Shown here piece by piece: positions 1 to 56,941 of a DNA stretch of 56,941 bases (position 1 is the stretch's first letter; every line of letters begins with the position of its first letter). Below the pieces are notes generated by a model that had not been told where the DNA came from, did no database searches, and saw only the letters and a list, made by a program, of their open reading frames with translations. The position numbers and the translations under genes were made by a program. Source of the DNA: Phycisphaerae bacterium (GTDB lineage: Bacteria > Planctomycetota > Phycisphaerae > UBA1845); NCBI GenBank assembly GCA_013360585.1, contig JABWBH010000014.1:84770-141710 (forward strand), given 5' to 3'.

Positions 1-1006
1 CGCGATTGTGGCAGTCCATGCAATCGATCGTCCGAACCGTTCCTGCCGGCGGAGGCTCGTCATGAGGGCGCCCGTCCGAGCGGTAGATGCGTTCCGTTCC
101 GGAGGCGTCCGTGCTGCGGACCCAGGGGACATCCTGAAGCTCCTCGTCCAGCGCCACGTACTCGATCTTCAAGTCCAGCGCCATGTGCCAGTGAATGCCC
201 TCCGCCCGACCCCACAAAGGATCCGCCCCGCCCGTCTTCAACATCATCCGCACTTCCCGCCGCGTATTCTGCTCGTCTGGAGAGAAGTGAACGCGCGTCC
301 GAAGCTGCGACCCGAAAAACTTCGCCGGCCAGTGACACTCCTCGCACGTCTCTCGTGCCGGGCGAAGCTCCGAAATCGCCGGCGGAATCGGCTTCGAGTA
401 CGAGTCAAACCACACCGCAAACACCTGTCGCACGCCCGACAGCTTCGCCTTCACGAACCATCCCGCCCCCGATCCGATGTGGCACTCCGCACACGACACT
501 CGCGCGTGCGGCGATTGCTCGTACGCCGCGTACTGCGGCTCCATCACCGCGTGACACGTCAGCCCGCAGAACTCCGACGACTCCGTGAAGTGATAACCGT
601 GATACCCGCTGACCCCGAGAATCGGCAGCATCAGAAACGTGATCAGCAGAAACGCCTGCACCGGACGACGCTGGCGCGGGTCATTCAGGTCGATCCGCGG
701 AAACCGCCAACTGATCCTCCGCAGCGGATCCGTCCGCCTCACCTTCCGAAGCCGAAGCAGCAGCCCCGCCGGTGCGATCACCAGCCCCACGACCACCACG
801 CCCGGAATCACCATCAGGCCCACGATGTCCACATACGGGTTCGCGGACGGCGAAACCATCGCGAACAATCCGAACGTGATCAGCAGGATCAGCCCGCTGA
901 CCACGATGAACACGCCCGTCATCGTAATCGCGTTGTTCCACAGCGGCGTCGGCGTCGCCGATCCCCTTCCCGCCTCAACCTCCGCGTCGCACACCGGTTC
1001 GTTCAT
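1..1006 (-). CDS. NapC/NirT-type multihaem cytochrome c, 3' end beyond window
   Basis: The frame is open from the ATG at 1006 to the window edge (335 codons), so the C-terminus is missing. Hydrophobic segments lie near residues 29-50, 60-82 and 117-137. They are followed by haem-binding motifs CGLTCH (147-152), CAECH (172-176), CEECH (221-225) and CMDCH (329-333). The stretch after the third membrane segment resembles NapC/NirT quinol dehydrogenases, which pass electrons from the quinol pool to periplasmic reductases. The first haem motif has three residues between the cysteines instead of two. The extra membrane segments exceed the single anchor of classical NapC. The partner reductase would lie to the left of the window. 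Family membership is fairly sure; the electron acceptor is unknown. Confidence 0.85.
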   Translation of the reverse strand, partial: MNEPVCDAEVEAGRGSATPTPLWNNAITMTGVFIVVSGLILLITFGLFAMVSPSANPYVDIVGLMVIPGVVVVGLVIAPAGLLLRLRKVRRTDPLRRISWRFPRIDLNDPRQRRPVQAFLLITFLMLPILGVSGYHGYHFTESSEFCGLTCHAVMEPQYAAYEQSPHARVSCAECHIGSGAGWFVKAKLSGVRQVFAVWFDSYSKPIPPAISELRPARETCEECHWPAKFFGSQLRTRVHFSPDEQNTRREVRMMLKTGGADPLWGRAEGIHWHMALDLKIEYVALDEELQDVPWVRSTDASGTERIYRSDGRPHDEPPPAGTVRTIDCMDCHNR

Positions 1007-1017
1007 TGAAGGACTCC

Positions 1018-1131
1018 GTCCCTGCCGCTCCCTGCACGGGGCGGACCACGCACGTCGAAGCTTACGTAAGACGAACTACACCCGTCGCTCCCTACGCAGG
1101 GCGGGCTACGCCCGCCGCAGCTTGATGCGCC
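1018..1131. repeat. degenerate 30-bp tandem repeat, about 3.8 copies
   Basis: Units at 1042-1071, 1072-1101 and 1102-1131 share the pattern CGRRCYACRCMCGYCG followed by a variable half; a partial copy precedes them from about 1018. The GGGCGGGCTACGCCCGCC portion can form a hairpin. A related single copy (CTACGCAGGGCGCGCC) is seen near 48495, so this may be a dispersed intergenic element. It lies between the divergent cytochrome and glyA genes. Confidence 0.6.
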
Positions 1132-1355
1132 CGCCGCTGATCCACTGCTGATGAAAATCATCGACAAGCCGGCGCCGGGTGCAATACGGCTACGCCGCCG
1201 ACCTCATGAACGCCGCCCCTGCCGGCGCGTGATTTCACGCCGCCGACCCCCCGCTTCCCGCACGCCTCGACTCCTGCACGATCCGCACCGCGCCGGATGG
1301 CGCCTCCCCCCCAACCTTGGAGGGACGCCGGCGCCACGCTAAAGTGACCGCCATC

Positions 1356-2600
1356 ATGCGATCCCACGAAACCATCAGCGTTGTTGATCCCGAAATCTGG
1401 CCGCACCTGCAGGCGGAAGTCCGCCGCCAGCAGGAAACGCTGGAACTCATCGCCTCGGAGAACCACGTCTCGCATGCGGTTCTTGAAGCCCTGGGCACCG
1501 TCTTCACCAACAAATACGCCGAAGGCTACCCCGGCAAGCGCTACTACGGCGGTTGCGCCAACATGGACGCCGTCGAAGACCTCGCCCGCAACCGCGCAAA
1601 GCAGCTCTTCAAGTGCGACCACGTTAACGTCCAACCGCATTCCGGCAGCCAGGCGAACCAGGCCGTCTATCTGTCCGTCCTCCAGCCGGGCGACACGATC
1701 CTGTCGCTCGACCTCGCCCACGGCGGACACCTCTCCCACGGCATGAAGATCAACATGACCGGTCTGCTTTACAACGTCGTGCATTACGGCGTGGACCGAA
1801 AGACCGAGCGCTTCGACTTCGACGAGATCGCCCGCCTTGCCCGCGAGCACAAGCCCAGGCTGATCATCACCGGCGCATCCGCCTACCCGCGCCTGATCGA
1901 CTTCACCCGCTTCAGCGAGATCGCCGCTGAAGTCGGCGCGATCCACATGGCCGATATCGCGCATATCGCCGGGATGGTCGCGGTCGGACTTCACCCCTCG
2001 CCCGTACCGACAGCCGGCTTCGTCACCACCACGACGCACAAAACGCTCCGCGGACCGCGCGGTGGAATGACGATGTGCAAGGAGGAGTTCGCCAAAAAGC
2101 TCGACTCCCGTGTCTTCCCCGGTCTTCAGGGCGGACCGCTCATGCACTGCATCGCCGCCAAGGCCGTCGCCTTCGCCGAGGCGCTCAAGCCGGAGTTCCG
2201 CGCCTATCAGGAGCAGATCCTCCGCAACGCCAAGGCCCTTGCCGAAGCGCTGATGTCAAAAGGCTTCCGCATCGTCTCCGGCGGCACGGACAACCACCTC
2301 ATGCTGGTGGATCTCCGCCCGGCTTACCCTAACGTCACCGGCGCCGCCGCCGAGAAGTGGCTCGAATCCGCGGGCATCATCACCAACAAAAACATGATCC
2401 CCTTCGACGAACGCAAACCCGTGGAGACGAGCGGCCTGCGCCTCGGCACGCCCGCGCTGACCACCCGGGGCCTGAAGGAAGACCACATGCGCACCATCGC
2501 GAGCCTGATCGACCGCGTTTTGAAGGGGGAAGGAGAGGCGAAGGCGGTCGAGGCGGTGCGAGGAGAGGTGCTGACGATGTGCAGGGCATTCCCGCTGTAG
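1356..2600 (+). CDS. glyA: serine hydroxymethyltransferase
   Basis: PLP enzyme interconverting serine plus tetrahydrofolate with glycine plus 5,10-methylene-tetrahydrofolate; it is cytosolic and the main source of one-carbon units. The 414-residue product has the normal family length. It contains the conserved N-terminal IASENHVS region, the [13 protein letters not shown] substrate region and the PLP-lysine motif [14 protein letters not shown] near residue 230. The ATG at 1356 is chosen because it gives the usual N-terminus. A GTG at 1344 is in frame, and a GGAGGG lies upstream at about 1319-1325, slightly far for either start. The neighbour downstream on the same strand is trpF, about 220 bases away. 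Confidence 0.97.
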
Positions 2601-2819
2601 AGGCGGTTGCACTACGGTTACACGACGAATCTGCACGCCCCTCACGCGACGTGCGGAACGTGCAGACGGCGATCGACGCACGGATCGTCCCCGACCGGCG
2701 CACGCCGCGCAACGCCAGCGTCACCTGCACCGGCGCCTTGCTGCGCCGCCGGGAATCCACGACGGTACCGTCCGACGAGCAGCGACGCCCGCCCGCCGCC
2801 CACAACAACTGACGCGACG

Positions 2820-3548
2820 ATGACAATCAAAATATGCGGCATCACAACACCGGACGACGCGGCAACCATCCTCGCAGCCGGCGCGGACTGGTTCGGTCTG
2901 AATCTGGTCGCCGGACCCCGGCGGATTCCCCTCGACGTTGCCGGAAGAATTCTCGTGGAAACCGGTCTTTACGAAGCCGCCGTCGCGCTCGTCGCGGCCG
3001 ACGCCCTCGGTGACCCGGAACGGTGCCCCGCCGCGCTGGCCGCGCTCGGTTTACGCCGGCTTCAGATTTACGGACACCCGTCGCGCTCGGCGCTTGACGA
3101 GCTTTCCGCAGCGGGCCTCTCTTGGATCGCCGTGCATCACCTCGCGCCTCCGCCTGCGCCGTCCGAATTCCGCGCGCCGTTGGACCGCTCCGCGGCCCTC
3201 GCCGCGCTGGCCGACGCGGCGAAGCGGTCCGGGGACGATGGCGCGTCGTTCCTGCTTCTTGACACGGCCTCGCCCCTGCTCGGCGGATCAGGACGCCGAT
3301 CAGACTGGGGCATGCTCGTCGAGGCTCGAGATCGCGGACTGCTTCAGGGAGCACCGCCGATCCTCCTCGCCGGCGGACTGACGCCCGCCAACGTCGCGCA
3401 GGCCGTGTGCGAATGCCGACCCGCCGGCGTCGATGTCAGCTCAGGCGTGGAAATCGCACCGGGACGGAAGGATGTCGGGAAAGTCCGCGCGTTCGTCACC
3501 GCGGCTCGCGCGGCATTCGCGCCGCCGGGACGCGGATCGCCTCAATGA
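2820..3548 (+). CDS. trpF: phosphoribosylanthranilate isomerase
   Basis: Third step of tryptophan synthesis: Amadori rearrangement of N-(5-phosphoribosyl)anthranilate to CdRP on a TIM barrel. The 242-residue product begins with the diagnostic KICGIT (residues 4-9, catalytic Cys in this loop). It ends with the phosphate-binding segments ILLAGGLTPANV and GVDVSSGVE, typical of TrpF. The frame is open for about 210 bases further upstream, but that part reads as low-complexity Arg/Pro/Thr-rich sequence, so the start is placed at 2820, directly before KICGIT. No other trp gene is in the window, so the pathway genes are scattered. Its stop is 7 bases from the convergent glycosidase gene. Confidence 0.93.
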   Translation: MTIKICGITTPDDAATILAAGADWFGLNLVAGPRRIPLDVAGRILVETGLYEAAVALVAADALGDPERCPAALAALGLRRLQIYGHPSRSALDELSAAGLSWIAVHHLAPPPAPSEFRAPLDRSAALAALADAAKRSGDDGASFLLLDTASPLLGGSGRRSDWGMLVEARDRGLLQGAPPILLAGGLTPANVAQAVCECRPAGVDVSSGVEIAPGRKDVGKVRAFVTAARAAFAPPGRGSPQ

Positions 3549-3554
3549 CGATCC

Positions 3555-5792
3555 TCACTCGATCGCCGCTCCGCTAAGACGCGGCAGGCGGCGCTCCCGC
3601 AGCGCCCGCGCTCGCGGGGAGTCCACGAACACCAGAAACGGGCGGCTCCAGCTTTCGAGCAACGACCGGGCGTCCAGCCCCGGACCCGCCGCCACCCGAA
3701 AGCGGTACGTCATCCGCCCGTGCGCCGTCGCCGGAAAGTTCACATACCAGTAATTGTGATACAGACAAAAGGCCAGCGCGCCGTTCTGCGGACGCACGTC
3801 ACGCCCCCAGCGCCCCGTGTTGATCCCGCCGAAGTGAACCACCGGCGCGTCCGGCGACCAGACCGTCACGTTCGTCCCGTCCCGTCCGCGTATTTCGACG
3901 CCCTGATGCACGACATGCCAGTCCCGGCAGCCGCCCGGCAACTCGTCCACGCCCGGGCGATGTCGAAATCCGCCGGATTCAACCCGGATCTCGACGGGAT
4001 CGACCAGCGGCTGAAACACGAGAAAATACGCGTGCGGCGCGACATCCGGTTGTTGCACCCCCGACAGCGTCAGCTCTCGTCCAGCGCCGTCCACCGTCGC
4101 CTGCTCCGAAATCGTCAGATCGCTCCAGCCCGGCAATATCAGTCTCGCCCTCACGCCTGATCCCGCGGATCCGCCGCACGCTTCGATCCCGTCAACCACG
4201 GCCTCGGTCCGCTGAAGGCGCGCCTCCGGGTTGCCGTGGCGCAGCGCCAGCCGCCCTCCGATGAGATCCTCACGGATCAACGTCGGCATCTGAGCTCGGA
4301 ATCGCGCCGTCGAATCCGTCGGCGCGTTCACCCGCGTCGCGTCGGCGAGTTCGAACGACTCAATCTGAAAGCGAATCAGCTCTCCGGGAAGCGGGTTCGC
4401 CATCGCTTTCAGCGTCGCCGTCGCATGCGGACCGGACGGCGCCTCAACCGTCAACGATAGCGAAAGCGCTTTCTCAGGCCGCACGTTCAACCGACCTTGA
4501 TCCGGAAAGTCCTCGCGCGGCAGCGTTGAAGCCGCAGTGTCCGCAATCTGGCACTCCTCCGGGAAGCAAATGCATCCGCCGCCCCGCGCCGCCGCCGCCA
4601 GAACATCCTCCGCGAGCAGCGCCGCCTCCTCGGCCGCGCGATGCGCCAGCCGCGACTTGTCCGCCCACTGCCGCTTCGTATCCGGCGCTTCCGGCTCGCC
4701 CACGCTGCGCCAGCTTCCGAACGTGTGCTCCAGGTACATCCAGACGTCGCGCTGGGCGGCCTCGAAGACTGTCCCGACCGCCTTGTCCTTGTCCTCCAGC
4801 AGCGGTTCGATCGCTCGCAGCGTCCGCCGCGCCTCGTACGCCCGCTTCAGCTCCAGCGGGGCGCTCGCCAGCCCGTCGGACCACCAGTCCGGCCACGTGC
4901 CCGCATGTTCGGGGAACGATGCGCCGCACGCCTCGAGCGCGTCGAAGAACTCGTCGATCGTCGCAGACACAAACTCGAAGTCGCGGTACAACGCCTCCGT
5001 CCGTCCGCTGGTCGACGATCCCGCGTCCGACCACGCGGGATCCCGAGCGCCTTCCCGCTGACGCCGCCCCCCGCTTTCCCGCCACGCCCGCGCCATCTGC
5101 GCCATCCACGGCGCCGCCAGCCCGTTGTCGTCGTACGTCCCGCACCCCTGAAGCAGGCAGACCGGAAGCGCGTACCCCGCCCGCGCCAGATCCTCCGCGA
5201 ACCGCCGCGCTCCCTCGCAGAAAGCGTCAAACCCCCGGTGCATGCCGTATTCGTTCGCGCGCAGGTACACGAACCCGTTGTACACGAGAATCCGCCCACC
5301 CCCCGGGCCGCGCCAGAAAAAGGCGTTCGGGCGGGTGAAGGGCGCGCCTCCGCGCTCCTCGTTGATCGCGAACGACATCCGCGTCACGCCGATGTCGTTC
5401 AGCAGGTCCGGCAGGCAGGCGCTCACGCCGTTGACGTCGCACTGCATCGCCGATCGCAGCGGGATCGCGTGCTTGTCGCAGAAGCGCCGCGCATACCGGA
5501 GCATCCGGCGGAAGTCTTCAGCATCGAGGTGGTCCGACCCGTTCAGGTACGTCGCCGTCAAACCGATCCGACCGTCGCGCGCCGCCTCGATGAACCCCTC
5601 CGGCAGCGGGATTCCGCGGCGCAGCGCCTCGTCGATCATCCAGAAGCACTCGACCGTGAAGCGGTATTCCGGATCCTCTCGCGCAAAGGCGACGGAACGG
5701 GCGATGTTGCGCAGTTGGTGTCGCCAGACCTCATCGCGCGGGTGTGTGTACCCCGGGTCGCTGTGCGAGTGCTGTACGAGGAAGACTTTCAT
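3555..5792 (-). CDS. GH38-like alpha-mannosidase family protein
   Basis: The 745-residue product begins with a glycoside hydrolase 38-like (beta/alpha) barrel. The HSHSDPGYT motif at residues 8-16 matches the zinc-binding HxHxDxGWT signature of alpha-mannosidases. CDVNG at about 118-122 occupies the place of the catalytic Asp, and a beta-rich C-terminal half follows. No signal peptide is visible, so it is probably cytosolic. The family (DUF5054-like branch) is often found with glycan-degradation loci; the substrate cannot be told from sequence. A -10-like TATACT lies 11 bases before the start codon. A truncated, decayed copy of its first 60 codons lies upstream at 6185-6394. Confidence 0.8.
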   Translation of the reverse strand: MKVFLVQHSHSDPGYTHPRDEVWRHQLRNIARSVAFAREDPEYRFTVECFWMIDEALRRGIPLPEGFIEAARDGRIGLTATYLNGSDHLDAEDFRRMLRYARRFCDKHAIPLRSAMQCDVNGVSACLPDLLNDIGVTRMSFAINEERGGAPFTRPNAFFWRGPGGGRILVYNGFVYLRANEYGMHRGFDAFCEGARRFAEDLARAGYALPVCLLQGCGTYDDNGLAAPWMAQMARAWRESGGRRQREGARDPAWSDAGSSTSGRTEALYRDFEFVSATIDEFFDALEACGASFPEHAGTWPDWWSDGLASAPLELKRAYEARRTLRAIEPLLEDKDKAVGTVFEAAQRDVWMYLEHTFGSWRSVGEPEAPDTKRQWADKSRLAHRAAEEAALLAEDVLAAAARGGGCICFPEECQIADTAASTLPREDFPDQGRLNVRPEKALSLSLTVEAPSGPHATATLKAMANPLPGELIRFQIESFELADATRVNAPTDSTARFRAQMPTLIREDLIGGRLALRHGNPEARLQRTEAVVDGIEACGGSAGSGVRARLILPGWSDLTISEQATVDGAGRELTLSGVQQPDVAPHAYFLVFQPLVDPVEIRVESGGFRHRPGVDELPGGCRDWHVVHQGVEIRGRDGTNVTVWSPDAPVVHFGGINTGRWGRDVRPQNGALAFCLYHNYWYVNFPATAHGRMTYRFRVAAGPGLDARSLLESWSRPFLVFVDSPRARALRERRLPRLSGAAIE

Positions 5793-5803
5793 CCGTGCAG
5801 CCG

Positions 5804-5809
5804 AGTATA
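5804..5809 (-). promoter_or_regulatory. candidate -10 box of the GH38-like gene
   Basis: The minus strand reads TATACT, ending 11 bases before the ATG at 5792. No convincing -35 is visible. The upstream bases are partly retained in front of the decayed copy at 6394 (CACGG-ATG context and a TATCAT further up), which suggests the duplication included the promoter region. Confidence 0.4.
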
Positions 5810-5849
5810 CCGCGCTTCACGTCGAGCGAGATGTACTCAAGCCGCGGAT

Positions 5850-6194
5850 TCAGGCTGCCTTCGGACCGTCTCCCGAGGCGGGGCTTCGTTCGATCTCCGA
5901 GACTTCCCGACGGACCGAAGGGGTCGGACTTCGAGGCGGTTCCGTCGGTTGTGCAGGCGAGCCGGCCTCGGCCGACCGCGATTCCGGCGGGTTTCCAGGG
6001 ATGAACTCCCGCATCTTGCGCTTCATTCGGTTCAACAACGTCCGCGCGAAAACAAACTCGGTCGCGAGGATCCCCAGACCGCCGAGAATTCCGAGAATGC
6101 CCGGACCGGGCGTGACGATCATGACCACGCCCAGAAGCACCACCGTCCCCCCGATGACCAGGACCACGACTTTCCGGGCGGTCTTCAACAGCAT
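5850..6194 (-). CDS. PGPGW-family small membrane protein
   Basis: A 114-residue protein with two predicted membrane helices (about residues 8-28 and 30-48) joined by the VTPGPGILGILGGLGIL signature of Pfam PGPGW (PF09656), whose function is unknown. The C-terminal third is Pro/Ser/Arg-rich and probably disordered. The ATG at 6194 is preferred to an upstream in-frame start at 6251, which would lie inside the decayed GH38 copy. The gene sits between the full GH38-like gene and that remnant, all on the same strand, so it may use the promoter duplicated with the remnant. Confidence 0.75.
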   Translation of the reverse strand: MLLKTARKVVVLVIGGTVVLLGVVMIVTPGPGILGILGGLGILATEFVFARTLLNRMKRKMREFIPGNPPESRSAEAGSPAQPTEPPRSPTPSVRREVSEIERSPASGDGPKAA

Positions 6195-6394
6195 GATGCG
6201 TCCACCGGCGCGCCCCCGCGGCGCAGCGCCTCGTCGATCATCCGGAAGCACTCAAGCGTGAACCGGTACTCCGGATCCTCCCGCGAGAACGCGACGGACC
6301 GCGCGAGGCTGCAAAGCCGATGTTGCCGGGCTTTGTCGCGCGGGTGCGTGTGCCCCGGGTCACGCTGCGAGTGTTGTACGAGAAAAATTCTCAT
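6185..6394 (-). pseudogene. decayed copy of the 5' end of the GH38-like gene
   Basis: The first 60 codons (6215-6394) align without gaps to the first 60 of the GH38-like gene at 5792: both start MxxFLVQHS and share SVAF-REDPEYRFT-ECF-MIDEALRRG. After RRG the homology stops and the frame ends 9 codons later. The zinc motif HSHSD has become HSQRD, so even the retained part could not bind metal normally. About 50 bases of upstream sequence also look related. I read it as a partial tandem duplication whose remainder was replaced by the PGPGW gene. Confidence 0.75.
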
Positions 6395-6586
6395 CCGTGC
6401 GCCTCCGAACCGATGATACCGCTCCTGAAAGTTTCACGTCTCCGGGCGACCGCAGTCGGCACAACACCGGAAGCCATCCTCCGCAGATTGTAAGGAATCG
6501 CCTCCGCAAACGACCAAGGACGCAGCGGCGCCTGTCACTGGAGTGACCGGGCCGCGAAATCGGATCAGGACAGGAGGATCGGTCGC

Positions 6587-7504
6587 ATGCGTCAAAGAAG
6601 CACAGGAGCAACCAGATTGTGGCTGGGGATCGCCGTGGCGGCGTGCCTCGGCGCCCGGACGCCGGCGTCGGGGCAGGACTACGAACTGAGCGTTATCGCG
6701 CGCGGTCTGGAAAGACCGACGGGCATCGCTGTGCATCGCAAGGGCAACGTGTACTTCACCCAACTTCCGACGCCCGGCGTCAACGGCGACAACGGCGGAA
6801 GCAACCGCGTCATGAGGCTGCACCGTAACGGCAACCTGCGCGAGTTGACGTTCGGCGAACCGGAACCGACGCACATCGCCGTTACACAACGGAAGACCCT
6901 TTACTGGACATGCAAGTCCGCGGGCGTCATTCTCACCTTCTCCGGAGGCGAGCGAAGTCTCGTACTCAATGAGCTTGAGGATCCCAGCGGCATCGCCGTC
7001 GCCGACCGCGGCCCTTCGGCGGGCGAACTGACCTTCACGCAAATCCCCACCCCGGGAGTCAACGGCGACAACGGCGGACGCAACCGCGTCTCCGTTTACG
7101 ACGGAAACAATATCTTTGACCTCAGTTCAGGCGAACCCGAACCCACGGATGTCGCCGTGGACGACGACGGCACGGCCTACTGGACCTGCACCTCGGCCGG
7201 CGTCATCCTTTACCAGCCGCGCGGCGGTGAACGAACGCTGCTTCTGCACGACTTGAACTTGCCGAGCGGGATCGCGGTGGACCGCGAGGGGCATGTATAT
7301 TTCACCGAGCTTCCGACCCCGGGTGTTCCGGGCGACGAAGGCGGCATGAACCGCATCTGGAAGCATGACCCCGACACCGGCGAAACCACGCTCATTCACG
7401 AAGGCGACCCGGACCCGGTGGATGTCGCGGTGACGCCGGACGGGACGACGGTGTACTGGACGTGCCGCTCGGCGGGCGTCATTGTCGCCGCCCGACGGCG
7501 GTAA
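6587..7504 (+). CDS. secreted beta-propeller protein with three ~90-residue repeats
   Basis: A 305-residue protein with an N-terminal signal peptide (hydrophobic core near residues 12-22, cleavage near ASGQ). Three internal repeats each contain a GIAV start, a PTPGVNGDNGG-type loop (PTPGVPGDEGG in the third), a GEPEPTDVAV segment and a YWTCxSAGVI end. Each repeat probably makes two blades of an NHL/SMP-30-like six-bladed propeller. The polyglycine/Asn/Asp loops could bind calcium. AGGAGG lies 9 bases before the ATG. The function is unknown; it is probably an extracytoplasmic binding or hydrolase-like protein. Confidence 0.75.
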   Translation: MRQRSTGATRLWLGIAVAACLGARTPASGQDYELSVIARGLERPTGIAVHRKGNVYFTQLPTPGVNGDNGGSNRVMRLHRNGNLRELTFGEPEPTHIAVTQRKTLYWTCKSAGVILTFSGGERSLVLNELEDPSGIAVADRGPSAGELTFTQIPTPGVNGDNGGRNRVSVYDGNNIFDLSSGEPEPTDVAVDDDGTAYWTCTSAGVILYQPRGGERTLLLHDLNLPSGIAVDREGHVYFTELPTPGVPGDEGGMNRIWKHDPDTGETTLIHEGDPDPVDVAVTPDGTTVYWTCRSAGVIVAARRR

Positions 7505-7532
7505 ATATGAACCAGGGTTGCCCTCGGTGACT

Positions 7533-7598
7533 GCGCCCGCCGGTCCGGATGCATGCCGACGGCGCTTCCGCGACCTCGGATCAAGGACCGGCGGGTGC
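7533..7598. repeat. 14-bp-stem inverted repeat between propeller and sigma genes
   Basis: Arm GCGCCCGCCGGTCC (7533-7546) pairs with GGACCGGCGGGTGC (7585-7598) through 14 base pairs, one of them G-U, around a 38-base loop. There is no U-tract after it, so it is not a classical terminator. It lies in the leader of the ECF sigma gene and 3' of the propeller gene. Confidence 0.6.
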
Positions 7599-7687
7599 GG
7601 CGTGGGATCGGGGGATGTTTTCAATGCTTTCTTTGAGGCGGGGCGAGGCATGCTTCGGAAAGGCGACGCGCTGCTGGGGGTCGAACG

Positions 7688-8314
7688 TTGACGACTGCGG
7701 AACGAAACGCAACAGAACGTCCGATCGAGCAGGCTTCGTCGCTCGAGCCTGCACCCGCGAATGCGGCAACATGGCTGGACGAGCACGGCGATATGCTTTG
7801 CGCCTACGCACTGCGCTGCGTCGGGCGCCGGGATGTTGCGGAAGACCTCGTGCAGGAGACGTTCGTCGCCGCCCTCAGGGATCCGTCCCGTCATCGCGGC
7901 GAGGCCTGCCTAAGAACGTGGTTGATCGCAATTCTCAAACGAAAGGTCGTTGATCACTTTCGCGCACTGGCTCGCCGACCGGAGGTTGCGGAACTCCTGG
8001 AGCGCGCCCGCGAGGAAACGTCGTTCACGGATCACGGAACGTGGGCCCAGCCGCCGGCGGACTGGCCCTCCCCGTGCGTGGATTCGCTGGACCGCGCGGC
8101 GTTCCGGCGGGCATTGTCGGTGTGCCTGTCCGAACTGCCGCCGGCGGCGCGAGCGGCGTTCGTGTTGCGAGAGGTCGTGCAGATGCCCACTCCGGAGGTC
8201 TGCGAGGTTCTCGCCGTGACCGCGACTCACCTCCACGTCCTGTTGCACCGGGCACGGATGCGCCTGCGCGGCTGTCTTGAGTCCCGCTGGTCACCCGGCG
8301 GAAGGGGAGCCTGA
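7688..8314 (+). CDS. ECF-type RNA polymerase sigma factor
   Basis: A 208-residue sigma-70 family factor. Region 2 holds YALRCVGRRDVAEDLVQETFVAA (about 37-59) and WLIAILKRKVVDHFR. Region 4 holds LSELPPAARAAFVLREVV and an HTH ending in HVLLHRARMRLR. There is no region 1 or 3, as usual for ECF factors, which direct RNA polymerase to stress or envelope promoters. The start is a TTG at 7688 because no ATG or GTG lies upstream in frame. The next gene encodes its probable anti-sigma factor 4 bases after the stop. Region 4 contains several non-consensus residues, so the promoter cannot be predicted. Confidence 0.88.
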   Translation: MTTAERNATERPIEQASSLEPAPANAATWLDEHGDMLCAYALRCVGRRDVAEDLVQETFVAALRDPSRHRGEACLRTWLIAILKRKVVDHFRALARRPEVAELLERAREETSFTDHGTWAQPPADWPSPCVDSLDRAAFRRALSVCLSELPPAARAAFVLREVVQMPTPEVCEVLAVTATHLHVLLHRARMRLRGCLESRWSPGGRGA

Positions 8315-8318
8315 TGAC

Positions 8319-8621
8319 ATGAATTGCAGGCAGGTCAGTCGGCTGGTGTCGGACGGTCTGGACCGCAAGCTCGCTCTGCATGAGCGCCTCGCGGTCTGGA
8401 TTCACCTGCTGTACTGCCGGGCATGCGCCGCCTACCGCAAACAGGTGCTGATGCTCCGCGAATTCGCACGCCCCCCCGAAGCCGTCACCGGCTCAGGAGT
8501 CCTGTCTCCCGAACCCCCCGAACCAGCTTCGCCTCACGTGGACCCGGGTTTCGAAGAACCGCTTTCTCTCCAGGCCCGCCGTCGCATTCGCCAGGCGCTT
8601 GATCCCAGAACCCCTGAGTGA
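8319..8621 (+). CDS. probable zinc-finger anti-sigma factor
   Basis: A 100-residue protein that starts with MNCRQVSRLVSDGLDRKL and has HLLYCRAC, the Hx3CxxC half of the zinc-binding anti-sigma (ZAS) fold. The C-terminal half is Pro/Glu-rich with no membrane helix, so it would be a soluble, cytosolic regulator. GAAGGGGAG lies 8 bases before the ATG at 8319, and the gap to the sigma stop is 4 bases, so the pair is co-transcribed and likely translationally coupled. The lack of a transmembrane sensor domain suggests redox or ligand control rather than proteolysis; that is inference. Confidence 0.75.
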   Translation: MNCRQVSRLVSDGLDRKLALHERLAVWIHLLYCRACAAYRKQVLMLREFARPPEAVTGSGVLSPEPPEPASPHVDPGFEEPLSLQARRRIRQALDPRTPE

Positions 8622-8659
8622 TCGGCGCCCGGTCCGCGGAGCCCCGAGGGCGCGGCGGG

Positions 8660-9772
8660 TTATGACGCCACCGTCTGCGTAGCACCGTCTTTCGCGCGCG
8701 GTCGCAGCAGCGACGCCACGACCCCCGCCAGCAGCACTCCCAGCACCACGAAAAGCAGGTACATGTTGAAGTGCTCCCCCAGCATCTGCTTCAGCCACTT
8801 GTGCGTCATCATCTTCACGCCCACGATCATCAGCACGAACGACAGCGACACCTTCAGGTAGTGGAACCGGTCGATCATCCCCGCCAGCGCGAAATACAGA
8901 CTCCGCAGCCCGAGGATCGCGAAGACGTTGCTCGTGAACACCAGGAAGGGGTCCGCCGTGATCGCAAAAATCGCCGGAATCGAGTCCACCGCGAAGATCA
9001 GGTCGGTGAACTCAACCATCACCAGCGCCAGAAGCAGCGGCGTCGCAAGAATTGTGCCCGGCTTCGCCGCGTCCACCACGCGATCCGTCTCGACCTCCGC
9101 CCCGGGAACCGGCGGCGCGTGCGACGCCGCCGACCCCGCCCGAACCAGGAAATGCTGCCCGTGAAACCGTTCCGTGATCGGCATCAGCCGCCGCGTCAGC
9201 CGCACGATGATGTTCCGGTTCGGATCCGACTCGCCGCCCTTCAGCACCAGCATTTTGACCCCGGTCACGATCAGAAACCCGCCGAAGACGTAGATGATCC
9301 ACGAAAACCGCAGGATAAGCTGCGCCCCGACCGCGATCATCGCGCCGCGCATGATCAGCGCACCGATGATGCCCCAGAAAAGAACGCGGTGCTGATACAT
9401 CGGCGGGACCGCGAAGAAGGCAAAGAGCATCGCGATCACGAAAATGTTGTCCACCGCCAGCGACTTCTCGACGAGATACCCGGTGATGTACTTCACCGCC
9501 GCGCTGCCGCCTTCGTTGTAGACCGTCCCCACCCCCGGAACCTCTTTCGGCGACGCGGTCATGAGGTCATGCGTCAGTCCCAGCCCCAGCCAGTGATGTT
9601 CGTATCCGACGTAGATGAACAACGTGAACGCAAGCCCCAGCGCGATCCAGAACACCGACCACCCCAGCGCCTCCCGGATCGAGATGACGTGCGCCTTGCG
9701 ATGAAACACCCCCAGGTCCAGCGCCAGCAGCAGCAGCACCAGCGCCACAAACCCCGCGTACATCCAGAACAT
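8660..9772 (-). CDS. TerC/Alx family integral membrane protein
   Basis: A 370-residue polytopic protein of the TerC family (tellurite resistance, Mn2+ or other metal handling, exoenzyme metalation). It has about nine hydrophobic segments, the SLAVDNIFVIAMLFAFF signature near residues 100-116, and the matching VEFTDLIFAVDSIPAIFAI motif in the second half; the acidic residues in the membrane are the presumed metal ligands. GGAG lies 6 bases before ATG 9772. The upstream in-frame extension to 9853 reads as Arg/Gly-rich filler. I looked for a Mn2+ (yybP-ykoY) riboswitch in the 140-base leader and saw none. Confidence 0.92.
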   Translation of the reverse strand: MFWMYAGFVALVLLLLALDLGVFHRKAHVISIREALGWSVFWIALGLAFTLFIYVGYEHHWLGLGLTHDLMTASPKEVPGVGTVYNEGGSAAVKYITGYLVEKSLAVDNIFVIAMLFAFFAVPPMYQHRVLFWGIIGALIMRGAMIAVGAQLILRFSWIIYVFGGFLIVTGVKMLVLKGGESDPNRNIIVRLTRRLMPITERFHGQHFLVRAGSAASHAPPVPGAEVETDRVVDAAKPGTILATPLLLALVMVEFTDLIFAVDSIPAIFAITADPFLVFTSNVFAILGLRSLYFALAGMIDRFHYLKVSLSFVLMIVGVKMMTHKWLKQMLGEHFNMYLLFVVLGVLLAGVVASLLRPRAKDGATQTVAS

Positions 9773-9912
9773 TACTTTCTCCGATCGGTGTCCGCCGGCC
9801 GTGGTGCGGCCGTCGCGGACGGACCCGGGTTCCGCCCCGATCCTTCCGCGCAAAGGACCGGGATATTACCGCGGCGCAGTCAAAAGCGAACTCCGCAACG
9901 CCGCTTTCGGGT

Positions 9913-10317
9913 TCACGCCTGAGGTTCAGGCGGCGTCAACGCAGCAATCAGGATGACGCCGATCAGGACCAACCCCACCCCCGCCCACTGCCCGACCGTC
10001 AGTCGCTCCCGTAGCAGCGGTGACAGAGACGCGAACACCGCGATGATCGCGTACCCGCCGCCGACCATCAGCGGGTACGCCAGCGATATCTTCAGCGTCC
10101 GGCTTTGCAGCGCGAACATGTAGCAGAACGCATTCAGCCCGAAACAGATCAGACCGCCCAGCAGCACCGGGTTCTTCAGGATCGTCAGCACGGCCCCCGC
10201 CGGACCGTCCTTCAGCATCCCTCCGCCGCCCGCGACGGATTTCATCCCCACCTTCATCATCAGGTTCGCAGCCGCGTTCAACACCAGCGCCACGATCAGC
10301 GCGACGACGTACTTCAT
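9913..10317 (-). CDS. EamA/SMR-like small four-helix transporter
   Basis: A 134-residue protein with four predicted membrane helices (about 2-21, 48-68, 75-97, 108-128), the size and layout of SMR/EamA half-transporters such as EmrE and ArnE/F. The AYPLMVGGGYAII segment in helix 3 is typical. It probably dimerises to export a drug, polyamine or lipid-linked substrate; which one is not visible. The ATG at 10317 is preceded by GGGCAGG at a suitable distance. It is on the same strand as terC, with 140 bases between. Confidence 0.75.
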   Translation of the reverse strand: MKYVVALIVALVLNAAANLMMKVGMKSVAGGGGMLKDGPAGAVLTILKNPVLLGGLICFGLNAFCYMFALQSRTLKISLAYPLMVGGGYAIIAVFASLSPLLRERLTVGQWAGVGLVLIGVILIAALTPPEPQA

Positions 10318-10441
10318 AGACCTGCCCTTCTCGTCTTCTCCGCAACGTTGCGCGGACGCAATCCGACCCCGGAATCCCGCTCCGCTCACCGCGACGGCAC
10401 TAGTGTCCTGAGTCGTAGGTTTGTTTCAACACGAAAGGATC

Positions 10442-10458
10442 GCGGACCTCCGGTCCGC
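10442..10458. repeat. perfect 7-bp hairpin, REP-like
   Basis: GCGGACC-TCC-GGTCCGC forms a perfect 7-base-pair stem with a 3-base loop. It lies in the ~280-base gap upstream of the small transporter gene and downstream of the metalloprotease. After it, GGCGGAACTGCCCGCT and GGTGGAACTGCCTGCC make a short degenerate direct repeat. The rest of the gap holds a terminator and no gene that I can support. Confidence 0.4.
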
Positions 10459-10565
10459 ACCCACCCGGCGGAACTGCCCGCTCGGTGGAACTGCCTGCCC
10501 TGCGAAACTGCTCACACCGCGTCAAATGCAAGGCGCTGGCAATCCCCCCTCAGCCGGAATCTCAA

Positions 10566-10602
10566 GAAAAAAGCCCCTCGCCCGCCACCGCGAACGAGGA
10601 GC
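10566..10602 (-). terminator. rho-independent terminator of the metalloprotease gene
   Basis: The minus strand reads GCTCCTCG, a 20-base loop region, CGAGGGGC, then TTTTTTCTT. The 8-bp stem contains one G-U pair and is followed by a U-tract. It lies about 70 bases after the protease stop codon. Confidence 0.65.
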
Positions 10603-10670
10603 CTCCTCACGCCTTGTCTCTCGCGCGTCGGGGACGCCTCAACGTCCTCCCTCGCCGCGCCGCATTCAGG

Positions 10671-12602
10671 TCACGGACACTGCGCCACGACGTCGTTGCG
10701 GCAGTTCGCCGGGTCCGTCAGCTTGATCGTCTTCGGACCCGTGCCGTAGCAACAGAGCACCGCCTTCGCCTTGCGGTCGAAAATGCCGACCGTGGTGGGC
10801 GTCCCGGCCATGTTGAACGTCACCGTCCATCCGTCCGTTGAGTTGTCGAAGAACACCGCCTTCGCCACCAGGTTTCCGTTGGACTTGCAGTTGCCCTTGA
10901 ACTTCTTGAGGTTGTCGCAGCGCGTGTCGATGTCCGGCAGTCCCATGTTGTGCTGGGAGAAACCCTCGTCGATCTGGCGGTAATGCGGCGAACCGTTGTC
11001 GATGTTGCCGTCGTCGTCATCCAGCGTCGCGAAGTCGATCGCAATGCCCGGCTGAATCCCAGGCGGGTGCAGCAGGATGCTGTTCAGCCACAGCTCGCGC
11101 GTGATTGACAGCCCGTTCAACCCGTCGTCGTTCAGCGCCTCGACCGTGTGCCAGACGCAGCCCGACATGATCTCGCCGCAGAAATGATTGCCGCTGTTGC
11201 ACGGATACTGCCGGTTCGCCGTGTCCCCGTTCCGCAGGCACCCCGTGTTCTGCCCGAAAAAGTCCTCGCCGACGCACGGCGTGTTCGCCGTCATCGCCGA
11301 CGCCACGTCCGCATTGCCTTCGTGATACGACCCGTATGTCGGCCAGGCGTTGTCGTGCCCCTTCTCCACGATGTGATGTCCGTACTCGTGGTAGCAGACC
11401 GTCGAGTAAGACATGTTCGGACAGCCGCTGCCCGCGCGGTAGTAATTCGTCGATAGATCGCCGTTGATGTCGTAGAACGCATTGCAAGAAGAGCTGATAT
11501 TCACCTTCGCCTTGCGCTTGTCGTTGATCGGGTAGCTGTTGTTCACCGACAGCATCAGTTCGTTGATTTCGTGCAGCTTCAGGATCGCGTTGACCTGCGC
11601 CGTCACGAACTCCGTCGGCGAGTTGTTCAGCGTAAAATTGCCCGGACCCGGCGGCGTCACGCTCTGGCTGACGGAAAGGTCGCCCCCCGTCCCGTGATTG
11701 TCCACGTCGAAAAGCCGACCGTTCAGATCCACGACGATCGTCACGGGCGAATTCCCCGGGTTCGAAACCGTGTAATTCCCGTTGTCGTCCGTGTACGTCT
11801 GTGCATTGTTGCTCTGGTTCGTGATGTGGGCGTCGCCGATCGGCATAAGCGCCGCAGGATTGTTCCCCTGGTCCGGTTTCAGCCCCGGCGTCGCCTTGCC
11901 CTGGACGTTTCCGGATACGTCGATGTGCAGCCGGCCGTCATGCCGGTCGAGGATCGCCCCGTCGCGGGCACCCACGTAGACCAGCCAGTTCTCGTAGGCG
12001 TGGATGTCGTCGATCGTCGCCGTCAGCTTCCACGTCAGCGCCGGTTCCCCCGCGCGCGGGTAAATGACCAGCTCCGGCTCCGTGAAAATGTTGAGGTGCG
12101 CGTATTCCGCCTGCACGACGCGCGTCGCCTCGAAGGCGTCGATCGTCGGCGTCGTCGAGAACCCGTCGGGGATCTCGAAAAGGTCCGCATTCACCAGCAC
12201 CACGCCGTTCTCCGCGTTCCGCACCAGCGCCGTGATCCAGCATGTGTCCACCCGCACCCCGTTGTACACGTGCGCGTACGTGAACGCCGTGAACTTCCCG
12301 CCCATCACGTCCTGCGAACCGTTCGGCGCCAGCTCCGCGGCCCCGACGCCCCACATTCCTGAGTACCGCGCGATGAACGCATCCGCAGCCTCCCGCGCCG
12401 TGGCGCCCGTCGAGAACGCCCGACCCCAGACCTGCATCAACCGGCCTGACGCCTCGTCATGACGCAGATGCGCCTGCGGTTGCTCCTGTGCAAAGGTCGC
12501 TTCACTCGTCTGCCGCAGGTCGTTCGCACCGAACGCCGCTGTCGTCAGAAGCGCCGCCGTCGCGCCTACACTCGCCGCCCTCCCCAGCCGATTCCAATTC
12601 AT
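10671..12602 (-). CDS. secreted zinc metalloprotease, HEXXH gluzincin type
   Basis: A 643-residue protein with a signal peptide (residues 1 to about 25, cleavage after AFG), an FTP/PepSY-like propeptide region (about 40-220), a carboxypeptidase-regulatory-like beta domain (about 225-300), and a catalytic domain with HEYGHH near residue 405 as zinc site. HEGNADVASA about 20 residues later supplies the likely third ligand Glu, as in thermolysin-related gluzincins and M36-like enzymes. Several Cys in the catalytic part suggest disulfides. AAGGGGAG precedes ATG 12602, and a terminator follows the stop. The likely role is extracellular protein degradation. Confidence 0.85.
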   Translation of the reverse strand: MNWNRLGRAASVGATAALLTTAAFGANDLRQTSEATFAQEQPQAHLRHDEASGRLMQVWGRAFSTGATAREAADAFIARYSGMWGVGAAELAPNGSQDVMGGKFTAFTYAHVYNGVRVDTCWITALVRNAENGVVLVNADLFEIPDGFSTTPTIDAFEATRVVQAEYAHLNIFTEPELVIYPRAGEPALTWKLTATIDDIHAYENWLVYVGARDGAILDRHDGRLHIDVSGNVQGKATPGLKPDQGNNPAALMPIGDAHITNQSNNAQTYTDDNGNYTVSNPGNSPVTIVVDLNGRLFDVDNHGTGGDLSVSQSVTPPGPGNFTLNNSPTEFVTAQVNAILKLHEINELMLSVNNSYPINDKRKAKVNISSSCNAFYDINGDLSTNYYRAGSGCPNMSYSTVCYHEYGHHIVEKGHDNAWPTYGSYHEGNADVASAMTANTPCVGEDFFGQNTGCLRNGDTANRQYPCNSGNHFCGEIMSGCVWHTVEALNDDGLNGLSITRELWLNSILLHPPGIQPGIAIDFATLDDDDGNIDNGSPHYRQIDEGFSQHNMGLPDIDTRCDNLKKFKGNCKSNGNLVAKAVFFDNSTDGWTVTFNMAGTPTTVGIFDRKAKAVLCCYGTGPKTIKLTDPANCRNDVVAQCP

Positions 12603-12691
12603 CCGATCTTCTCCCCTTGTTCGCCCGGTTGCGCGGGCGTCCCCACGAACGTCGGGCGCCGACAGCCCGATCTCCCCCGGAGGCAGGGGCT

Positions 12692-12697
12692 ATCTTA
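12692..12697 (-). promoter_or_regulatory. candidate -10 box of the metalloprotease gene
   Basis: The minus strand reads TAAGAT about 90 bases before the start codon; upstream GGGACT is a weak -35 at a spacing of 17. The -10 has the TAnnnT form, but support is limited. Confidence 0.3.
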
Positions 12698-12833
12698 CCA
12701 CAACGGGCGGGGAAAGTCCCACGAAGTCCGGCTGGATCCGGCCGTGAGCTTTCTTGCAGGAAAGAAGTCGAGGCGACGACACGGTGCAGCGCCGACCCGA
12801 ATTCGCAGACCGCGCCAATCCGGTCACTGACGA

Positions 12834-15821
12834 TCACGCCGGTTGCAGGACGTCACGGGCGGGCGACGCCGATTCAGGCGAAAACCCGTGCCTCAGCGTG
12901 TTCTCACTGATCGTCCGCGGCACGAGCATCGCCTCCACCAGCGACGCATCACCGACCCGGATGCCCGCGCCCCACGCAGCCGGGCCCCCGACCGGGTGAC
13001 GATCGACCTCGCCGCCCACCGTGGGTCGGTTGATGAAAAGCGCCCCGACCTCGAGGGACTCCCGCGCCAGGGCGATGTTCGCTGGACTCCGCGAATACAA
13101 TCCGCCGACCAGCGCTCCGCCCTCCGCGTTCACGCGCCGGATCGCTTCGGAGACATCCGCGCATCTCGCCACCTCGAGAACCGGCCCTGCGGCCCGCGCC
13201 GCATGACGACCCGCTCCCACGTCCGCCACAACGATCGCCGGAGCAACGTAGCACTCGCCCAGACCGTCCGGCGCATGACCCTCGTAAATCAGGCGCCCCG
13301 CGGCCCGCGCGGCGTCGAGTCGCGCTCGGACCGCACCCGCAGCGGCAGCGCTCCTCAGCGGCCCGACGTGCGTCGCAGGATCCTCCGGATTTCCGACTCT
13401 CAGGCTCGACAACGCCTCGCTGAGACGCTCGCAGAAGACGTCACAGATTCCGTCAACCACAAAAAGGCGCGTTGCCGCGTCGCGCTTCTGACCGCAATAC
13501 GCAAGCCCCGACACGACCACCCCGGCCAGCGCCGCATCCAGATCGGCGTCGTCATCCACGAGGATCGGGTTCGGACCCCACGCCTCGCCGATGAACACAC
13601 GCCGCAGCGACACCGGCGCGCCCTCCCCGAGGCATGCTGCCCGCAACCGCGCGCACACGTCCGCATCGGCAAACGTCGCCACGACGCGCACGTCCGCATG
13701 CCTTACCGCATGATCGCGCACCGCGTCGCTGGCCGGCGCCACTACCGCCGCAACCTCCGCAGGAAGCCCACCTCGCCGTCCTACTTCCGCCAGAAGGTTC
13801 AACGCGGGCGCCGCCTCCGCCGCCGGCAGCACCAGCACCACGTTCCCTGCCGCCAGCGCCGCCGACATGCCGGCCGCCGCGCACGCCAGCGGAGAACCCG
13901 CCCCGCAGAACACCGCGGTCAGTCCTCGCGACGCATAACGAACGACATTGTCCTCGCCCGGAACGCCGCGACGCCGCGGAAACGCGTCAAGACCGGACAT
14001 GCATGCCGCGTGAAACCGAAGGTAATCCAACGCCTGCGCAACCTCCGCGTCCGCCTCGCGCCACAACATCCCGCAATGAACCACCAGCGCCGCCGCGATG
14101 GCATACCGCTCCGCCTCCACGCCGTCCGCCCAGCGCAGCAACCGCGCGCACCGCTCCTCCACCGCCGTCCGCCGCCACGCCTCGCCCCCGCGAGCCAGCC
14201 GCGCCGCTTCCAGGTCCACCCGAACCGTGTCCGCCGCGAGGGATGCCGATGCCGCATGAAGATCGCCGTGATCGTCTCCGTCCGCGGAAGACCCCTTGCG
14301 GATCCGCGCGAGCGCAGTCCGCATGCGCTCTCGTGCGTCCTCCGTCGAAAACCCGATCCGCGCAGTCTGACGAAACGTTGGCATGTGTCTCTCCAGTTCG
14401 TTCGGCGGCGAGGCGTAACTCAGTTTCGGCAGCGACGAACTCCGCGGCCGCCGCACTGCGGGGTCCGCAAGTCGCTCCGCATACCGCGCCCGATCCGCAA
14501 ACCCCTGCTTCAGAAAGGAATCGTTCGACGTGTTCTCCAGCAGTCGGCGGATCAGGTACGCCATCCCGGGCAGCATGTCCCCGTAAGGCGCGTATACGCG
14601 GAGACACCGACCCATCCCGGCCACCGCCGTCTTCAGCGGATCGCCCATCCCGTAAAGCATCTGACACTCGTACCCCTCGATCGGAACGCCAAGATGCTCC
14701 GCCCACGCCATCACCGCCGCGATCGTCCGCACGTTGTGGCTCGCAAAGCACGGCCGGATCAGCCCACGCTCCCCCAGCATCGTCCGCGCCATCCGCTCAT
14801 AACACGCGTCCGACTCCCACTTCTGCGTCCACACCGGCGGCGCCGTATGATTCCGCACCGCCGTGGCGACCTCCGAATCCCAGTACGCCCCTTTCACCAG
14901 CCGCACCGCAAAACGAGTCTCCCGGCGCCTCGCGTAATCCAGTATCCGCTTCAGATCCTTCTCGCCGTCCCGCAGGTACGCCTGAACCACGATCCCCACG
15001 TCCGGAAAATCCCGGAACTCCGGCTCGCTCATCACGGACTCAAAAAGATCGAACGTCAACGCCCGGTGCTTCGTCGACTCGATGTCGATGTTGACGAACG
15101 CCCCGAGTTCCCGGGCGCGCCGCAGCAGCGGCCGAAGCCGTCTTGCCACCGACTCGATCGACGTCTCCGGCGTCCCCGGGTCGAAGTGCGGGTCCATCCC
15201 CGTCAGCTTGATCGAAATGTTCACGCGCGGCTGCGGGCCGAACTCCGTCTCATCGAGGATCGCCACGCCCGGCCAGTCTCGCGCAACCGGACACAAACGC
15301 TCCAGTGCGTCATGAAACACGCCGACGTAGGCGTCCGCGCGGGCGTCGCTCGTCGTCGACTCGCCCAGCACGTCCAGCGTGAACGTCATCCGCTCCCGCC
15401 GAAGACGCTCCAGCGTCGCCCGAACCGACTCCGTGTCATGACCGGTAATGAAGCGGCCCGCCATCATCCGCGCGCCGACCCTCGCGCACGCCCCGATGAG
15501 GCGGCTCGTTCGCCCTCCGCTCGCCGCCCCCCGCAGCGCCCACAGCGCCGCCCCGGGGACCGGAGCCCTCGCAGCCACGAGATACTCATGAAGGTGCCGC
15601 GAAATCTCGGCGTCGCTCCGCAACACCGGAAGGCAATCCACGAACTGGAACACCGCCGCCTTCAGCCGTGGATCGGCGTCCACCAGCCGCGTCGCCTGCT
15701 CCATCCACCACGCCCGCGCCGGGAACGCGGCCTGCGCCGCCGCCGATCGCTCGAAGATCTCCTCGCCGAGCGCCGCGATCCGCCGCTCCACGTTAGTTCC
15801 GGTTTCCCTCGCGCTTGTCAC
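12834..15821 (-). CDS. putA: PutA-like proline dehydrogenase with degenerate aldehyde dehydrogenase domain
   Basis: A 995-residue protein. Residues ~120-470 form an intact FAD proline dehydrogenase barrel: DVLGE, KLTGMDPHFD, VQAYLRD, RLVKGAYWDSE, CQMLYGMGD and RRLLENTSNDSFL are all conserved. Residues ~550-980 are homologous to P5C dehydrogenase, but the nucleophile motif GQKC reads GQKR (Arg780, codon CGC), the WNFP oxyanion region reads AGSP, the NAD-binding KPAE reads LPAAE, and no FTGS motif is visible. It should therefore oxidise proline to P5C but probably not P5C to glutamate. GTG 15821 overlaps the addA stop by 4 bases (GTGA), so the two genes are translationally coupled. No DNA-binding domain is present. 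Confidence 0.88.
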   Translation of the reverse strand: MTSARETGTNVERRIAALGEEIFERSAAAQAAFPARAWWMEQATRLVDADPRLKAAVFQFVDCLPVLRSDAEISRHLHEYLVAARAPVPGAALWALRGAASGGRTSRLIGACARVGARMMAGRFITGHDTESVRATLERLRRERMTFTLDVLGESTTSDARADAYVGVFHDALERLCPVARDWPGVAILDETEFGPQPRVNISIKLTGMDPHFDPGTPETSIESVARRLRPLLRRARELGAFVNIDIESTKHRALTFDLFESVMSEPEFRDFPDVGIVVQAYLRDGEKDLKRILDYARRRETRFAVRLVKGAYWDSEVATAVRNHTAPPVWTQKWESDACYERMARTMLGERGLIRPCFASHNVRTIAAVMAWAEHLGVPIEGYECQMLYGMGDPLKTAVAGMGRCLRVYAPYGDMLPGMAYLIRRLLENTSNDSFLKQGFADRARYAERLADPAVRRPRSSSLPKLSYASPPNELERHMPTFRQTARIGFSTEDARERMRTALARIRKGSSADGDDHGDLHAASASLAADTVRVDLEAARLARGGEAWRRTAVEERCARLLRWADGVEAERYAIAAALVVHCGMLWREADAEVAQALDYLRFHAACMSGLDAFPRRRGVPGEDNVVRYASRGLTAVFCGAGSPLACAAAGMSAALAAGNVVLVLPAAEAAPALNLLAEVGRRGGLPAEVAAVVAPASDAVRDHAVRHADVRVVATFADADVCARLRAACLGEGAPVSLRRVFIGEAWGPNPILVDDDADLDAALAGVVVSGLAYCGQKRDAATRLFVVDGICDVFCERLSEALSSLRVGNPEDPATHVGPLRSAAAAGAVRARLDAARAAGRLIYEGHAPDGLGECYVAPAIVVADVGAGRHAARAAGPVLEVARCADVSEAIRRVNAEGGALVGGLYSRSPANIALARESLEVGALFINRPTVGGEVDRHPVGGPAAWGAGIRVGDASLVEAMLVPRTISENTLRHGFSPESASPARDVLQPA

Positions 15822-18800
15822 TTCCGTCCTCGCTCCGCCCTCCGCGCCGGAAAACTACCGGGCTCGTCCGGCACCGTCCAACGCCCGCTCCCCCGCGACT
15901 CAATCACACGCCGTGCCGACAGAAACACCAGGTGACACACCGCCACCGGCTTCCGGAATACCTTCGTCATCGCCCGCGCGTACGACGACACCTGAGGCGC
16001 GTACTCCGTCGCGCGCCCCGCAACCGCCTCCGCTGTCAGGCGGTCCGTCTTGTAATCCACCAGTTCGATCACCCCGTCTTCCTCCAGCGCCAGATCGACA
16101 ATCCCGCGGACAAGCACCCGGTCTTCGGTCGCCGCATCCGCGATCCCGCCGTCCGCAGACGCCGCCGGTCCCAGCTCAATAAACGCCAGCTCCCGGTGCA
16201 GGCACACTCCGGGCGACGCAAGACGCGAAGCAAGCGGCGTGCCGAGAAACCACGCCACCGCCTCCACGTCGATCAGGCCCGCGTCTTCATCCGACAGAAC
16301 CCGTTGCGCAATCAGCTCGGCGATCTGGGGTTCCGGTCCTTCCCGGAGGGCGCGCGGAAACTCCAGATGTTGCAGCAACCGGTGCGTCGCGATCCCGCGC
16401 CGGCGCGCAACCTCCGCCCCGGTTCCCGACTCTTCCAGCGACCGCGCCGCCGCCCCCACGACGCGCGTCTCACGCGCATCCGCAGCGTCGTCGAAGGCTC
16501 GCTTCAACTCGCTTGCCGCCGTCACCGCCGGAACCGACGAGGCGGCAAGATGCGGATAAAGATAGTCCACGCACGTCAGCACCTCGCGCGTCGCCCCGCC
16601 CGGATTAATCGGCTCGTCTTCGGGCAACGGCGCAAGTCCGGCGACCGCCCTGCGGAGGTCCGCAGCACGACCTCCCCGCGCCTCTTCTTCAGGCAATCCC
16701 TGGCTGACACCCTCCGAAGTCCACGCGAAAACCCCCGCCACCGCGCCCGCCGGCAACCGCTCTGCCCCCGCGTCCTTCTCCCCCGATCCCCAGAACACCC
16801 GGTCCGGTCCGACGCAACGCAACGCCGCGAGAACCCAGTTGATCGGCGCGTCCGCCGTCCGCACTTCCGCAGCCGCGTCGTCGATGTTGACGCGGACCTC
16901 GTCGCCGTCGTTTTCAGGCATGACGCGAGGACTGGCCGTCAGGATCAGCCGGTCCTCTGCTCGCGTCATCGCCACGTAAAGAACACGCATCTCCTCCTCG
17001 ATAAGATGACTCTCCAGCTCGTCACGCACCAGCAGATGCGCCAGGGACGGATACTCGAGGAATCTCTCTCGATCGACGACCCGCAGACCCAGCCCCCGCG
17101 CCCTCCCGAAAAGCATCGCCCCCGCCAGATCCTTCCGGTTCAGCGCCGCTCCCAGTCCGGCGACAAAAACCACCGGAAACTGAAGCCCCTTGCTCGCGTG
17201 GATCGTCATGATCCGCACCGCGTCCGCGCCGCCCCCGCGCGAGGACGCCGACGCCGGCCGACGCGCCTCATCCTCCAGCAACTCCACGTAACGCAGAAAC
17301 CGGTGCAGCCCCTGACGATGAAAGGTGGCGAACCGACCGGCGTGATCATGCAGCTTCAGCAGATTCGCGCGGCGCGCCGCGCCGTCCGGCGCGCCGCCGG
17401 CCCGCGCCAGGTGTCCCGACCGGTCGTACAACTCCCCGAGCACCTCCGCCAGCGGATGCTCCCGCGCGGACCGACGGAAGTAAACGATCGTCTCGAAGGC
17501 CTCTCGAAGTCGGTCGCGCAGCTCGCGGTCGCCCCCTGTCTCCGCATACTGCGCCGCCGCCAGGTGAAACGGAACACCGGGCGATGCGAGTCGGACCTCG
17601 ACCAGTTCCGTCACGCTCAACGAGGGTCCGAACATTCCGCTCCGCAGCGCCGACGCCAGCGGCACATCCTGGCGAGGGTTGTCCAACACACGCAGCGCCG
17701 CGATCACCTCTCGGATCTCCCGCGACTCCAGAAAGTCGCCTCCCGCATCCGCGTACGCCGGGATGCCCCGCCGCGTCAGCATCCGCTCGATCAACCGCGC
17801 GTTCACCCGCGCCGCACGGACCAGCACCGCGAAGTCCGCAAAGCCCAGCGGCGCACCGTCGCGCCGCACGGCGCCGCCAGCCGTCAGACGCAGAATCCGC
17901 GCCGCGATCAGATGCGCCTCTCGCTCGATCGTCGACCACTGCGAGGGATCCTCTCCCCCGTCTGCCTCAGGCGACTCCGGCGGCTCGTCCTCAAACGCAC
18001 CCTCGTCCACCGGTTGCCGCGGGATCAGGTGGACCTCGACCGCGGGCGCGCTCCACTCCGGGCGCTCCTCCCGCGCATGACGCAGGTACGCCGCCTCGTC
18101 GTAGTCGATCAACCCGCCTCCAGGCCGCCACAACACCTCGAACACGAGGTTTACGAACTCGATCACCTTCGAACTGCTGCGGAAATTGTGCTGCAAAGGA
18201 ACGACGCAACCGCCGTCGCCGAGCGCCCCCAGCGCCTTGGCCCGCTCCAGAAAGATCGCCGGCTCTGCCAGCCGGAACCGGTAGATGCTCTGCTTCACGT
18301 CCCCCACGACGAAAAGGTTCCCCGAAGCCCTGTCTTCGCGGCTCGCCGCCGCGATAATCGCCGCCTGCACCGGATTGATGTCCTGAAACTCATCGACCAG
18401 TACATGCCTGAACCGGCGCCGCGCCTCGCGCGCAGCCTCCGTCTCCGCTCCGCCGGACCGCCCCTCGTTTCCGTCGCCGACAAGCACGCGCAGCGCAAGC
18501 CGCTCCAGGTCGGCGAAATCGAGCACGTTCTCGATCCGCTTACGCTCCGCATATCCGTTGCGGAACGACTCCACGAGCGCCAGCAGCGTCTTCGCATAAG
18601 GCGTCGTACGCTTCAGCCCGTCAAGAAACTCCTCCGTCGTAAAAAGCGCTACCCCTTCCTGCACACGCTTCTTGAACCGCCCGACCACCGCGTCGAAATC
18701 GTCGAGCGCCCGGTTGAGCGCCTCATCCTCCGGCGACGGGTCTCGTTTGTTCCGCCGCGCGCCCGGCGGCTTCTGCGGATCGATCGCCGCCAACTCCGCG

Positions 18801-19696
18801 CGCAACGCCTCAAACAATGCGGAAGCCCCCCTCGCCTCGCGGAAGCCGTCCTCCCCGGCGATCACCGCCAGCCGGTCCGCGCACGCTTCCAACTGACCCG
18901 CAAGACCCTGCAACGCCGCGCGAACCTGAAGCACGCGATTGTCTTTGATCGTCGGTTGGCGAAGCACTCGTCGCGCCGCCGAAGCCGACGCCCGCGCCTC
19001 CCGTGCCAGCATCGCCGCGGCCTCCGCCAACATGATCTCCGCTCCGCCTGTCAGCCGATGTCGCGCCGCACGGATCCACCCCGGCGGATCGGGCACGCTG
19101 TCCAGAAATGCCGCCAGCCGCAGAACGAACTCCGCCGCCGTCCGGTCGTCTCCCAGTCCGTAGTCGTCGATCAGCCGCACAAAACCGAGACCGGCTTCAT
19201 GTTCAGGATGCGCGGGGTCCGTCGCGGCGCGGTAAAGCGTCTCGAAGCGCTCGTCACGCACTGCCGTCGCGAGAATGTCCGCCTCTTCCTCGGACAGGAT
19301 CGTCGCGCCTGGGTCGATCCCCGCGTCAAGGAAATGCCGCCGGATCAGGTCGTTGCAGAACGCATGCACCGTCGAAATGTGCGCCAGGTCCGCCAAGACG
19401 CACTGCTCCCGAAGTCGCGCATGATCAGGATCAGCCTCGAGACGACTTCTCAGCAGTCCGACGATCCGCGCGCGCATCTCGGCCGCGGCCGCTTCCGTGA
19501 ACGTCAGTACGAGCAACTGATCCAAGTCGCAACGATGTGGCGCTGGGGCATCGCAGACGAGATAAACGCAGCGCTGAGCGAGGACGGACGTCTTCCCGGA
19601 ACCCGCCGCCGCACTGACCAGCACCGGAACACCGGTTGTTCGGATGGCGCGAACCTGCTCGGGTGTGGGCTGAATCTGCGGCACGACGCCGGACAT
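15818..19696 (-). CDS. addA: AddA-type helicase-nuclease (UvrD superfamily)
   Basis: A 1292-residue protein: Walker A AAAGSGKT near residue 31, the LTFTEAAAAEM motif, VLVDEFQDINPVQ (motif II), VAMTRAEDRL (motif VI) and a C-terminal RecB-like nuclease with GIVDLAL and LVDYKTDRL active-site residues. This matches AddA, the subunit that with AddB processes double-strand breaks for RecA loading. Length is in the normal range (about 1,200 residues or more). AddB is not next to it: the upstream neighbour is divergent and unrelated, so the partner lies elsewhere or the enzyme acts differently. The start ATG at 19696 is 98 bases from the divergent gene at 19795. Confidence 0.9.
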   Translation of the reverse strand: MSGVVPQIQPTPEQVRAIRTTGVPVLVSAAAGSGKTSVLAQRCVYLVCDAPAPHRCDLDQLLVLTFTEAAAAEMRARIVGLLRSRLEADPDHARLREQCVLADLAHISTVHAFCNDLIRRHFLDAGIDPGATILSEEEADILATAVRDERFETLYRAATDPAHPEHEAGLGFVRLIDDYGLGDDRTAAEFVLRLAAFLDSVPDPPGWIRAARHRLTGGAEIMLAEAAAMLAREARASASAARRVLRQPTIKDNRVLQVRAALQGLAGQLEACADRLAVIAGEDGFREARGASALFEALRAELAAIDPQKPPGARRNKRDPSPEDEALNRALDDFDAVVGRFKKRVQEGVALFTTEEFLDGLKRTTPYAKTLLALVESFRNGYAERKRIENVLDFADLERLALRVLVGDGNEGRSGGAETEAAREARRRFRHVLVDEFQDINPVQAAIIAAASREDRASGNLFVVGDVKQSIYRFRLAEPAIFLERAKALGALGDGGCVVPLQHNFRSSSKVIEFVNLVFEVLWRPGGGLIDYDEAAYLRHAREERPEWSAPAVEVHLIPRQPVDEGAFEDEPPESPEADGGEDPSQWSTIEREAHLIAARILRLTAGGAVRRDGAPLGFADFAVLVRAARVNARLIERMLTRRGIPAYADAGGDFLESREIREVIAALRVLDNPRQDVPLASALRSGMFGPSLSVTELVEVRLASPGVPFHLAAAQYAETGGDRELRDRLREAFETIVYFRRSAREHPLAEVLGELYDRSGHLARAGGAPDGAARRANLLKLHDHAGRFATFHRQGLHRFLRYVELLEDEARRPASASSRGGGADAVRIMTIHASKGLQFPVVFVAGLGAALNRKDLAGAMLFGRARGLGLRVVDRERFLEYPSLAHLLVRDELESHLIEEEMRVLYVAMTRAEDRLILTASPRVMPENDGDEVRVNIDDAAAEVRTADAPINWVLAALRCVGPDRVFWGSGEKDAGAERLPAGAVAGVFAWTSEGVSQGLPEEEARGGRAADLRRAVAGLAPLPEDEPINPGGATREVLTCVDYLYPHLAASSVPAVTAASELKRAFDDAADARETRVVGAAARSLEESGTGAEVARRRGIATHRLLQHLEFPRALREGPEPQIAELIAQRVLSDEDAGLIDVEAVAWFLGTPLASRLASPGVCLHRELAFIELGPAASADGGIADAATEDRVLVRGIVDLALEEDGVIELVDYKTDRLTAEAVAGRATEYAPQVSSYARAMTKVFRKPVAVCHLVFLSARRVIESRGSGRWTVPDEPGSFPARRAERGRK

Positions 19697-19758
19697 TACT
19701 TTCGGCGGCGGCGACTGCCAACCCGCTCCGGTCCGCCTCGCCGCCGGATGAACTCGCC

Positions 19759-19785
19759 TTGCGAACCGCGCCGGACGGGTATAAT
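19759..19785 (+). promoter_or_regulatory. promoter placing the transcript start almost at the ATG
   Basis: TTGCGA (19759-19764), 15 bases, then a perfect TATAAT (19780-19785). The ATG at 19795 follows 9 bases later, so a transcript beginning about 7 bases after the -10 would have a leader of only 2-3 bases. No Shine-Dalgarno sequence fits in between. Confidence 0.6.
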
Positions 19786-19794
19786 TCCTCGGTC

Positions 19795-20880
19795 ATGCCT
19801 CGCCGAGTCCAGGTCGAGCACACCCACGACGCCCGGCGCCGAGAGCAGCTCTTTGAGCGCTGGCGGTCGCAGATCCTCCGGGAAGGACGCGACCTTCCGA
19901 CCCTCCGCCGGGTTGAAGCTCAGGCGATGGCGGACCCGGAGGTGCGTGCCGACTCCGAGCTTCAGAACATGCTCATTTCAGCCGCCGCACAACTCCGCGC
20001 AGATCTGGTACGACGGACCGAGGTCACCCCGGTCATGAACACCGTAACGGATCCACCCGCGCCGGAGTCTGCGTCCGGCGACGCGGAGCCGCGGGCGTGG
20101 ACGAGCGAGCGCGTGCATTTCGCCTTCAACCAGTTGCAACACGAGTTTCACGATCATCTTGTCCGTTTTGACGAGCCTCGCGCCCGTGCCGCGCTGGACC
20201 GCATCAACGCCCTGCTCGCGGCTCACCCGGCGCAGGTCGACGCGGAGCAGGTGGCGCGCTGGGAGCGCGCCCTCGCCCACCTCGGGGATCGCCGCGCCTC
20301 GCTCGAGACCCACGTCGACAAGCTGGAGCAGCGCGCCGTGGAGGCAGCTCGCCGCGGCGATCATGAGACGGCCGCCCGCGCTCTGCGCCGCCTCTCGACG
20401 GTGCATGCTCTGCGCCCGGTCATTTTGCCGGACGACCGCTTCCGCACCGTCCGCGACGCGATGATCGCAGCCTCGCAGGACCGCGAGCATCAGCGCGCCG
20501 CCCGCGCTCTCATCGACCGGGAACGCGCCGTCGCCGCCGAGATCCGGGCCCTCGCCGACGTCATTCATCGCTTTCACGTCGTCGCCCGCGCCACGCGGCA
20601 CGACGCCCCTGAGTACCGTGACGCCGAGCGCCGTTATCACGAAGCCGTCGCCCAGGTCCGGTCCCACGACCGGGACTGGTTCGCCGCGCTCATCCTGGAG
20701 CTGGTCGACCTGCTCGAGGAGGGTCATCTTCCGCCGCACAAGGGTCAGCAGCAGGTCGATCGCTTCCTCGACAGCGTGCGCGCAGCCCTGCACAACCTCC
20801 GCGCCGAAATCCAGAAGATCGAGACGGAGTCGAGACGCTTCTCTCCGTCGCCGGCGCCGCCTGGAACTCGGCACGACTAG
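19795..20880 (+). CDS. hypothetical helical protein
   Basis: A 361-residue protein with no signal peptide or membrane helix that I can see. It is rich in Arg, Ala, Glu and His. Residues ~145-300 are predicted to be long helices and coiled coil (runs such as HVDKLEQRAVEAARRGDHETAARALRR spread over several heptads, with TPR-like Ala spacing). The frame is open to 19636, but the promoter at 19759-19785 and the normal-looking sequence after 19795 fix the start there. It is divergent from addA and convergent with HMG-CoA lyase. I do not recognise the family; a scaffold or regulatory role is only a guess. Confidence 0.7.
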   Translation: MPRRVQVEHTHDARRREQLFERWRSQILREGRDLPTLRRVEAQAMADPEVRADSELQNMLISAAAQLRADLVRRTEVTPVMNTVTDPPAPESASGDAEPRAWTSERVHFAFNQLQHEFHDHLVRFDEPRARAALDRINALLAAHPAQVDAEQVARWERALAHLGDRRASLETHVDKLEQRAVEAARRGDHETAARALRRLSTVHALRPVILPDDRFRTVRDAMIAASQDREHQRAARALIDRERAVAAEIRALADVIHRFHVVARATRHDAPEYRDAERRYHEAVAQVRSHDRDWFAALILELVDLLEEGHLPPHKGQQQVDRFLDSVRAALHNLRAEIQKIETESRRFSPSPAPPGTRHD

Positions 20881-20892
20881 AAAGCGCCCTCC

Positions 20893-21807
20893 CTACGTAC
20901 CGCGTCCCGCCTCCAGCCGCCGCATCTGACGGCTGGGAAAACCGCCGCCGATCGCCTCGTGGATCCCGCGGGCCGCCGCAACCAGCTTCCGCAGATCCAC
21001 GCCGGTCGAGATGTTCATGCGCTCGAGCAGGTACACCAGGTCTTCCGTGGCGAGGTTCCCCGCCGCACCCGGGGCATAAGGACATCCCCCGAGCCCGCCC
21101 GCCGACGCGTCGAACCGCGTCACCCCCAGCTCCAGCCCCGCCACGACATTCGCCAGCCCCGTCCCGCAGGTGTCATGAAAGTGCAGCGCGATCCGCTCGC
21201 GCGGAACGTGCTGGAGAACGTACCCCACCGTAGCAACCACGTCGGTGGGCGCCGCCGTGCCGATCGTGTCGCTGATCGCCACCTCATCCACGCCGAGATC
21301 CAGCAGCGCCCGGACCACCTCGAGCACCCGTCGCCGATCCACCGCTCCCTCATAAGGGCAGTCAAAGCACGTAGACACGTATCCCCGGACGCTCACACCG
21401 TCTCCCCGCGCCGCCCGCAGGACTGGCTCGAACGCGGACAACGACTCCGCGATCGACATGTTGATGTTCCGCCGAGCGAAGGTCTCCGACGCCGCCGTGA
21501 ACACCGCGACCCGCCGCACACCGCACGCCGCCGCACGGTCATATCCCCGCAGATTCGGCGCGAGTGCGGAGTACGTGACTCCCGCCCGTGAGGGCAGCCC
21601 CCGGCAGACCTCCTCCGCGTCCGCAAGCTGCGGGATCGCCTTCGGATGAACGAACGAGGTCGCCTCGATCTGCGTCAGTCCCGCATCCGCCAGCGCATTA
21701 ATGAACGCAATCTTCGCGACAGCGGGAACCGGCGCCGGCTCATTCTGCAACCCGTCGCGCGGACCCACCTCGGTGATCGTCACCCGGGCCGGAAGGTTCG
21801 TCAGCAT
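20893..21807 (-). CDS. mvaB: hydroxymethylglutaryl-CoA lyase
   Basis: A 304-residue TIM-barrel enzyme cleaving HMG-CoA to acetyl-CoA and acetoacetate, the last step of leucine breakdown. Signatures: EVGPRDGLQNE at residues 13-23 (catalytic Arg and Asp), the metal ligand region HFHDT near residue 200, and the active-site Cys loop GGLGGCPYAPGAAGN near residue 237. Length is typical (about 300). GGAG precedes ATG 21807. Upstream on the same strand is a secreted PQQ-type propeller 66 bases away, so they may share a transcript without an obvious functional link. Confidence 0.95.
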   Translation of the reverse strand: MLTNLPARVTITEVGPRDGLQNEPAPVPAVAKIAFINALADAGLTQIEATSFVHPKAIPQLADAEEVCRGLPSRAGVTYSALAPNLRGYDRAAACGVRRVAVFTAASETFARRNINMSIAESLSAFEPVLRAARGDGVSVRGYVSTCFDCPYEGAVDRRRVLEVVRALLDLGVDEVAISDTIGTAAPTDVVATVGYVLQHVPRERIALHFHDTCGTGLANVVAGLELGVTRFDASAGGLGGCPYAPGAAGNLATEDLVYLLERMNISTGVDLRKLVAAARGIHEAIGGGFPSRQMRRLEAGRGT

Positions 21808-21873
21808 GACTCGCTCCAGTCCTCACCGCCCGCATCATCCCGCGCGGTCCGGCGAGGCGTCGCCGCATCCGTG

Positions 21874-23079
21874 TTATTCCTTCCCCGCACCTTCCCTCGC
21901 AGCCGCAGCCTCGCCGAAGCAAAGTAACGCGCCGTCCTCGTTCCCGATCACGAGGCGGTCCCCTCCGATCGCCGGCGAGGCGCTGATGCCCGCACCGGAC
22001 TCGTACCGCCAGACCTCTCGGCCCGAGCCGACGTCCAGCACGTAGACGTTGCCGTCGCCTGACCCGATGTACACGCGCGTTCCGCAGACGACGGGCGATC
22101 CGTCTACGCGGCCCCCGGTCACAACCTCCCAGAGCAGTTTCCCGTCAGCGATCGCCAGCGCCCGCACGCGCTTGTCCCGTCCGCCGACGATCACGGCCTT
22201 GTCCGTCACCGCCGCCGATGAAAGAAACGGAAAGGGACGCTCCTTGTCCTCGAACGTCCAGACCGTCCGGCCCGCACTCACATCCACCGCCACCACCTGG
22301 TTTCCGTAAGTGCCCGCGTAAGCCCGCCCGTCCGCCACCGCCGCCGACGCCCCCGACATCGACCCAAGACTGACGGTCTGAACAACCTTTCCGTCGCGTG
22401 CGGACACGACATGAAGAAACTCATCACAACCGGCGACGAGCACCCGGTCGCCGACGACGCTGGGCGTGCCGTGAACGCGGCCGGCGGTCTGATACTTCCA
22501 CGCCAGCGACCCGTCCGCGACGCGCAGCGCATAAAGGTGATCGTCGTACGACCCGAAAAAGAGCAACCCGTCGCTTCCCGCAGAACCTCCGGCGTCATTC
22601 GCGCCCGCCGCGCCCGATGCACCCACGTTCACCGACGAGATGATCTCGCCATCCGTCTTGTACATCCACTTTTTTTCGCCGCTCGCCGCGTTCACCGCAT
22701 GCAGTTCCCCGTCGTCGTTGCCGAAGTAGACGACCCCCCGATGCACGGACGGCGACGAGCGGATCGCGTTCGTCGTCGCGTACTTCCACCGCACCGCTGC
22801 GTCCGCAAGTGACAAAGCGTAAAGCGCTCCGTCGTCGCACCCGACGTACACGACTCCGTCCACGATCGCCGCCGTCGAGGTGATCGCCTCCGGCGCGCGG
22901 AACGTCCAACGCAGACTCAACGTCTCGGGCAATCGGCCCGCGCTCACGCCCGTCAGGTGGACATTCCCTCGAAACGAAGGCCAGTCCGCGGACGCCTGCG
23001 GAGATTCGGCACGCAGCGGAAGCTTGTCCGTCCCGACTTGCGCCGCACAGATCAGAATAAGATGGAATGCCGGAAGCAT
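21874..23079 (-). CDS. secreted PQQ-like beta-propeller (outer-membrane-assembly-like) protein
   Basis: A 401-residue protein with a short N-terminal hydrophobic signal (residues 1-15). At least seven blade repeats follow, each of the form VVYVGxDDGxLYAL followed by a tryptophan motif (WKY, WMY, WKYQT, WTF, WEV, WRYE). This is the PQQ-binding-like (BamB/quinoprotein) fold, extremely abundant in planctomycetes. The family usually mediates protein-protein contacts in the periplasm, and few members actually bind PQQ. It starts WPSFRGN, a common planctomycete leader motif of such proteins. It is probably transcribed with the exported oxidoreductase upstream (49 bases). Confidence 0.82.
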   Translation of the reverse strand: MLPAFHLILICAAQVGTDKLPLRAESPQASADWPSFRGNVHLTGVSAGRLPETLSLRWTFRAPEAITSTAAIVDGVVYVGCDDGALYALSLADAAVRWKYATTNAIRSSPSVHRGVVYFGNDDGELHAVNAASGEKKWMYKTDGEIISSVNVGASGAAGANDAGGSAGSDGLLFFGSYDDHLYALRVADGSLAWKYQTAGRVHGTPSVVGDRVLVAGCDEFLHVVSARDGKVVQTVSLGSMSGASAAVADGRAYAGTYGNQVVAVDVSAGRTVWTFEDKERPFPFLSSAAVTDKAVIVGGRDKRVRALAIADGKLLWEVVTGGRVDGSPVVCGTRVYIGSGDGNVYVLDVGSGREVWRYESGAGISASPAIGGDRLVIGNEDGALLCFGEAAAAREGAGKE

Positions 23080-23128
23080 GTTGATCGACCCTTAAGAACA
23101 TCGCCTTCCGCGCCGCAGAAATCTCGCG

Positions 23129-24421
23129 TCACAGATGCCACGGCGCCCGCATCGGCTGACGCGCGAGACGGTTCGCCTCTTCATCTCCTTCGAACCCTTG
23201 CGACGCCGGGTCGAATTTCAGCGTCCGGCCGAGACGCACCGCGATCACCGCAAGATTCACCAGGGTGCACGAGCGGTGCGCCACGTTGACGTTCCCTCCC
23301 GGCTGCTGCCGCGTCCGCACCGCTGTCTCGAAGTTCACCAGCGGCGGCGGATCAGGAAAGGCGGCGAGTTTGTCGAACAACCCCGCGGGCTCCGTGCGGT
23401 AGTTGGCGAAGACCTTGCCTTTCGGTCCGGAGATGAAGGGTTGCCCCGCCGCGTCGGGCGCGCCCCACTCTCCGCTCTTGAGGATGATCGTGTCCCCGTC
23501 CGCGTAGACGAGTTTGACTTCATCCCAGAGCCCCGCAGCGTCCGGATGCGCCGGCCAGGGCGCCACGGCGCTCGCTTCCACCGGCGACGTGTCATCCTTC
23601 CCGAGGATGTACTGCACGGGATCAAGGTAGTGCATCCCCATGTCGCCCAGCCCGCCGCCGTCATAATCCCAGTATCCCCGAAAACTCTGGTGAACCCGGT
23701 GAGCGTGATACGGTTTGACCGGCGCCGGCCCCAGCCACATCTCATAATTCAATTCAGCCGGAACCGGTTGCGGCGACAGGTCCGTCCGCCCGCTCCACAT
23801 CTTCAGCTTCCAGTCAAGCCCGTGGTCGCGCGACACACGCACCGTCAGCGGCTTGCCCAGCAGCCCGCTGTCCACCAGCTTCCGCAGCATCTTCGACGCC
23901 CCGAAGGCGTAGTAATTCTCGAACCGGAAGTGCGTGTTCACCTGAAGCACGCGCCCGTAACGCCGCACCGCCTCGCACAGCGCCGCCCCTTCCTCGATCG
24001 TCCGGGTCAGCGGTTTCTCGCAAAGCACGTCAAAACCGCATTGCGCCGCGGCGATGGCGATCAGCGCGTGCCAGTGCGGCGGGGTCGCTACGTGGATCGT
24101 GTCGATGTCCCGCCGCTCGAGCACCTTGCGCCAGTCGTCGTACGCCTCGCAGCTTCGACCGGCCTTCTTCATCCCCTCCGCAAGGTGCTTCGCGTCCACG
24201 TCGCAGACCGCCAGCGTCACCGGCGGCGCGCCCTCCTCGTTCGTCGTGACGTGTCCGGCGATGCCCATCCCGCCGGTTCCGATGACCGCGCGGGTGATGA
24301 CCTCGCTCGGCGGCGTGTACCCGCGGCCGCCCAGCACGTGCCGCGGCACGATCGTGAACGCGCCGATCGAAGCGCCTGCGGATTGAAGAAACCGGCGACG
24401 GGAAACTCTTGCACCCGGCAT
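23129..24421 (-). CDS. Tat-exported Gfo/Idh/MocA family oxidoreductase
   Basis: A 430-residue protein. The N-terminus has the twin-arginine signal SRRRFLQ (residues 8-14) and an Ala/Gly-rich hydrophobic stretch, so it is exported folded, with cofactor bound. The NAD(P) fold follows with AVIGTGGMGIAGH (about 45-57), CEKPLTRT (catalytic Lys in EKP, about 136) and the C-terminal beta-sheet domain with the NYEMWLGPAP region typical of planctomycete exported oxidoreductases. The probable role is periplasmic sugar or inositol-type oxidation or reduction; the substrate is unknown. GGAG precedes ATG 24421. Confidence 0.88.
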   Translation of the reverse strand: MPGARVSRRRFLQSAGASIGAFTIVPRHVLGGRGYTPPSEVITRAVIGTGGMGIAGHVTTNEEGAPPVTLAVCDVDAKHLAEGMKKAGRSCEAYDDWRKVLERRDIDTIHVATPPHWHALIAIAAAQCGFDVLCEKPLTRTIEEGAALCEAVRRYGRVLQVNTHFRFENYYAFGASKMLRKLVDSGLLGKPLTVRVSRDHGLDWKLKMWSGRTDLSPQPVPAELNYEMWLGPAPVKPYHAHRVHQSFRGYWDYDGGGLGDMGMHYLDPVQYILGKDDTSPVEASAVAPWPAHPDAAGLWDEVKLVYADGDTIILKSGEWGAPDAAGQPFISGPKGKVFANYRTEPAGLFDKLAAFPDPPPLVNFETAVRTRQQPGGNVNVAHRSCTLVNLAVIAVRLGRTLKFDPASQGFEGDEEANRLARQPMRAPWHL

Positions 24422-24562
24422 GTGACGCTATCTCCGCAAAAAGGGCGGCCGTCTCCGAAATACGCTGCATAACCTATCACGGATTGTGCGTCCCGGCGAG
24501 CGGAGGCGCGCTGCGGGGGTCCGGCTGCGCCGGTCCCGGGTCGAACGTGTGACGCGGCGCGG

Positions 24563-24568
24563 TATGAT
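24563..24568 (+). promoter_or_regulatory. candidate -10 box of the PIG-L deacetylase gene
   Basis: TATGAT lies 39 bases before the ATG at 24608; a weak TCGAAC sits 16 bases upstream. GAGGGTG provides a ribosome-binding site, so this gene has a conventional leader. Confidence 0.3.
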
Positions 24569-24607
24569 CCCTCTCCGGGACCGGTTCTGTCTTCCGAGGG
24601 TGACGCA

Positions 24608-25366
24608 ATGAGCTTCGACGCGCTGGACATTCTCTTTACGGCGCCGCATCCGGATGATCTCGAGATCGGGATGGGCGGCGCGATCGCACGCCTCGTCCGA
24701 CAGGGTCGCCGCGTCGGCATGATTCATATGACCACCGGCGAACCGACGCCGCGCGGCACGCCGGAAACGCGCACCCGCGAGTCCGCGGAAGCCGCCGCGA
24801 TTCTCGGCGTCCACGTCTGCCGGACGCTCGCGCTCCCGAACCGCATGTTGATGGACGGTCCCGAGGCGCGCTTCGCCCTCGCCTCCGTCATAAGACAGCA
24901 CCGCCCGCACATCCTCGTCGTGATGGCGGGGCGCACGCCCGCCGCCTCGCCCGATCACTGGCAGGGACAGCTCATCGGCGAGGCCTCCCGGTTCTACGCC
25001 CAACTGACAAAGTGGGACGACCGCTTTGACGGTACGTCCCCGTTCCGCGTGGATCACCTCGTTTACCGCCCGGTCCCGTCCGCCGCGGAGGTGACGCACT
25101 GGCCGTCGCGCTTCGTCGTGGACATCACCGAGACGCTCGAGCAGAAGCTCGCGGCGGTCGCCTGCTACCGGTCGCAGTTCGACGCCGAGCGCCTCGATCG
25201 CGTGCAGCACTACATCCGCTCGACCGCGGGGTTTGAGGGCGGGATGATCGGCGTCCCTTACGGCGAGTTGTACGCCCTGCCGCGCCCGCTGGCGGTCAGC
25301 GACATGATGACGGCGCTCGGAGACTGGAACGTCCCGCCCCCCTGGGGCGCGGAGCGCGCCCCTTGA
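24608..25366 (+). CDS. PIG-L/BshB1-type N-acetylglucosamine deacetylase
   Basis: A 252-residue zinc deacetylase of the LmbE/PIG-L family. The metal site PHPDDLE at residues 13-19 and the later SPDHWQG supply the ligands. Sequence and length are closest to BshB1, which removes the acetyl group from GlcNAc-malate in bacillithiol synthesis, but other GlcNAc-ester deacetylases share these motifs. The RLDRVQHYIRSTAGF segment near the C-terminus is typical of the BshB1 group. The ATG follows GAGGGTG. No bshA or bshC is in the window, so the bacillithiol role remains an inference. Confidence 0.85.
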   Translation: MSFDALDILFTAPHPDDLEIGMGGAIARLVRQGRRVGMIHMTTGEPTPRGTPETRTRESAEAAAILGVHVCRTLALPNRMLMDGPEARFALASVIRQHRPHILVVMAGRTPAASPDHWQGQLIGEASRFYAQLTKWDDRFDGTSPFRVDHLVYRPVPSAAEVTHWPSRFVVDITETLEQKLAAVACYRSQFDAERLDRVQHYIRSTAGFEGGMIGVPYGELYALPRPLAVSDMMTALGDWNVPPPWGAERAP

Positions 25367-25424
25367 GCGCAGCGCAGACGTCGGCCCGCGCGACGTCCAC
25401 CCCGTGTCGTCGCCCGGCGCCGCC

Positions 25425-26405
25425 TCACGTAACCACCGTCGGCGGTTCCGCCGCACGCGCGTGCTTCATCCGCTGCCTTCGCACCGTCCAGATCACCGGT
25501 CCGCTCAACACGTAAATCACGCCGATCAGAAACAGGAACGCGGCCTTGTACGTGAAAAGCAGACCCGCCAGCAGCAGGTACGCAACGACGTGTCCGAAAG
25601 GCCGGCGGCCCTTGAAATACGCCTGCACGCGCCGGTAAGGAATCCGGCTGACCATCAGACACCCCGTCCCCAGCAGGAAGACCGGAATCGCGTATACGAT
25701 CCACCCGCGCCACTCCGGCGGAAGCTGATCGTGCAGAAACAGGAACGTGACCATCATGGCCGCGGCGCCCGGACTGGGCAGCCCGCGGAACGTGCGGTAG
25801 TCGAAGTCCTCGCGGTCGTGTTCGACATTGTACCGCGCGAGGCGCAGCGCGGCGAACGCGGCGTAAAGCGCGGCGCTGATCCACGCCAGCTTCCCCCAGA
25901 AATCCGCGCTGATCGGCGACACCAGCGTGACGCCCCGCAGCTCCGCCATCATGTACGCGATCATCAGCATCGCCGGCGCCACGCCGCACGTCACCACGTC
26001 CGCCAGGGAATCAAGCTGTCCGCCGAAATCCGTCGTGCTCCGCGTCACCCGTGCCGCCAGCCCGTCCAGTCCGTCGCAGATCATCCCCAGCACGATCATG
26101 AACGCCCCGATCGACAACCACGTCGGCAGGAACCGCTCGATCCACGCCCGCTTCAGCGTCACCACGTCCGTCGACGCCGTGCCCGCCCCGAGGTCCAGCA
26201 TCGCGTGCAGCGCGAAGTAGATCGCCGCAAACCCGCACAGGAGATTACCCAGCGTGAAAAGCGTCGGAAGGACCGACAACGATTTCAGCCGCCTTCGCCG
26301 CGGGCGCAGCACGCCGCCGGACGGCGCCCGCAGCGGCGCGTCCGTCGGCGCCAGTGCAGCGGGCGTGCGCCCAGGACGAGACTCTCGACCTTCCGGAGCT
26401 TGCAT
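25425..26405 (-). CDS. pssA: phosphatidylserine synthase
   Basis: A 326-residue membrane enzyme that transfers a phosphatidyl group from CDP-diacylglycerol to L-serine. The CDP-alcohol phosphotransferase motif reads DGLDGLAAR, then FGGQLDSLAD with the required Asp spacing, near residues 110-135. About eight hydrophobic segments follow the ~50-residue basic N-terminus. It belongs to the PssA subclass II type found in Gram-positives and planctomycetes. Start ATG 26405 is preferred over the TTG at 26420 because GAAAGGA lies 6 bases ahead of it. It is downstream of the RDD gene on the same strand (95 bases). Confidence 0.9.
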   Translation of the reverse strand: MQAPEGRESRPGRTPAALAPTDAPLRAPSGGVLRPRRRRLKSLSVLPTLFTLGNLLCGFAAIYFALHAMLDLGAGTASTDVVTLKRAWIERFLPTWLSIGAFMIVLGMICDGLDGLAARVTRSTTDFGGQLDSLADVVTCGVAPAMLMIAYMMAELRGVTLVSPISADFWGKLAWISAALYAAFAALRLARYNVEHDREDFDYRTFRGLPSPGAAAMMVTFLFLHDQLPPEWRGWIVYAIPVFLLGTGCLMVSRIPYRRVQAYFKGRRPFGHVVAYLLLAGLLFTYKAAFLFLIGVIYVLSGPVIWTVRRQRMKHARAAEPPTVVT

Positions 26406-26500
26406 GACGATTCCTTTCAACGAACCCCGTCGCCGTCGCTGTTGTCGCTGACATCATCGCGCCTCAGGACGCCCCCCTGAAGCCCCCGGCGACGCCCCGA

Positions 26501-28228
26501 TCACGACGACGCCCCGGGATCGTCCGGACCTTGCGCGGATTCCGCCGGGTTCGCCGGATGCATCGCGGACAACGCCGCGACGACGATCGTTCCCGCAAGA
26601 ATGTCGCCGAGACGCTGGCGGTTGACGGTCATGATCGTCAGCAGCAGCGCGGGCGCGAAAATCACGTCGACCACGCGAAGCGCGTTACGAACCACCGCCG
26701 GACCCGGACCACACCGGCTTCCGTCCACCCGCACCACCCGAAGCCCCAGCAATCGCTTGCCCGGCGTTGCCCCGGAACCCGCCTCGAACGCCGCCGCGTA
26801 AACGCAGTACGCCGCGACGCAAGCCGCCACCGTCCCGAATAACTCCACCGGCAAAGGCCGCGCCGACCCCAGCACGTCAATCAACTCGGGCAACGCAACA
26901 CCCGCCTCAGGAAATTCGAGCAAGGCGTACGCCAGCACCGCGTTCACCGGCGCCAGCAACGCCGCGTCGATCAGAAACGCCGCGAGTCTCGCTGAAGCCG
27001 GCGCCAGCGTCGTCCCGGGGGCCGGCGTCGCGGGCGCGAGCACCGCGCCGCGCCGCGCATAAAGAATGATCATCATCAGTGCGGGGAACACGATCAGCCC
27101 CAGCACGCGCGTCAGCTCCGCCCGCCACCCCGGCGAGCGACCCGGTTCAAACGCACGCACGCGCTGCGTTCCGGCCGCCGCCTTTCCGGTTGCGATGTCC
27201 CAGGCAACCGCGTGCAAGGCGCCCGCGGTGCCCGCGTATACACCCAACACGTGGGAGTCGCTGAGCGCCACGCCTCCCAGCACCGCCTCCTCGGTCAGCC
27301 TGGGCGGCTGAAGATCAACTCGCTGCCCCCACCCTTCCCCTGAGTTCGTCAGTATGAACAATTCCGGAACCGCGCCCTCGTTGCGCTCCGAACACAGCAG
27401 GACGCGACGATCCGCCTCAAATCGCGCGGACCGGATCTCACACGGGACGGGAGCTTCCGCCACGTCGTTCACGCTCCACGCGTCACTGCCGGGGGCGCCG
27501 CTTAAGGTCTCAACCAGCGCGCCTCGCTCCCCTTTCCGGAAGTAGACCGCGCACCTTCCGTCGCGCATCGCCAACGCCTCGAGCCGGTCCTCCGGACCGA
27601 TGTCCGGCGGCAGGACTCGGTCGATCTCCCACCCGCGGAACGCATAACGCAGCAGCACAAACCGATCGGACATATGTTCGATCAACCCACCGTCGTCCGT
27701 GACGCCGCCGCGACCGTCTTCCCCCGCTTCGACAAGAGATCGTTCCGCCTCCGCGCGCACCATTGCGTACACGGTGTCCTGCACGCGATCCGACGCCAGC
27801 AACAGCGGCGGCGCGCCGCCCCCGATCCGGCGCTGCGGCGCTGGCGGTTGCGGAATCAGCCGCGCTGCGCCGTTTCTGGCGAACCCGGCCGCACGCTCCA
27901 CCGCAAGTAACGCATGACTCCCGTCATCAAAAATGACGTGCAGCCGGTCGCCGACGGCGGCTGCAACCGCAATCCGACCCTGCATCGGCGTCACGTTGTA
28001 AGGTTCGACTCCCCCCCAGCCGCCCGCGTGAACCGGCGCGACCCCGAACCGCAGCGACGCCCCCCCCTCGTCCTTCACGTCGGTCTGCGCAAGCCAGATC
28101 GTGCTCCCGTCGAAAAAAACTTGGATTTTTCTTTCACGGGGCTGGGCTTCCGCGACTCCGCCAGCAACACAAAAGGCAACAACGACGGGCATTACGGAAA
28201 AACCGCGCATCCCCGTCGGCGCGGACAT
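26501..28228 (-). CDS. secreted-sensor protein with C-terminal RDD membrane domain
   Basis: About 575 residues: signal peptide (VVVAFCVAGGVAEA near residues 15-28), a large beta-rich extracytoplasmic part resembling a propeller with repeated GDRLHVIFDDG-like strands (~30-380), one membrane helix (LIVFPALMMIILYA), then a C-terminal RDD domain: ARLAAFLIDAALL, ATPGKRLLGLRVVR and NRQRLGDILAGTIVV. RDD proteins are thought to be small-solute or ion transporters. The start is uncertain: ATG 28228 or ATG 28210 both suit the signal peptide; the longer frame to 28333 lacks a sensible N-terminus. No good ribosome-binding site is visible. Possibly co-transcribed with pssA. Confidence 0.75.
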   Translation of the reverse strand: MSAPTGMRGFSVMPVVVAFCVAGGVAEAQPRERKIQVFFDGSTIWLAQTDVKDEGGASLRFGVAPVHAGGWGGVEPYNVTPMQGRIAVAAAVGDRLHVIFDDGSHALLAVERAAGFARNGAARLIPQPPAPQRRIGGGAPPLLLASDRVQDTVYAMVRAEAERSLVEAGEDGRGGVTDDGGLIEHMSDRFVLLRYAFRGWEIDRVLPPDIGPEDRLEALAMRDGRCAVYFRKGERGALVETLSGAPGSDAWSVNDVAEAPVPCEIRSARFEADRRVLLCSERNEGAVPELFILTNSGEGWGQRVDLQPPRLTEEAVLGGVALSDSHVLGVYAGTAGALHAVAWDIATGKAAAGTQRVRAFEPGRSPGWRAELTRVLGLIVFPALMMIILYARRGAVLAPATPAPGTTLAPASARLAAFLIDAALLAPVNAVLAYALLEFPEAGVALPELIDVLGSARPLPVELFGTVAACVAAYCVYAAAFEAGSGATPGKRLLGLRVVRVDGSRCGPGPAVVRNALRVVDVIFAPALLLTIMTVNRQRLGDILAGTIVVAALSAMHPANPAESAQGPDDPGASS

Positions 28229-28770
28229 GCGCGGAGTTCGACTCTTTAAGGGTTTGCTGCAACCCCGCCCTGACGTCGGCGGGATTCCTGCGGGGACAAC
28301 AGCGTCATACCAGCGGCCGCTCAGACTTGTCATTGATCAGTCAACTCCGCACGAATCCGAGCAAACCTGCCGCCGCTGCGATCGATCACACTGCCTTGCC
28401 GCCGCGCCCCTCGAACCGCAAAGGAACCGCCGCCCAGCCGACCTTGCAGATTGGCCCCCGGGGCGCCTCACGGATCAGATCTCGGATCCGGGGGGAGTTC
28501 TGTGACCGTGATATACATCGAGACTCCCGAACCCGCTACCTGAGGCGTCACCGATCAGGTTTCGACTCTGCTGCGATGAAAGCAGCGCCAATTCACTCAA
28601 ATCGGGAGAGAACGACTCATCTGATTGCGTCAAAAGGCGCACTCCTAGGAGCTTCCATCTCGAACCGTCCGCACTGCGTGCCTCATTGATAGACCGTGCA
28701 TCAGCTACTTGGGTGCCTCTGGCGCGGCTGGGATCTCGTTTCTTGGGGACCACCCCTCATTTTTACCGGT

Positions 28771-28786
28771 TGGCACGGCTAGTGCC
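28771..28786 (+). promoter_or_regulatory. sigma-54-type (-24/-12) promoter
   Basis: TGGCACGGCTAGTGCC matches the -24/-12 consensus TGGCACRNNNNTTGCW at all but two positions (first T of TTGC and the last W), with the invariant GG and GC exactly 10 bases apart. It points toward the globin kinase and its NtrC-type partner, which suggests autoregulation by the sigma-54 activator encoded there. The leader to ATG 29079 would be about 280 bases. Confidence 0.55.
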
Positions 28787-29066
28787 CTTCGCCGAGTCAA
28801 CGAGTCGGTTTTCTGATGACGGCTGGGTTTGTTCCGGAGTCGTTACGGCGAGCAAGGTCTCCCGACGTGAATTCAGTCAAATACGCGAACGCATGTATCA
28901 AAGAGCCAAGCTCAACTCGAAGCGCGCAGACACGGAAGCTGAGCACTGGCCGCGTGCTTCGGAACCCGAAGCATCGCATGCACGTTCCCCCTCGAGTTGC
29001 CCGAACGAGAACCGGCCCCGACCGGAACCCGTCCCGAGGAGCGCAGTGGACGGCTCGCTGCGCCGT

Positions 29067-29072
29067 TATACT
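29067..29072 (+). promoter_or_regulatory. -10 box giving a leaderless transcript for the globin kinase
   Basis: TATACT ends 6 bases before the ATG at 29079, so transcription would begin at the A of the start codon. No clear -35 element and no ribosome-binding site are seen. Confidence 0.45.
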
Positions 29073-29078
29073 CAGGCG

Positions 29079-30305
29079 ATGGATGCAGCTTTACTGGAAG
29101 AGATGAAGCAGTATATCGGTTTCGGACCGAGCGACGAGCGAAACCTCAAAAGGCTCGCCCCGCTTGCGACGCCGCTTATTCCGGCCGTGGTCCAGCGTTT
29201 TTACGACGAGTTGATGCGTCATGACAGCGCTCGGGCGGTGTTCGCCGGCGGTTTGCCGCAGATCGAGCGGCTTAAGGTTCAACTTGCCGGCTGGATGAGA
29301 GAACTCTTCGAGGGACCTTACGATCTGAAGTACGTCGAGAAACGCCTTCAGGTCGGCGTAACACACGTCCGGGTTCAATTGCCGCAGCGTTACATGTTCC
29401 TCGGGATGGAGCTGATTCGTCACGAACTGACCACGCGGCTTCTAGCCGCCAGCGGTGCGGAGGTGGCGCCGTTGCTGGATTCACTGACGCGCCTGCTGAT
29501 GCTGGATCTGGCGATCATGCTGGAGAGCTACGTCCGCAGCCACCTGGACCGTGTGCGTCAGTTGGAGCGGGCGACGATGGAGGATCGCCTCGACCGGGCG
29601 GAGAAGCTCGCGGAGCTGGGCCAGCTCGCCGCGTCGCTCGCCCACGAGATCAAAAATCCGCTCGCCGGCATCAGCGGCGCGATCCAGGTCATCGGCGATC
29701 ACATGCCGGAGAACGATCCGCATCGTCCGATCGTGGTCGAGATCCTCCGCCAGATCGATCGACTCGACTCGACGGTGAAAGACCTGCTCCAGTACGCCCG
29801 GCCTCGCCCGCTGCACCTGAGGGAAGTGTCGCTGGGCGCGGTGGTGAACCGCGTGATGACGCTCGTGCGCGAGGAGCCGGCAATCAGCGGGCGGCGCCTC
29901 ACCTTCCGGGCGCCGGATCATGACGTCAACATCGTGGCGGACGACGGGCAGATTGAGCAGGTGGTGCTCAACCTGGTGCTCAATGCGGCGCATGCTTCGC
30001 GCAACGGGCAGACGATCGCCCTGCACATTGATGAGGACTCGGAACGCGTCCGTCTCCGCGTCGAGGACCAGGGCAAGGGCATGACCGCGGATGTGCTCGC
30101 CCGCGCGCTGGAGCCTTTCTTCACCACCAAGGCCCGCGGAACCGGACTGGGACTGTCAATCTGCCGCCGCATCGTCGAGGAACACGGAGGAGAGTTACGT
30201 CTGCACAGCGAGGCCGGGCGGGGCACGACGGCCGTCGTCGAACTGCCGCGTCGCGGACCCGCAGGAAATCGAGGACAACATGAACGTTCGCATCCTCATC
30301 ATTGA
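29079..30305 (+). CDS. globin-coupled sensor histidine kinase
   Basis: A 408-residue soluble kinase. Residues ~1-160 form a protoglobin/globin-coupled sensor: Phe41/Tyr42 region, and His96 in VGVTHVRVQLPQRYMFLGM as the probable proximal haem ligand. A short coiled coil follows, then HisKA with the phospho-acceptor His189 in ASLAHEIKNPLAG, and HATPase_c with NLVLNAAHAS, DQGKGM and FFTTKARGTGLGLS. It most likely senses O2, NO or redox state through haem and phosphorylates the NtrC-type regulator whose start overlaps its end by 26 bases. The start at 29079 is used because the globin fold begins there; the frame is open to 28686, but that part looks non-coding. Confidence 0.88.
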   Translation: MDAALLEEMKQYIGFGPSDERNLKRLAPLATPLIPAVVQRFYDELMRHDSARAVFAGGLPQIERLKVQLAGWMRELFEGPYDLKYVEKRLQVGVTHVRVQLPQRYMFLGMELIRHELTTRLLAASGAEVAPLLDSLTRLLMLDLAIMLESYVRSHLDRVRQLERATMEDRLDRAEKLAELGQLAASLAHEIKNPLAGISGAIQVIGDHMPENDPHRPIVVEILRQIDRLDSTVKDLLQYARPRPLHLREVSLGAVVNRVMTLVREEPAISGRRLTFRAPDHDVNIVADDGQIEQVVLNLVLNAAHASRNGQTIALHIDEDSERVRLRVEDQGKGMTADVLARALEPFFTTKARGTGLGLSICRRIVEEHGGELRLHSEAGRGTTAVVELPRRGPAGNRGQHERSHPHH

Positions 30306-31647
30306 AGATGAACAACTGATCCGCTGGTCGCTGCGCCAGAAGTTCGAGTCGCTGGGCTACCAGGTGACCGAGGCGCAGTCCGGGACCGAGGCGCTGGAGG
30401 CCCTTAACGGCGGCGTCTACGACCTGATCATGCTGGATTACCGGCTTCCCGACATGACGGGACTGGACGTCCTGTCGCATGTCCGGGAGCACGACAGCGA
30501 CGTCGTCGTCATCATGATGACCGCGTTCTCGACGATCGAAAGCGCGGTCGATGCGATGAAGCTCGGCGCGTACGACTACATCACCAAGCCGTTCGACATG
30601 GACCAGCTTCTGCGGACCGTCCAGAAGGCCCTGGAAACGACGAAGCTGCGCCGCGAGGTGCGTCACTACCGCGAGCACATCGAGAACGAGTACGATGTCT
30701 CTCGCATCGTCGGCGAACACGCCTGCATGAAGGAGCTTTTCGACATCATCCGGCGCGTCGCGGAGAGCAACGCCTCGACCGTCTTCTTGCGCGGCGAGAG
30801 CGGAACCGGAAAGGATCTCGTCGCCCGCGTCATTCATTACAACTCGGACCGCGCCCCGCGCCCCTTCATGAACATCACCTGCACCGCCCTGTCGGAGACG
30901 CTGCTGGAAAGCGAGCTTTTCGGTCACGAACGCGGCGCATTCACCGACGCCAAGGCGCAGAAGAAGGGCCTTTTCGAGATGGCCGACGGCGGGACGATCT
31001 TCCTTGACGAAGTTGGTGACATGCCGCCCGGGCTTCAGGCCAAGCTCCTGCGCTTCCTCGAAGAACGCCGCTTTCGCCGCGTCGGCGGCACGACCGAGAT
31101 ATCCGTGGATGTCCGGGTCATCGCCGCCACCAACCGTGACATCGAGAAGGCGATCGCGGACGGGCAATTCCGCGAGGATCTCTTCTACCGCCTGAACGTC
31201 ATCTCGATCCTGCTGCCGCCGTTGCGCGAACGCGGCGACGACATCCGCATCCTCGCCCAGCACCTGACCGCCCGTTTCGCCAGGGAATTCCGCAAAAACA
31301 TCCACCAGATCGATGAGACGGCTTTCCGGAAGCTCTGCGGGTATGCCTGGCCCGGCAACGTCCGCGAGCTGCGCAATGTCATCGAGCGGGCCGTTCTGCT
31401 CGCCCGAGGGGACACGCTGACGGGCGACGACATCGTAGTCGGCGGCGGCGGACGCCCGTCGTCGTCGACCTCCCGCACGACGTTCTCCCTCCCGCCCGAA
31501 GGGATCAACTTGAAGATGCTCGAAGGAGAGTTGATCCGGCAGGCGATGGAGCGCAGCGGAAACAATCAGACGCAGGCCGCAAGGTTGCTCGGGCTGCGGC
31601 GCGACGCGTTTCGCTACCGGCTGGAGAAGTTCGGGATGCTGAAGTAA
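30280..31647 (+). CDS. NtrC-family sigma-54-dependent response regulator
   Basis: 455 residues: receiver domain with phospho-acceptor Asp53 and ITKPFD (Lys103), AAA+ domain with Walker A GESGTGKD (172-179), the sigma-54 contact loop GAFTDA (219-224; usual form GAFTGA), ATNRDIEKAI, YAWPGNVRELRNVIERAV, and a Fis-type HTH at the end (NNQTQAARLLGLRRDAFRYRL). It activates sigma-54 promoters on phosphorylation by the overlapping globin kinase. A matching sigma-54 promoter lies upstream of the operon. GAGG precedes the ATG. The Asp in the GAFTDA loop is unusual but known to occur in natural activators. Confidence 0.93.
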   Translation: MNVRILIIEDEQLIRWSLRQKFESLGYQVTEAQSGTEALEALNGGVYDLIMLDYRLPDMTGLDVLSHVREHDSDVVVIMMTAFSTIESAVDAMKLGAYDYITKPFDMDQLLRTVQKALETTKLRREVRHYREHIENEYDVSRIVGEHACMKELFDIIRRVAESNASTVFLRGESGTGKDLVARVIHYNSDRAPRPFMNITCTALSETLLESELFGHERGAFTDAKAQKKGLFEMADGGTIFLDEVGDMPPGLQAKLLRFLEERRFRRVGGTTEISVDVRVIAATNRDIEKAIADGQFREDLFYRLNVISILLPPLRERGDDIRILAQHLTARFAREFRKNIHQIDETAFRKLCGYAWPGNVRELRNVIERAVLLARGDTLTGDDIVVGGGGRPSSSTSRTTFSLPPEGINLKMLEGELIRQAMERSGNNQTQAARLLGLRRDAFRYRLEKFGMLK

Positions 31648-31666
31648 TCTTTCGGGGGATGTTTCC

Positions 31667-31682
31667 CGGGCGCATCCGCCCG
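31667..31682 (+). terminator. possible hairpin terminator after the NtrC-type gene
   Basis: CGGGCG-CATC-CGCCCG is a perfect 6-bp stem 20 bases after the stop. The following sequence TCCGTATT has only a weak U-run, so termination efficiency is doubtful. Confidence 0.3.
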
Positions 31683-31705
31683 TCCGTATTCTCAGGAAGG
31701 TCGTC

Positions 31706-31903
31706 GTGACGGTTCAGGATGGTTTTGTGATCGCGGCCGTCGCCGCCGCAGCCCTTTACCTCGGCTGTCGCGCGGTTCGCACACTGCAAGGACGAGGTTG
31801 TGGCTGCGCCGACGGCGACTGCAGCAAAACGAAATCCTCGCAGCGCGCCGGGCCCGCTGAATCCGGAACGCGCATCTCCCTGCCCGTGATCAAGCTGAAG
31901 TAA
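31706..31903 (+). CDS. small Cys-rich membrane protein, FeoB-associated-like
   Basis: 65 residues: one membrane helix (about 7-24), then a basic stretch and a cysteine cluster CGCADGDC, the layout of FeoB-associated Cys-rich membrane proteins, which accompany ferrous iron transport. No feoA or feoB is in view, so the iron link is weak. The start is GTG 31706, supported by AGGAAGG at a good distance. The C-terminal 25 residues are polar. Confidence 0.6.
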   Translation: MTVQDGFVIAAVAAAALYLGCRAVRTLQGRGCGCADGDCSKTKSSQRAGPAESGTRISLPVIKLK

Positions 31904-31907
31904 GCGC

Positions 31908-32255
31908 TTACCGCCGACGCCGGGGGCTCATCCAGGGCAGCGCCGCGAACATCGTCAGCGCCGCGGGGATCGACGCCCCGCCGAACGCGCCGCAAGACTG
32001 CTGGGCGCCCACCGATCCTGCCGCGCCCGAGTTGTACAACGGCCGCATGACTTCCTCGATCACCGGGTCCGCAAAAGTCACCGGTCCGTCCACCGCGGTC
32101 ACGTCCACGACATCCACGGCGGTGCCGACGATCGCACCGGGCGCGGGGCGTGCGGCGTCATCGGCAAAGGCGGAAACGCTGACAACACTGAGAACCGCTG
32201 CAACCGCGATCATCGAGGCCCGACCTGTCGTACCCGCCCGCTTTTGATGACGCAT
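31908..32255 (-). CDS. small exported protein with Cys-containing C-terminal anchor
   Basis: 115 residues: signal peptide (hydrophobic core MIAVAAVLSVVSVSAFA, cleavage near AFA-DD), a short Val/Ala/Asp-rich middle, then a tripartite tail of SCGAFGG, a hydrophobic helix and a terminal RRRR. The tail resembles MYXO-CTERM/PEP-CTERM-like sorting signals, in which the Cys or Gly motif is processed and the helix plus basic end anchors the protein before cleavage. ATG 32255 has GGGGGAAAG upstream, and a clear promoter lies at 32322-32350. The function of the mature domain is unknown. Confidence 0.65.
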   Translation of the reverse strand: MRHQKRAGTTGRASMIAVAAVLSVVSVSAFADDAARPAPGAIVGTAVDVVDVTAVDGPVTFADPVIEEVMRPLYNSGAAGSVGAQQSCGAFGGASIPAALTMFAALPWMSPRRRR

Positions 32256-32321
32256 GACTTTCCCCCGCGAATGCACCCGTCCCCCCGCCGCAAGACGTCC
32301 GACCGTCCCGCCGATGTACGA

Positions 32322-32350
32322 ATCCTAGGGCGGATCAGGCGGACTGTCGA
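32322..32350 (-). promoter_or_regulatory. promoter of the small anchored protein
   Basis: The minus strand reads TCGACA (32350-32345), 17 bases, then TAGGAT (32327-32322), ahead of a ~60-base leader with a ribosome-binding site. The -35 matches five of six consensus bases. Confidence 0.5.
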
Positions 32351-32471
32351 GAGAAGCCCGAGAATATCTCCGCCCACGGCCCGCAGTTCACGGACGCACG
32401 CCCTTCCGGTCCGGGCCTCCGGAGAATACCGGAATCCCTCACATTATCGAGCCGCAGACGCCGGCGCCGGG

Positions 32472-33794
32472 CTAACCTGCCACCCAGCTTGCGATCCTTT
32501 GAACGCCCTCGAGCACGTTCGGGCAATGCTGTGACAGGAAGTCCGGCGGAAGCTCCTGATCCAGCGGGATCGTCTCGCCCGCCGCCAGCGCCTGACTGCC
32601 GTCGAAATCGACGTAGGAAAGCCGCGCCGTCATGTCCTCCGCCGGCCGCCCGAAATCCGATCCCGGAAGCACGGCAGCGCCCGTCTCGTCCAGCAGTCGC
32701 CCCGCCAGATCCGCGCCCGTCAGCACGCCGCGCCGGGCAAGCCGGTCCGCCAGCGGAGAGAAATCCGGAAACAGGTAGAACGCGCCGACCGGAGGCACCA
32801 CCCGGGCGCCGCCTTCCTGCAACGTCCGCACGCAGGACGCGCCCAGCGCCGACAGGATCCGCCGCACCTGCCACAGATATCGCTCGATCTCCACGCCGCA
32901 GCGGAACGCCTCCACCGCCGCGTGCTGGATCGGCGCCGAAACCGAGGTGTACGTCTCGCTGGCGACCGCGGACATCGCGTCCAGCAACCAGCTCAAATCC
33001 GGCGGAAACGTGAACGTCCCCAGCCGCCAGCCCCCCGCACCGCACCACTTCGACAGTCCTGAACTGATGATCGTTCGTTCCGGGCAGAACCGCGCGATCG
33101 AGACGTGCTCGCTCCTGAAGTGCAGTTGTCCGTAAATTTCGTCCGACAGCACGATGAGGTTGTACCGCCTGGCGACCTCAGCCAGGTCGCGCAGCTCGTC
33201 CACCGTGTAACTGTGTCCCGTCGGGTTCATCGGGTAATTCAGGACGAGCAGCCGCGGCCGCCCGTCGTCGTTGGCTCCGACCAGCACCCACATCAGGTTT
33301 TCCGGCGTGATCTTCCAGCCGCCCTCGAAAGTCGTCGGAATCAGCGTGACGCGCCGCCCGATGATCTGCGCCTGAGGCAGGTACGACACCCAGCACGGCG
33401 TGCGCAGGATGATCTCTCCGTAATACACGAGCTGCAGCAGGAACATCAGCTCCTTCGACCCCGGGCTGATCAGCACGTGCTCCGCCTGCGCCGGCACGCC
33501 TTCCTTCCGACGGTGAAACTCGGCGACGGCTTCGCGCAGGGCCGGCAGCCCCTTCACCGGAAGATAGTCCTTCTCGTGCGCAGCGCGGCGCAGCGCTTCA
33601 ACGACCGGCGTCGGCACGGGAAAGGGCGACTGTCCCAGTCCGAAGTCGTAAATGCGCCGCCCCTGCGCGCGCAGCGCGCGACAGCGCTCCTTGATCGCCA
33701 GCGTCGCGGACGGCCCCATCCCGCGCACGTTGAGGTTGAGGCTGACGAAGCGGCCGTCGAGGCGCTGCGACGATCGCGTTGTTGAAGCGTCCAC
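32472..33794 (-). CDS. class I/II PLP-dependent aminotransferase
   Basis: A 440-residue fold-type I aminotransferase. PLP contacts are visible: PGSKELMFLLQ (phosphate region), NYPMNPTGH, LSDEIYGQLHF (Asp-x-x-Tyr) and the Schiff-base lysine in SSGLSKWCGAGGWRLG near residue 270. It resembles aspartate/aromatic-type enzymes; the substrate is not predictable. The start is GTG 33794, because GGGAGGAG lies 10 bases before it and it follows the kamA stop by 43 bases; the longer frame to 33893 would overlap kamA. It is the last gene of the marR-kamA-aminotransferase operon, so it may act on the KamA product or its precursor. Confidence 0.85.
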   Translation of the reverse strand: MDASTTRSSQRLDGRFVSLNLNVRGMGPSATLAIKERCRALRAQGRRIYDFGLGQSPFPVPTPVVEALRRAAHEKDYLPVKGLPALREAVAEFHRRKEGVPAQAEHVLISPGSKELMFLLQLVYYGEIILRTPCWVSYLPQAQIIGRRVTLIPTTFEGGWKITPENLMWVLVGANDDGRPRLLVLNYPMNPTGHSYTVDELRDLAEVARRYNLIVLSDEIYGQLHFRSEHVSIARFCPERTIISSGLSKWCGAGGWRLGTFTFPPDLSWLLDAMSAVASETYTSVSAPIQHAAVEAFRCGVEIERYLWQVRRILSALGASCVRTLQEGGARVVPPVGAFYLFPDFSPLADRLARRGVLTGADLAGRLLDETGAAVLPGSDFGRPAEDMTARLSYVDFDGSQALAAGETIPLDQELPPDFLSQHCPNVLEGVQRIASWVAG

Positions 33795-33837
33795 GGCGAA
33801 GATGCTCCTCCCGACCGACCCGCCGACCGAAATCGCC

Positions 33838-35028
33838 TTATTCCGGACCCTCGAGAATCTCGTCCGGGGCGGACATGGCGAACGCCGGCGCAAGCTGCCC
33901 TGACACGTCCGTCGGCTCGAGCTGGTCCAGCCAGTACGCCTCGTCGTTGCGGTGGTAGATCATGAACCGCCCCCGCATCGCGGGATCCTTCGCCCGATGA
34001 TACCGCAGATAAATGTAACGGTCATCGACGGCCTGAATCTCCACCTTCCCCGTCTCGTGCGACATCACGTACCGCGCCCGGCTCGCCAGACCGGACCCTC
34101 GACGCATCGCGCCTCGAAAGATATGCCAACCCCGGACGATCGGCACCTCGTAAGGCTCGTTACCCGCGGTCGGCCGACCCTGAAAAAGGTAATACGGCGG
34201 ACATCCGATGAACGACAGCTCCCGGTACATCGTCCCGAGCACCTCCTCATCGTCGTTGATCCCCGCGATCAGGGGACACTGGTTCACGCAGATCACACCG
34301 CACCGGAGGAATGCGTCAAGCCCCTCCACCGCCGCGTCCGTCAGCTCGCGCGGGTGATCGAAGTGCGCCATCAGGTAGATGCGCTTGCGCGGCGTCGAAT
34401 TCCGCCGCAGCACCTCCTGAAGCTCCGCGTCGCGCGTCAGACGCCACGGGTCGAACGCGGGCATCTTCGACCCGATCCGGATGATGCGCACGTGATCGAT
34501 CGCCCGCAGTTCCTCGATGATTTCGCGCAGGCGCCGCGTGCTCATCAGCAGCGGGTCTCCGCCGGTCAGCAGGACGTTGGTCACTTCCGGGTGCTCCCGG
34601 ATGTAATTCAGTCCGGCCGAGACGTCGTTGGACACCTCGTCGTTGCCGTCCATGAAAAGGCGCTTCCGGAAGCAGTACCGGCAGTACGCGCCGCAAACCT
34701 CGTTGCACAGGAGCAGAACCGTGTGCGTGTACTTGTGCTGCACGCCGTGTGCGACCGTGACCGCGGCCTCGTTGCTGGCGTCCAGCTTCCCCCAGTCCTT
34801 CAACTCCTCCTCTCGAGGAATGATGAGCTGGCGGATCGGATCATTCGGATCGCTCCAGTCAATCAGCCCGAGGTAGTAATCGTTGGCTCGGAAGACGTAG
34901 CGGTCGACCACGGCTTTGAGACGATCCTTCTGCGCAGCCGTGAGATGCGGAACCGCTTCGATCTCCCGGATGTACTTCACCTTGCGCGACGACGACGGGG
35001 CGGCTTGAGGCAATTGCAACGTGGACAT
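33838..35028 (-). CDS. kamA: KamA-family radical SAM aminomutase
   Basis: A 396-residue protein of the lysine 2,3-aminomutase family. The 4Fe-4S/SAM site is CGAYCRYC (Cys112, Cys116, Cys119), and LTGGDPLLMSTRRL follows. Family enzymes move an alpha-amino group to the beta position using SAM, an Fe-S cluster and PLP. The PLP-lysine loop usually seen as PGGGGK reads SHETGK here, and the C-terminal part differs from classical lysine aminomutases, so the substrate may not be lysine. AAGGAG lies before ATG 35028. It is in one operon with marR (upstream, 68 bases) and an aminotransferase (downstream). No beta-lysine acetyltransferase is adjacent. Confidence 0.88.
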   Translation of the reverse strand: MSTLQLPQAAPSSSRKVKYIREIEAVPHLTAAQKDRLKAVVDRYVFRANDYYLGLIDWSDPNDPIRQLIIPREEELKDWGKLDASNEAAVTVAHGVQHKYTHTVLLLCNEVCGAYCRYCFRKRLFMDGNDEVSNDVSAGLNYIREHPEVTNVLLTGGDPLLMSTRRLREIIEELRAIDHVRIIRIGSKMPAFDPWRLTRDAELQEVLRRNSTPRKRIYLMAHFDHPRELTDAAVEGLDAFLRCGVICVNQCPLIAGINDDEEVLGTMYRELSFIGCPPYYLFQGRPTAGNEPYEVPIVRGWHIFRGAMRRGSGLASRARYVMSHETGKVEIQAVDDRYIYLRYHRAKDPAMRGRFMIYHRNDEAYWLDQLEPTDVSGQLAPAFAMSAPDEILEGPE

Positions 35029-35096
35029 GTTCACACTCCTTCTTTGCAGGTTGGCGGGAACGCGGCCCCCGCCGGTGGTTCATGTGCGACGCTCCT

Positions 35097-35741
35097 TCAG
35101 GATGGATGAATGTGCGGCGCGGACGCGCTGACGTCCGGAAGCCCGTCCGGCGCCCACATCGGCGCCGTCTGCGGCGCGCGAACTCGTGAACGAGGACGGC
35201 CGGTTCGTCTGCGGCGCGATGCCGCAGAGGTTGGGTCCGGTTCCGTCGCCGCGCTACGATCGCAGGACAGGAGGAGTCGGCGCAGAAGTTCCGTCAGGAC
35301 GCTGCGATCTTCAACCGGAAGCGCCTCGCTGAACCGGGCGGCTTGCGCCACGCGTGGCCCCAGCGCCGCGTCGATGCAGGTCCGCCCCGCCTCGGTCAGC
35401 CGGATGCGCAACCCGCGACGGTCCGAAGGATCCGGTTCGCGACGCACCAGCCCGGCTTCTTCGAGACGGTCCAGCCGGTGCGTCATCGCGCCGCAACTGA
35501 GCGTGGACACTCGACAGAGTTCCGACGGAGACAACACGTACTCCGGTCCGGCTCGGCGAAGCGCGGACAGGACGTCATATTGCCACAATTGTAGTCCGAA
35601 CGGCGCGAGCGCTTCGTTTGATCTATCTTCCAGGTGTTTCGCCAGAGCGAGGATTCGGTTGACCAGCCCGAGCGGTTCGATGTTTACATCAGGGCGCTCC
35701 CGCCGCCACTGTCCAAGAATGAGGTCCACCCGGTCCGACAT
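35097..35741 (-). CDS. MarR-family transcriptional regulator
   Basis: 214 residues: winged-helix domain with LSPSELCRVSTLSCGAMTHRLDRLEEAGLVRREPDPSDRRGLRIRLTEAG spread over residues ~70-120 (recognition helix and wing DPSDRRG). An Arg/Pro/Ala-rich tail of about 45 residues is longer than usual and probably disordered. It is a dimeric repressor, likely relieved by a small ligand. The ATG at 35741 fits the family and is only 7 bases after a perfect -10 box, so the mRNA should be leaderless. A palindrome between its own -35 and -10 is the obvious operator, so the marR-kamA-aminotransferase operon is probably autoregulated. Confidence 0.9.
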   Translation of the reverse strand: MSDRVDLILGQWRRERPDVNIEPLGLVNRILALAKHLEDRSNEALAPFGLQLWQYDVLSALRRAGPEYVLSPSELCRVSTLSCGAMTHRLDRLEEAGLVRREPDPSDRRGLRIRLTEAGRTCIDAALGPRVAQAARFSEALPVEDRSVLTELLRRLLLSCDRSAATEPDPTSAASRRRRTGRPRSRVRAPQTAPMWAPDGLPDVSASAPHIHPS

Positions 35742-35748
35742 GTCTTCT

Positions 35749-35776
35749 ATTATAACATCAAAAATATTGATGTCAA
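35749..35776 (-). promoter_or_regulatory. consensus promoter with embedded MarR-type operator
   Basis: On the minus strand: TTGACA (35776-35771), a 16-base spacer, TATAAT (35754-35749), then 7 bases to the marR ATG. The 19-base inverted repeat ACATCAAAAATATTGATGT (35755-35773 on plus; arms ACATCAA and TTGATGT, 5-base centre) fills the spacer and overlaps the -35. Such placement blocks polymerase when bound. The region is strikingly AT-rich compared with the surrounding genes. Confidence 0.85.
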
Positions 35777-35944
35777 ACATTTACATATAAAAATTTAAGG
35801 GTTGGCCGTCAAGCGGCGCGGGATTTGCTCCCTGTCCAGCGGTTTTTTCTCGCCAAGACGGTTCTGGACGCGCAGAATGAAATGAAATGAGAGGATCGTC
35901 GGTGCGTTGCCGGCGGACAGGGATCATTCCGAGGGAGGACGACG

Positions 35945-36403
35945 ATGGTGCGATTTCGGAACGTTCTGCTGCCGACCGATTTCTCGGACCTTGCGCGCAA
36001 TGCGGCGCCTTTCGCCCGCTCCGTCGCCGAGACCTACGGCGCCACGCTTCATGTCCTGCACGTCATGTCTCCGGAGGTGCAGCCCTTTCCCGCCCCTGAC
36101 ATCGGGATGGGCGTCCTGGCGCTGCCCCCGGACGAGGAGCAGGCGAAGCGCTTTCTGGAAACCTTTGTGCGCGACGCCGTCGGTCCGACCCCGTCGCGCG
36201 TCGTGACGGATGCGCGGATCGGCGCGCCGGTCGCCGAGATCACGCGCTACGCCTGCGACCATCAGGTTGATCTGATCGTCATCGGCACGCACGCGCGCGG
36301 GCTGGTCACGCGCATTTTTCTCGGATCCGTCAGCAAGGCCGTGATGGAGCACGCGCCGTGCGCCGTTCTGATGGTGCCGCTGCGGGCGAAGGAGGAGGCG
36401 TAA
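35945..36403 (+). CDS. universal stress protein, UspA family
   Basis: 152 residues with one USP domain: N-terminal FRNVLLPTDFSDLA, the ATP-binding pattern near the end GTHARG then GSVSKAVMEHAPCAVLMV (G-x2-G-x9-G-S/T type). Such proteins respond to starvation and oxidative or other stresses, often by binding ATP. GAGGGAGG lies 5-6 bases before the ATG. It stands alone, divergent from marR and convergent with the selenoprotein candidate. Confidence 0.93.
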   Translation: MVRFRNVLLPTDFSDLARNAAPFARSVAETYGATLHVLHVMSPEVQPFPAPDIGMGVLALPPDEEQAKRFLETFVRDAVGPTPSRVVTDARIGAPVAEITRYACDHQVDLIVIGTHARGLVTRIFLGSVSKAVMEHAPCAVLMVPLRAKEEA

Positions 36404-36478
36404 GGCGCGGATCCCGGCGCTCCGGTCCGTCACTCATGCGCCACGGAAACCGACAACGCAGAGGCTTCGCGCCGCGCG

Positions 36479-37276
36479 CTAGGGCGCGGCGGCGGTCAGC
36501 CGCTCGATCACGTCAAGGATCTCGCGCGGATCGGGACGATCCTGAATCCGCTGCGCGATGCGGCGCCAGAGCACTTCGCCTTCGCGCCCGATCAGAAACA
36601 TCGCGGGGACGGTCGTGTCGCCGCCGTGAGGATTCCCGCCCGCATGCAGCAATCCGAACTGCCGGACCACGGCCGCATCCACGTCACTGAGGATGTCGAA
36701 GGGAAGGTCAAGGCGCTCGACGACGTCGCGTGATTCCGACGGGGCGTCGACGGACACCGCGATCACCTGCCCGCCTTGCGCCTCCAGCCTGCGATGAACG
36801 TCTCCGAGCCCGCGGAGCTCCGAAAGACAGGTGATTCACCAGTGCCCGCGGTAGAACACCAGCAACGTCGTCCCGCGTTGATAGAGGGACGCAAGGTTGA
36901 CCGGCTGACCGCTTTGATCCGGAAGCGTGAACGCCGGGACACGCGCCCCGACCTCCGGTGCGCCGGCAGGCGGGGGGAGCTTCGCGGCGAAAAAGAACAT
37001 GCCCGCACCGAGCAGGAGGAACCCGCCTGTGCCGATCGCCGCGCCTTTCGCCCGTCGGCGACGGTCCGTCTTCAGCGTCATCAGGCTGACGACGGTTCCC
37101 GCGATCATCAGCGCGAAAGATTGCAGCGCGGTGGACCGAAGCCGCGGGACATCCAGCCAGATCAGGTACGCCGGGATCGACAAAAGCGCGAGCACCGGTC
37201 CGATCAGGTAGGCCTTCGACGGCCGCTGTGCGACTCGTTCCTCCTGCGTTGGATTGACCGTTTCCGTCGTCGACAT
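36479..37276 (-). CDS. membrane-anchored peroxiredoxin-like protein, probable selenoprotein (UGA = Sec147)
   Basis: The frame is interrupted only by one TGA at 36838-36836. Read through, it gives 265 residues: three membrane helices (about 22-42, 50-70, 78-100), then an AhpC/TSA-Redoxin domain (115-262) with VPAFTLPDQSGQPVNL, LLVFYRGHW, the TGA codon, ITC, LSELRGLGD and IAVSVDAPSE. The TGA stands exactly where this family has the first Cys of CxxC (FYRGHWCxxC), giving UxxC with Cys150. Sequence after the TGA keeps full family similarity for 118 codons. A 5-bp hairpin with a G in its apical loop begins 18 bases after the TGA. Known bacterial Prx-like selenoproteins use the same Cys-to-Sec replacement. 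The alternative is a nonsense mutation. ATG 37276 is chosen as start. Confidence 0.72.
36802..36838 (-). promoter_or_regulatory. candidate bacterial SECIS element with its UGA
   Basis: Downstream of the UGA (36838-36836), the minus strand folds as CTCCG-CGGGCT-CGGAG (36817-36802): 5-bp stem, 6-base apical loop with G at the second loop position, loop starting 23-24 bases after the UGA. This fits the published bSECIS model (UGA-to-loop distance 16-37 bases, a G among the first two loop bases). The hairpin is short, so the support is moderate. Confidence 0.5.
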
Positions 37277-37330
37277 GCCTCGCACCTTGCTTGCGCGCCC
37301 CACGACGAACGCGACATCGCCGGTCCCCGC

Positions 37331-38191
37331 TTACGATCCGGAAGGCATTGAGTCTTTTCGGAGGCGTTCAAGTCGGTCCGCCACCGGCCAATGTTTGCCC
37401 TCCGCGGCGCGGATGTCAACGAGGTCGGATTCCTTCGCCGCCGTCGCCTCCGACGTCGCGGAAGGCGCGGCGATCCCGTTTCCGCCGGGCGTCGCGGCAT
37501 GAACGCCGCGCGGGAACCGGACCCTGAACTGCGTGCGCCCGACCTCGATCACGTCATCCTGGTGAAGATGCGCGAACCGCCGGGGTTCGCCGTTGATGCG
37601 CAGCGGGACGGACGCGAGCACGTCGGCGATGACCGCGCGATCATGATGCTTGAAGAGAATCGCGTGAACGCGGGATACCTCCTCGTCCTCGATCGCGATA
37701 TCGCAACCCGACCGCCGACCGATCAGACACACGTCGCGCGCCGGCTGAAACAGGCGCCGCGTCCCGAGATGTTCCAGCGTCGGATCCCCCGGCGAGGCGT
37801 CCAGGTCGATCTCCGCTTCGGGCGCCTCCGCGTCGGGCGGCGCGATCTCGACGCGGAATTCCCACGGCCCCAGTGTCAGCACGCTCCCGTCCAGCACTTC
37901 ATCGACACGGAGCGGAAGATCGTTATGCCGCGTCCCGCGCAACGTCGCCAGATCGCACGCCAGCCAGCGCGAACCGGTATGCACCAACGCCAGGTGGACC
38001 GGCGCCACGGCGGGGTGCTGAAGATTGATCTTGCACCCTGGTCTCGAACCCACCAGCGTCACGATCCGTCGACACGGGATGCGGCGTCCCAGCCCCTCGC
38101 CCCGGGTGATCCGAAGCGCGGGCGAGAAGCGCCCCCCCGCCACAACCGGGTAATCCGTGCTTGAGGATTGTTCAGGTTGGCCTTTCAACAC
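37331..38191 (-). CDS. tandem FHA-domain protein
   Basis: About 286 residues with two forkhead-associated domains. The first holds RRIVTLVGSRPGCKINL and the second VCLIGRRSGCDIAIEDEEVSRVHAILF, with the GR-S-H pattern of phosphothreonine binding complete in the second; in the first the Ser-x-x-His part is replaced (VAPVHLAL). A Pro/Ala/Ser-rich tail follows. The start is unclear: GTG 38191 is used here, while GTG 38356 lies 13 bases after a TATACT box and the frame is open to 38554. FHA proteins read Ser/Thr kinase signals; no kinase gene is adjacent. It lies between the selenoprotein candidate and the two-component cluster, same strand. Confidence 0.7.
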   Translation of the reverse strand: MLKGQPEQSSSTDYPVVAGGRFSPALRITRGEGLGRRIPCRRIVTLVGSRPGCKINLQHPAVAPVHLALVHTGSRWLACDLATLRGTRHNDLPLRVDEVLDGSVLTLGPWEFRVEIAPPDAEAPEAEIDLDASPGDPTLEHLGTRRLFQPARDVCLIGRRSGCDIAIEDEEVSRVHAILFKHHDRAVIADVLASVPLRINGEPRRFAHLHQDDVIEVGRTQFRVRFPRGVHAATPGGNGIAAPSATSEATAAKESDLVDIRAAEGKHWPVADRLERLRKDSMPSGS

Positions 38192-38369
38192 GCACCCATC
38201 CGAGACGACCGCCGGGGTGGTTCCAGAGCACCCGGAAAGCTCCCGCGTTCCGCCACGGCTTGCGGCCCCTTGCTTCGATGCAACGCGACCTCTTTCGGCG
38301 TCAGTTCCCCGGCCGGCGACCGGGAAGCCGCCGACCGTAACAACCGTCTCCAGCACGGGGAGTCCAACA

Positions 38370-38375
38370 AGTATA
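38370..38375 (-). promoter_or_regulatory. candidate -10 box for the FHA gene
   Basis: The minus strand reads TATACT; a weak TGGAAG is 18 bases upstream. If used, the FHA protein would start at GTG 38356 or further down. Confidence 0.3.
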
Positions 38376-38531
38376 GCGGTCCGTGAAGGGCAGCTTCCAC
38401 GATCAACCCGACACATGTCCAGCGTGGCTTGGTTAAATCCGCGCAAGGTTTCAAAACGAGACTCGCCCCGGATTATGTGACGTTCCCAGTTAACCGGAGC
38501 GATCACGCAAAGGGCGATGCCCCGCGGTCGG

Positions 38532-39185
38532 TCACGGCTCGGAGAGTCCCTCACGGATCGCGAAGCGGGCCAACTCGACGCGGTCGTGGATGTCGAGCTT
38601 GTCCATCAGGTTGCAGGTGTGTTTGTCCACCGTCTTGATGCTGAGGTTCATGAGCTGGGCGATTTCTTTTTTCGACAGCCCGCGGGCGATGTAGCGCACC
38701 ACCTCGATCTCCCGCGGCGTCAGTTGCGACGCCCGGGTTTGCGGGCGCGACGCCAGGCTCAGACCGGAGGATCCCTGCACGATCCGCTCGCGGATCGCGT
38801 CGGAGAAGTACGAGAGGTTGTTCGCCACGTTGCGCACCGCGCTGATGATCGTGTCCGCCGGCTCCGTCTTGGTGATGTAGCCGAGCGCGCCGACCGCCAG
38901 CGCCTGCTCGATGTAGTGATCGTGCGTGAACGCGCTGAGGAAGAGGATTCGTGTGTTCGGCCTTGAGGCGAGCATGCGCCGGGCGGCGTCGAAGCAGATC
39001 AGACCGGGCATGTCGATGTCCATCACCACCACGTCCGGGGAATGCGCCAGCACAAGATCGAACGCTTCATCGGCGCGCCCGGCGGTGGCGACCACCTTGA
39101 TGTCGGGCTCTCGCTGGAGGCGCTCCGCCAGCATTGATTTCACCAGCGTGTGATCGTCGGCGACGAGGACGCGAATCGGATTCAT
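38532..39185 (-). CDS. NarL/FixJ-type response regulator
   Basis: 217 residues: receiver with acidic pocket ADDH (9-12), phospho-acceptor Asp56 in VVMDIDMPG, Lys in YITKTEP; then a LuxR-type HTH (about 152-205) with LTPREIEVVRYIARGLSKKEIAQL and SIKTVDKHTCNLMDKL. It is a transcriptional output regulator. Its ATG overlaps the stop of the receiver-kinase gene by 4 bases (ATGA), so the two are translationally coupled and are the likely cognate pair. Confidence 0.93.
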   Translation of the reverse strand: MNPIRVLVADDHTLVKSMLAERLQREPDIKVVATAGRADEAFDLVLAHSPDVVVMDIDMPGLICFDAARRMLASRPNTRILFLSAFTHDHYIEQALAVGALGYITKTEPADTIISAVRNVANNLSYFSDAIRERIVQGSSGLSLASRPQTRASQLTPREIEVVRYIARGLSKKEIAQLMNLSIKTVDKHTCNLMDKLDIHDRVELARFAIREGLSEP

Positions 39186-40744
39186 CGGGGTCGGTCTCCT
39201 TGGTTTCCCGCCCGGATCGCGCGGCGAACGGCGCCGACGAATTCGCCCATCGTGAACGGTCGATCCAGCGGATACTCGTTCGGTTGCGGCGGCCGGACTC
39301 CCTCCGTCCCCGGATCTCTCAGCAGGATCACCGGGCAGGGACCGCCGATGCGCCTGAGCTCCTCGTGCGAGGGGCGCGACGCGCTCCCGTGACCCGGGTC
39401 AATCACGATCAGATCATACGACCGCCCCGCCCCGCCGCAAACCGCCGCGGCCTCCTGCATCCCGTCCACCTGCGTCACACGGCATCCGGCGCTGACCAGC
39501 GTCTCCGCCATCACCGCCCGATGTTGACGGTCCGGGCAAAGCAGCAGCACGCTCGCCCGCAGAGACTCCGTCGCCCGCGCTCCGTTGATCTCGTTGGCGG
39601 GTTCCGCCACCGGTTTCCACGCCGGCAGCAGGATCAGGAAACGCGTCCCCCGCCCCGGTTCGGACTCGACGTCGATCCACCCGCCGTGGTCCAGAATGAC
39701 GCCTTGCGCCATCGGAAGCCCCAGCCCCGTGCCCTGACCGCGCGGTTTGGTCGTGAAGAACGGATCGAACACCTGACGCCGCACGTCTTCGCTCATCCCG
39801 TGACCGGTGTCCTCGACGGTCAGCAGGATCGCGTCATCCTCGACCTCGCGGGCGCGCAGCGCCGCCGGTCGCGGCGTCACGGCGGACATCTCCGCCACGG
39901 AGAACGTCAGCGTTCCGCCGCCGGGCATCGCATCGCGGGCGTTGACCGCGAGGTTCATCAGCACCTGTTGCATCTGGGTCGCATCCCCGTGAACCCAGAG
40001 GCTGCGCCCTTCGGGCCGATTCGCCCGGATCTCGATCGACGCCGGAAGGATATGCCGGAAAAGCCGCGCGCTTTCGTCGACGAGGTGGACGACGTCCACC
40101 GGCGCGTACATCGCCTCGCCGCGCCGGCTGAACCGCAGCAACGATCGCGTCAGATCCACGCCGTTCTGGCACGCCTGCGCGATGCCCGACAGGGCGTTCT
40201 CGACCGGACTTCCCGCAGGCGCGTGCATCCGGGCGAGCTGAAGATAACCCTGGATCGCCGTCAGCAGGTTGTTGAAATCGTGGGCGATCCCCGTGGCGAG
40301 CTGGCCGACGGCCTCCATCTTCTGCGCTTCGCGCAGTTGCGCCTTCAGCAACCGCTGCTGCCGCCGCTCGGCGCGCATCCGCAGCGACTGCTCGACCGCC
40401 GGACCGAGGCGCGCCAGGTTGGATTTCAGGACGTAGTTGTCGGCGCCGCGCTTCAGGCAGTTGACCGCCGACTCCTCGTCGATCGTCCCCGTCACAATGA
40501 TGAAGGGAATCTCAGGTCGGTGAGCCCGCACGACCTTCAGCGCGTCCATCGCGCTGAAGCGCGGCAGCGTGTAATCCGAAAGGACCACGTCCCAGTCCGT
40601 CCCGCCCAGTGCCTCGCGCAACGAAGCCTCCTGATCGACGACCCGATGATTCACGGTGAACCCGGAGCGCCGCAGCTCGCGCAGACACAGGTCCACGTCG
40701 CTGGCGTTGTCTTCGACAATGACAACCTTGACGGGTCCGGCCAA
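39182..40744 (-). CDS. receiver-histidine kinase hybrid
   Basis: About 520 residues: N-terminal receiver ([15 protein letters not shown]; Asp in LSDYTLPRF), coiled linker, HisKA with [19 protein letters not shown] (phospho-His), HATPase_c with [16 protein letters not shown] and [16 protein letters not shown], and a C-terminal receiver-like domain (about 410-510) in which LIVIDPGHG keeps an Asp but other pocket residues are altered. There is no membrane segment or input domain, so its input is probably phosphate from another kinase, making it a relay intermediate. TTG 40744 is taken as start because GGGGAGG lies 5 bases ahead. It is followed by the overlapping NarL-type gene. Confidence 0.85.
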
Positions 40745-40819
40745 GATGACCTCCCCGCCCACCTCACAGGCGGGCGCAAGCGTCCAACCCCCGGTTCGCA
40801 ATTCCGACGCGCGCCACGA

Positions 40820-41251
40820 TCACGACGTCGGCGGTTCGTTCAGAAGCATCCAGTACATCCCGAGCTGCCGCACGACTTCCGCGAAGGCGTCGAACTCGAC
40901 CGGTTTGCAGAGGTAACTGTTGACCCCGAGGGCGTAAGCCTCCCGGATGTCGGGGATCTGGCGCGACGACGTCAGCATCACCACCGGGATCGTGCGCGTC
41001 CGTTCGTCGGATCGAATCCGCCGCAACACGTCCAATCCGCTGATCTTCGGAAGCTTCAAGTCCAGCAGAATGAACCTCGGAACGTCCACCGGCTGGCTAC
41101 GATCCTCGGGCAGCAGGTATTCGACGACCTCCGCCCCGTCGCGAAACACCCGGATGCGGTTCGCCAGTTGATGATCCCGGAACACGCGGAGCGTCAGGTC
41201 CACGTCGTTCGGATCGTCCTCAACGAGCAGAATCTCCGTCGGCAGGCTCAT
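40820..41251 (-). CDS. single-domain response regulator, Rcp1 type
   Basis: 143 residues, a stand-alone receiver: LLVEDDPNDVDLTLRVF, phospho-acceptor Asp64 in ILLDLKLPKISG, VVMLTSS and SYLCKPVEF. The PNDVDLTLR start and the length are typical of Rcp1-like regulators that accept phosphate from phytochrome-like or multi-PAS kinases. Its start lies inside the 3' end of the multi-PAS kinase gene (32-base overlap), so it is surely the partner. It has no output domain and may pass phosphate on to the next kinase. Confidence 0.93.
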   Translation of the reverse strand: MSLPTEILLVEDDPNDVDLTLRVFRDHQLANRIRVFRDGAEVVEYLLPEDRSQPVDVPRFILLDLKLPKISGLDVLRRIRSDERTRTIPVVMLTSSRQIPDIREAYALGVNSYLCKPVEFDAFAEVVRQLGMYWMLLNEPPTS

Positions 41252-44207
41252 TCCTGTTCTCTGGGAGGTGGAAGGAGAAAGTCGCCCCCTGATCGAGTCG
41301 TCCCTCAGCGGCGACTTCGCCGCCGTGCTTCTGAACGATGCGCCGGACCAGCGCCAACCCCACGCCGGTTCCGGGGAAGTCCTCTTCCCGATGCAGCCGC
41401 TGGAACACGCCGAAAAGCTTGTCCGCGTACCGCGGGTCGAAGCCTACACCGTTGTCCGACACAGCGTACCAGTGTTCGACGCCCCTGTCGAATGCGGTGA
41501 CTCGCACCTCCGGCGTCGGGCGGCCCGCGCTGTACTTCGCGGCGTTCTCCAGCAGATTGAACCAGACGTGACGCAGCAGACCCGGATCCGCCCACGCCGG
41601 CGGCAGATTCCCCACGATCAGCCGGGGCGCGCCCTGCGGATACAGCTTCAAGACCTCGCGCCACACTTCGTCCACCATCGCCGCCACGTCCACCTCCTCC
41701 CGCCGAACCGCCTGACGCCCGAGGCGCGAGAAATCCAGAAGATCGTCAATCAGGCGTCCAAGCTTCTTCGACGACGCGAGGATCGACGACGCGCAGTGCT
41801 TCGCGTCCCCCGTAAAGTCCGCGCCGTGTTCCTCCAGCAGAATCCGCGCGTACGAACTGATGTGGCGGACCGGCGCCCGCAGATCATGCGACACCGAATA
41901 CGTAAATGCCTCCAGTTCCGCGTTCGTCTCCTCGAGCTGCGCCGTCCGCTCCCGTACCCGGTCCTCCAGCCGCTCGTTCGCGGCGCGCAGCGCGTCCTCC
42001 GCGCGGCGACGCGCCGTGATGTCAATGTCCATGCAGACGTAAGCCTGACGATCCTGATCGAAACCGATCGGAAAAACTCCCGAGTAAACCACGCCGCACG
42101 TCCCGTCCTTCGCAGTGAATCTCCAGTCCTCCGGCGGAACGTGTTCTCCCGTCCGCGCGATGTGATCGATCAGCTTCAGAAACTCCGAAGCGCCGGCGGC
42201 GTCCAGAATCAGTTGGTCCAGCGTCCGGCCGACGGCCTCTTCCTGCGTGAATCCAAAAAGGCGCTCCGCCGCCCGGTTCCAGAACAGAACCCGCCCCTGA
42301 CGATCGAAGATCTGGATCGCGACGTTGGGCGCATGACTGAGGATTGCCTGAAGCCTCGCCTCGCTTTCCCGCAGGGCGTTCTCCGCGAAGCGCCGCTCCG
42401 TGATGTCCGTCATGAAGCCTTCCAGCGCCAGGACGTCCCCGCGTTCATTGAACACCCCCTGTCCCCGCTCCCAGACCCATCGCACCCGGCCGTCCGGGCG
42501 AACGATCCGGTATTCAATCTGAAACGGCCGGCGTTCCTCCAACGCCCGCTGGACGTCCTCCCAGACCCGATCGCGATCGCCTTCGTGGATCAGGTCACGC
42601 CCGATCCGCACCCGCCCGCCGCGCAAGTCCTCCAGATCACACCCCGTCAGCTCCGCCCCCCCGTCGCTGACGAACTCGATTGTCCAGTCCCGGTCGTTGC
42701 GGCAGCGGTAGACCATCCCCGGAAGATTGCCCAGAAGCGTGCGTATCACTCGCTCACTCTCGCGCAGGGCGTGCTCGCTGGTGATCCGCTCCGTGATGTC
42801 CCGCAGGATGACCGTGAAGAGATCCCGGCCGCTGACCTCCACGCGCGAGATTGACGCCTCGATCGGAAACTCCTCGCCGTCCAGGCGCAGGGCGCTGAGG
42901 GTCCGTGCGCTGCCCATCCTCCGCGACGTCTGCCCCGTCCGCCCGAACTCTTCAACGTGCCGCCGATGATTCGGACGGTATCGCGCGGGAATGAAGGCCT
43001 CGATCGGTTTGCCGATTGCGTCCTCGACCGCGCAGCGGAAGATCGCCTCCGCCGCCGCATTGAACTGGATGATGCGCTGATCCGCGTTGATCGTGATGAT
43101 CGCGTCCATCGCCGAGCGGATGATCCCCGACAGAAGCTGCTCGCTTTCCGCCACGCGCTGCTCCGCCGCCTTCATGTCCGTGATGTCCATCGTGATCCCG
43201 GTCCACACCGTGTCGCCGTTGTCCAGGCGTCGCGGCGCCGCAATCGACCGCAGCCAGATCGTCCGCCCGTCGAAACGGTGGACCCGGACCTCATGCTGGA
43301 ACGGGTCGAGCGTCCGTGCGGATTGTGCGATCGATGCTCGCGCCATCGTGCGATCCTGATCGGTCACGAGGCTGAAAGGATCGAACGAAGGACCGATCAG
43401 CGCCTCCGGCTCCACGCCCAGCAGATCCCGCGAGCGCTGCGACGCATACGACAGGTAGAACGTCCCGTCCGGTTTGAGCACCGTCTCGAAGAGCATGCCC
43501 GGAGAATGCGCCGCCACGTCCGCCAGCCGCTGACGGCTCATGCGCAGCTCGTCCTCAATCTGTTTCTGCTCCGTCATGTCCAGGCTGATCGACACCGTCC
43601 CGTCGAAGCGGTCGCCGTCCCGCACCGGCGCCACCACCAGGTACGCGCATCGCTCCCGATCCCCTTCCGCATACCGCACCTCACCCGACACCGCGCCGGA
43701 GGCGGCGCGCCGACAGGCATCGGTGTACCACCCGGCCAGCGGCTCGGGAAAACCCGGCGACCCGGACGACGACGGCGAGGTCGGCGGCCAGCGCCGCAGG
43801 AACACCGGATTCCGGTACACCGGACGCCCGTGCTCATCGCTGACCCAGATCTCAAAAGGAACGTTCTCGAACACCGCCGCCAGCCGCGCCTCCGTCATCC
43901 GCCGGGCGTCACGGTCGCGCTGCCACGCCAGGAACATCTCCCGCACCTGCCACATGCTCAGCACCAGCAGAATCGAAATCGTCAGCGCCACCAGTTCGCT
44001 CGGCAGTCCCTTCGTCACCGCCCGGACCTCGGGCATCACGATCTCGATCAACGAGAGCACGCGCCGAAGAAGCATCAGCCCGAACGTCACCGACAGCAGG
44101 ATCCACGCCGCGCGGACCTTCGTCAGCGGAATCAGACGCAGAGCAAAGACCAGGGCGGCAAGCTGCAGCAGGCTCGACACCGCTACAATGATGAAGATGG
44201 CGTCCAT
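41220..44207 (-). CDS. membrane multi-PAS sensor histidine kinase
   Basis: About 995 residues: two or three N-terminal membrane helices (about 3-25, 30-52, 65-88), then five PAS domains (AVFENVPFEIWVSD, AAHSPGMLFETVL, IIRSAMDAIITINADQRI, LLGNLPGMVYRC, ILSHAPNVAIQIFDRQGR), HisKA with SVSHDLRAPVRHISSYARIL and HATPase_c with NLLENAAKYS, DNGVGFD and GTGVGLALV. This is the phytochrome/Rcp-type kinase group. ATG 44207 with the membrane helix directly after it is the natural start; the 90 codons upstream look non-coding. It starts the cascade and overlaps the Rcp-type receiver gene. The stimulus is unknown. Confidence 0.92.
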   Translation of the reverse strand: MDAIFIIVAVSSLLQLAALVFALRLIPLTKVRAAWILLSVTFGLMLLRRVLSLIEIVMPEVRAVTKGLPSELVALTISILLVLSMWQVREMFLAWQRDRDARRMTEARLAAVFENVPFEIWVSDEHGRPVYRNPVFLRRWPPTSPSSSGSPGFPEPLAGWYTDACRRAASGAVSGEVRYAEGDRERCAYLVVAPVRDGDRFDGTVSISLDMTEQKQIEDELRMSRQRLADVAAHSPGMLFETVLKPDGTFYLSYASQRSRDLLGVEPEALIGPSFDPFSLVTDQDRTMARASIAQSARTLDPFQHEVRVHRFDGRTIWLRSIAAPRRLDNGDTVWTGITMDITDMKAAEQRVAESEQLLSGIIRSAMDAIITINADQRIIQFNAAAEAIFRCAVEDAIGKPIEAFIPARYRPNHRRHVEEFGRTGQTSRRMGSARTLSALRLDGEEFPIEASISRVEVSGRDLFTVILRDITERITSEHALRESERVIRTLLGNLPGMVYRCRNDRDWTIEFVSDGGAELTGCDLEDLRGGRVRIGRDLIHEGDRDRVWEDVQRALEERRPFQIEYRIVRPDGRVRWVWERGQGVFNERGDVLALEGFMTDITERRFAENALRESEARLQAILSHAPNVAIQIFDRQGRVLFWNRAAERLFGFTQEEAVGRTLDQLILDAAGASEFLKLIDHIARTGEHVPPEDWRFTAKDGTCGVVYSGVFPIGFDQDRQAYVCMDIDITARRRAEDALRAANERLEDRVRERTAQLEETNAELEAFTYSVSHDLRAPVRHISSYARILLEEHGADFTGDAKHCASSILASSKKLGRLIDDLLDFSRLGRQAVRREEVDVAAMVDEVWREVLKLYPQGAPRLIVGNLPPAWADPGLLRHVWFNLLENAAKYSAGRPTPEVRVTAFDRGVEHWYAVSDNGVGFDPRYADKLFGVFQRLHREEDFPGTGVGLALVRRIVQKHGGEVAAEGRLDQGATFSFHLPENRNEPADGDSAR

Positions 44208-44500
44208 GCAGGGTCGCTCCAGGTGAGGGGACGCTCGACGCGCCGCCCCGTCGCACATTTGAGTCACGCCGATGACCTTCGCACCCCGGGCCGAACCCGG
44301 CGGGGTTCGGCAGGGCGGCAGCACCGGCAGCAGCGCCCTCCCATCAAGGGCGCGGCACGACGAATTATCGAAGTTGCCCGTGTGATCGCAAGGAGCCATC
44401 CGGCACGGGTCCCAACTCGTCCGGGTGACGTCGGCGCGGCGTCGCCTCCTCTGTACCGGCGAGCGATCCTGCGGCACACTGCCCGCCAGGAGGAACCAAT

Positions 44501-47500
44501 ATGTTCACGCGAATCGCAGAAAACTGGGCAAGCGTGTGCGGAGTCCTGATGCTGACGGTGCAGACGGCGAGTGCGACGCAGGAAGCGGCGATCACGCCCG
44601 TCGAACTCCGATGCGAGTATCTCGATCGTCCGTTATGCGTCGATGTCGCCCGCCCGCGGCTTTCGTGGATCCTCAAACCCGTCAACACCGACGCGCGAGC
44701 CTTGAAGCAGACGGCCTACCACATCCTTGTGGCGACGGACGCGGAGACGCTCGCGCGCGGCGAGGGAAACCTCTGGGACTCGGGAAAAGTCGCGTCCGCC
44801 GAAACCGTCCACATCGAGTACGCCGGAAAACCGCTCGCCGCGATGCAGCGCGCAACCTGGAAGGTCCGCATCTGGGATCAAGCCGATCAGCCCTCCGCCT
44901 TCAGCGAGCCTTCGTGGTGGGCGGTCGGCTTGCGGAACGAAGCGGACTGGAGCGGAGCGCAGTGGATCGGCGACGCCACGCCGCCGCCGCCCGTCACGCC
45001 CGCCCACAACGGATATCACACCGAGCTGTCGAACCGCGCCGATGATCCCAAGTGGGTTCAGATCGACCTCGGCGCCCCGACGCGCTTTGACGCCGTGACG
45101 CTCCACCCCGCCCGTCCGCATGACTGGAGCGCGGACGTGCCCGGATTGATGTTCCCCGTAAAATACCGCGTCCTCGTCGGAGACGCGGAGGACGCCGCCG
45201 GCGCCGCGGTCGTCGCCGACCTGACCGCCGCACCGCAGCCCAACCCCGGCGAGAACGCCGTCACCCACCGCTTCCCCCCCGTCACCGCCCGCTACGTCCG
45301 CCTTGACGTCGCGCAGCTCGGCGAACGCAACCCGGGAACCTTCGCCGCGGCGCTCGCCGAGATGGACGTGCTCGACGGTGACAAGATCGTGTCGCTCGGA
45401 AAACCCGTGACGGCGAAGGACAGCATCGAGCACAACGACTGGTCCACGAAGAACCTCACCGACGGCGACCGCACCTCTGACAAGCGCCGCGGGTATGATC
45501 CGCTCCCGGCTCCGATGCTTCGCAAGGCGTTCTCCACGACCGCCGCGCCGGCGCGGGCGATCGTCTACGCCACGGCGCTGGGGTTGTACGAGCTGCGCAT
45601 CAACGGGCAGCGCGTCGGCGATCACCAGCTCGCCCCCGAGTGGACCGACTATCACCGGCGCGTGCAGTACCAAGCGTATGACGTCACCGCGCTGCTGCGC
45701 CAGGGCGAGAACGTCATCGGCGCCACCCTCGGCGATGGGTGGTATGCCGGCGAGATCGGGCTGACCGGTCTCGTCCCCGGCGGTCCGCCGCGCGCCATCT
45801 ACGGCCGGCTCCCCGCGCTCCTGCTGAAGCTCGAACTCCGGCACCCCGACGGGTCGCGGCAGACGATCGTCTCCGACGCTTCGTGGAAGACCACGCTCGA
45901 CGGTCCGATCCGCACCAACGATCTGATGGACGGCGAAACCTACGACGCCCGACGCGAACTTCCCGGCTGGGACAAGCCCGGTTTCGACGACGCCGCGTGG
46001 ACACCCGCGCAGGTCCGGCCCGCGCCCTCCGCCGCCCTCGTCGCCCAGCCGAACGAGCCGATCCGCATCACGCGTGATCGCGCCGCCGCGTCCCTGGCGG
46101 AGCCGAAGCCCGGCGTGTACGTCTTCGACCTCGGGCAGAACCTGGTCGGCTGGTGCCGTCTTCGTGTCACCGGCGACCCCGGAACGACCGTGACTCTGCG
46201 CCACGCCGAAGTGCTCAACCCCGACGGCACGATCTACACCGCCAACCTCCGCGGCGCCGCCCAGACCGACCGTTACATCCTCAAGGGCGGTGCGGAAGAG
46301 ACCTTTGAACCGCGCTTCACCTATCACGGCTTCCGCTACGTCGAGGTCGCCGGACTTCCCAGCGCCCCGTCGAAGGATCAGCTCGTCGCCCGCGTTCTGC
46401 ACTCCGCCGCTCCCGAGACCGGCGAGTTCGACTGCTCCGAACCGCTGCTCAACAAGCTCTGGAGCAACATCCTCTGGACCCAGCGGTCGAACCTCCACAG
46501 CACGCCCACCGACTGCCCCCAGCGCGATGAACGTTGCGGCTGGATGGGCGACATCCTCGCTTTCGCCCCGACCGCGTGCTTCAACATGAACATGGCCGCG
46601 TTCTTCACGAAGTGGCTGCCCGACACGCGCGACGCCCAGGCCGACGACGGTCGCTTCGCCGACTTCTCTCCGAATCCGTATGACTCGAACGTCCGCGTTT
46701 CGGGAGTCCCCGCGTGGGGCGACGCCGGCGTCTTCGTTCCCTGGACGGCGTGGGAGTTCTACGGCGACCGCCGCCTCCTCGAAGCGCAATACCCCGCAGC
46801 CGTGAAGTGGGTCGAGTGGATCCGCTCGAAGAACCCCGACCTGCTCTGGAAGAACGCCCGGCACAACGACTACGGAGACTGGCTCAACGCCGACACCCTC
46901 CGCCTCGAAGGCTGGCCGGCCAAGGGCGCGGAAGTCCCGAAGGAGGTTTTCGCCACGATGTTCTTCGCCCGCTCGACGCAGCTTCTTTCGAAGATGGCCC
47001 GCGTCCTCGGAAAAAACGACGACGCCGCCAGGTATGAGAAGCTCGCCGCCGACATCCGCGACGCCTTCAACAAGGCCTACGTCACTCCCGAAGGCCGCAT
47101 CGAAGGCGACACCCAGGCCGGCTACGCCCTCGCCCTGAACTTCGACCTGCTGCCGGCCGCGCTTCAGGGCCGCGCCGCCGCCCGGATGGTCGAACGCTTC
47201 GAGCCTTACGGCGGGCAGATCTCCACCGGGTTTCACTCGACCGTCCCCCTCATGCTCGAACTGACGAACCGCGGCTACAACAGCGAGGCCTACCGCCTCG
47301 TGCTCAACCGCAAGATGCCGTCGTGGGGCTACGCGATCGACCACGGTGCGACCACGGTCTGGGAACGCTGGGACGGCTACGTCGAGGGGCGCGGGTTTCA
47401 GGATCCGGGCATGAACTCCTTCGCGCATTACGCGATCGGATCGGTGGGGGAGTGGATGATGAAGACGATCATCGGCATCCAACCCGACCCGTCCGCGCCC

Positions 47501-47818
47501 GGCTTCTCCCGCGTGATCCTCCGCCCGCAACCGGGACCGGGCCTCACCTGGGCGCGCGGCGCCTACACCTCGATCCGCGGGCGCATCGGGGTCGCCTGGC
47601 AGCTCGAACCGGGCCTGTTCCGCATGTCGGTGCTGATCCCCCCGAACGTGACCGCAACCGTGTTCGTCCCCACCGACGATCCCGCCAGCGTCAATGAGGA
47701 CGGACAACCGCTGGACAAAGTCCGCGGCGCCGAATTCCTCCGCAAAGCCGGCGCGGCCGCCGTCTACGAATTGCAATCCGGAACGTACACGATCGAAGCG
47801 AAACGCGGAGGGCCGTGA
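44501..47818 (+). CDS. secreted alpha-L-rhamnosidase (GH78) with inserted carbohydrate-binding domain
   Basis: 1105 residues: signal peptide (cleavage near ASA-TQ at 26), N-terminal Ig-like part, an F5/8 type C-like insert at about 165-325 (WVQIDLGAPTRFDAVTLHPA, YVRLDVAQLGE), the GH78 N domain (INGQRVGDHQLAPEWTDY), the concanavalin-like domain (FDLGQNLVGWCRLRV), and the (alpha/alpha)6 catalytic barrel with DCPQRDERCGWMGD near residue 671-684, which holds the catalytic acidic residues. It cleaves terminal alpha-L-rhamnose from glycosides or polysaccharides outside the cytoplasm. AGGAGG lies 7 bases before the ATG. It is isolated on its strand; no other rhamnose gene is nearby. Confidence 0.94.
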   Translation: MFTRIAENWASVCGVLMLTVQTASATQEAAITPVELRCEYLDRPLCVDVARPRLSWILKPVNTDARALKQTAYHILVATDAETLARGEGNLWDSGKVASAETVHIEYAGKPLAAMQRATWKVRIWDQADQPSAFSEPSWWAVGLRNEADWSGAQWIGDATPPPPVTPAHNGYHTELSNRADDPKWVQIDLGAPTRFDAVTLHPARPHDWSADVPGLMFPVKYRVLVGDAEDAAGAAVVADLTAAPQPNPGENAVTHRFPPVTARYVRLDVAQLGERNPGTFAAALAEMDVLDGDKIVSLGKPVTAKDSIEHNDWSTKNLTDGDRTSDKRRGYDPLPAPMLRKAFSTTAAPARAIVYATALGLYELRINGQRVGDHQLAPEWTDYHRRVQYQAYDVTALLRQGENVIGATLGDGWYAGEIGLTGLVPGGPPRAIYGRLPALLLKLELRHPDGSRQTIVSDASWKTTLDGPIRTNDLMDGETYDARRELPGWDKPGFDDAAWTPAQVRPAPSAALVAQPNEPIRITRDRAAASLAEPKPGVYVFDLGQNLVGWCRLRVTGDPGTTVTLRHAEVLNPDGTIYTANLRGAAQTDRYILKGGAEETFEPRFTYHGFRYVEVAGLPSAPSKDQLVARVLHSAAPETGEFDCSEPLLNKLWSNILWTQRSNLHSTPTDCPQRDERCGWMGDILAFAPTACFNMNMAAFFTKWLPDTRDAQADDGRFADFSPNPYDSNVRVSGVPAWGDAGVFVPWTAWEFYGDRRLLEAQYPAAVKWVEWIRSKNPDLLWKNARHNDYGDWLNADTLRLEGWPAKGAEVPKEVFATMFFARSTQLLSKMARVLGKNDDAARYEKLAADIRDAFNKAYVTPEGRIEGDTQAGYALALNFDLLPAALQGRAAARMVERFEPYGGQISTGFHSTVPLMLELTNRGYNSEAYRLVLNRKMPSWGYAIDHGATTVWERWDGYVEGRGFQDPGMNSFAHYAIGSVGEWMMKTIIGIQPDPSAPGFSRVILRPQPGPGLTWARGAYTSIRGRIGVAWQLEPGLFRMSVLIPPNVTATVFVPTDDPASVNEDGQPLDKVRGAEFLRKAGAAAVYELQSGTYTIEAKRGGP

Positions 47819-47856
47819 GGCGGAGCCGGGGTTCGGGCGCACGCCGACCCGGTCGT

Positions 47857-48306
47857 TCAACCAGGACGGCGCCTCTGCTCGAAGGCCTCGACGAACTCGG
47901 TCCGCATCGCGCGCGTCGGGAGAAAATCGCCGAGCTGAATGCGCTCGCCGCTGGTCAGCACGAGAGCGAGGGGTGTCTTATCCCACATCCGGAAGAAGAA
48001 CTTATTCCTGGCGACTTCAGATGCTTCGTCCCAGCGCACCAGCCGATCGATGTTCTCGCGTCGAACGTAGACCCCCTCCGGGTGCAGCGCGACAACGTAC
48101 CCCAGCGCGCGGAGTCGGCGAACGCGATGAAAGTTGACTCCCGTCGCCACCCCCCAGAAAACAAGAAACATCCAGAAGAACGTGCTCGGGATTCGACTCA
48201 TCGACCAGTTCAATACCACCCGGACAACCACCCATGTTACGCCTATGTATACCTGTATCCAGTTCCGCCCGTCGCCCGCCGCCCGCCGCCCGCCGCCCGC
48301 CGCCAC
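47857..48306 (-). CDS. small membrane protein with PH-like domain, separated from its zinc ribbon
   Basis: Up to 149 residues from GTG 48306, which overlaps the stop of the 33-codon zinc-ribbon ORF as TAGTG. Residues 1-17 come from a 7-bp tandem repeat; two hydrophobic segments follow (about 18-33 and 43-60), then a soluble part of about 85 residues resembling bacterial PH domains (VVALHPEGVYVRRENIDRLVRWDEA, ALVLTSGERIQLGDF). If re-initiation does not occur, the ATG at 48201 would give a 114-residue form with one helix. The function is unknown. The product is probably an inner-membrane protein with a cytosolic domain. Confidence 0.6.
   Translation of the reverse strand: MAAGGGRRAAGDGRNWIQVYIGVTWVVVRVVLNWSMSRIPSTFFWMFLVFWGVATGVNFHRVRRLRALGYVVALHPEGVYVRRENIDRLVRWDEASEVARNKFFFRMWDKTPLALVLTSGERIQLGDFLPTRAMRTEFVEAFEQRRRPG
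48265..48306. repeat. 7-bp tandem repeat, six units
   Basis: Units CCGCCCG, TCGCCCG, CCGCCCG three times, then CCGCCAC (plus strand), 42 bases in all. It lies at the very 5' end of the membrane protein frame. Since 7 is not a multiple of 3, gain or loss of one unit would shift that frame: a possible slippage switch. Confidence 0.75.
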
Positions 48307-48407
48307 TACGCCCGTACCTCGGCGTCATAACTCAACCCGCACTCCGAACACCGATGTTCCCCCGGCAGCCCGGTCAGGTCGTATTGACATCGGTGGCAGG
48401 ACGTCAT
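48306..48407 (-). CDS. 33-residue zinc-ribbon peptide
   Basis: A short ORF: MTSCHRCQYDLTGLP, then RCSECGLSYDAEVRA and a TAG stop. The CxxC...CxxC pairs and the YDLTGLP spacer are the hallmark of an N-terminal zinc ribbon that, in planctomycetes, is normally fused to membrane or regulatory domains. Here it ends in TAG sharing its G with the GTG of the membrane protein (TAGTG), so the normally fused protein appears split, with translational re-initiation possible. There is no good ribosome-binding site before ATG 48407, so expression is not certain. Confidence 0.6.
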   Translation of the reverse strand: MTSCHRCQYDLTGLPGEHRCSECGLSYDAEVRA

Positions 48408-48567
48408 GATGCGAACTCGATGGCGAGCACCGCGGTCCCGACTTGCCTGGGCAAAGCCTCGTCACAGCTCTGAAGACGTCCGTGTCCGCCGCCCCGCTAC
48501 GCAGGGCGCGCCGCGCGCTGGATTCTTCGTATTCACGGGCGTTGACGACACGACGGCGCCGGGTGGA

Positions 48568-49134
48568 TCAGACCGTCTCGATTTCCTTCGTCTTCTCGGT
48601 GAGCACGCGGTCGATTTCGTCTTCGTGCTGTTTGAGAAGCTTCTGGATGCGCTCCTGAGCGGCCTCGGACTCGTCCTCGCTGATCGTCTTCGCCTTTTCG
48701 AGCGCCTCGACGGCCTTGTTGCCGTCGCGGCGGACGTTGCGGACGGCGATTTTCTGGGCTTCGCCGAGTTTCCTGACCGTCTGGGCGAGTTGCTGGCGAC
48801 GTTCGCCGGAGAGCGACGGGATGGGCAGGCGGATCGTTTTTCCGTCGGACATCGGCGTGATTCCGAGGTCCGAGGTTTTCAGGCCCTTCTCGATGTCCTT
48901 GAGCGTGCCGGGGTCGAAGGGTTTGATCAGGAGCGTGCTCGGGTCCGGGACGCTGATGCTGGCGAGGCCTTTCAGCTCCATCGTGCTGCCGTAGGAGGGG
49001 ACTTCGATGCGGATGTGCTCGACGAGTCCGGCGTGGGCGCGGCCGGTGCGCACGCCCTTCAGCTCCTGCTTGAGGTGATCGACGGCCTTGGCCATCCGCT
49101 GCTTACATTCGCTTTCGATTGCGGCGACGCTCAT
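48568..49134 (-). CDS. frr: ribosome recycling factor
   Basis: 188 residues, near the standard length (about 185). Domain I is the three-helix bundle with QELKGVRTGRAHAGLVEHI (residues 22-40) and the C-terminal NVRRDGNKAVEALEK and QKLLKQHEDEIDRVLTEKTKEI helices; domain II lies between. Together with EF-G it splits ribosomes after termination. The upstream in-frame sequence to 49374 is Arg/Pro-rich and overlaps the Fic gene, so ATG 49134 is the start. pyrH and tsf, its common neighbours, are absent. Confidence 0.97.
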   Translation of the reverse strand: MSVAAIESECKQRMAKAVDHLKQELKGVRTGRAHAGLVEHIRIEVPSYGSTMELKGLASISVPDPSTLLIKPFDPGTLKDIEKGLKTSDLGITPMSDGKTIRLPIPSLSGERRQQLAQTVRKLGEAQKIAVRNVRRDGNKAVEALEKAKTISEDESEAAQERIQKLLKQHEDEIDRVLTEKTKEIETV

Positions 49135-49261
49135 CCTGATGCTCCGAGGACTCCGGTCGGGGCGAAGAAACCTGCGTGAATTAGAGCAGAACCCGCCCGA
49201 CGGCTCAAGTCGAGGCGAATCCCCGGGGCACGGGGCGCCGTCCGACCCCGCAGGTTCGGGA

Positions 49262-50470
49262 TCAAGAGGTCTCGGGCGCATCGCCCGCGGCGCGCTCCCG
49301 CGCCGCCGCGGCCGGCGGGCGGAAGGCGAGAATGATCTCCTTGCGCGCCCGATATCCGGCGTCGGTGTGCTCAAGGAGCTTTTCCCTCTCCAACACGGCC
49401 AGATCGCGGGAAAGCGTTCTCTCGGACACCGGGGCGTACAAGCGCGCCAGGCGGGGCGTCAACTCCGGGATCGCTTTCATCGACGTCGCCTCCCCGGTCG
49501 CCGACAGGTCAAGAACCAGCGCTTGCTGCCGCCGGGCGACCTTGGAATCCTTGTCGCGGAACACGGGATGCTCATCCACGTAGTCGCGCCAGGCGATGTC
49601 CCACTGCTGCTGCCAGATAATCCGAAGCTGCTCTCTCAAGCCGTCGAGAAGACCGCGCACGGCGTAGTCGATGAAGGGAATCACATCTCCCTCCGACCGG
49701 CTGGCGGCGTCGAGCTGGCGGTAATACTCGTCGCGCGTGAGGTTGTAATGATTGCTCATCAGGTGCGCGGCGGGCGCCGGAACGCCGGATGCGACCAGCA
49801 GGGAGAACTCGATCATCCGCCCCGTGCGCCCGTTACCGTCGCCGAAGGGGTGGATCCACTCAAAATACAGATGCGCGACGACGGCCTTGATGATTGCGCA
49901 GGCGAGCCGGACGTCTTCGTCCTTCGAGCTCAGCTCGGGCGCCTCGATCCAGGCGCACAGGCGGTCAAGGAGGTGCTCGCAATCCTCCGCCGGCGCGGCG
50001 CGATACCTGGCCACGCCGACCGTCATCTTTCGAATCTCGCCGGGGATGACCCCAGGCTCAACCGGAATGCCCTCCAGAATCCGGCGATTGATCTCCTGGA
50101 TGCGCTTGCGTGACAGGACGAGCGTCTGCCCACCGGCGATCTGATCGGTCACTTCCTGACAGAGGGAAACGATGTTATCCACTTCGCGGGCGAGGTATTC
50201 GCGTGAGGGAGGCAGGGTGAGTCGCCCCTCCAGATGCCGCACGACCTCTTCCTCGGTCAGTGTGTTTCCTTCGATCGCGGCTGAACCGAGCGATCCCTTG
50301 GCCAGAAAAAGCTGGTACAGCCTGTCGGCGGTCGCGACCTTCAACGGCACGTTCGAGATGTGCTGACACTTTGATTGACATTCGCCAAGCCGCAGCCACA
50401 GATGCCAGGGCACGAGTCGAAGATCGAGCTTGAACGTCAACCACGGGTGCGTTTTTTCGTAGGTCCGCAT
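49262..50470 (-). CDS. Fic-domain AMP-transferase with C-terminal winged helix
   Basis: 402 residues. The inhibitory helix SLGSAAIEGN (residues ~61-70; S/TxxxEG) precedes the core: catalytic motif HPFGDGNGRTGR near residue 205 (His and the phosphate-binding loop intact). This is a class II Fic protein that AMPylates Tyr/Thr/Ser hydroxyls of target proteins, restrained by its own inhibitory Glu. The C-terminal ~100 residues hold a winged-helix domain (VSERTLSRDLAVLEREKLLEH spread), so it may bind DNA. The ATG at 50470 is chosen; GTG 50476 is also possible. A 12-bp iteron array in an AT-rich stretch directly upstream is the likely operator. Confidence 0.9.
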   Translation of the reverse strand: MRTYEKTHPWLTFKLDLRLVPWHLWLRLGECQSKCQHISNVPLKVATADRLYQLFLAKGSLGSAAIEGNTLTEEEVVRHLEGRLTLPPSREYLAREVDNIVSLCQEVTDQIAGGQTLVLSRKRIQEINRRILEGIPVEPGVIPGEIRKMTVGVARYRAAPAEDCEHLLDRLCAWIEAPELSSKDEDVRLACAIIKAVVAHLYFEWIHPFGDGNGRTGRMIEFSLLVASGVPAPAAHLMSNHYNLTRDEYYRQLDAASRSEGDVIPFIDYAVRGLLDGLREQLRIIWQQQWDIAWRDYVDEHPVFRDKDSKVARRQQALVLDLSATGEATSMKAIPELTPRLARLYAPVSERTLSRDLAVLEREKLLEHTDAGYRARKEIILAFRPPAAAARERAAGDAPETS

Positions 50471-50496
50471 TCTCACCGCCGTTATCGGCCTGAATT

Positions 50497-50612
50497 ATGT
50501 CCAAGGTAATGTCTAATTTTTTGTCCTTTATTTTGTCTAACGCAATATCCTTTACTATCAATATTTTATATCGCTTTTATCATTATCGATGTCTAATTAT
50601 TTGTCAACGTTT
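50497..50612. repeat. 12-bp iteron array upstream of the fic gene
   Basis: Plus strand: ATGTCCAAGGTA, ATGTCTAATTTT, TTGTCCTTTATT, TTGTCTAACGCA and ATATCCTTTACT run head to tail at exactly 12-base spacing (50497-50556). Two more units, ATGTCTAATTAT and TTGTCAACGTTT, follow at 50589-50612 after a 32-base AT-rich stretch. The consensus core is TGTCYWA. The fic start lies 20-26 bases to the left. Confidence 0.75.
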
Positions 50613-50737
50613 ACGCGGTGGAGTATGAACCCTGAGACGTCGCGCTCCGGAATCCAGGCGTCGATTTCGTCGCCGGTCAAAGTAGGATCGAGCCTGCTGA
50701 TCGCAACGAGAGGCGCGGGGTTCTGGAAGGAGTCATG
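50597..50737 (-). pseudogene. possible C-terminal fragment of an unidentified gene
   Basis: On the minus strand, about 47 codons ending in TAA (50599-50597) read like a real protein C-terminus: HDSFQNPAPLVAISRLDP, then LTGDEIDAWIPERDVSG and FILHRVNVDK. There is no ATG, GTG or TTG in frame; upstream the frame runs into antisense dapL and meets a stop at about 50788. It could be a remnant cut off when the fic region arrived. The family is not recognised and chance cannot be excluded. Confidence 0.3.
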
Positions 50738-50738
50738 A

Positions 50739-51911
50739 GTGAGATCGAGAACGTGGCGTGCTGAGCGGCTGGGGAAGCTTCCTCCTTATCTTTTCGTCGA
50801 GATCGACCGGGCGAAGCAGGCGGCGATCGAGGCCGGGCGGGACGTGATCGACTTCGGGGTGGGCGACCCGGACCGCCCGACGCCGAAGTTCATCGTCGAG
50901 CGGATGTGCGATGCGGTCCGCGACCCGGCGAACCACCGCTACCCGCTGGGGCGGGGCAAGCGGACGTTCCGCCGGACCGTGGCGGCGTTCTTCGAGCGGC
51001 GCTTCGGCGTCACCCTCGATCCGGAGAAGGAGGTCGGGGCTCTGCTGGGCAGCAAGGAGGGGATCGGGCATTTCGCCACGGCGATGCTCAACCCCGGCGA
51101 GGTCGCCCTCGTGCCCGACCCCGGATACCCGGTGTACATTTCCGGCGCGGTGTTCAGCGAGGCGGCGTATCACCGGATGCCGCTGCGCGTTGAGCGCGGG
51201 TTCCTGCCGGATCTTGCGGCGATTCCGGCGGATGTCCTCCGCCGGGCCAAGGTGTTGTGGCTGAACTATCCGAACAATCCGACGGCGGCGTGCGCGCCGA
51301 TGTCGTTTTTCGAGGAGGCGCTGGCGTTCGCGCGGAAACATGACCTTCTGATCGCGCAGGACGCGGCTTACAGCGAGACCTACTACGAGGATCCGCCGCC
51401 GAGCATTCTGCAACTTCCGGGCGCGAAAGAGCGCTGCATCGAGTTTCACTCCCTCTCGAAGACCTTCAACATGACGGGCTGGCGGATCGGGTTTTCGGCG
51501 GGCAACGCCGAGGCCGTCACCGCGCTGGCCGACGTGAAGAACAACCTGGATTCAGGCGTGTTCGGAGCGGTGCAGGACGCGGCGATCGCGGGTCTGGAGA
51601 ACATGCATCACCCGGAGGTCCGCGGCATCCTGGACACGTACCGGGAGCGGCGCGACGCGCTGGTGTCGGGATTGAAGGAAATCGGGTGGGAGGTGAATTA
51701 CCCGAAGGCGACGTTCTATCTGTGGGCGAAGTGTCCGAAGGGCGCGGCGTCGATGGACGCGGCGAAGCGGATCCTTGCGGAAGCGAATGTGGTGGTCATC
51801 CCGGGCATCGGGTTCGGGACGTGCGGGGAGGGCTTTGTGCGGTTTGCGCTGACGGTGGAGACGCCGCGGATCCGCGAGGCGGTGTCGCGACTCGGACGCA
51901 TCACCTGGTAG
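50739..51911 (+). CDS. dapL: LL-diaminopimelate aminotransferase
   Basis: 390 residues. N-terminal LGKLPPYLFVEIDRAKQAA and the DFGVGDPDRPTP loop are typical of DapL; the PLP site contains NYPNNPTAA, AQDAAYSE and the Schiff-base lysine in SLSKTFNMTGWRIGF near residue 243. DapL converts tetrahydrodipicolinate directly to LL-DAP in lysine and peptidoglycan synthesis, as in planctomycetes and chlamydiae. GTG 50739 follows AAGGAG by 6 bases, so it is the start even though an out-of-frame ATG sits at 50735. folK follows 13 bases after the stop, same strand. Confidence 0.92.
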   Translation: MRSRTWRAERLGKLPPYLFVEIDRAKQAAIEAGRDVIDFGVGDPDRPTPKFIVERMCDAVRDPANHRYPLGRGKRTFRRTVAAFFERRFGVTLDPEKEVGALLGSKEGIGHFATAMLNPGEVALVPDPGYPVYISGAVFSEAAYHRMPLRVERGFLPDLAAIPADVLRRAKVLWLNYPNNPTAACAPMSFFEEALAFARKHDLLIAQDAAYSETYYEDPPPSILQLPGAKERCIEFHSLSKTFNMTGWRIGFSAGNAEAVTALADVKNNLDSGVFGAVQDAAIAGLENMHHPEVRGILDTYRERRDALVSGLKEIGWEVNYPKATFYLWAKCPKGAASMDAAKRILAEANVVVIPGIGFGTCGEGFVRFALTVETPRIREAVSRLGRITW

Positions 51912-51924
51912 TCGGGTGCGGGAC

Positions 51925-52464
51925 ATGTCGCGCGAGACCGTCAAGGCGTACGTCGGACTGGGGTCGAATCTGGGCGACCGCGCCGGGATGCTGCGTCGAG
52001 CGATCGAGGGCCTGTGTGCGCTGGGCGAGCCGGGCACGCTGGTGGTCTCGTCCGTGTACGAAACCGCCCCGGTGGATGCTCCGGCAGGATCCCCGTCGTT
52101 CCTTAACGCGGTGGCGGGGGTGACGACGAAGCTTGACGCCCCGTCGCTTCGGGACGCTCTCATGCGGCTGGAGCGAGCGGCGGGCCGGCAGACCGGCGAC
52201 CGGAACGCTCCGCGAGAGCTGGATCTCGACCTGCTCTTTTTCGGCGACCGGGTTATCGAAACGGCGGAGTTGACCGTTCCGCACCCCCGGTTGCATGAGC
52301 GGCGCTTCGTTCTTGAGCCGCTGGCGGAGCTTGCGTGCGGGCTTGTGCATCCCGGGTTGAGGCGGACCGTGGGGGATTTGCGGGACAACGCCCGCACCCG
52401 CTTCCCCGGACAGGTCGTGACGCGGGTCGAGGTCTCGCTCGACCTGACGCTTTTGCGGGGCTAG
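51925..52464 (+). CDS. folK: 2-amino-4-hydroxy-6-hydroxymethyldihydropteridine pyrophosphokinase
   Basis: 179 residues. It transfers pyrophosphate from ATP to the pterin alcohol in folate synthesis. AYVGLGSNLGDR at the start, SSVYETAPV, FLNAVAGV, GDRNAPRELDLDLLFF (metal-binding DxD) and PHPRLHERRFVLEPLAEL are the family signatures. A GTG at 51916 would add three residues; ATG 51925 is preferred. It follows dapL closely and probably shares its transcript. The C-terminus is about 15 residues longer than in E. coli HPPK. Confidence 0.95.
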   Translation: MSRETVKAYVGLGSNLGDRAGMLRRAIEGLCALGEPGTLVVSSVYETAPVDAPAGSPSFLNAVAGVTTKLDAPSLRDALMRLERAAGRQTGDRNAPRELDLDLLFFGDRVIETAELTVPHPRLHERRFVLEPLAELACGLVHPGLRRTVGDLRDNARTRFPGQVVTRVEVSLDLTLLRG

Positions 52465-52541
52465 AATCCGCCGTGCCGCGGGCGGGGGAGAGGATCGCGA
52501 CGCGAAGGCTCCCGCGCCCGCCGCACGATCAGGTCGAACTC

Positions 52542-53693
52542 ATGCCAACCCGGTCCAACCAGCGTGCCAACAAGGCGCAGGGACGCCGTCTCCGATCGGT
52601 CGTGCTGCTGGTGGCGCTCGCACCGGCGTTGCCAACAAAAGGTGAAATCCGCGCTTTTCGCGGAGAGGTGCGGGCGACCGTGCAGGGACTGAGCACGGCC
52701 CCTGATGGCTCGTTCATCCTTGACGAGGAGGCCTACGACCGGACGATCTCGCCGACGCGGATCGATGCCCTCGCCGAACTGGCGACGTCGGACGCGGACG
52801 GCCGACCGCTGGCCGCCGGTCGCGCCGTGTCGATCCTGTCGGACCCGCGGGCGTCGATGTCGGGCAATCCGGGCGAGTTCGCGCTGGAGACCGGTTCTTT
52901 CTCGAACGACGCGCGGATCGCCTACCAGCTCAACGCTTCGGCGATCGAGCAGCGCGACACGCGCTTCACGCCGGCGGACTTCGCGTTCGCCGGTCCGGGT
53001 CGCATCCCGCCGGACGTGGTCAGCACCGTGTTCGTCAGCGCGGCGATCGTCTTCTGGTCCACCACGGCGGAATCCGATCTTTCGCAAACACAGGCCGAAC
53101 TGAGCGTCGTCATCCGAGACAACCGCGCCGTCGAACCCGTGCTGAGCTTCCGGCGACTTTATGTCGGGCAGGCGGACGGCGGCGTGCTCCAGATCGAAGC
53201 CGAGGACACAGGGGTCGTGGGGGCGTCCGCGACGGCGCGCATCCTCGACCTCGACGCGCTGCGGGCGAGCGACGCCGACGAAGCCGCCGCGATCGCGGAA
53301 CAGGCGGACCGGCTCGGCTTGACGACGTTCGTCGTCGTGCTCATTCCGCTTCAGTCGCTCGCGTACGAATACGACGTCGAGTTGAACCGTGATTTCGTGC
53401 TCGAGGCCGAGTTCAACCTCGCCGTCACCAGCGCGCCCACCGGAACGGGCGTCGCGGGGGTGATGGGTCGTCCGTTTGCGGGGTTGTCAGACCTGTTTGA
53501 GGCGTCCGCCGCCGAGGCGGACGGCTCGCGGATTCAGAAGTCGGTGAACTCGTTGCTGGACGCCTCCGGGGGTGACGCGGCGGGACGCCCGCCGGCGACG
53601 CCGATCGGTTGCGGTCTGCTGGGCGTTGAGACGCTGCTGGCTGCCGCGTTGACGGCGCGGCTGATGTGGCGAAGTCGCAGCGACCGTCACTGA
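52542..53693 (+). CDS. secreted hypothetical protein with Cys-containing C-terminal anchor
   Basis: 383 residues. Basic N-terminus, hydrophobic core (SVVLLVALAPALP, 19-31), then a beta-rich domain with many Asp, Ala and Ser, and a final segment GCGLLG, hydrophobic stretch, RLMWRSRSDRH. This tripartite tail resembles the one on the small protein at 31908-32255 and MYXO-CTERM-like signals, so both may use the same sorting enzyme. There is no recognisable domain in the middle. ATG 52542 is chosen because the frame upstream overlaps folK in another frame. Confidence 0.65.
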   Translation: MPTRSNQRANKAQGRRLRSVVLLVALAPALPTKGEIRAFRGEVRATVQGLSTAPDGSFILDEEAYDRTISPTRIDALAELATSDADGRPLAAGRAVSILSDPRASMSGNPGEFALETGSFSNDARIAYQLNASAIEQRDTRFTPADFAFAGPGRIPPDVVSTVFVSAAIVFWSTTAESDLSQTQAELSVVIRDNRAVEPVLSFRRLYVGQADGGVLQIEAEDTGVVGASATARILDLDALRASDADEAAAIAEQADRLGLTTFVVVLIPLQSLAYEYDVELNRDFVLEAEFNLAVTSAPTGTGVAGVMGRPFAGLSDLFEASAAEADGSRIQKSVNSLLDASGGDAAGRPPATPIGCGLLGVETLLAAALTARLMWRSRSDRH

Positions 53694-53745
53694 GACGGAT
53701 CGCTCCGCAACGACGGACCGCCCGACATCCGCGCATGACCGCCCG

Positions 53746-54927
53746 TCAGCGCGCCATCGTCGCGGATGCGACGCTGCCTGTCGTTGTGATCTGACGGGCC
53801 GCCGATTCTGAAACGTCCGGAAGCGGCAACACCCGCTGCGTGCGCGCCGATTCATAAAGCGTGAGCACCAGCGCCAGCGATCGTCGCCCTTCCTCAAGGG
53901 TCACCGGCGCGGGGCTGCCGGTGGCGGCGGCTTCGAGGAACGCACGCAGCAGCGCCCGGTGTCCGCCCTCGGGGGGCGCGAGCGCCGGCTTCCGCGTCAC
54001 CTTCGCGGCGAGCTTCTTCAGCGACCGCGCCCACTTCGGGGCCTTCTTCACCTCGGGCACGGCGGCGACCGCGCGCGAGCGGATCGCGTCCCGGGCGGCG
54101 CTGCCCGGCGCGTCGATCACCCACTCAAAGGCCTGCGCATCCGGGTCGCCGTAAACGCGGACCGCGGCGTTCTCCCCGATCACTTCGAGAATGAACTCCC
54201 GCCGCTTGGCGAACGTCGAGCAATCCACGTTCCCGACGGCGCCGCCGGCGAAGCGCACCCACCCCAGCAGCACGTCCTCCCCCTCGATCGGATGCACGAG
54301 CGTCTTCGCCACGGCGCTGACTTCCACCACGTCGCCGAGGGTGAACAACATCGCGTCCAACTGGTGGATCGCCTGGTTGATGACAACCCCGCCGCCGTCC
54401 GTCCGGAAGCTGCCGCGACCGGGCGCGGAGGTGAAGTACGTCGGGCTTTTGCGCAGGCGAACCCGCGCCGTAACCGACAGCACACGGCCGATCTCCCCCT
54501 GCTCGACGATCCAGCGCAGGCGGCGGTAGACCGGATCCAGCCGAAGCTGGAAAACGCATCCGTGGGTACGCCCCGAGTGACGGCTCGCAGCGCGGATCAG
54601 CCGGTCCGCGTCCTCCAGCGTCGTCGCCAGCGGCTTCTCGATCAGCACGTGCTTCCCGGCCTCGATGGCGTCCAGCGCCAGCGCCGCGTGCGTCCCCGCC
54701 GGCGTGCAGACGCAGACCACGTCCACATCCTTGCGGTCCAGCAGTTCGCGGTGATCCGTGAGGGCGGCGGCGAACCCGAACGTCCGCTGCGCCGCCAGCG
54801 CCCGGTCGCGGTCCAGATCGGCGATGGCGACAAGCCGGCCAAGCCCCGGTAGCGCACGACAGGCGTCAGCGTGCCTCTTGAGGATATGCCCGGCCCCGAT
54901 GATCCCGACACCTAATGCTGGCTCCAT
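53746..54927 (-). CDS. Gfo/Idh/MocA family oxidoreductase (cytosolic)
   Basis: 393 residues: NAD(P)-binding VGIIGAGHILKRHADACRAL (residues 7-26), CVCTPAGTHA, EAGKHVLIEKPLATT (catalytic Lys in EKP near 99), and the C-terminal sheet domain with GGVVINQAIHQLDAMLF, where the His is the usual active-site residue (DxGxHxxD variant). No Tat signal is visible, unlike the family member at 23129. It probably oxidises or reduces a sugar, inositol or sugar nucleotide. A ribosome-binding GGAG lies before ATG 54927. A Lys/Ala-rich loop (KKAPKWARSLKKLAAK) near 300 is an insertion relative to most members. Confidence 0.9.
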   Translation of the reverse strand: MEPALGVGIIGAGHILKRHADACRALPGLGRLVAIADLDRDRALAAQRTFGFAAALTDHRELLDRKDVDVVCVCTPAGTHAALALDAIEAGKHVLIEKPLATTLEDADRLIRAASRHSGRTHGCVFQLRLDPVYRRLRWIVEQGEIGRVLSVTARVRLRKSPTYFTSAPGRGSFRTDGGGVVINQAIHQLDAMLFTLGDVVEVSAVAKTLVHPIEGEDVLLGWVRFAGGAVGNVDCSTFAKRREFILEVIGENAAVRVYGDPDAQAFEWVIDAPGSAARDAIRSRAVAAVPEVKKAPKWARSLKKLAAKVTRKPALAPPEGGHRALLRAFLEAAATGSPAPVTLEEGRRSLALVLTLYESARTQRVLPLPDVSESAARQITTTGSVASATMAR

Positions 54928-55265
54928 GATGCTTACGCTCCGGGAGTGCTCGTGTTGACGCCATCGATGCTCGACCTCGAATCGTTCTTCTCTTGATGTC
55001 CTCGTTAGAGGGGGATAAGAGAAGCCGGGAGAAGCGAAGCCGCCTAAGTCCGCCTCATAGAATACGGGTTGCCGCGCGGGAGGCAAATCATCGAGATGGG
55101 ACGAACCAGCCCGAAAGGTGACACGCCGGTCAAGGCCGCTGCCGGCCGGGAATCTCCCGGCTAACCGACGGCGCCATCATGCTTCAGGGGCTGGTCCGCC
55201 AGGTGCGGGAAGGTCAGGACGCTGCGCGACGGCTCGGCCATGTACGCGCTATCCCGGCTGCGGCG
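54928..55265. other. intergenic region with a short hairpin
   Basis: 338 bases without a gene that I can support. GCCGGGA-ATC-TCCCGGC (55145-55161) is a perfect 7-bp hairpin with no U-tract on either strand. A TATTCT on the minus strand near 55063 could be part of a promoter for the oxidoreductase. Confidence 0.4.
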
Positions 55266-56672
55266 TCAGGTTCCGGATGAGGAGCCGTCTTTTAGCGCTG
55301 CAATCCTTTGCGCGCCTTCTTCGCGCTGCCGGGGCGTCAACATCTCCCACAATCCGTCCCGCAGGTTCTTGAACTGGCGATCGAGAGCCTGATCGGTTGC
55401 CTCTTTCATACGGGCGAGGCGATCCTGAACGGACACGGTCCTTTGCTCTAACGCCTCCCCGGTCAAGCCCTCCAGGGAGCCTTTCACGTCGCGCTCGCCT
55501 TGCGCCTGCTTGGCGAGGACGTCCATCGCCGGCTTCTGACACGCGCGAAGATGGACCCAGGCTCGTCGGCGTTGCGCTGCGTCCATCTGGTAAAGCCGGA
55601 CATAAAGCCGGACATACTCCTCCCACAGTCCAGGTTTGCGCACGGGTTCGTCCAGAACCAGAAACGCCGCCTGGCGCGACTTTCCGGGAAACGGAAAGCG
55701 ACCGTATCCCTGCGGGGTCTTGTTGTAACGGTAGATCTCGGTAGCCTCGCTTTGATCGATCGTCCCGGCGCGGATGGCGGCGCCGAACTCCGCGGGAGTC
55801 AGAAGTTTTTCTCCGTCCCAGAACTTCCCATACGGATCCTCCCCGTCGGAAACTTGAATGCCGGCCGGCAATGACAAATCTTTCAAACTCAAGGGAGGGA
55901 TGAGATCGGGATCATCCAGCACGACGCTCTCCAGCCGGACGGTATGCAAACGCCTGCCTTGCATTTTGAGGGTAGTTACGGCAGGCAACCAGCGATCTCC
56001 GAACTTCTCCAACTCGCACGTCGCCTCCCGAAACGCCGTCCCATTGTGAATGACAGCCGTGCGCACCGGATTGGGCCCGCGCAATACATCGATGGTCCAC
56101 TGGACATAGACCGAATCCGAACCCGTGGCCGAATCGAGGAACGCCTTGACCTCGCATTGGTCGCCCTTCTGAACGACGTCAAAGCGTGAAACGGATCCCT
56201 GCCGCGTCCAGAATCCCTCGATCGGCCAGGGAGCATTGTGGGAATACAATCCGAGCGTCCGGACATCCACGGTTGTCATCCGTCGGGCAGGCCCGGAGTC
56301 GCCGGGACGACCGCCCTGCACGGAGCAGGAGCCCGTATGTTCAAGAAAAAGCCACTCCATTCCGTCCTTAATCAGGATACGTTCCTCAGAGCAGGCGCCG
56401 AGCTCTCCGAGGGCCTCGGGTCGCAGGCAGCCATTCTCATCGCCGTGAATGATGGCGAGTTCGTCTCCATCAACAAACTTGCTCGTCATTCCCCATGTCT
56501 TCGTGACCGATTCGCCTCGATCATCCCAGAAATCCACCGACCATTCGATGGCGGCAAGGTCGACAGCCGCCCGGTTGTGAAGCACCTGGCGAAGTACCTC
56601 CGGCGGTTGCGGATCCTCGGTCAGGAGCGCAACGCCCGGCGTCAACAGGATCCACATCACGAAGGTCGGCAT
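55266..56672 (-). CDS. secreted hypothetical protein
   Basis: 468 residues with an N-terminal signal (FVMWILLTPGVALL, 4-17), a beta-rich central region with several Trp and Cys (residues ~35-260), and a charged, helical C-terminal third ending RLARMKEATDQALDRQ, then LTPRQREEGAQRIAAL, reminiscent of the LTxxQ helices of Spy-like periplasmic proteins. Planctomycetes have many such single-copy exported proteins of unknown function. I do not recognise a domain. GC content is a little lower than in the neighbours. No partner gene is adjacent. Confidence 0.65.
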   Translation of the reverse strand: MPTFVMWILLTPGVALLTEDPQPPEVLRQVLHNRAAVDLAAIEWSVDFWDDRGESVTKTWGMTSKFVDGDELAIIHGDENGCLRPEALGELGACSEERILIKDGMEWLFLEHTGSCSVQGGRPGDSGPARRMTTVDVRTLGLYSHNAPWPIEGFWTRQGSVSRFDVVQKGDQCEVKAFLDSATGSDSVYVQWTIDVLRGPNPVRTAVIHNGTAFREATCELEKFGDRWLPAVTTLKMQGRRLHTVRLESVVLDDPDLIPPLSLKDLSLPAGIQVSDGEDPYGKFWDGEKLLTPAEFGAAIRAGTIDQSEATEIYRYNKTPQGYGRFPFPGKSRQAAFLVLDEPVRKPGLWEEYVRLYVRLYQMDAAQRRRAWVHLRACQKPAMDVLAKQAQGERDVKGSLEGLTGEALEQRTVSVQDRLARMKEATDQALDRQFKNLRDGLWEMLTPRQREEGAQRIAALKDGSSSGT

Positions 56673-56876
56673 AACGGTCTCCTCGCCACAACAAGAGCCA
56701 TGCGGAGCCCTTGGGCGTCTATGGCCAATACCCTATTCGAGTCAGACAGGATCCCCACATGAATCCCAAGGGTCAATGGCAACCCATCCCTCTGTATAAC
56801 CGTATTCGCCTGCCCACGGATTCTTCACGCAAACAGGCGTCACTAGGCCCAAATCAAGCGTTAAATAGTGCCAGGT

Positions 56877-56903
56877 TGCCACGTGGGTGTCACCGGTGTG
56901 GCA
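56877..56903. repeat. imperfect inverted repeat near the right edge
   Basis: TGCCAC (56877-56882) pairs with GTGGCA (56898-56903), and an inner GGTG/CACC pair continues the stem with two wobbles and one mismatch. It lies in a ~270-base gene-free end of the window, where nothing else is recognisable. It may be a dispersed REP-like element or the end of a terminator. Confidence 0.4.
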
Positions 56904-56941
56904 GCGCGCAGATGGAGCGCGGCGGCCGGGCGGTCGCGTGA

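Follow-up and report, generated by a model that had tools for sequence, protein, structure and literature searches.

An in-frame TGA very probably read as selenocysteine in a membrane-anchored peroxiredoxin-fold protein of planctomycete bacteria

The window analysed here is a stretch of 56,941 nucleotides from the contig JABWBH010000014.1 of a Phycisphaerae bacterium. On its minus strand, at positions 36479-37276, lies a gene for a predicted selenoprotein formed by a three-helix membrane anchor and a peroxiredoxin-fold domain, recognised from its translation, its Pfam match, its homologues and dN/dS comparisons. The frame runs from an ATG at 37276 to a TAG at 36481-36479 (coding part 36482-37276) and encodes 265 residues. 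It contains exactly one TGA, codon 147 (36838-36836, minus strand), within the motif FYRGHW-U-ITC. According to the translation and the homologues this codon is a predicted selenocysteine (Sec), the first residue of a UxxC motif. An earlier note on this DNA had described a single in-frame TGA at the place of the first cysteine of FYRGHWCxxC, with Cys150 completing the motif, and the translation of the 265-codon frame bears this out. Cys150 is the sole cysteine of the protein, and Sec147 and Cys150 are its only redox residues. The assignment of the ATG at 37276 as start codon is uncertain, since the frame extends to a GTG at 37303 and the homologue L020 has no ATG at that place.

A mechanical ORF list splits the gene, as anticipated in the earlier note, into separate pieces at 36836-37303 and 36479-36766. 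Taken at face value, these pieces would mean that the TGA is a real stop, i.e. that a three-helix membrane peptide is followed by a peroxiredoxin half that is either a remnant or a separate gene. The similarity and the selection on the two sides of the TGA point elsewhere. The joined product matches the Pfam family AhpC-TSA with 92 bits over residues 109-236 in a profile search. On their own, the halves obtain 24.7 bits (profile positions 1-38) and 53.7 bits (positions 41-122), which places the TGA at their join. In all four pairs of relatives compared, dN is lower than dS on both sides of the TGA; for the pair L018 and L019 dN/dS is 0.064/0.260 upstream and 0.016/0.141 downstream. An open frame with family similarity on both flanks had been claimed before and is confirmed by these values, and the scattered stops and frameshifts in close relatives that had been named as a sign against a selenoprotein were not seen. 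The low dN downstream of the TGA argues against a real stop, a reading that we consider very improbable given also the homologues and the family-level hairpin described below.

Upstream, a gene with FHA and Yop-YscD domains (37331-38554, minus strand) has a stop that ends 54 bases before the ATG. Co-transcription of this gene with the selenoprotein gene is possible; their adjacency is found only in the two nearest species. Downstream, a universal stress protein gene (35945-36403, plus strand) is convergent and not part of the system. When the region was compared with 15 other loci, no conserved neighbour was found that would name a substrate or a partner. Only the two halves of the selenoprotein gene itself recur widely in these 15 loci. 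Gene order is preserved in G001 and G003 alone and differs in G002, a member of the same genus. Three distant loci also contain an aminotransferase-family gene with about 30% identity.

Four candidate TGA read-through sites were found in the window, the selenoprotein gene included. The other three were rejected: the frame upstream of 19980-19978 (CAELCGG, a copper-site-like motif) has no Pfam match, reading through 40822-40820 would join two genes with separate Pfam domains, and the frames around 11185-11187 are short and face a long frame on the minus strand. The window also holds a run of regulators at 38535-41251 (minus strand), consisting of a LuxR-type response regulator, a hybrid histidine kinase and a lone receiver. 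A PutA-type proline dehydrogenase/aldehyde dehydrogenase fusion (12837-15821) adjoins the gene of a UvrD-like helicase with a C-terminal PD-(D/E)XK nuclease domain (15821-19696).

Of 60 relatives, 59 show some match. Among the matches listed from these 60 relatives, all 21 membrane-type forms (L018-L038, the window's included) have a TGA at the same codon. Across the phylum 110 of 392 genomes show a match at 1e-20. We read the best 30 of the phylum matches, one of which is the window's own locus; 25 of the 29 others carry a TGA at the motif, and the remaining four (L140, L141, L158, L159) carry Cys. A scan of named genomes, performed with a pattern of Cys codons only and so blind to TGA forms, gave 79 Cys relatives, including the three-helix Cys form L052. 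The alignment of homologues at position 147, proposed earlier as a check, thus returns Sec or Cys at codon 147 in those read, as in a bacterial selenoprotein whose UGA is kept at one site or exchanged for Cys. One codon shared by 21 of 21 membrane-type forms among the matches listed is hard to reconcile with a real stop. It also bears on a sequencing error or a local nonsense mutation in this genome, an explanation for which we found no supporting point and which is refuted by homologues with the same TGA in assemblies of many species; its probability is negligible.

The alignment A1 contains 19 of the 21 membrane-type forms, with L022 and L028 left out due to a terminal stop inside the range. 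A larger set has 45 membrane-type rows grouped by hand; helices were counted in all of them but L159, and L136, L144, L147, L152, L154 and L160 have fewer than three at the hydropathy threshold used. Apart from L159, every row had been selected for RG and for U or C at position 147, and these columns carry no weight in the 45-row set. Cys occurs in all 45 rows only at columns 147 and 150. A separate Prx-like locus without predicted helices, L047 (G016:C7:77729-78037), has two in-frame TGAs in FYRGHWURYU, a UxxU double-Sec motif; its genome has a selB over the cut-off.

The window genome (4.24 Mb, rated 97.33% complete) contains the genes needed to decode UGA as Sec. We found selA (553 bits) and a selB over the cut-off, which lie near each other on the contig that contains the window, as well as selD and a tRNA-Sec of 68.3 bits with the anticodon TCA (UCA). 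The earlier note had supposed that the organism decodes UGA in this way and had regarded the absence of all such genes as decisive against it; the full set is there. In an RpoB tree, the genome groups with Phycisphaerae and Pirellulaceae records (8 rows, support 98/100), so it very probably belongs to the Planctomycetota, in the class Phycisphaerae or close to it. The selD gene of this genome (L048, G000:C46) is itself Sec-containing, with a TGA at SCAGUAGK forming a U-x-x-K site. UxxK is listed as the motif of Sec-containing SelD in Table 1 of PMC13188914.

Among the 29 phylum genomes of the best loci, selB is over the cut-off in 26, comprising all 25 with a TGA and G111, whose locus L159 has Cys. 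The three genomes without selB over the cut-off are G361 (L140), G200 (L141) and G076 (L158), rated 79%, 91% and 88% complete, respectively. L140 and L141 are three-helix Cys forms with a TGC codon, and L158 is a Cys form with no helices. That two genomes lacking a selB over the cut-off have a Cys codon here speaks against the TGA being a real stop. L141 (Cys, no selB over the cut-off) and L138 (Sec, selB, genome G169) belong to one genus and are 64% identical, and they pair in the tree with a support of 100/99; L140 pairs with the Sec form L139 at 96/75.

Among the matches listed from the 60 relatives, a TGA membrane form occurs in 21 genomes, 20 of which have selB over the cut-off. The exception, G041, has a UGA form and a best selB match of 197.1 bits, below the cut-off, in an assembly rated 67% complete. 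As 50 of the 60 relatives overall are over the selB cut-off, the link between TGA and selB is weak by itself in that set. For L052, the host genome gave no selB match at E<=1e-60. Of the tested genomes holding Cys relatives of any architecture, 10 of 23 have selB over the cut-off, so the Cys form alone does not equal a loss of Sec. In a tree of 57 rows the distribution of Sec and Cys requires at least 8 changes; shuffled labels require 8.6 on average, so no clustering beyond chance is evident.

A bSECIS-like hairpin is located at 36802-36820 (minus strand), as assessed by folding, by synonymous versions of the gene and by published rules. It can be paired in two registers. In register I, 36817-36813 pairs with 36806-36802 (5 bp, 23 nt after the TGA) around the six-nucleotide loop CGGGCU, with G second. 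In register II, 36820-36815 pairs with 36811-36806 (6 bp, 21 nt after the TGA, -8.6 kcal/mol) around the three-nucleotide loop CGC, again with G second. The legend of Fig 2 in PMC13188914 gives as bSECIS limits a loop of 3-9 nt, an upper stem of 4-16 bp, G in loop position 1-2, a spacing of 16-37 nt and an MFE of -7.5 or lower. The window hairpin lies within these limits, but for this gene alone it is no better than shuffles. Against dinucleotide shuffles it is unremarkable (z -0.39 for 26 nt and -0.15 for 48 nt), and 7.4% of the synonymous versions of the window gene fold as well as the native one.

Across the family the SECIS-like hairpin is stronger than the protein sequence demands. With pooled codon usage, the folding energies of 45 UGA loci sum to -418.0 kcal/mol, compared with -252.7 for synonymous versions (sd 16.1; the lowest of 400 sets reached -300.5). 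L131, a duplicate of L018, was left out of this sum together with L038, L039, L041, L042 and L047. With local codon usage, and also without L146 and L149, the 43 Sec forms have a mean z of -1.95, 37 of them below -1. For the 78 Cys relatives (of 79) that passed the motif filter, the mean z is -0.27, with 19 below -1. The hairpin is absent from the Cys forms L140 and L141 (z +0.42 and +0.34). These rows are not independent, since close relatives repeat each other; L018, L019 and L020 share one hairpin.

Covariation was examined in a set (A3) of 30 rows, 26 of them distinct, chosen by the protein motifs ELRG or ELQGL and not by pairing. In the 26 distinct rows, 87.2% of the cells are paired and two of the six stem pairs are changed on both sides. 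None of the 500 shuffles reaches the observed share of paired cells, number of cells changed on both sides or covariation score. Two other measures do not stand out: 110 shuffles have at least as many pairs changed on both sides, and 487 have at least as many pair types. Slides -2 and -1 give higher covariation scores than the hairpin itself (0.210 and 0.195 against 0.173), but they pair only 59.0% and 56.4% of the cells. Two overlapping registers occur across the family, and in other clades the stem is shifted by a few bases. The hairpin claimed earlier, with G in the apical loop at the expected distance, is therefore present and real at the level of the family, and the window copy alone is not convincing. 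At the family level it argues against a real stop. Two Cys relatives, L052 and L082, from genomes with no selB match at E<=1e-60, have a strong hairpin (z about -3.0 and -4.9); they may be relics of SECIS elements or, among 78 relatives, chance results.

The three predicted membrane helices span residues 21-42, 44-68 and 75-97 (36986-37216, minus strand). They are predicted by hydropathy and by the AlphaFold model, in keeping with the three N-terminal helices of the earlier note. The AhpC-TSA or peroxiredoxin-fold domain follows at residues 109-265 (36482-36952, minus strand), as delimited by Pfam, the AlphaFold model and the VIA Z score. The mean pLDDT of the model is 84.4, with block means of only 54-75, a moderate value, for the helices and mostly above 90 for the peroxiredoxin-fold domain, which reaches a VIA Z of 23.8 to 5epf and 3hjp. 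By hydropathy, three helices are found in 21 of the 21 membrane-type forms among the matches listed from the 60 relatives. They are also found in 16 of 28 motif-filtered phylum loci, the other 12 having fewer at the same threshold.

Positively charged loops lie on the inner side of the membrane according to the positive-inside rule. The window protein has three Lys/Arg in its tail, two in the first loop and six in the second. Most forms have their positive charges in the tail and the second loop, with L038 and L139 reversed and L137 and L140 weak. By the rule, charges in the tail and the second loop place the catalytic domain outside. Judged from the hydropathy scale and the charges, the three N-terminal helices thus probably put the peroxiredoxin-fold domain on the outer face. 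Two Sec relatives, L146 and L148, have one hydrophobic segment followed by a Cys (LAGC and VTAC), which we take to resemble a lipoprotein signal; this would be a different means of bringing the domain to the outside of the cytoplasmic membrane.

Peroxiredoxins are characterised by a PxxxT/SxxC signature and an arginine before a late strand. In four alignments with peroxiredoxins (2cx3, 2ywn, 5epf, 3hjp), Sec147 is found at the Ser/Thr, Arg143 at the proline and Pro224 at the arginine. Cys150 is aligned with a cysteine in three of the four and with a serine in the 3hjp chain, a position presumably that of the peroxidatic cysteine. All 19 rows of A1 have Arg143 and Sec147 instead of the peroxiredoxin Pro and Thr/Ser, and Pro224, in place of the Arg, is present in the same 19 rows and in 42 of the 45 membrane-type rows. 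When aligned with ResA (4nmu), Sec147 and Cys150 coincide with its WCxxC and Pro224 with its proline, forming a WUxxC site. From these replacements and the ResA-like site we infer a Sec-based thiol:disulfide reductase with a disulfide as substrate. The protein has the PF00578 domain and the UxxC of a Prx-like thiol:disulfide oxidoreductase. The earlier description as a peroxiredoxin-like enzyme suits the fold; it probably does not apply to the chemistry, given Sec147 at the Thr/Ser and Cys150 at the peroxidatic cysteine.

A true Sec peroxidase is a tentative alternative that we consider rather unlikely. In such an enzyme, H2O2 or lipid hydroperoxides would oxidise Sec147 at the membrane surface, and Cys150 would act as the resolving residue. 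The peroxiredoxin fold (Z 23.8, Pfam AhpC-TSA), the best PDB sequence matches, which are PrxQ/BCP-type peroxiredoxins, and the universal stress gene next door all suit a peroxidase, but Arg143, Sec147 and Pro224, each conserved in all 19 rows, occupy the places of the signature Pro, Thr/Ser and Arg, and a ResA-type WCxxC with its proline stands in their stead. In the profile search PrxQ/BCP obtains a higher score (93.3 bits) than ResA (62.7 bits). With the PrxQ/BCP peroxiredoxins (2cx3, 3hjp, 5epf) the window protein shares the fold, but it differs in lacking both Pro-x-x-x-Thr/Ser-x-x-Cys and the Arg. With ResA, TlpA and DsbE it shares the position of WCxxC and the proline, as seen in the alignment to 4nmu. 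ResA has a membrane anchor of one helix and an outward domain. An anchor with an outward domain would be common to both, whereas the window protein has Sec for the first Cys and three helices, not one.

UxxC Prx-like selenoproteins are already in print (PMC1088965, PMC2398784, PMC9312934, PMC13188914), under the names "Prx-like" (PMC1088965) and "Prx-like 1" (PMC2398784), and as PF00578 with UxxC/UxxU in Table 1 of PMC13188914. Selenoproteins are also known in planctomycetes (PMC4807772). The window protein has in common with this UxxC/UxxU family the AhpC-TSA domain, Sec as the first residue of UxxC and bacterial UGA decoding. It differs by its three N-terminal helices, as far as the published main texts on this family, whose representative is WP_010940744, go. 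The word "transmembrane" is absent from the main text of PMC13188914, PMC1088965, PMC9312934 and PMC2398784, and among the matches listed from the open-access literature no title concerns a membrane-anchored or N-terminal transmembrane form. Fusions of Prx-like selenoproteins with unknown domains are mentioned in PMC2398784, and the three-helix form may be among them. The best NCBIfam match by E-value is the SelL-related redox protein NF040769, which the window protein matches with 61.1 bits, below the cut-off of 120; none of the 12 models listed at E<=0.01 reaches its cut-off. Of the proposed new selenoprotein, only the three-helix architecture thus seems to be new, since UxxC Prx-like selenoproteins had been published (PMC1088965, PMC2398784, PMC13188914). 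The anchored three-helix form is common among planctomycetes and has apparently escaped description so far.

Overall, the stop is very probably read as selenocysteine, and the product would be a membrane-anchored redox enzyme. The selenoprotein part is carried by sequence evidence: one frame with one TGA, the Sec machinery, homologues with TGA or Cys and a family-level hairpin. In the mechanism that we propose, SelB with Sec-tRNA(UCA) would insert Sec147 after binding to the hairpin, located about 21-23 nt downstream of the UGA. The three helices would anchor the protein in the cytoplasmic membrane with the N-terminus in and the peroxiredoxin-fold domain outward. Sec147 would act as the nucleophile, attacking a disulfide (or a hydroperoxide) and then forming a selenenylsulfide with Cys150. 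Sec147 would then be regenerated by an outside donor; the DsbD/CcdA thiol-delivery route is the simplest choice, and the two DsbD_TM genes of the window genome are candidate electron suppliers for it. As a whole, i.e. a selenoprotein with SelB/hairpin decoding, an outward anchored peroxiredoxin-fold domain and Sec147 as nucleophile with Cys150, we consider this proposal likely.

We lean, with less assurance, towards a distinct and old family of anchored selenoenzymes across the Planctomycetota, perhaps beyond, with Sec on the outer face. In this family Sec would be exchanged for Cys and the hairpin lost where SelB was dropped, leaving a Sec/Cys pair within one genus. The same-genus pair of L138 (Sec, selB) and L141 (Cys, no selB) is a ready natural experiment on the keeping of selenium in an enzyme. 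For annotation, the case matters since the gene appears as two in a plain ORF call. With this protein, a selenoprotein family gains a membrane-bound and probably envelope-facing member; the main texts searched mention no such anchor in this family.
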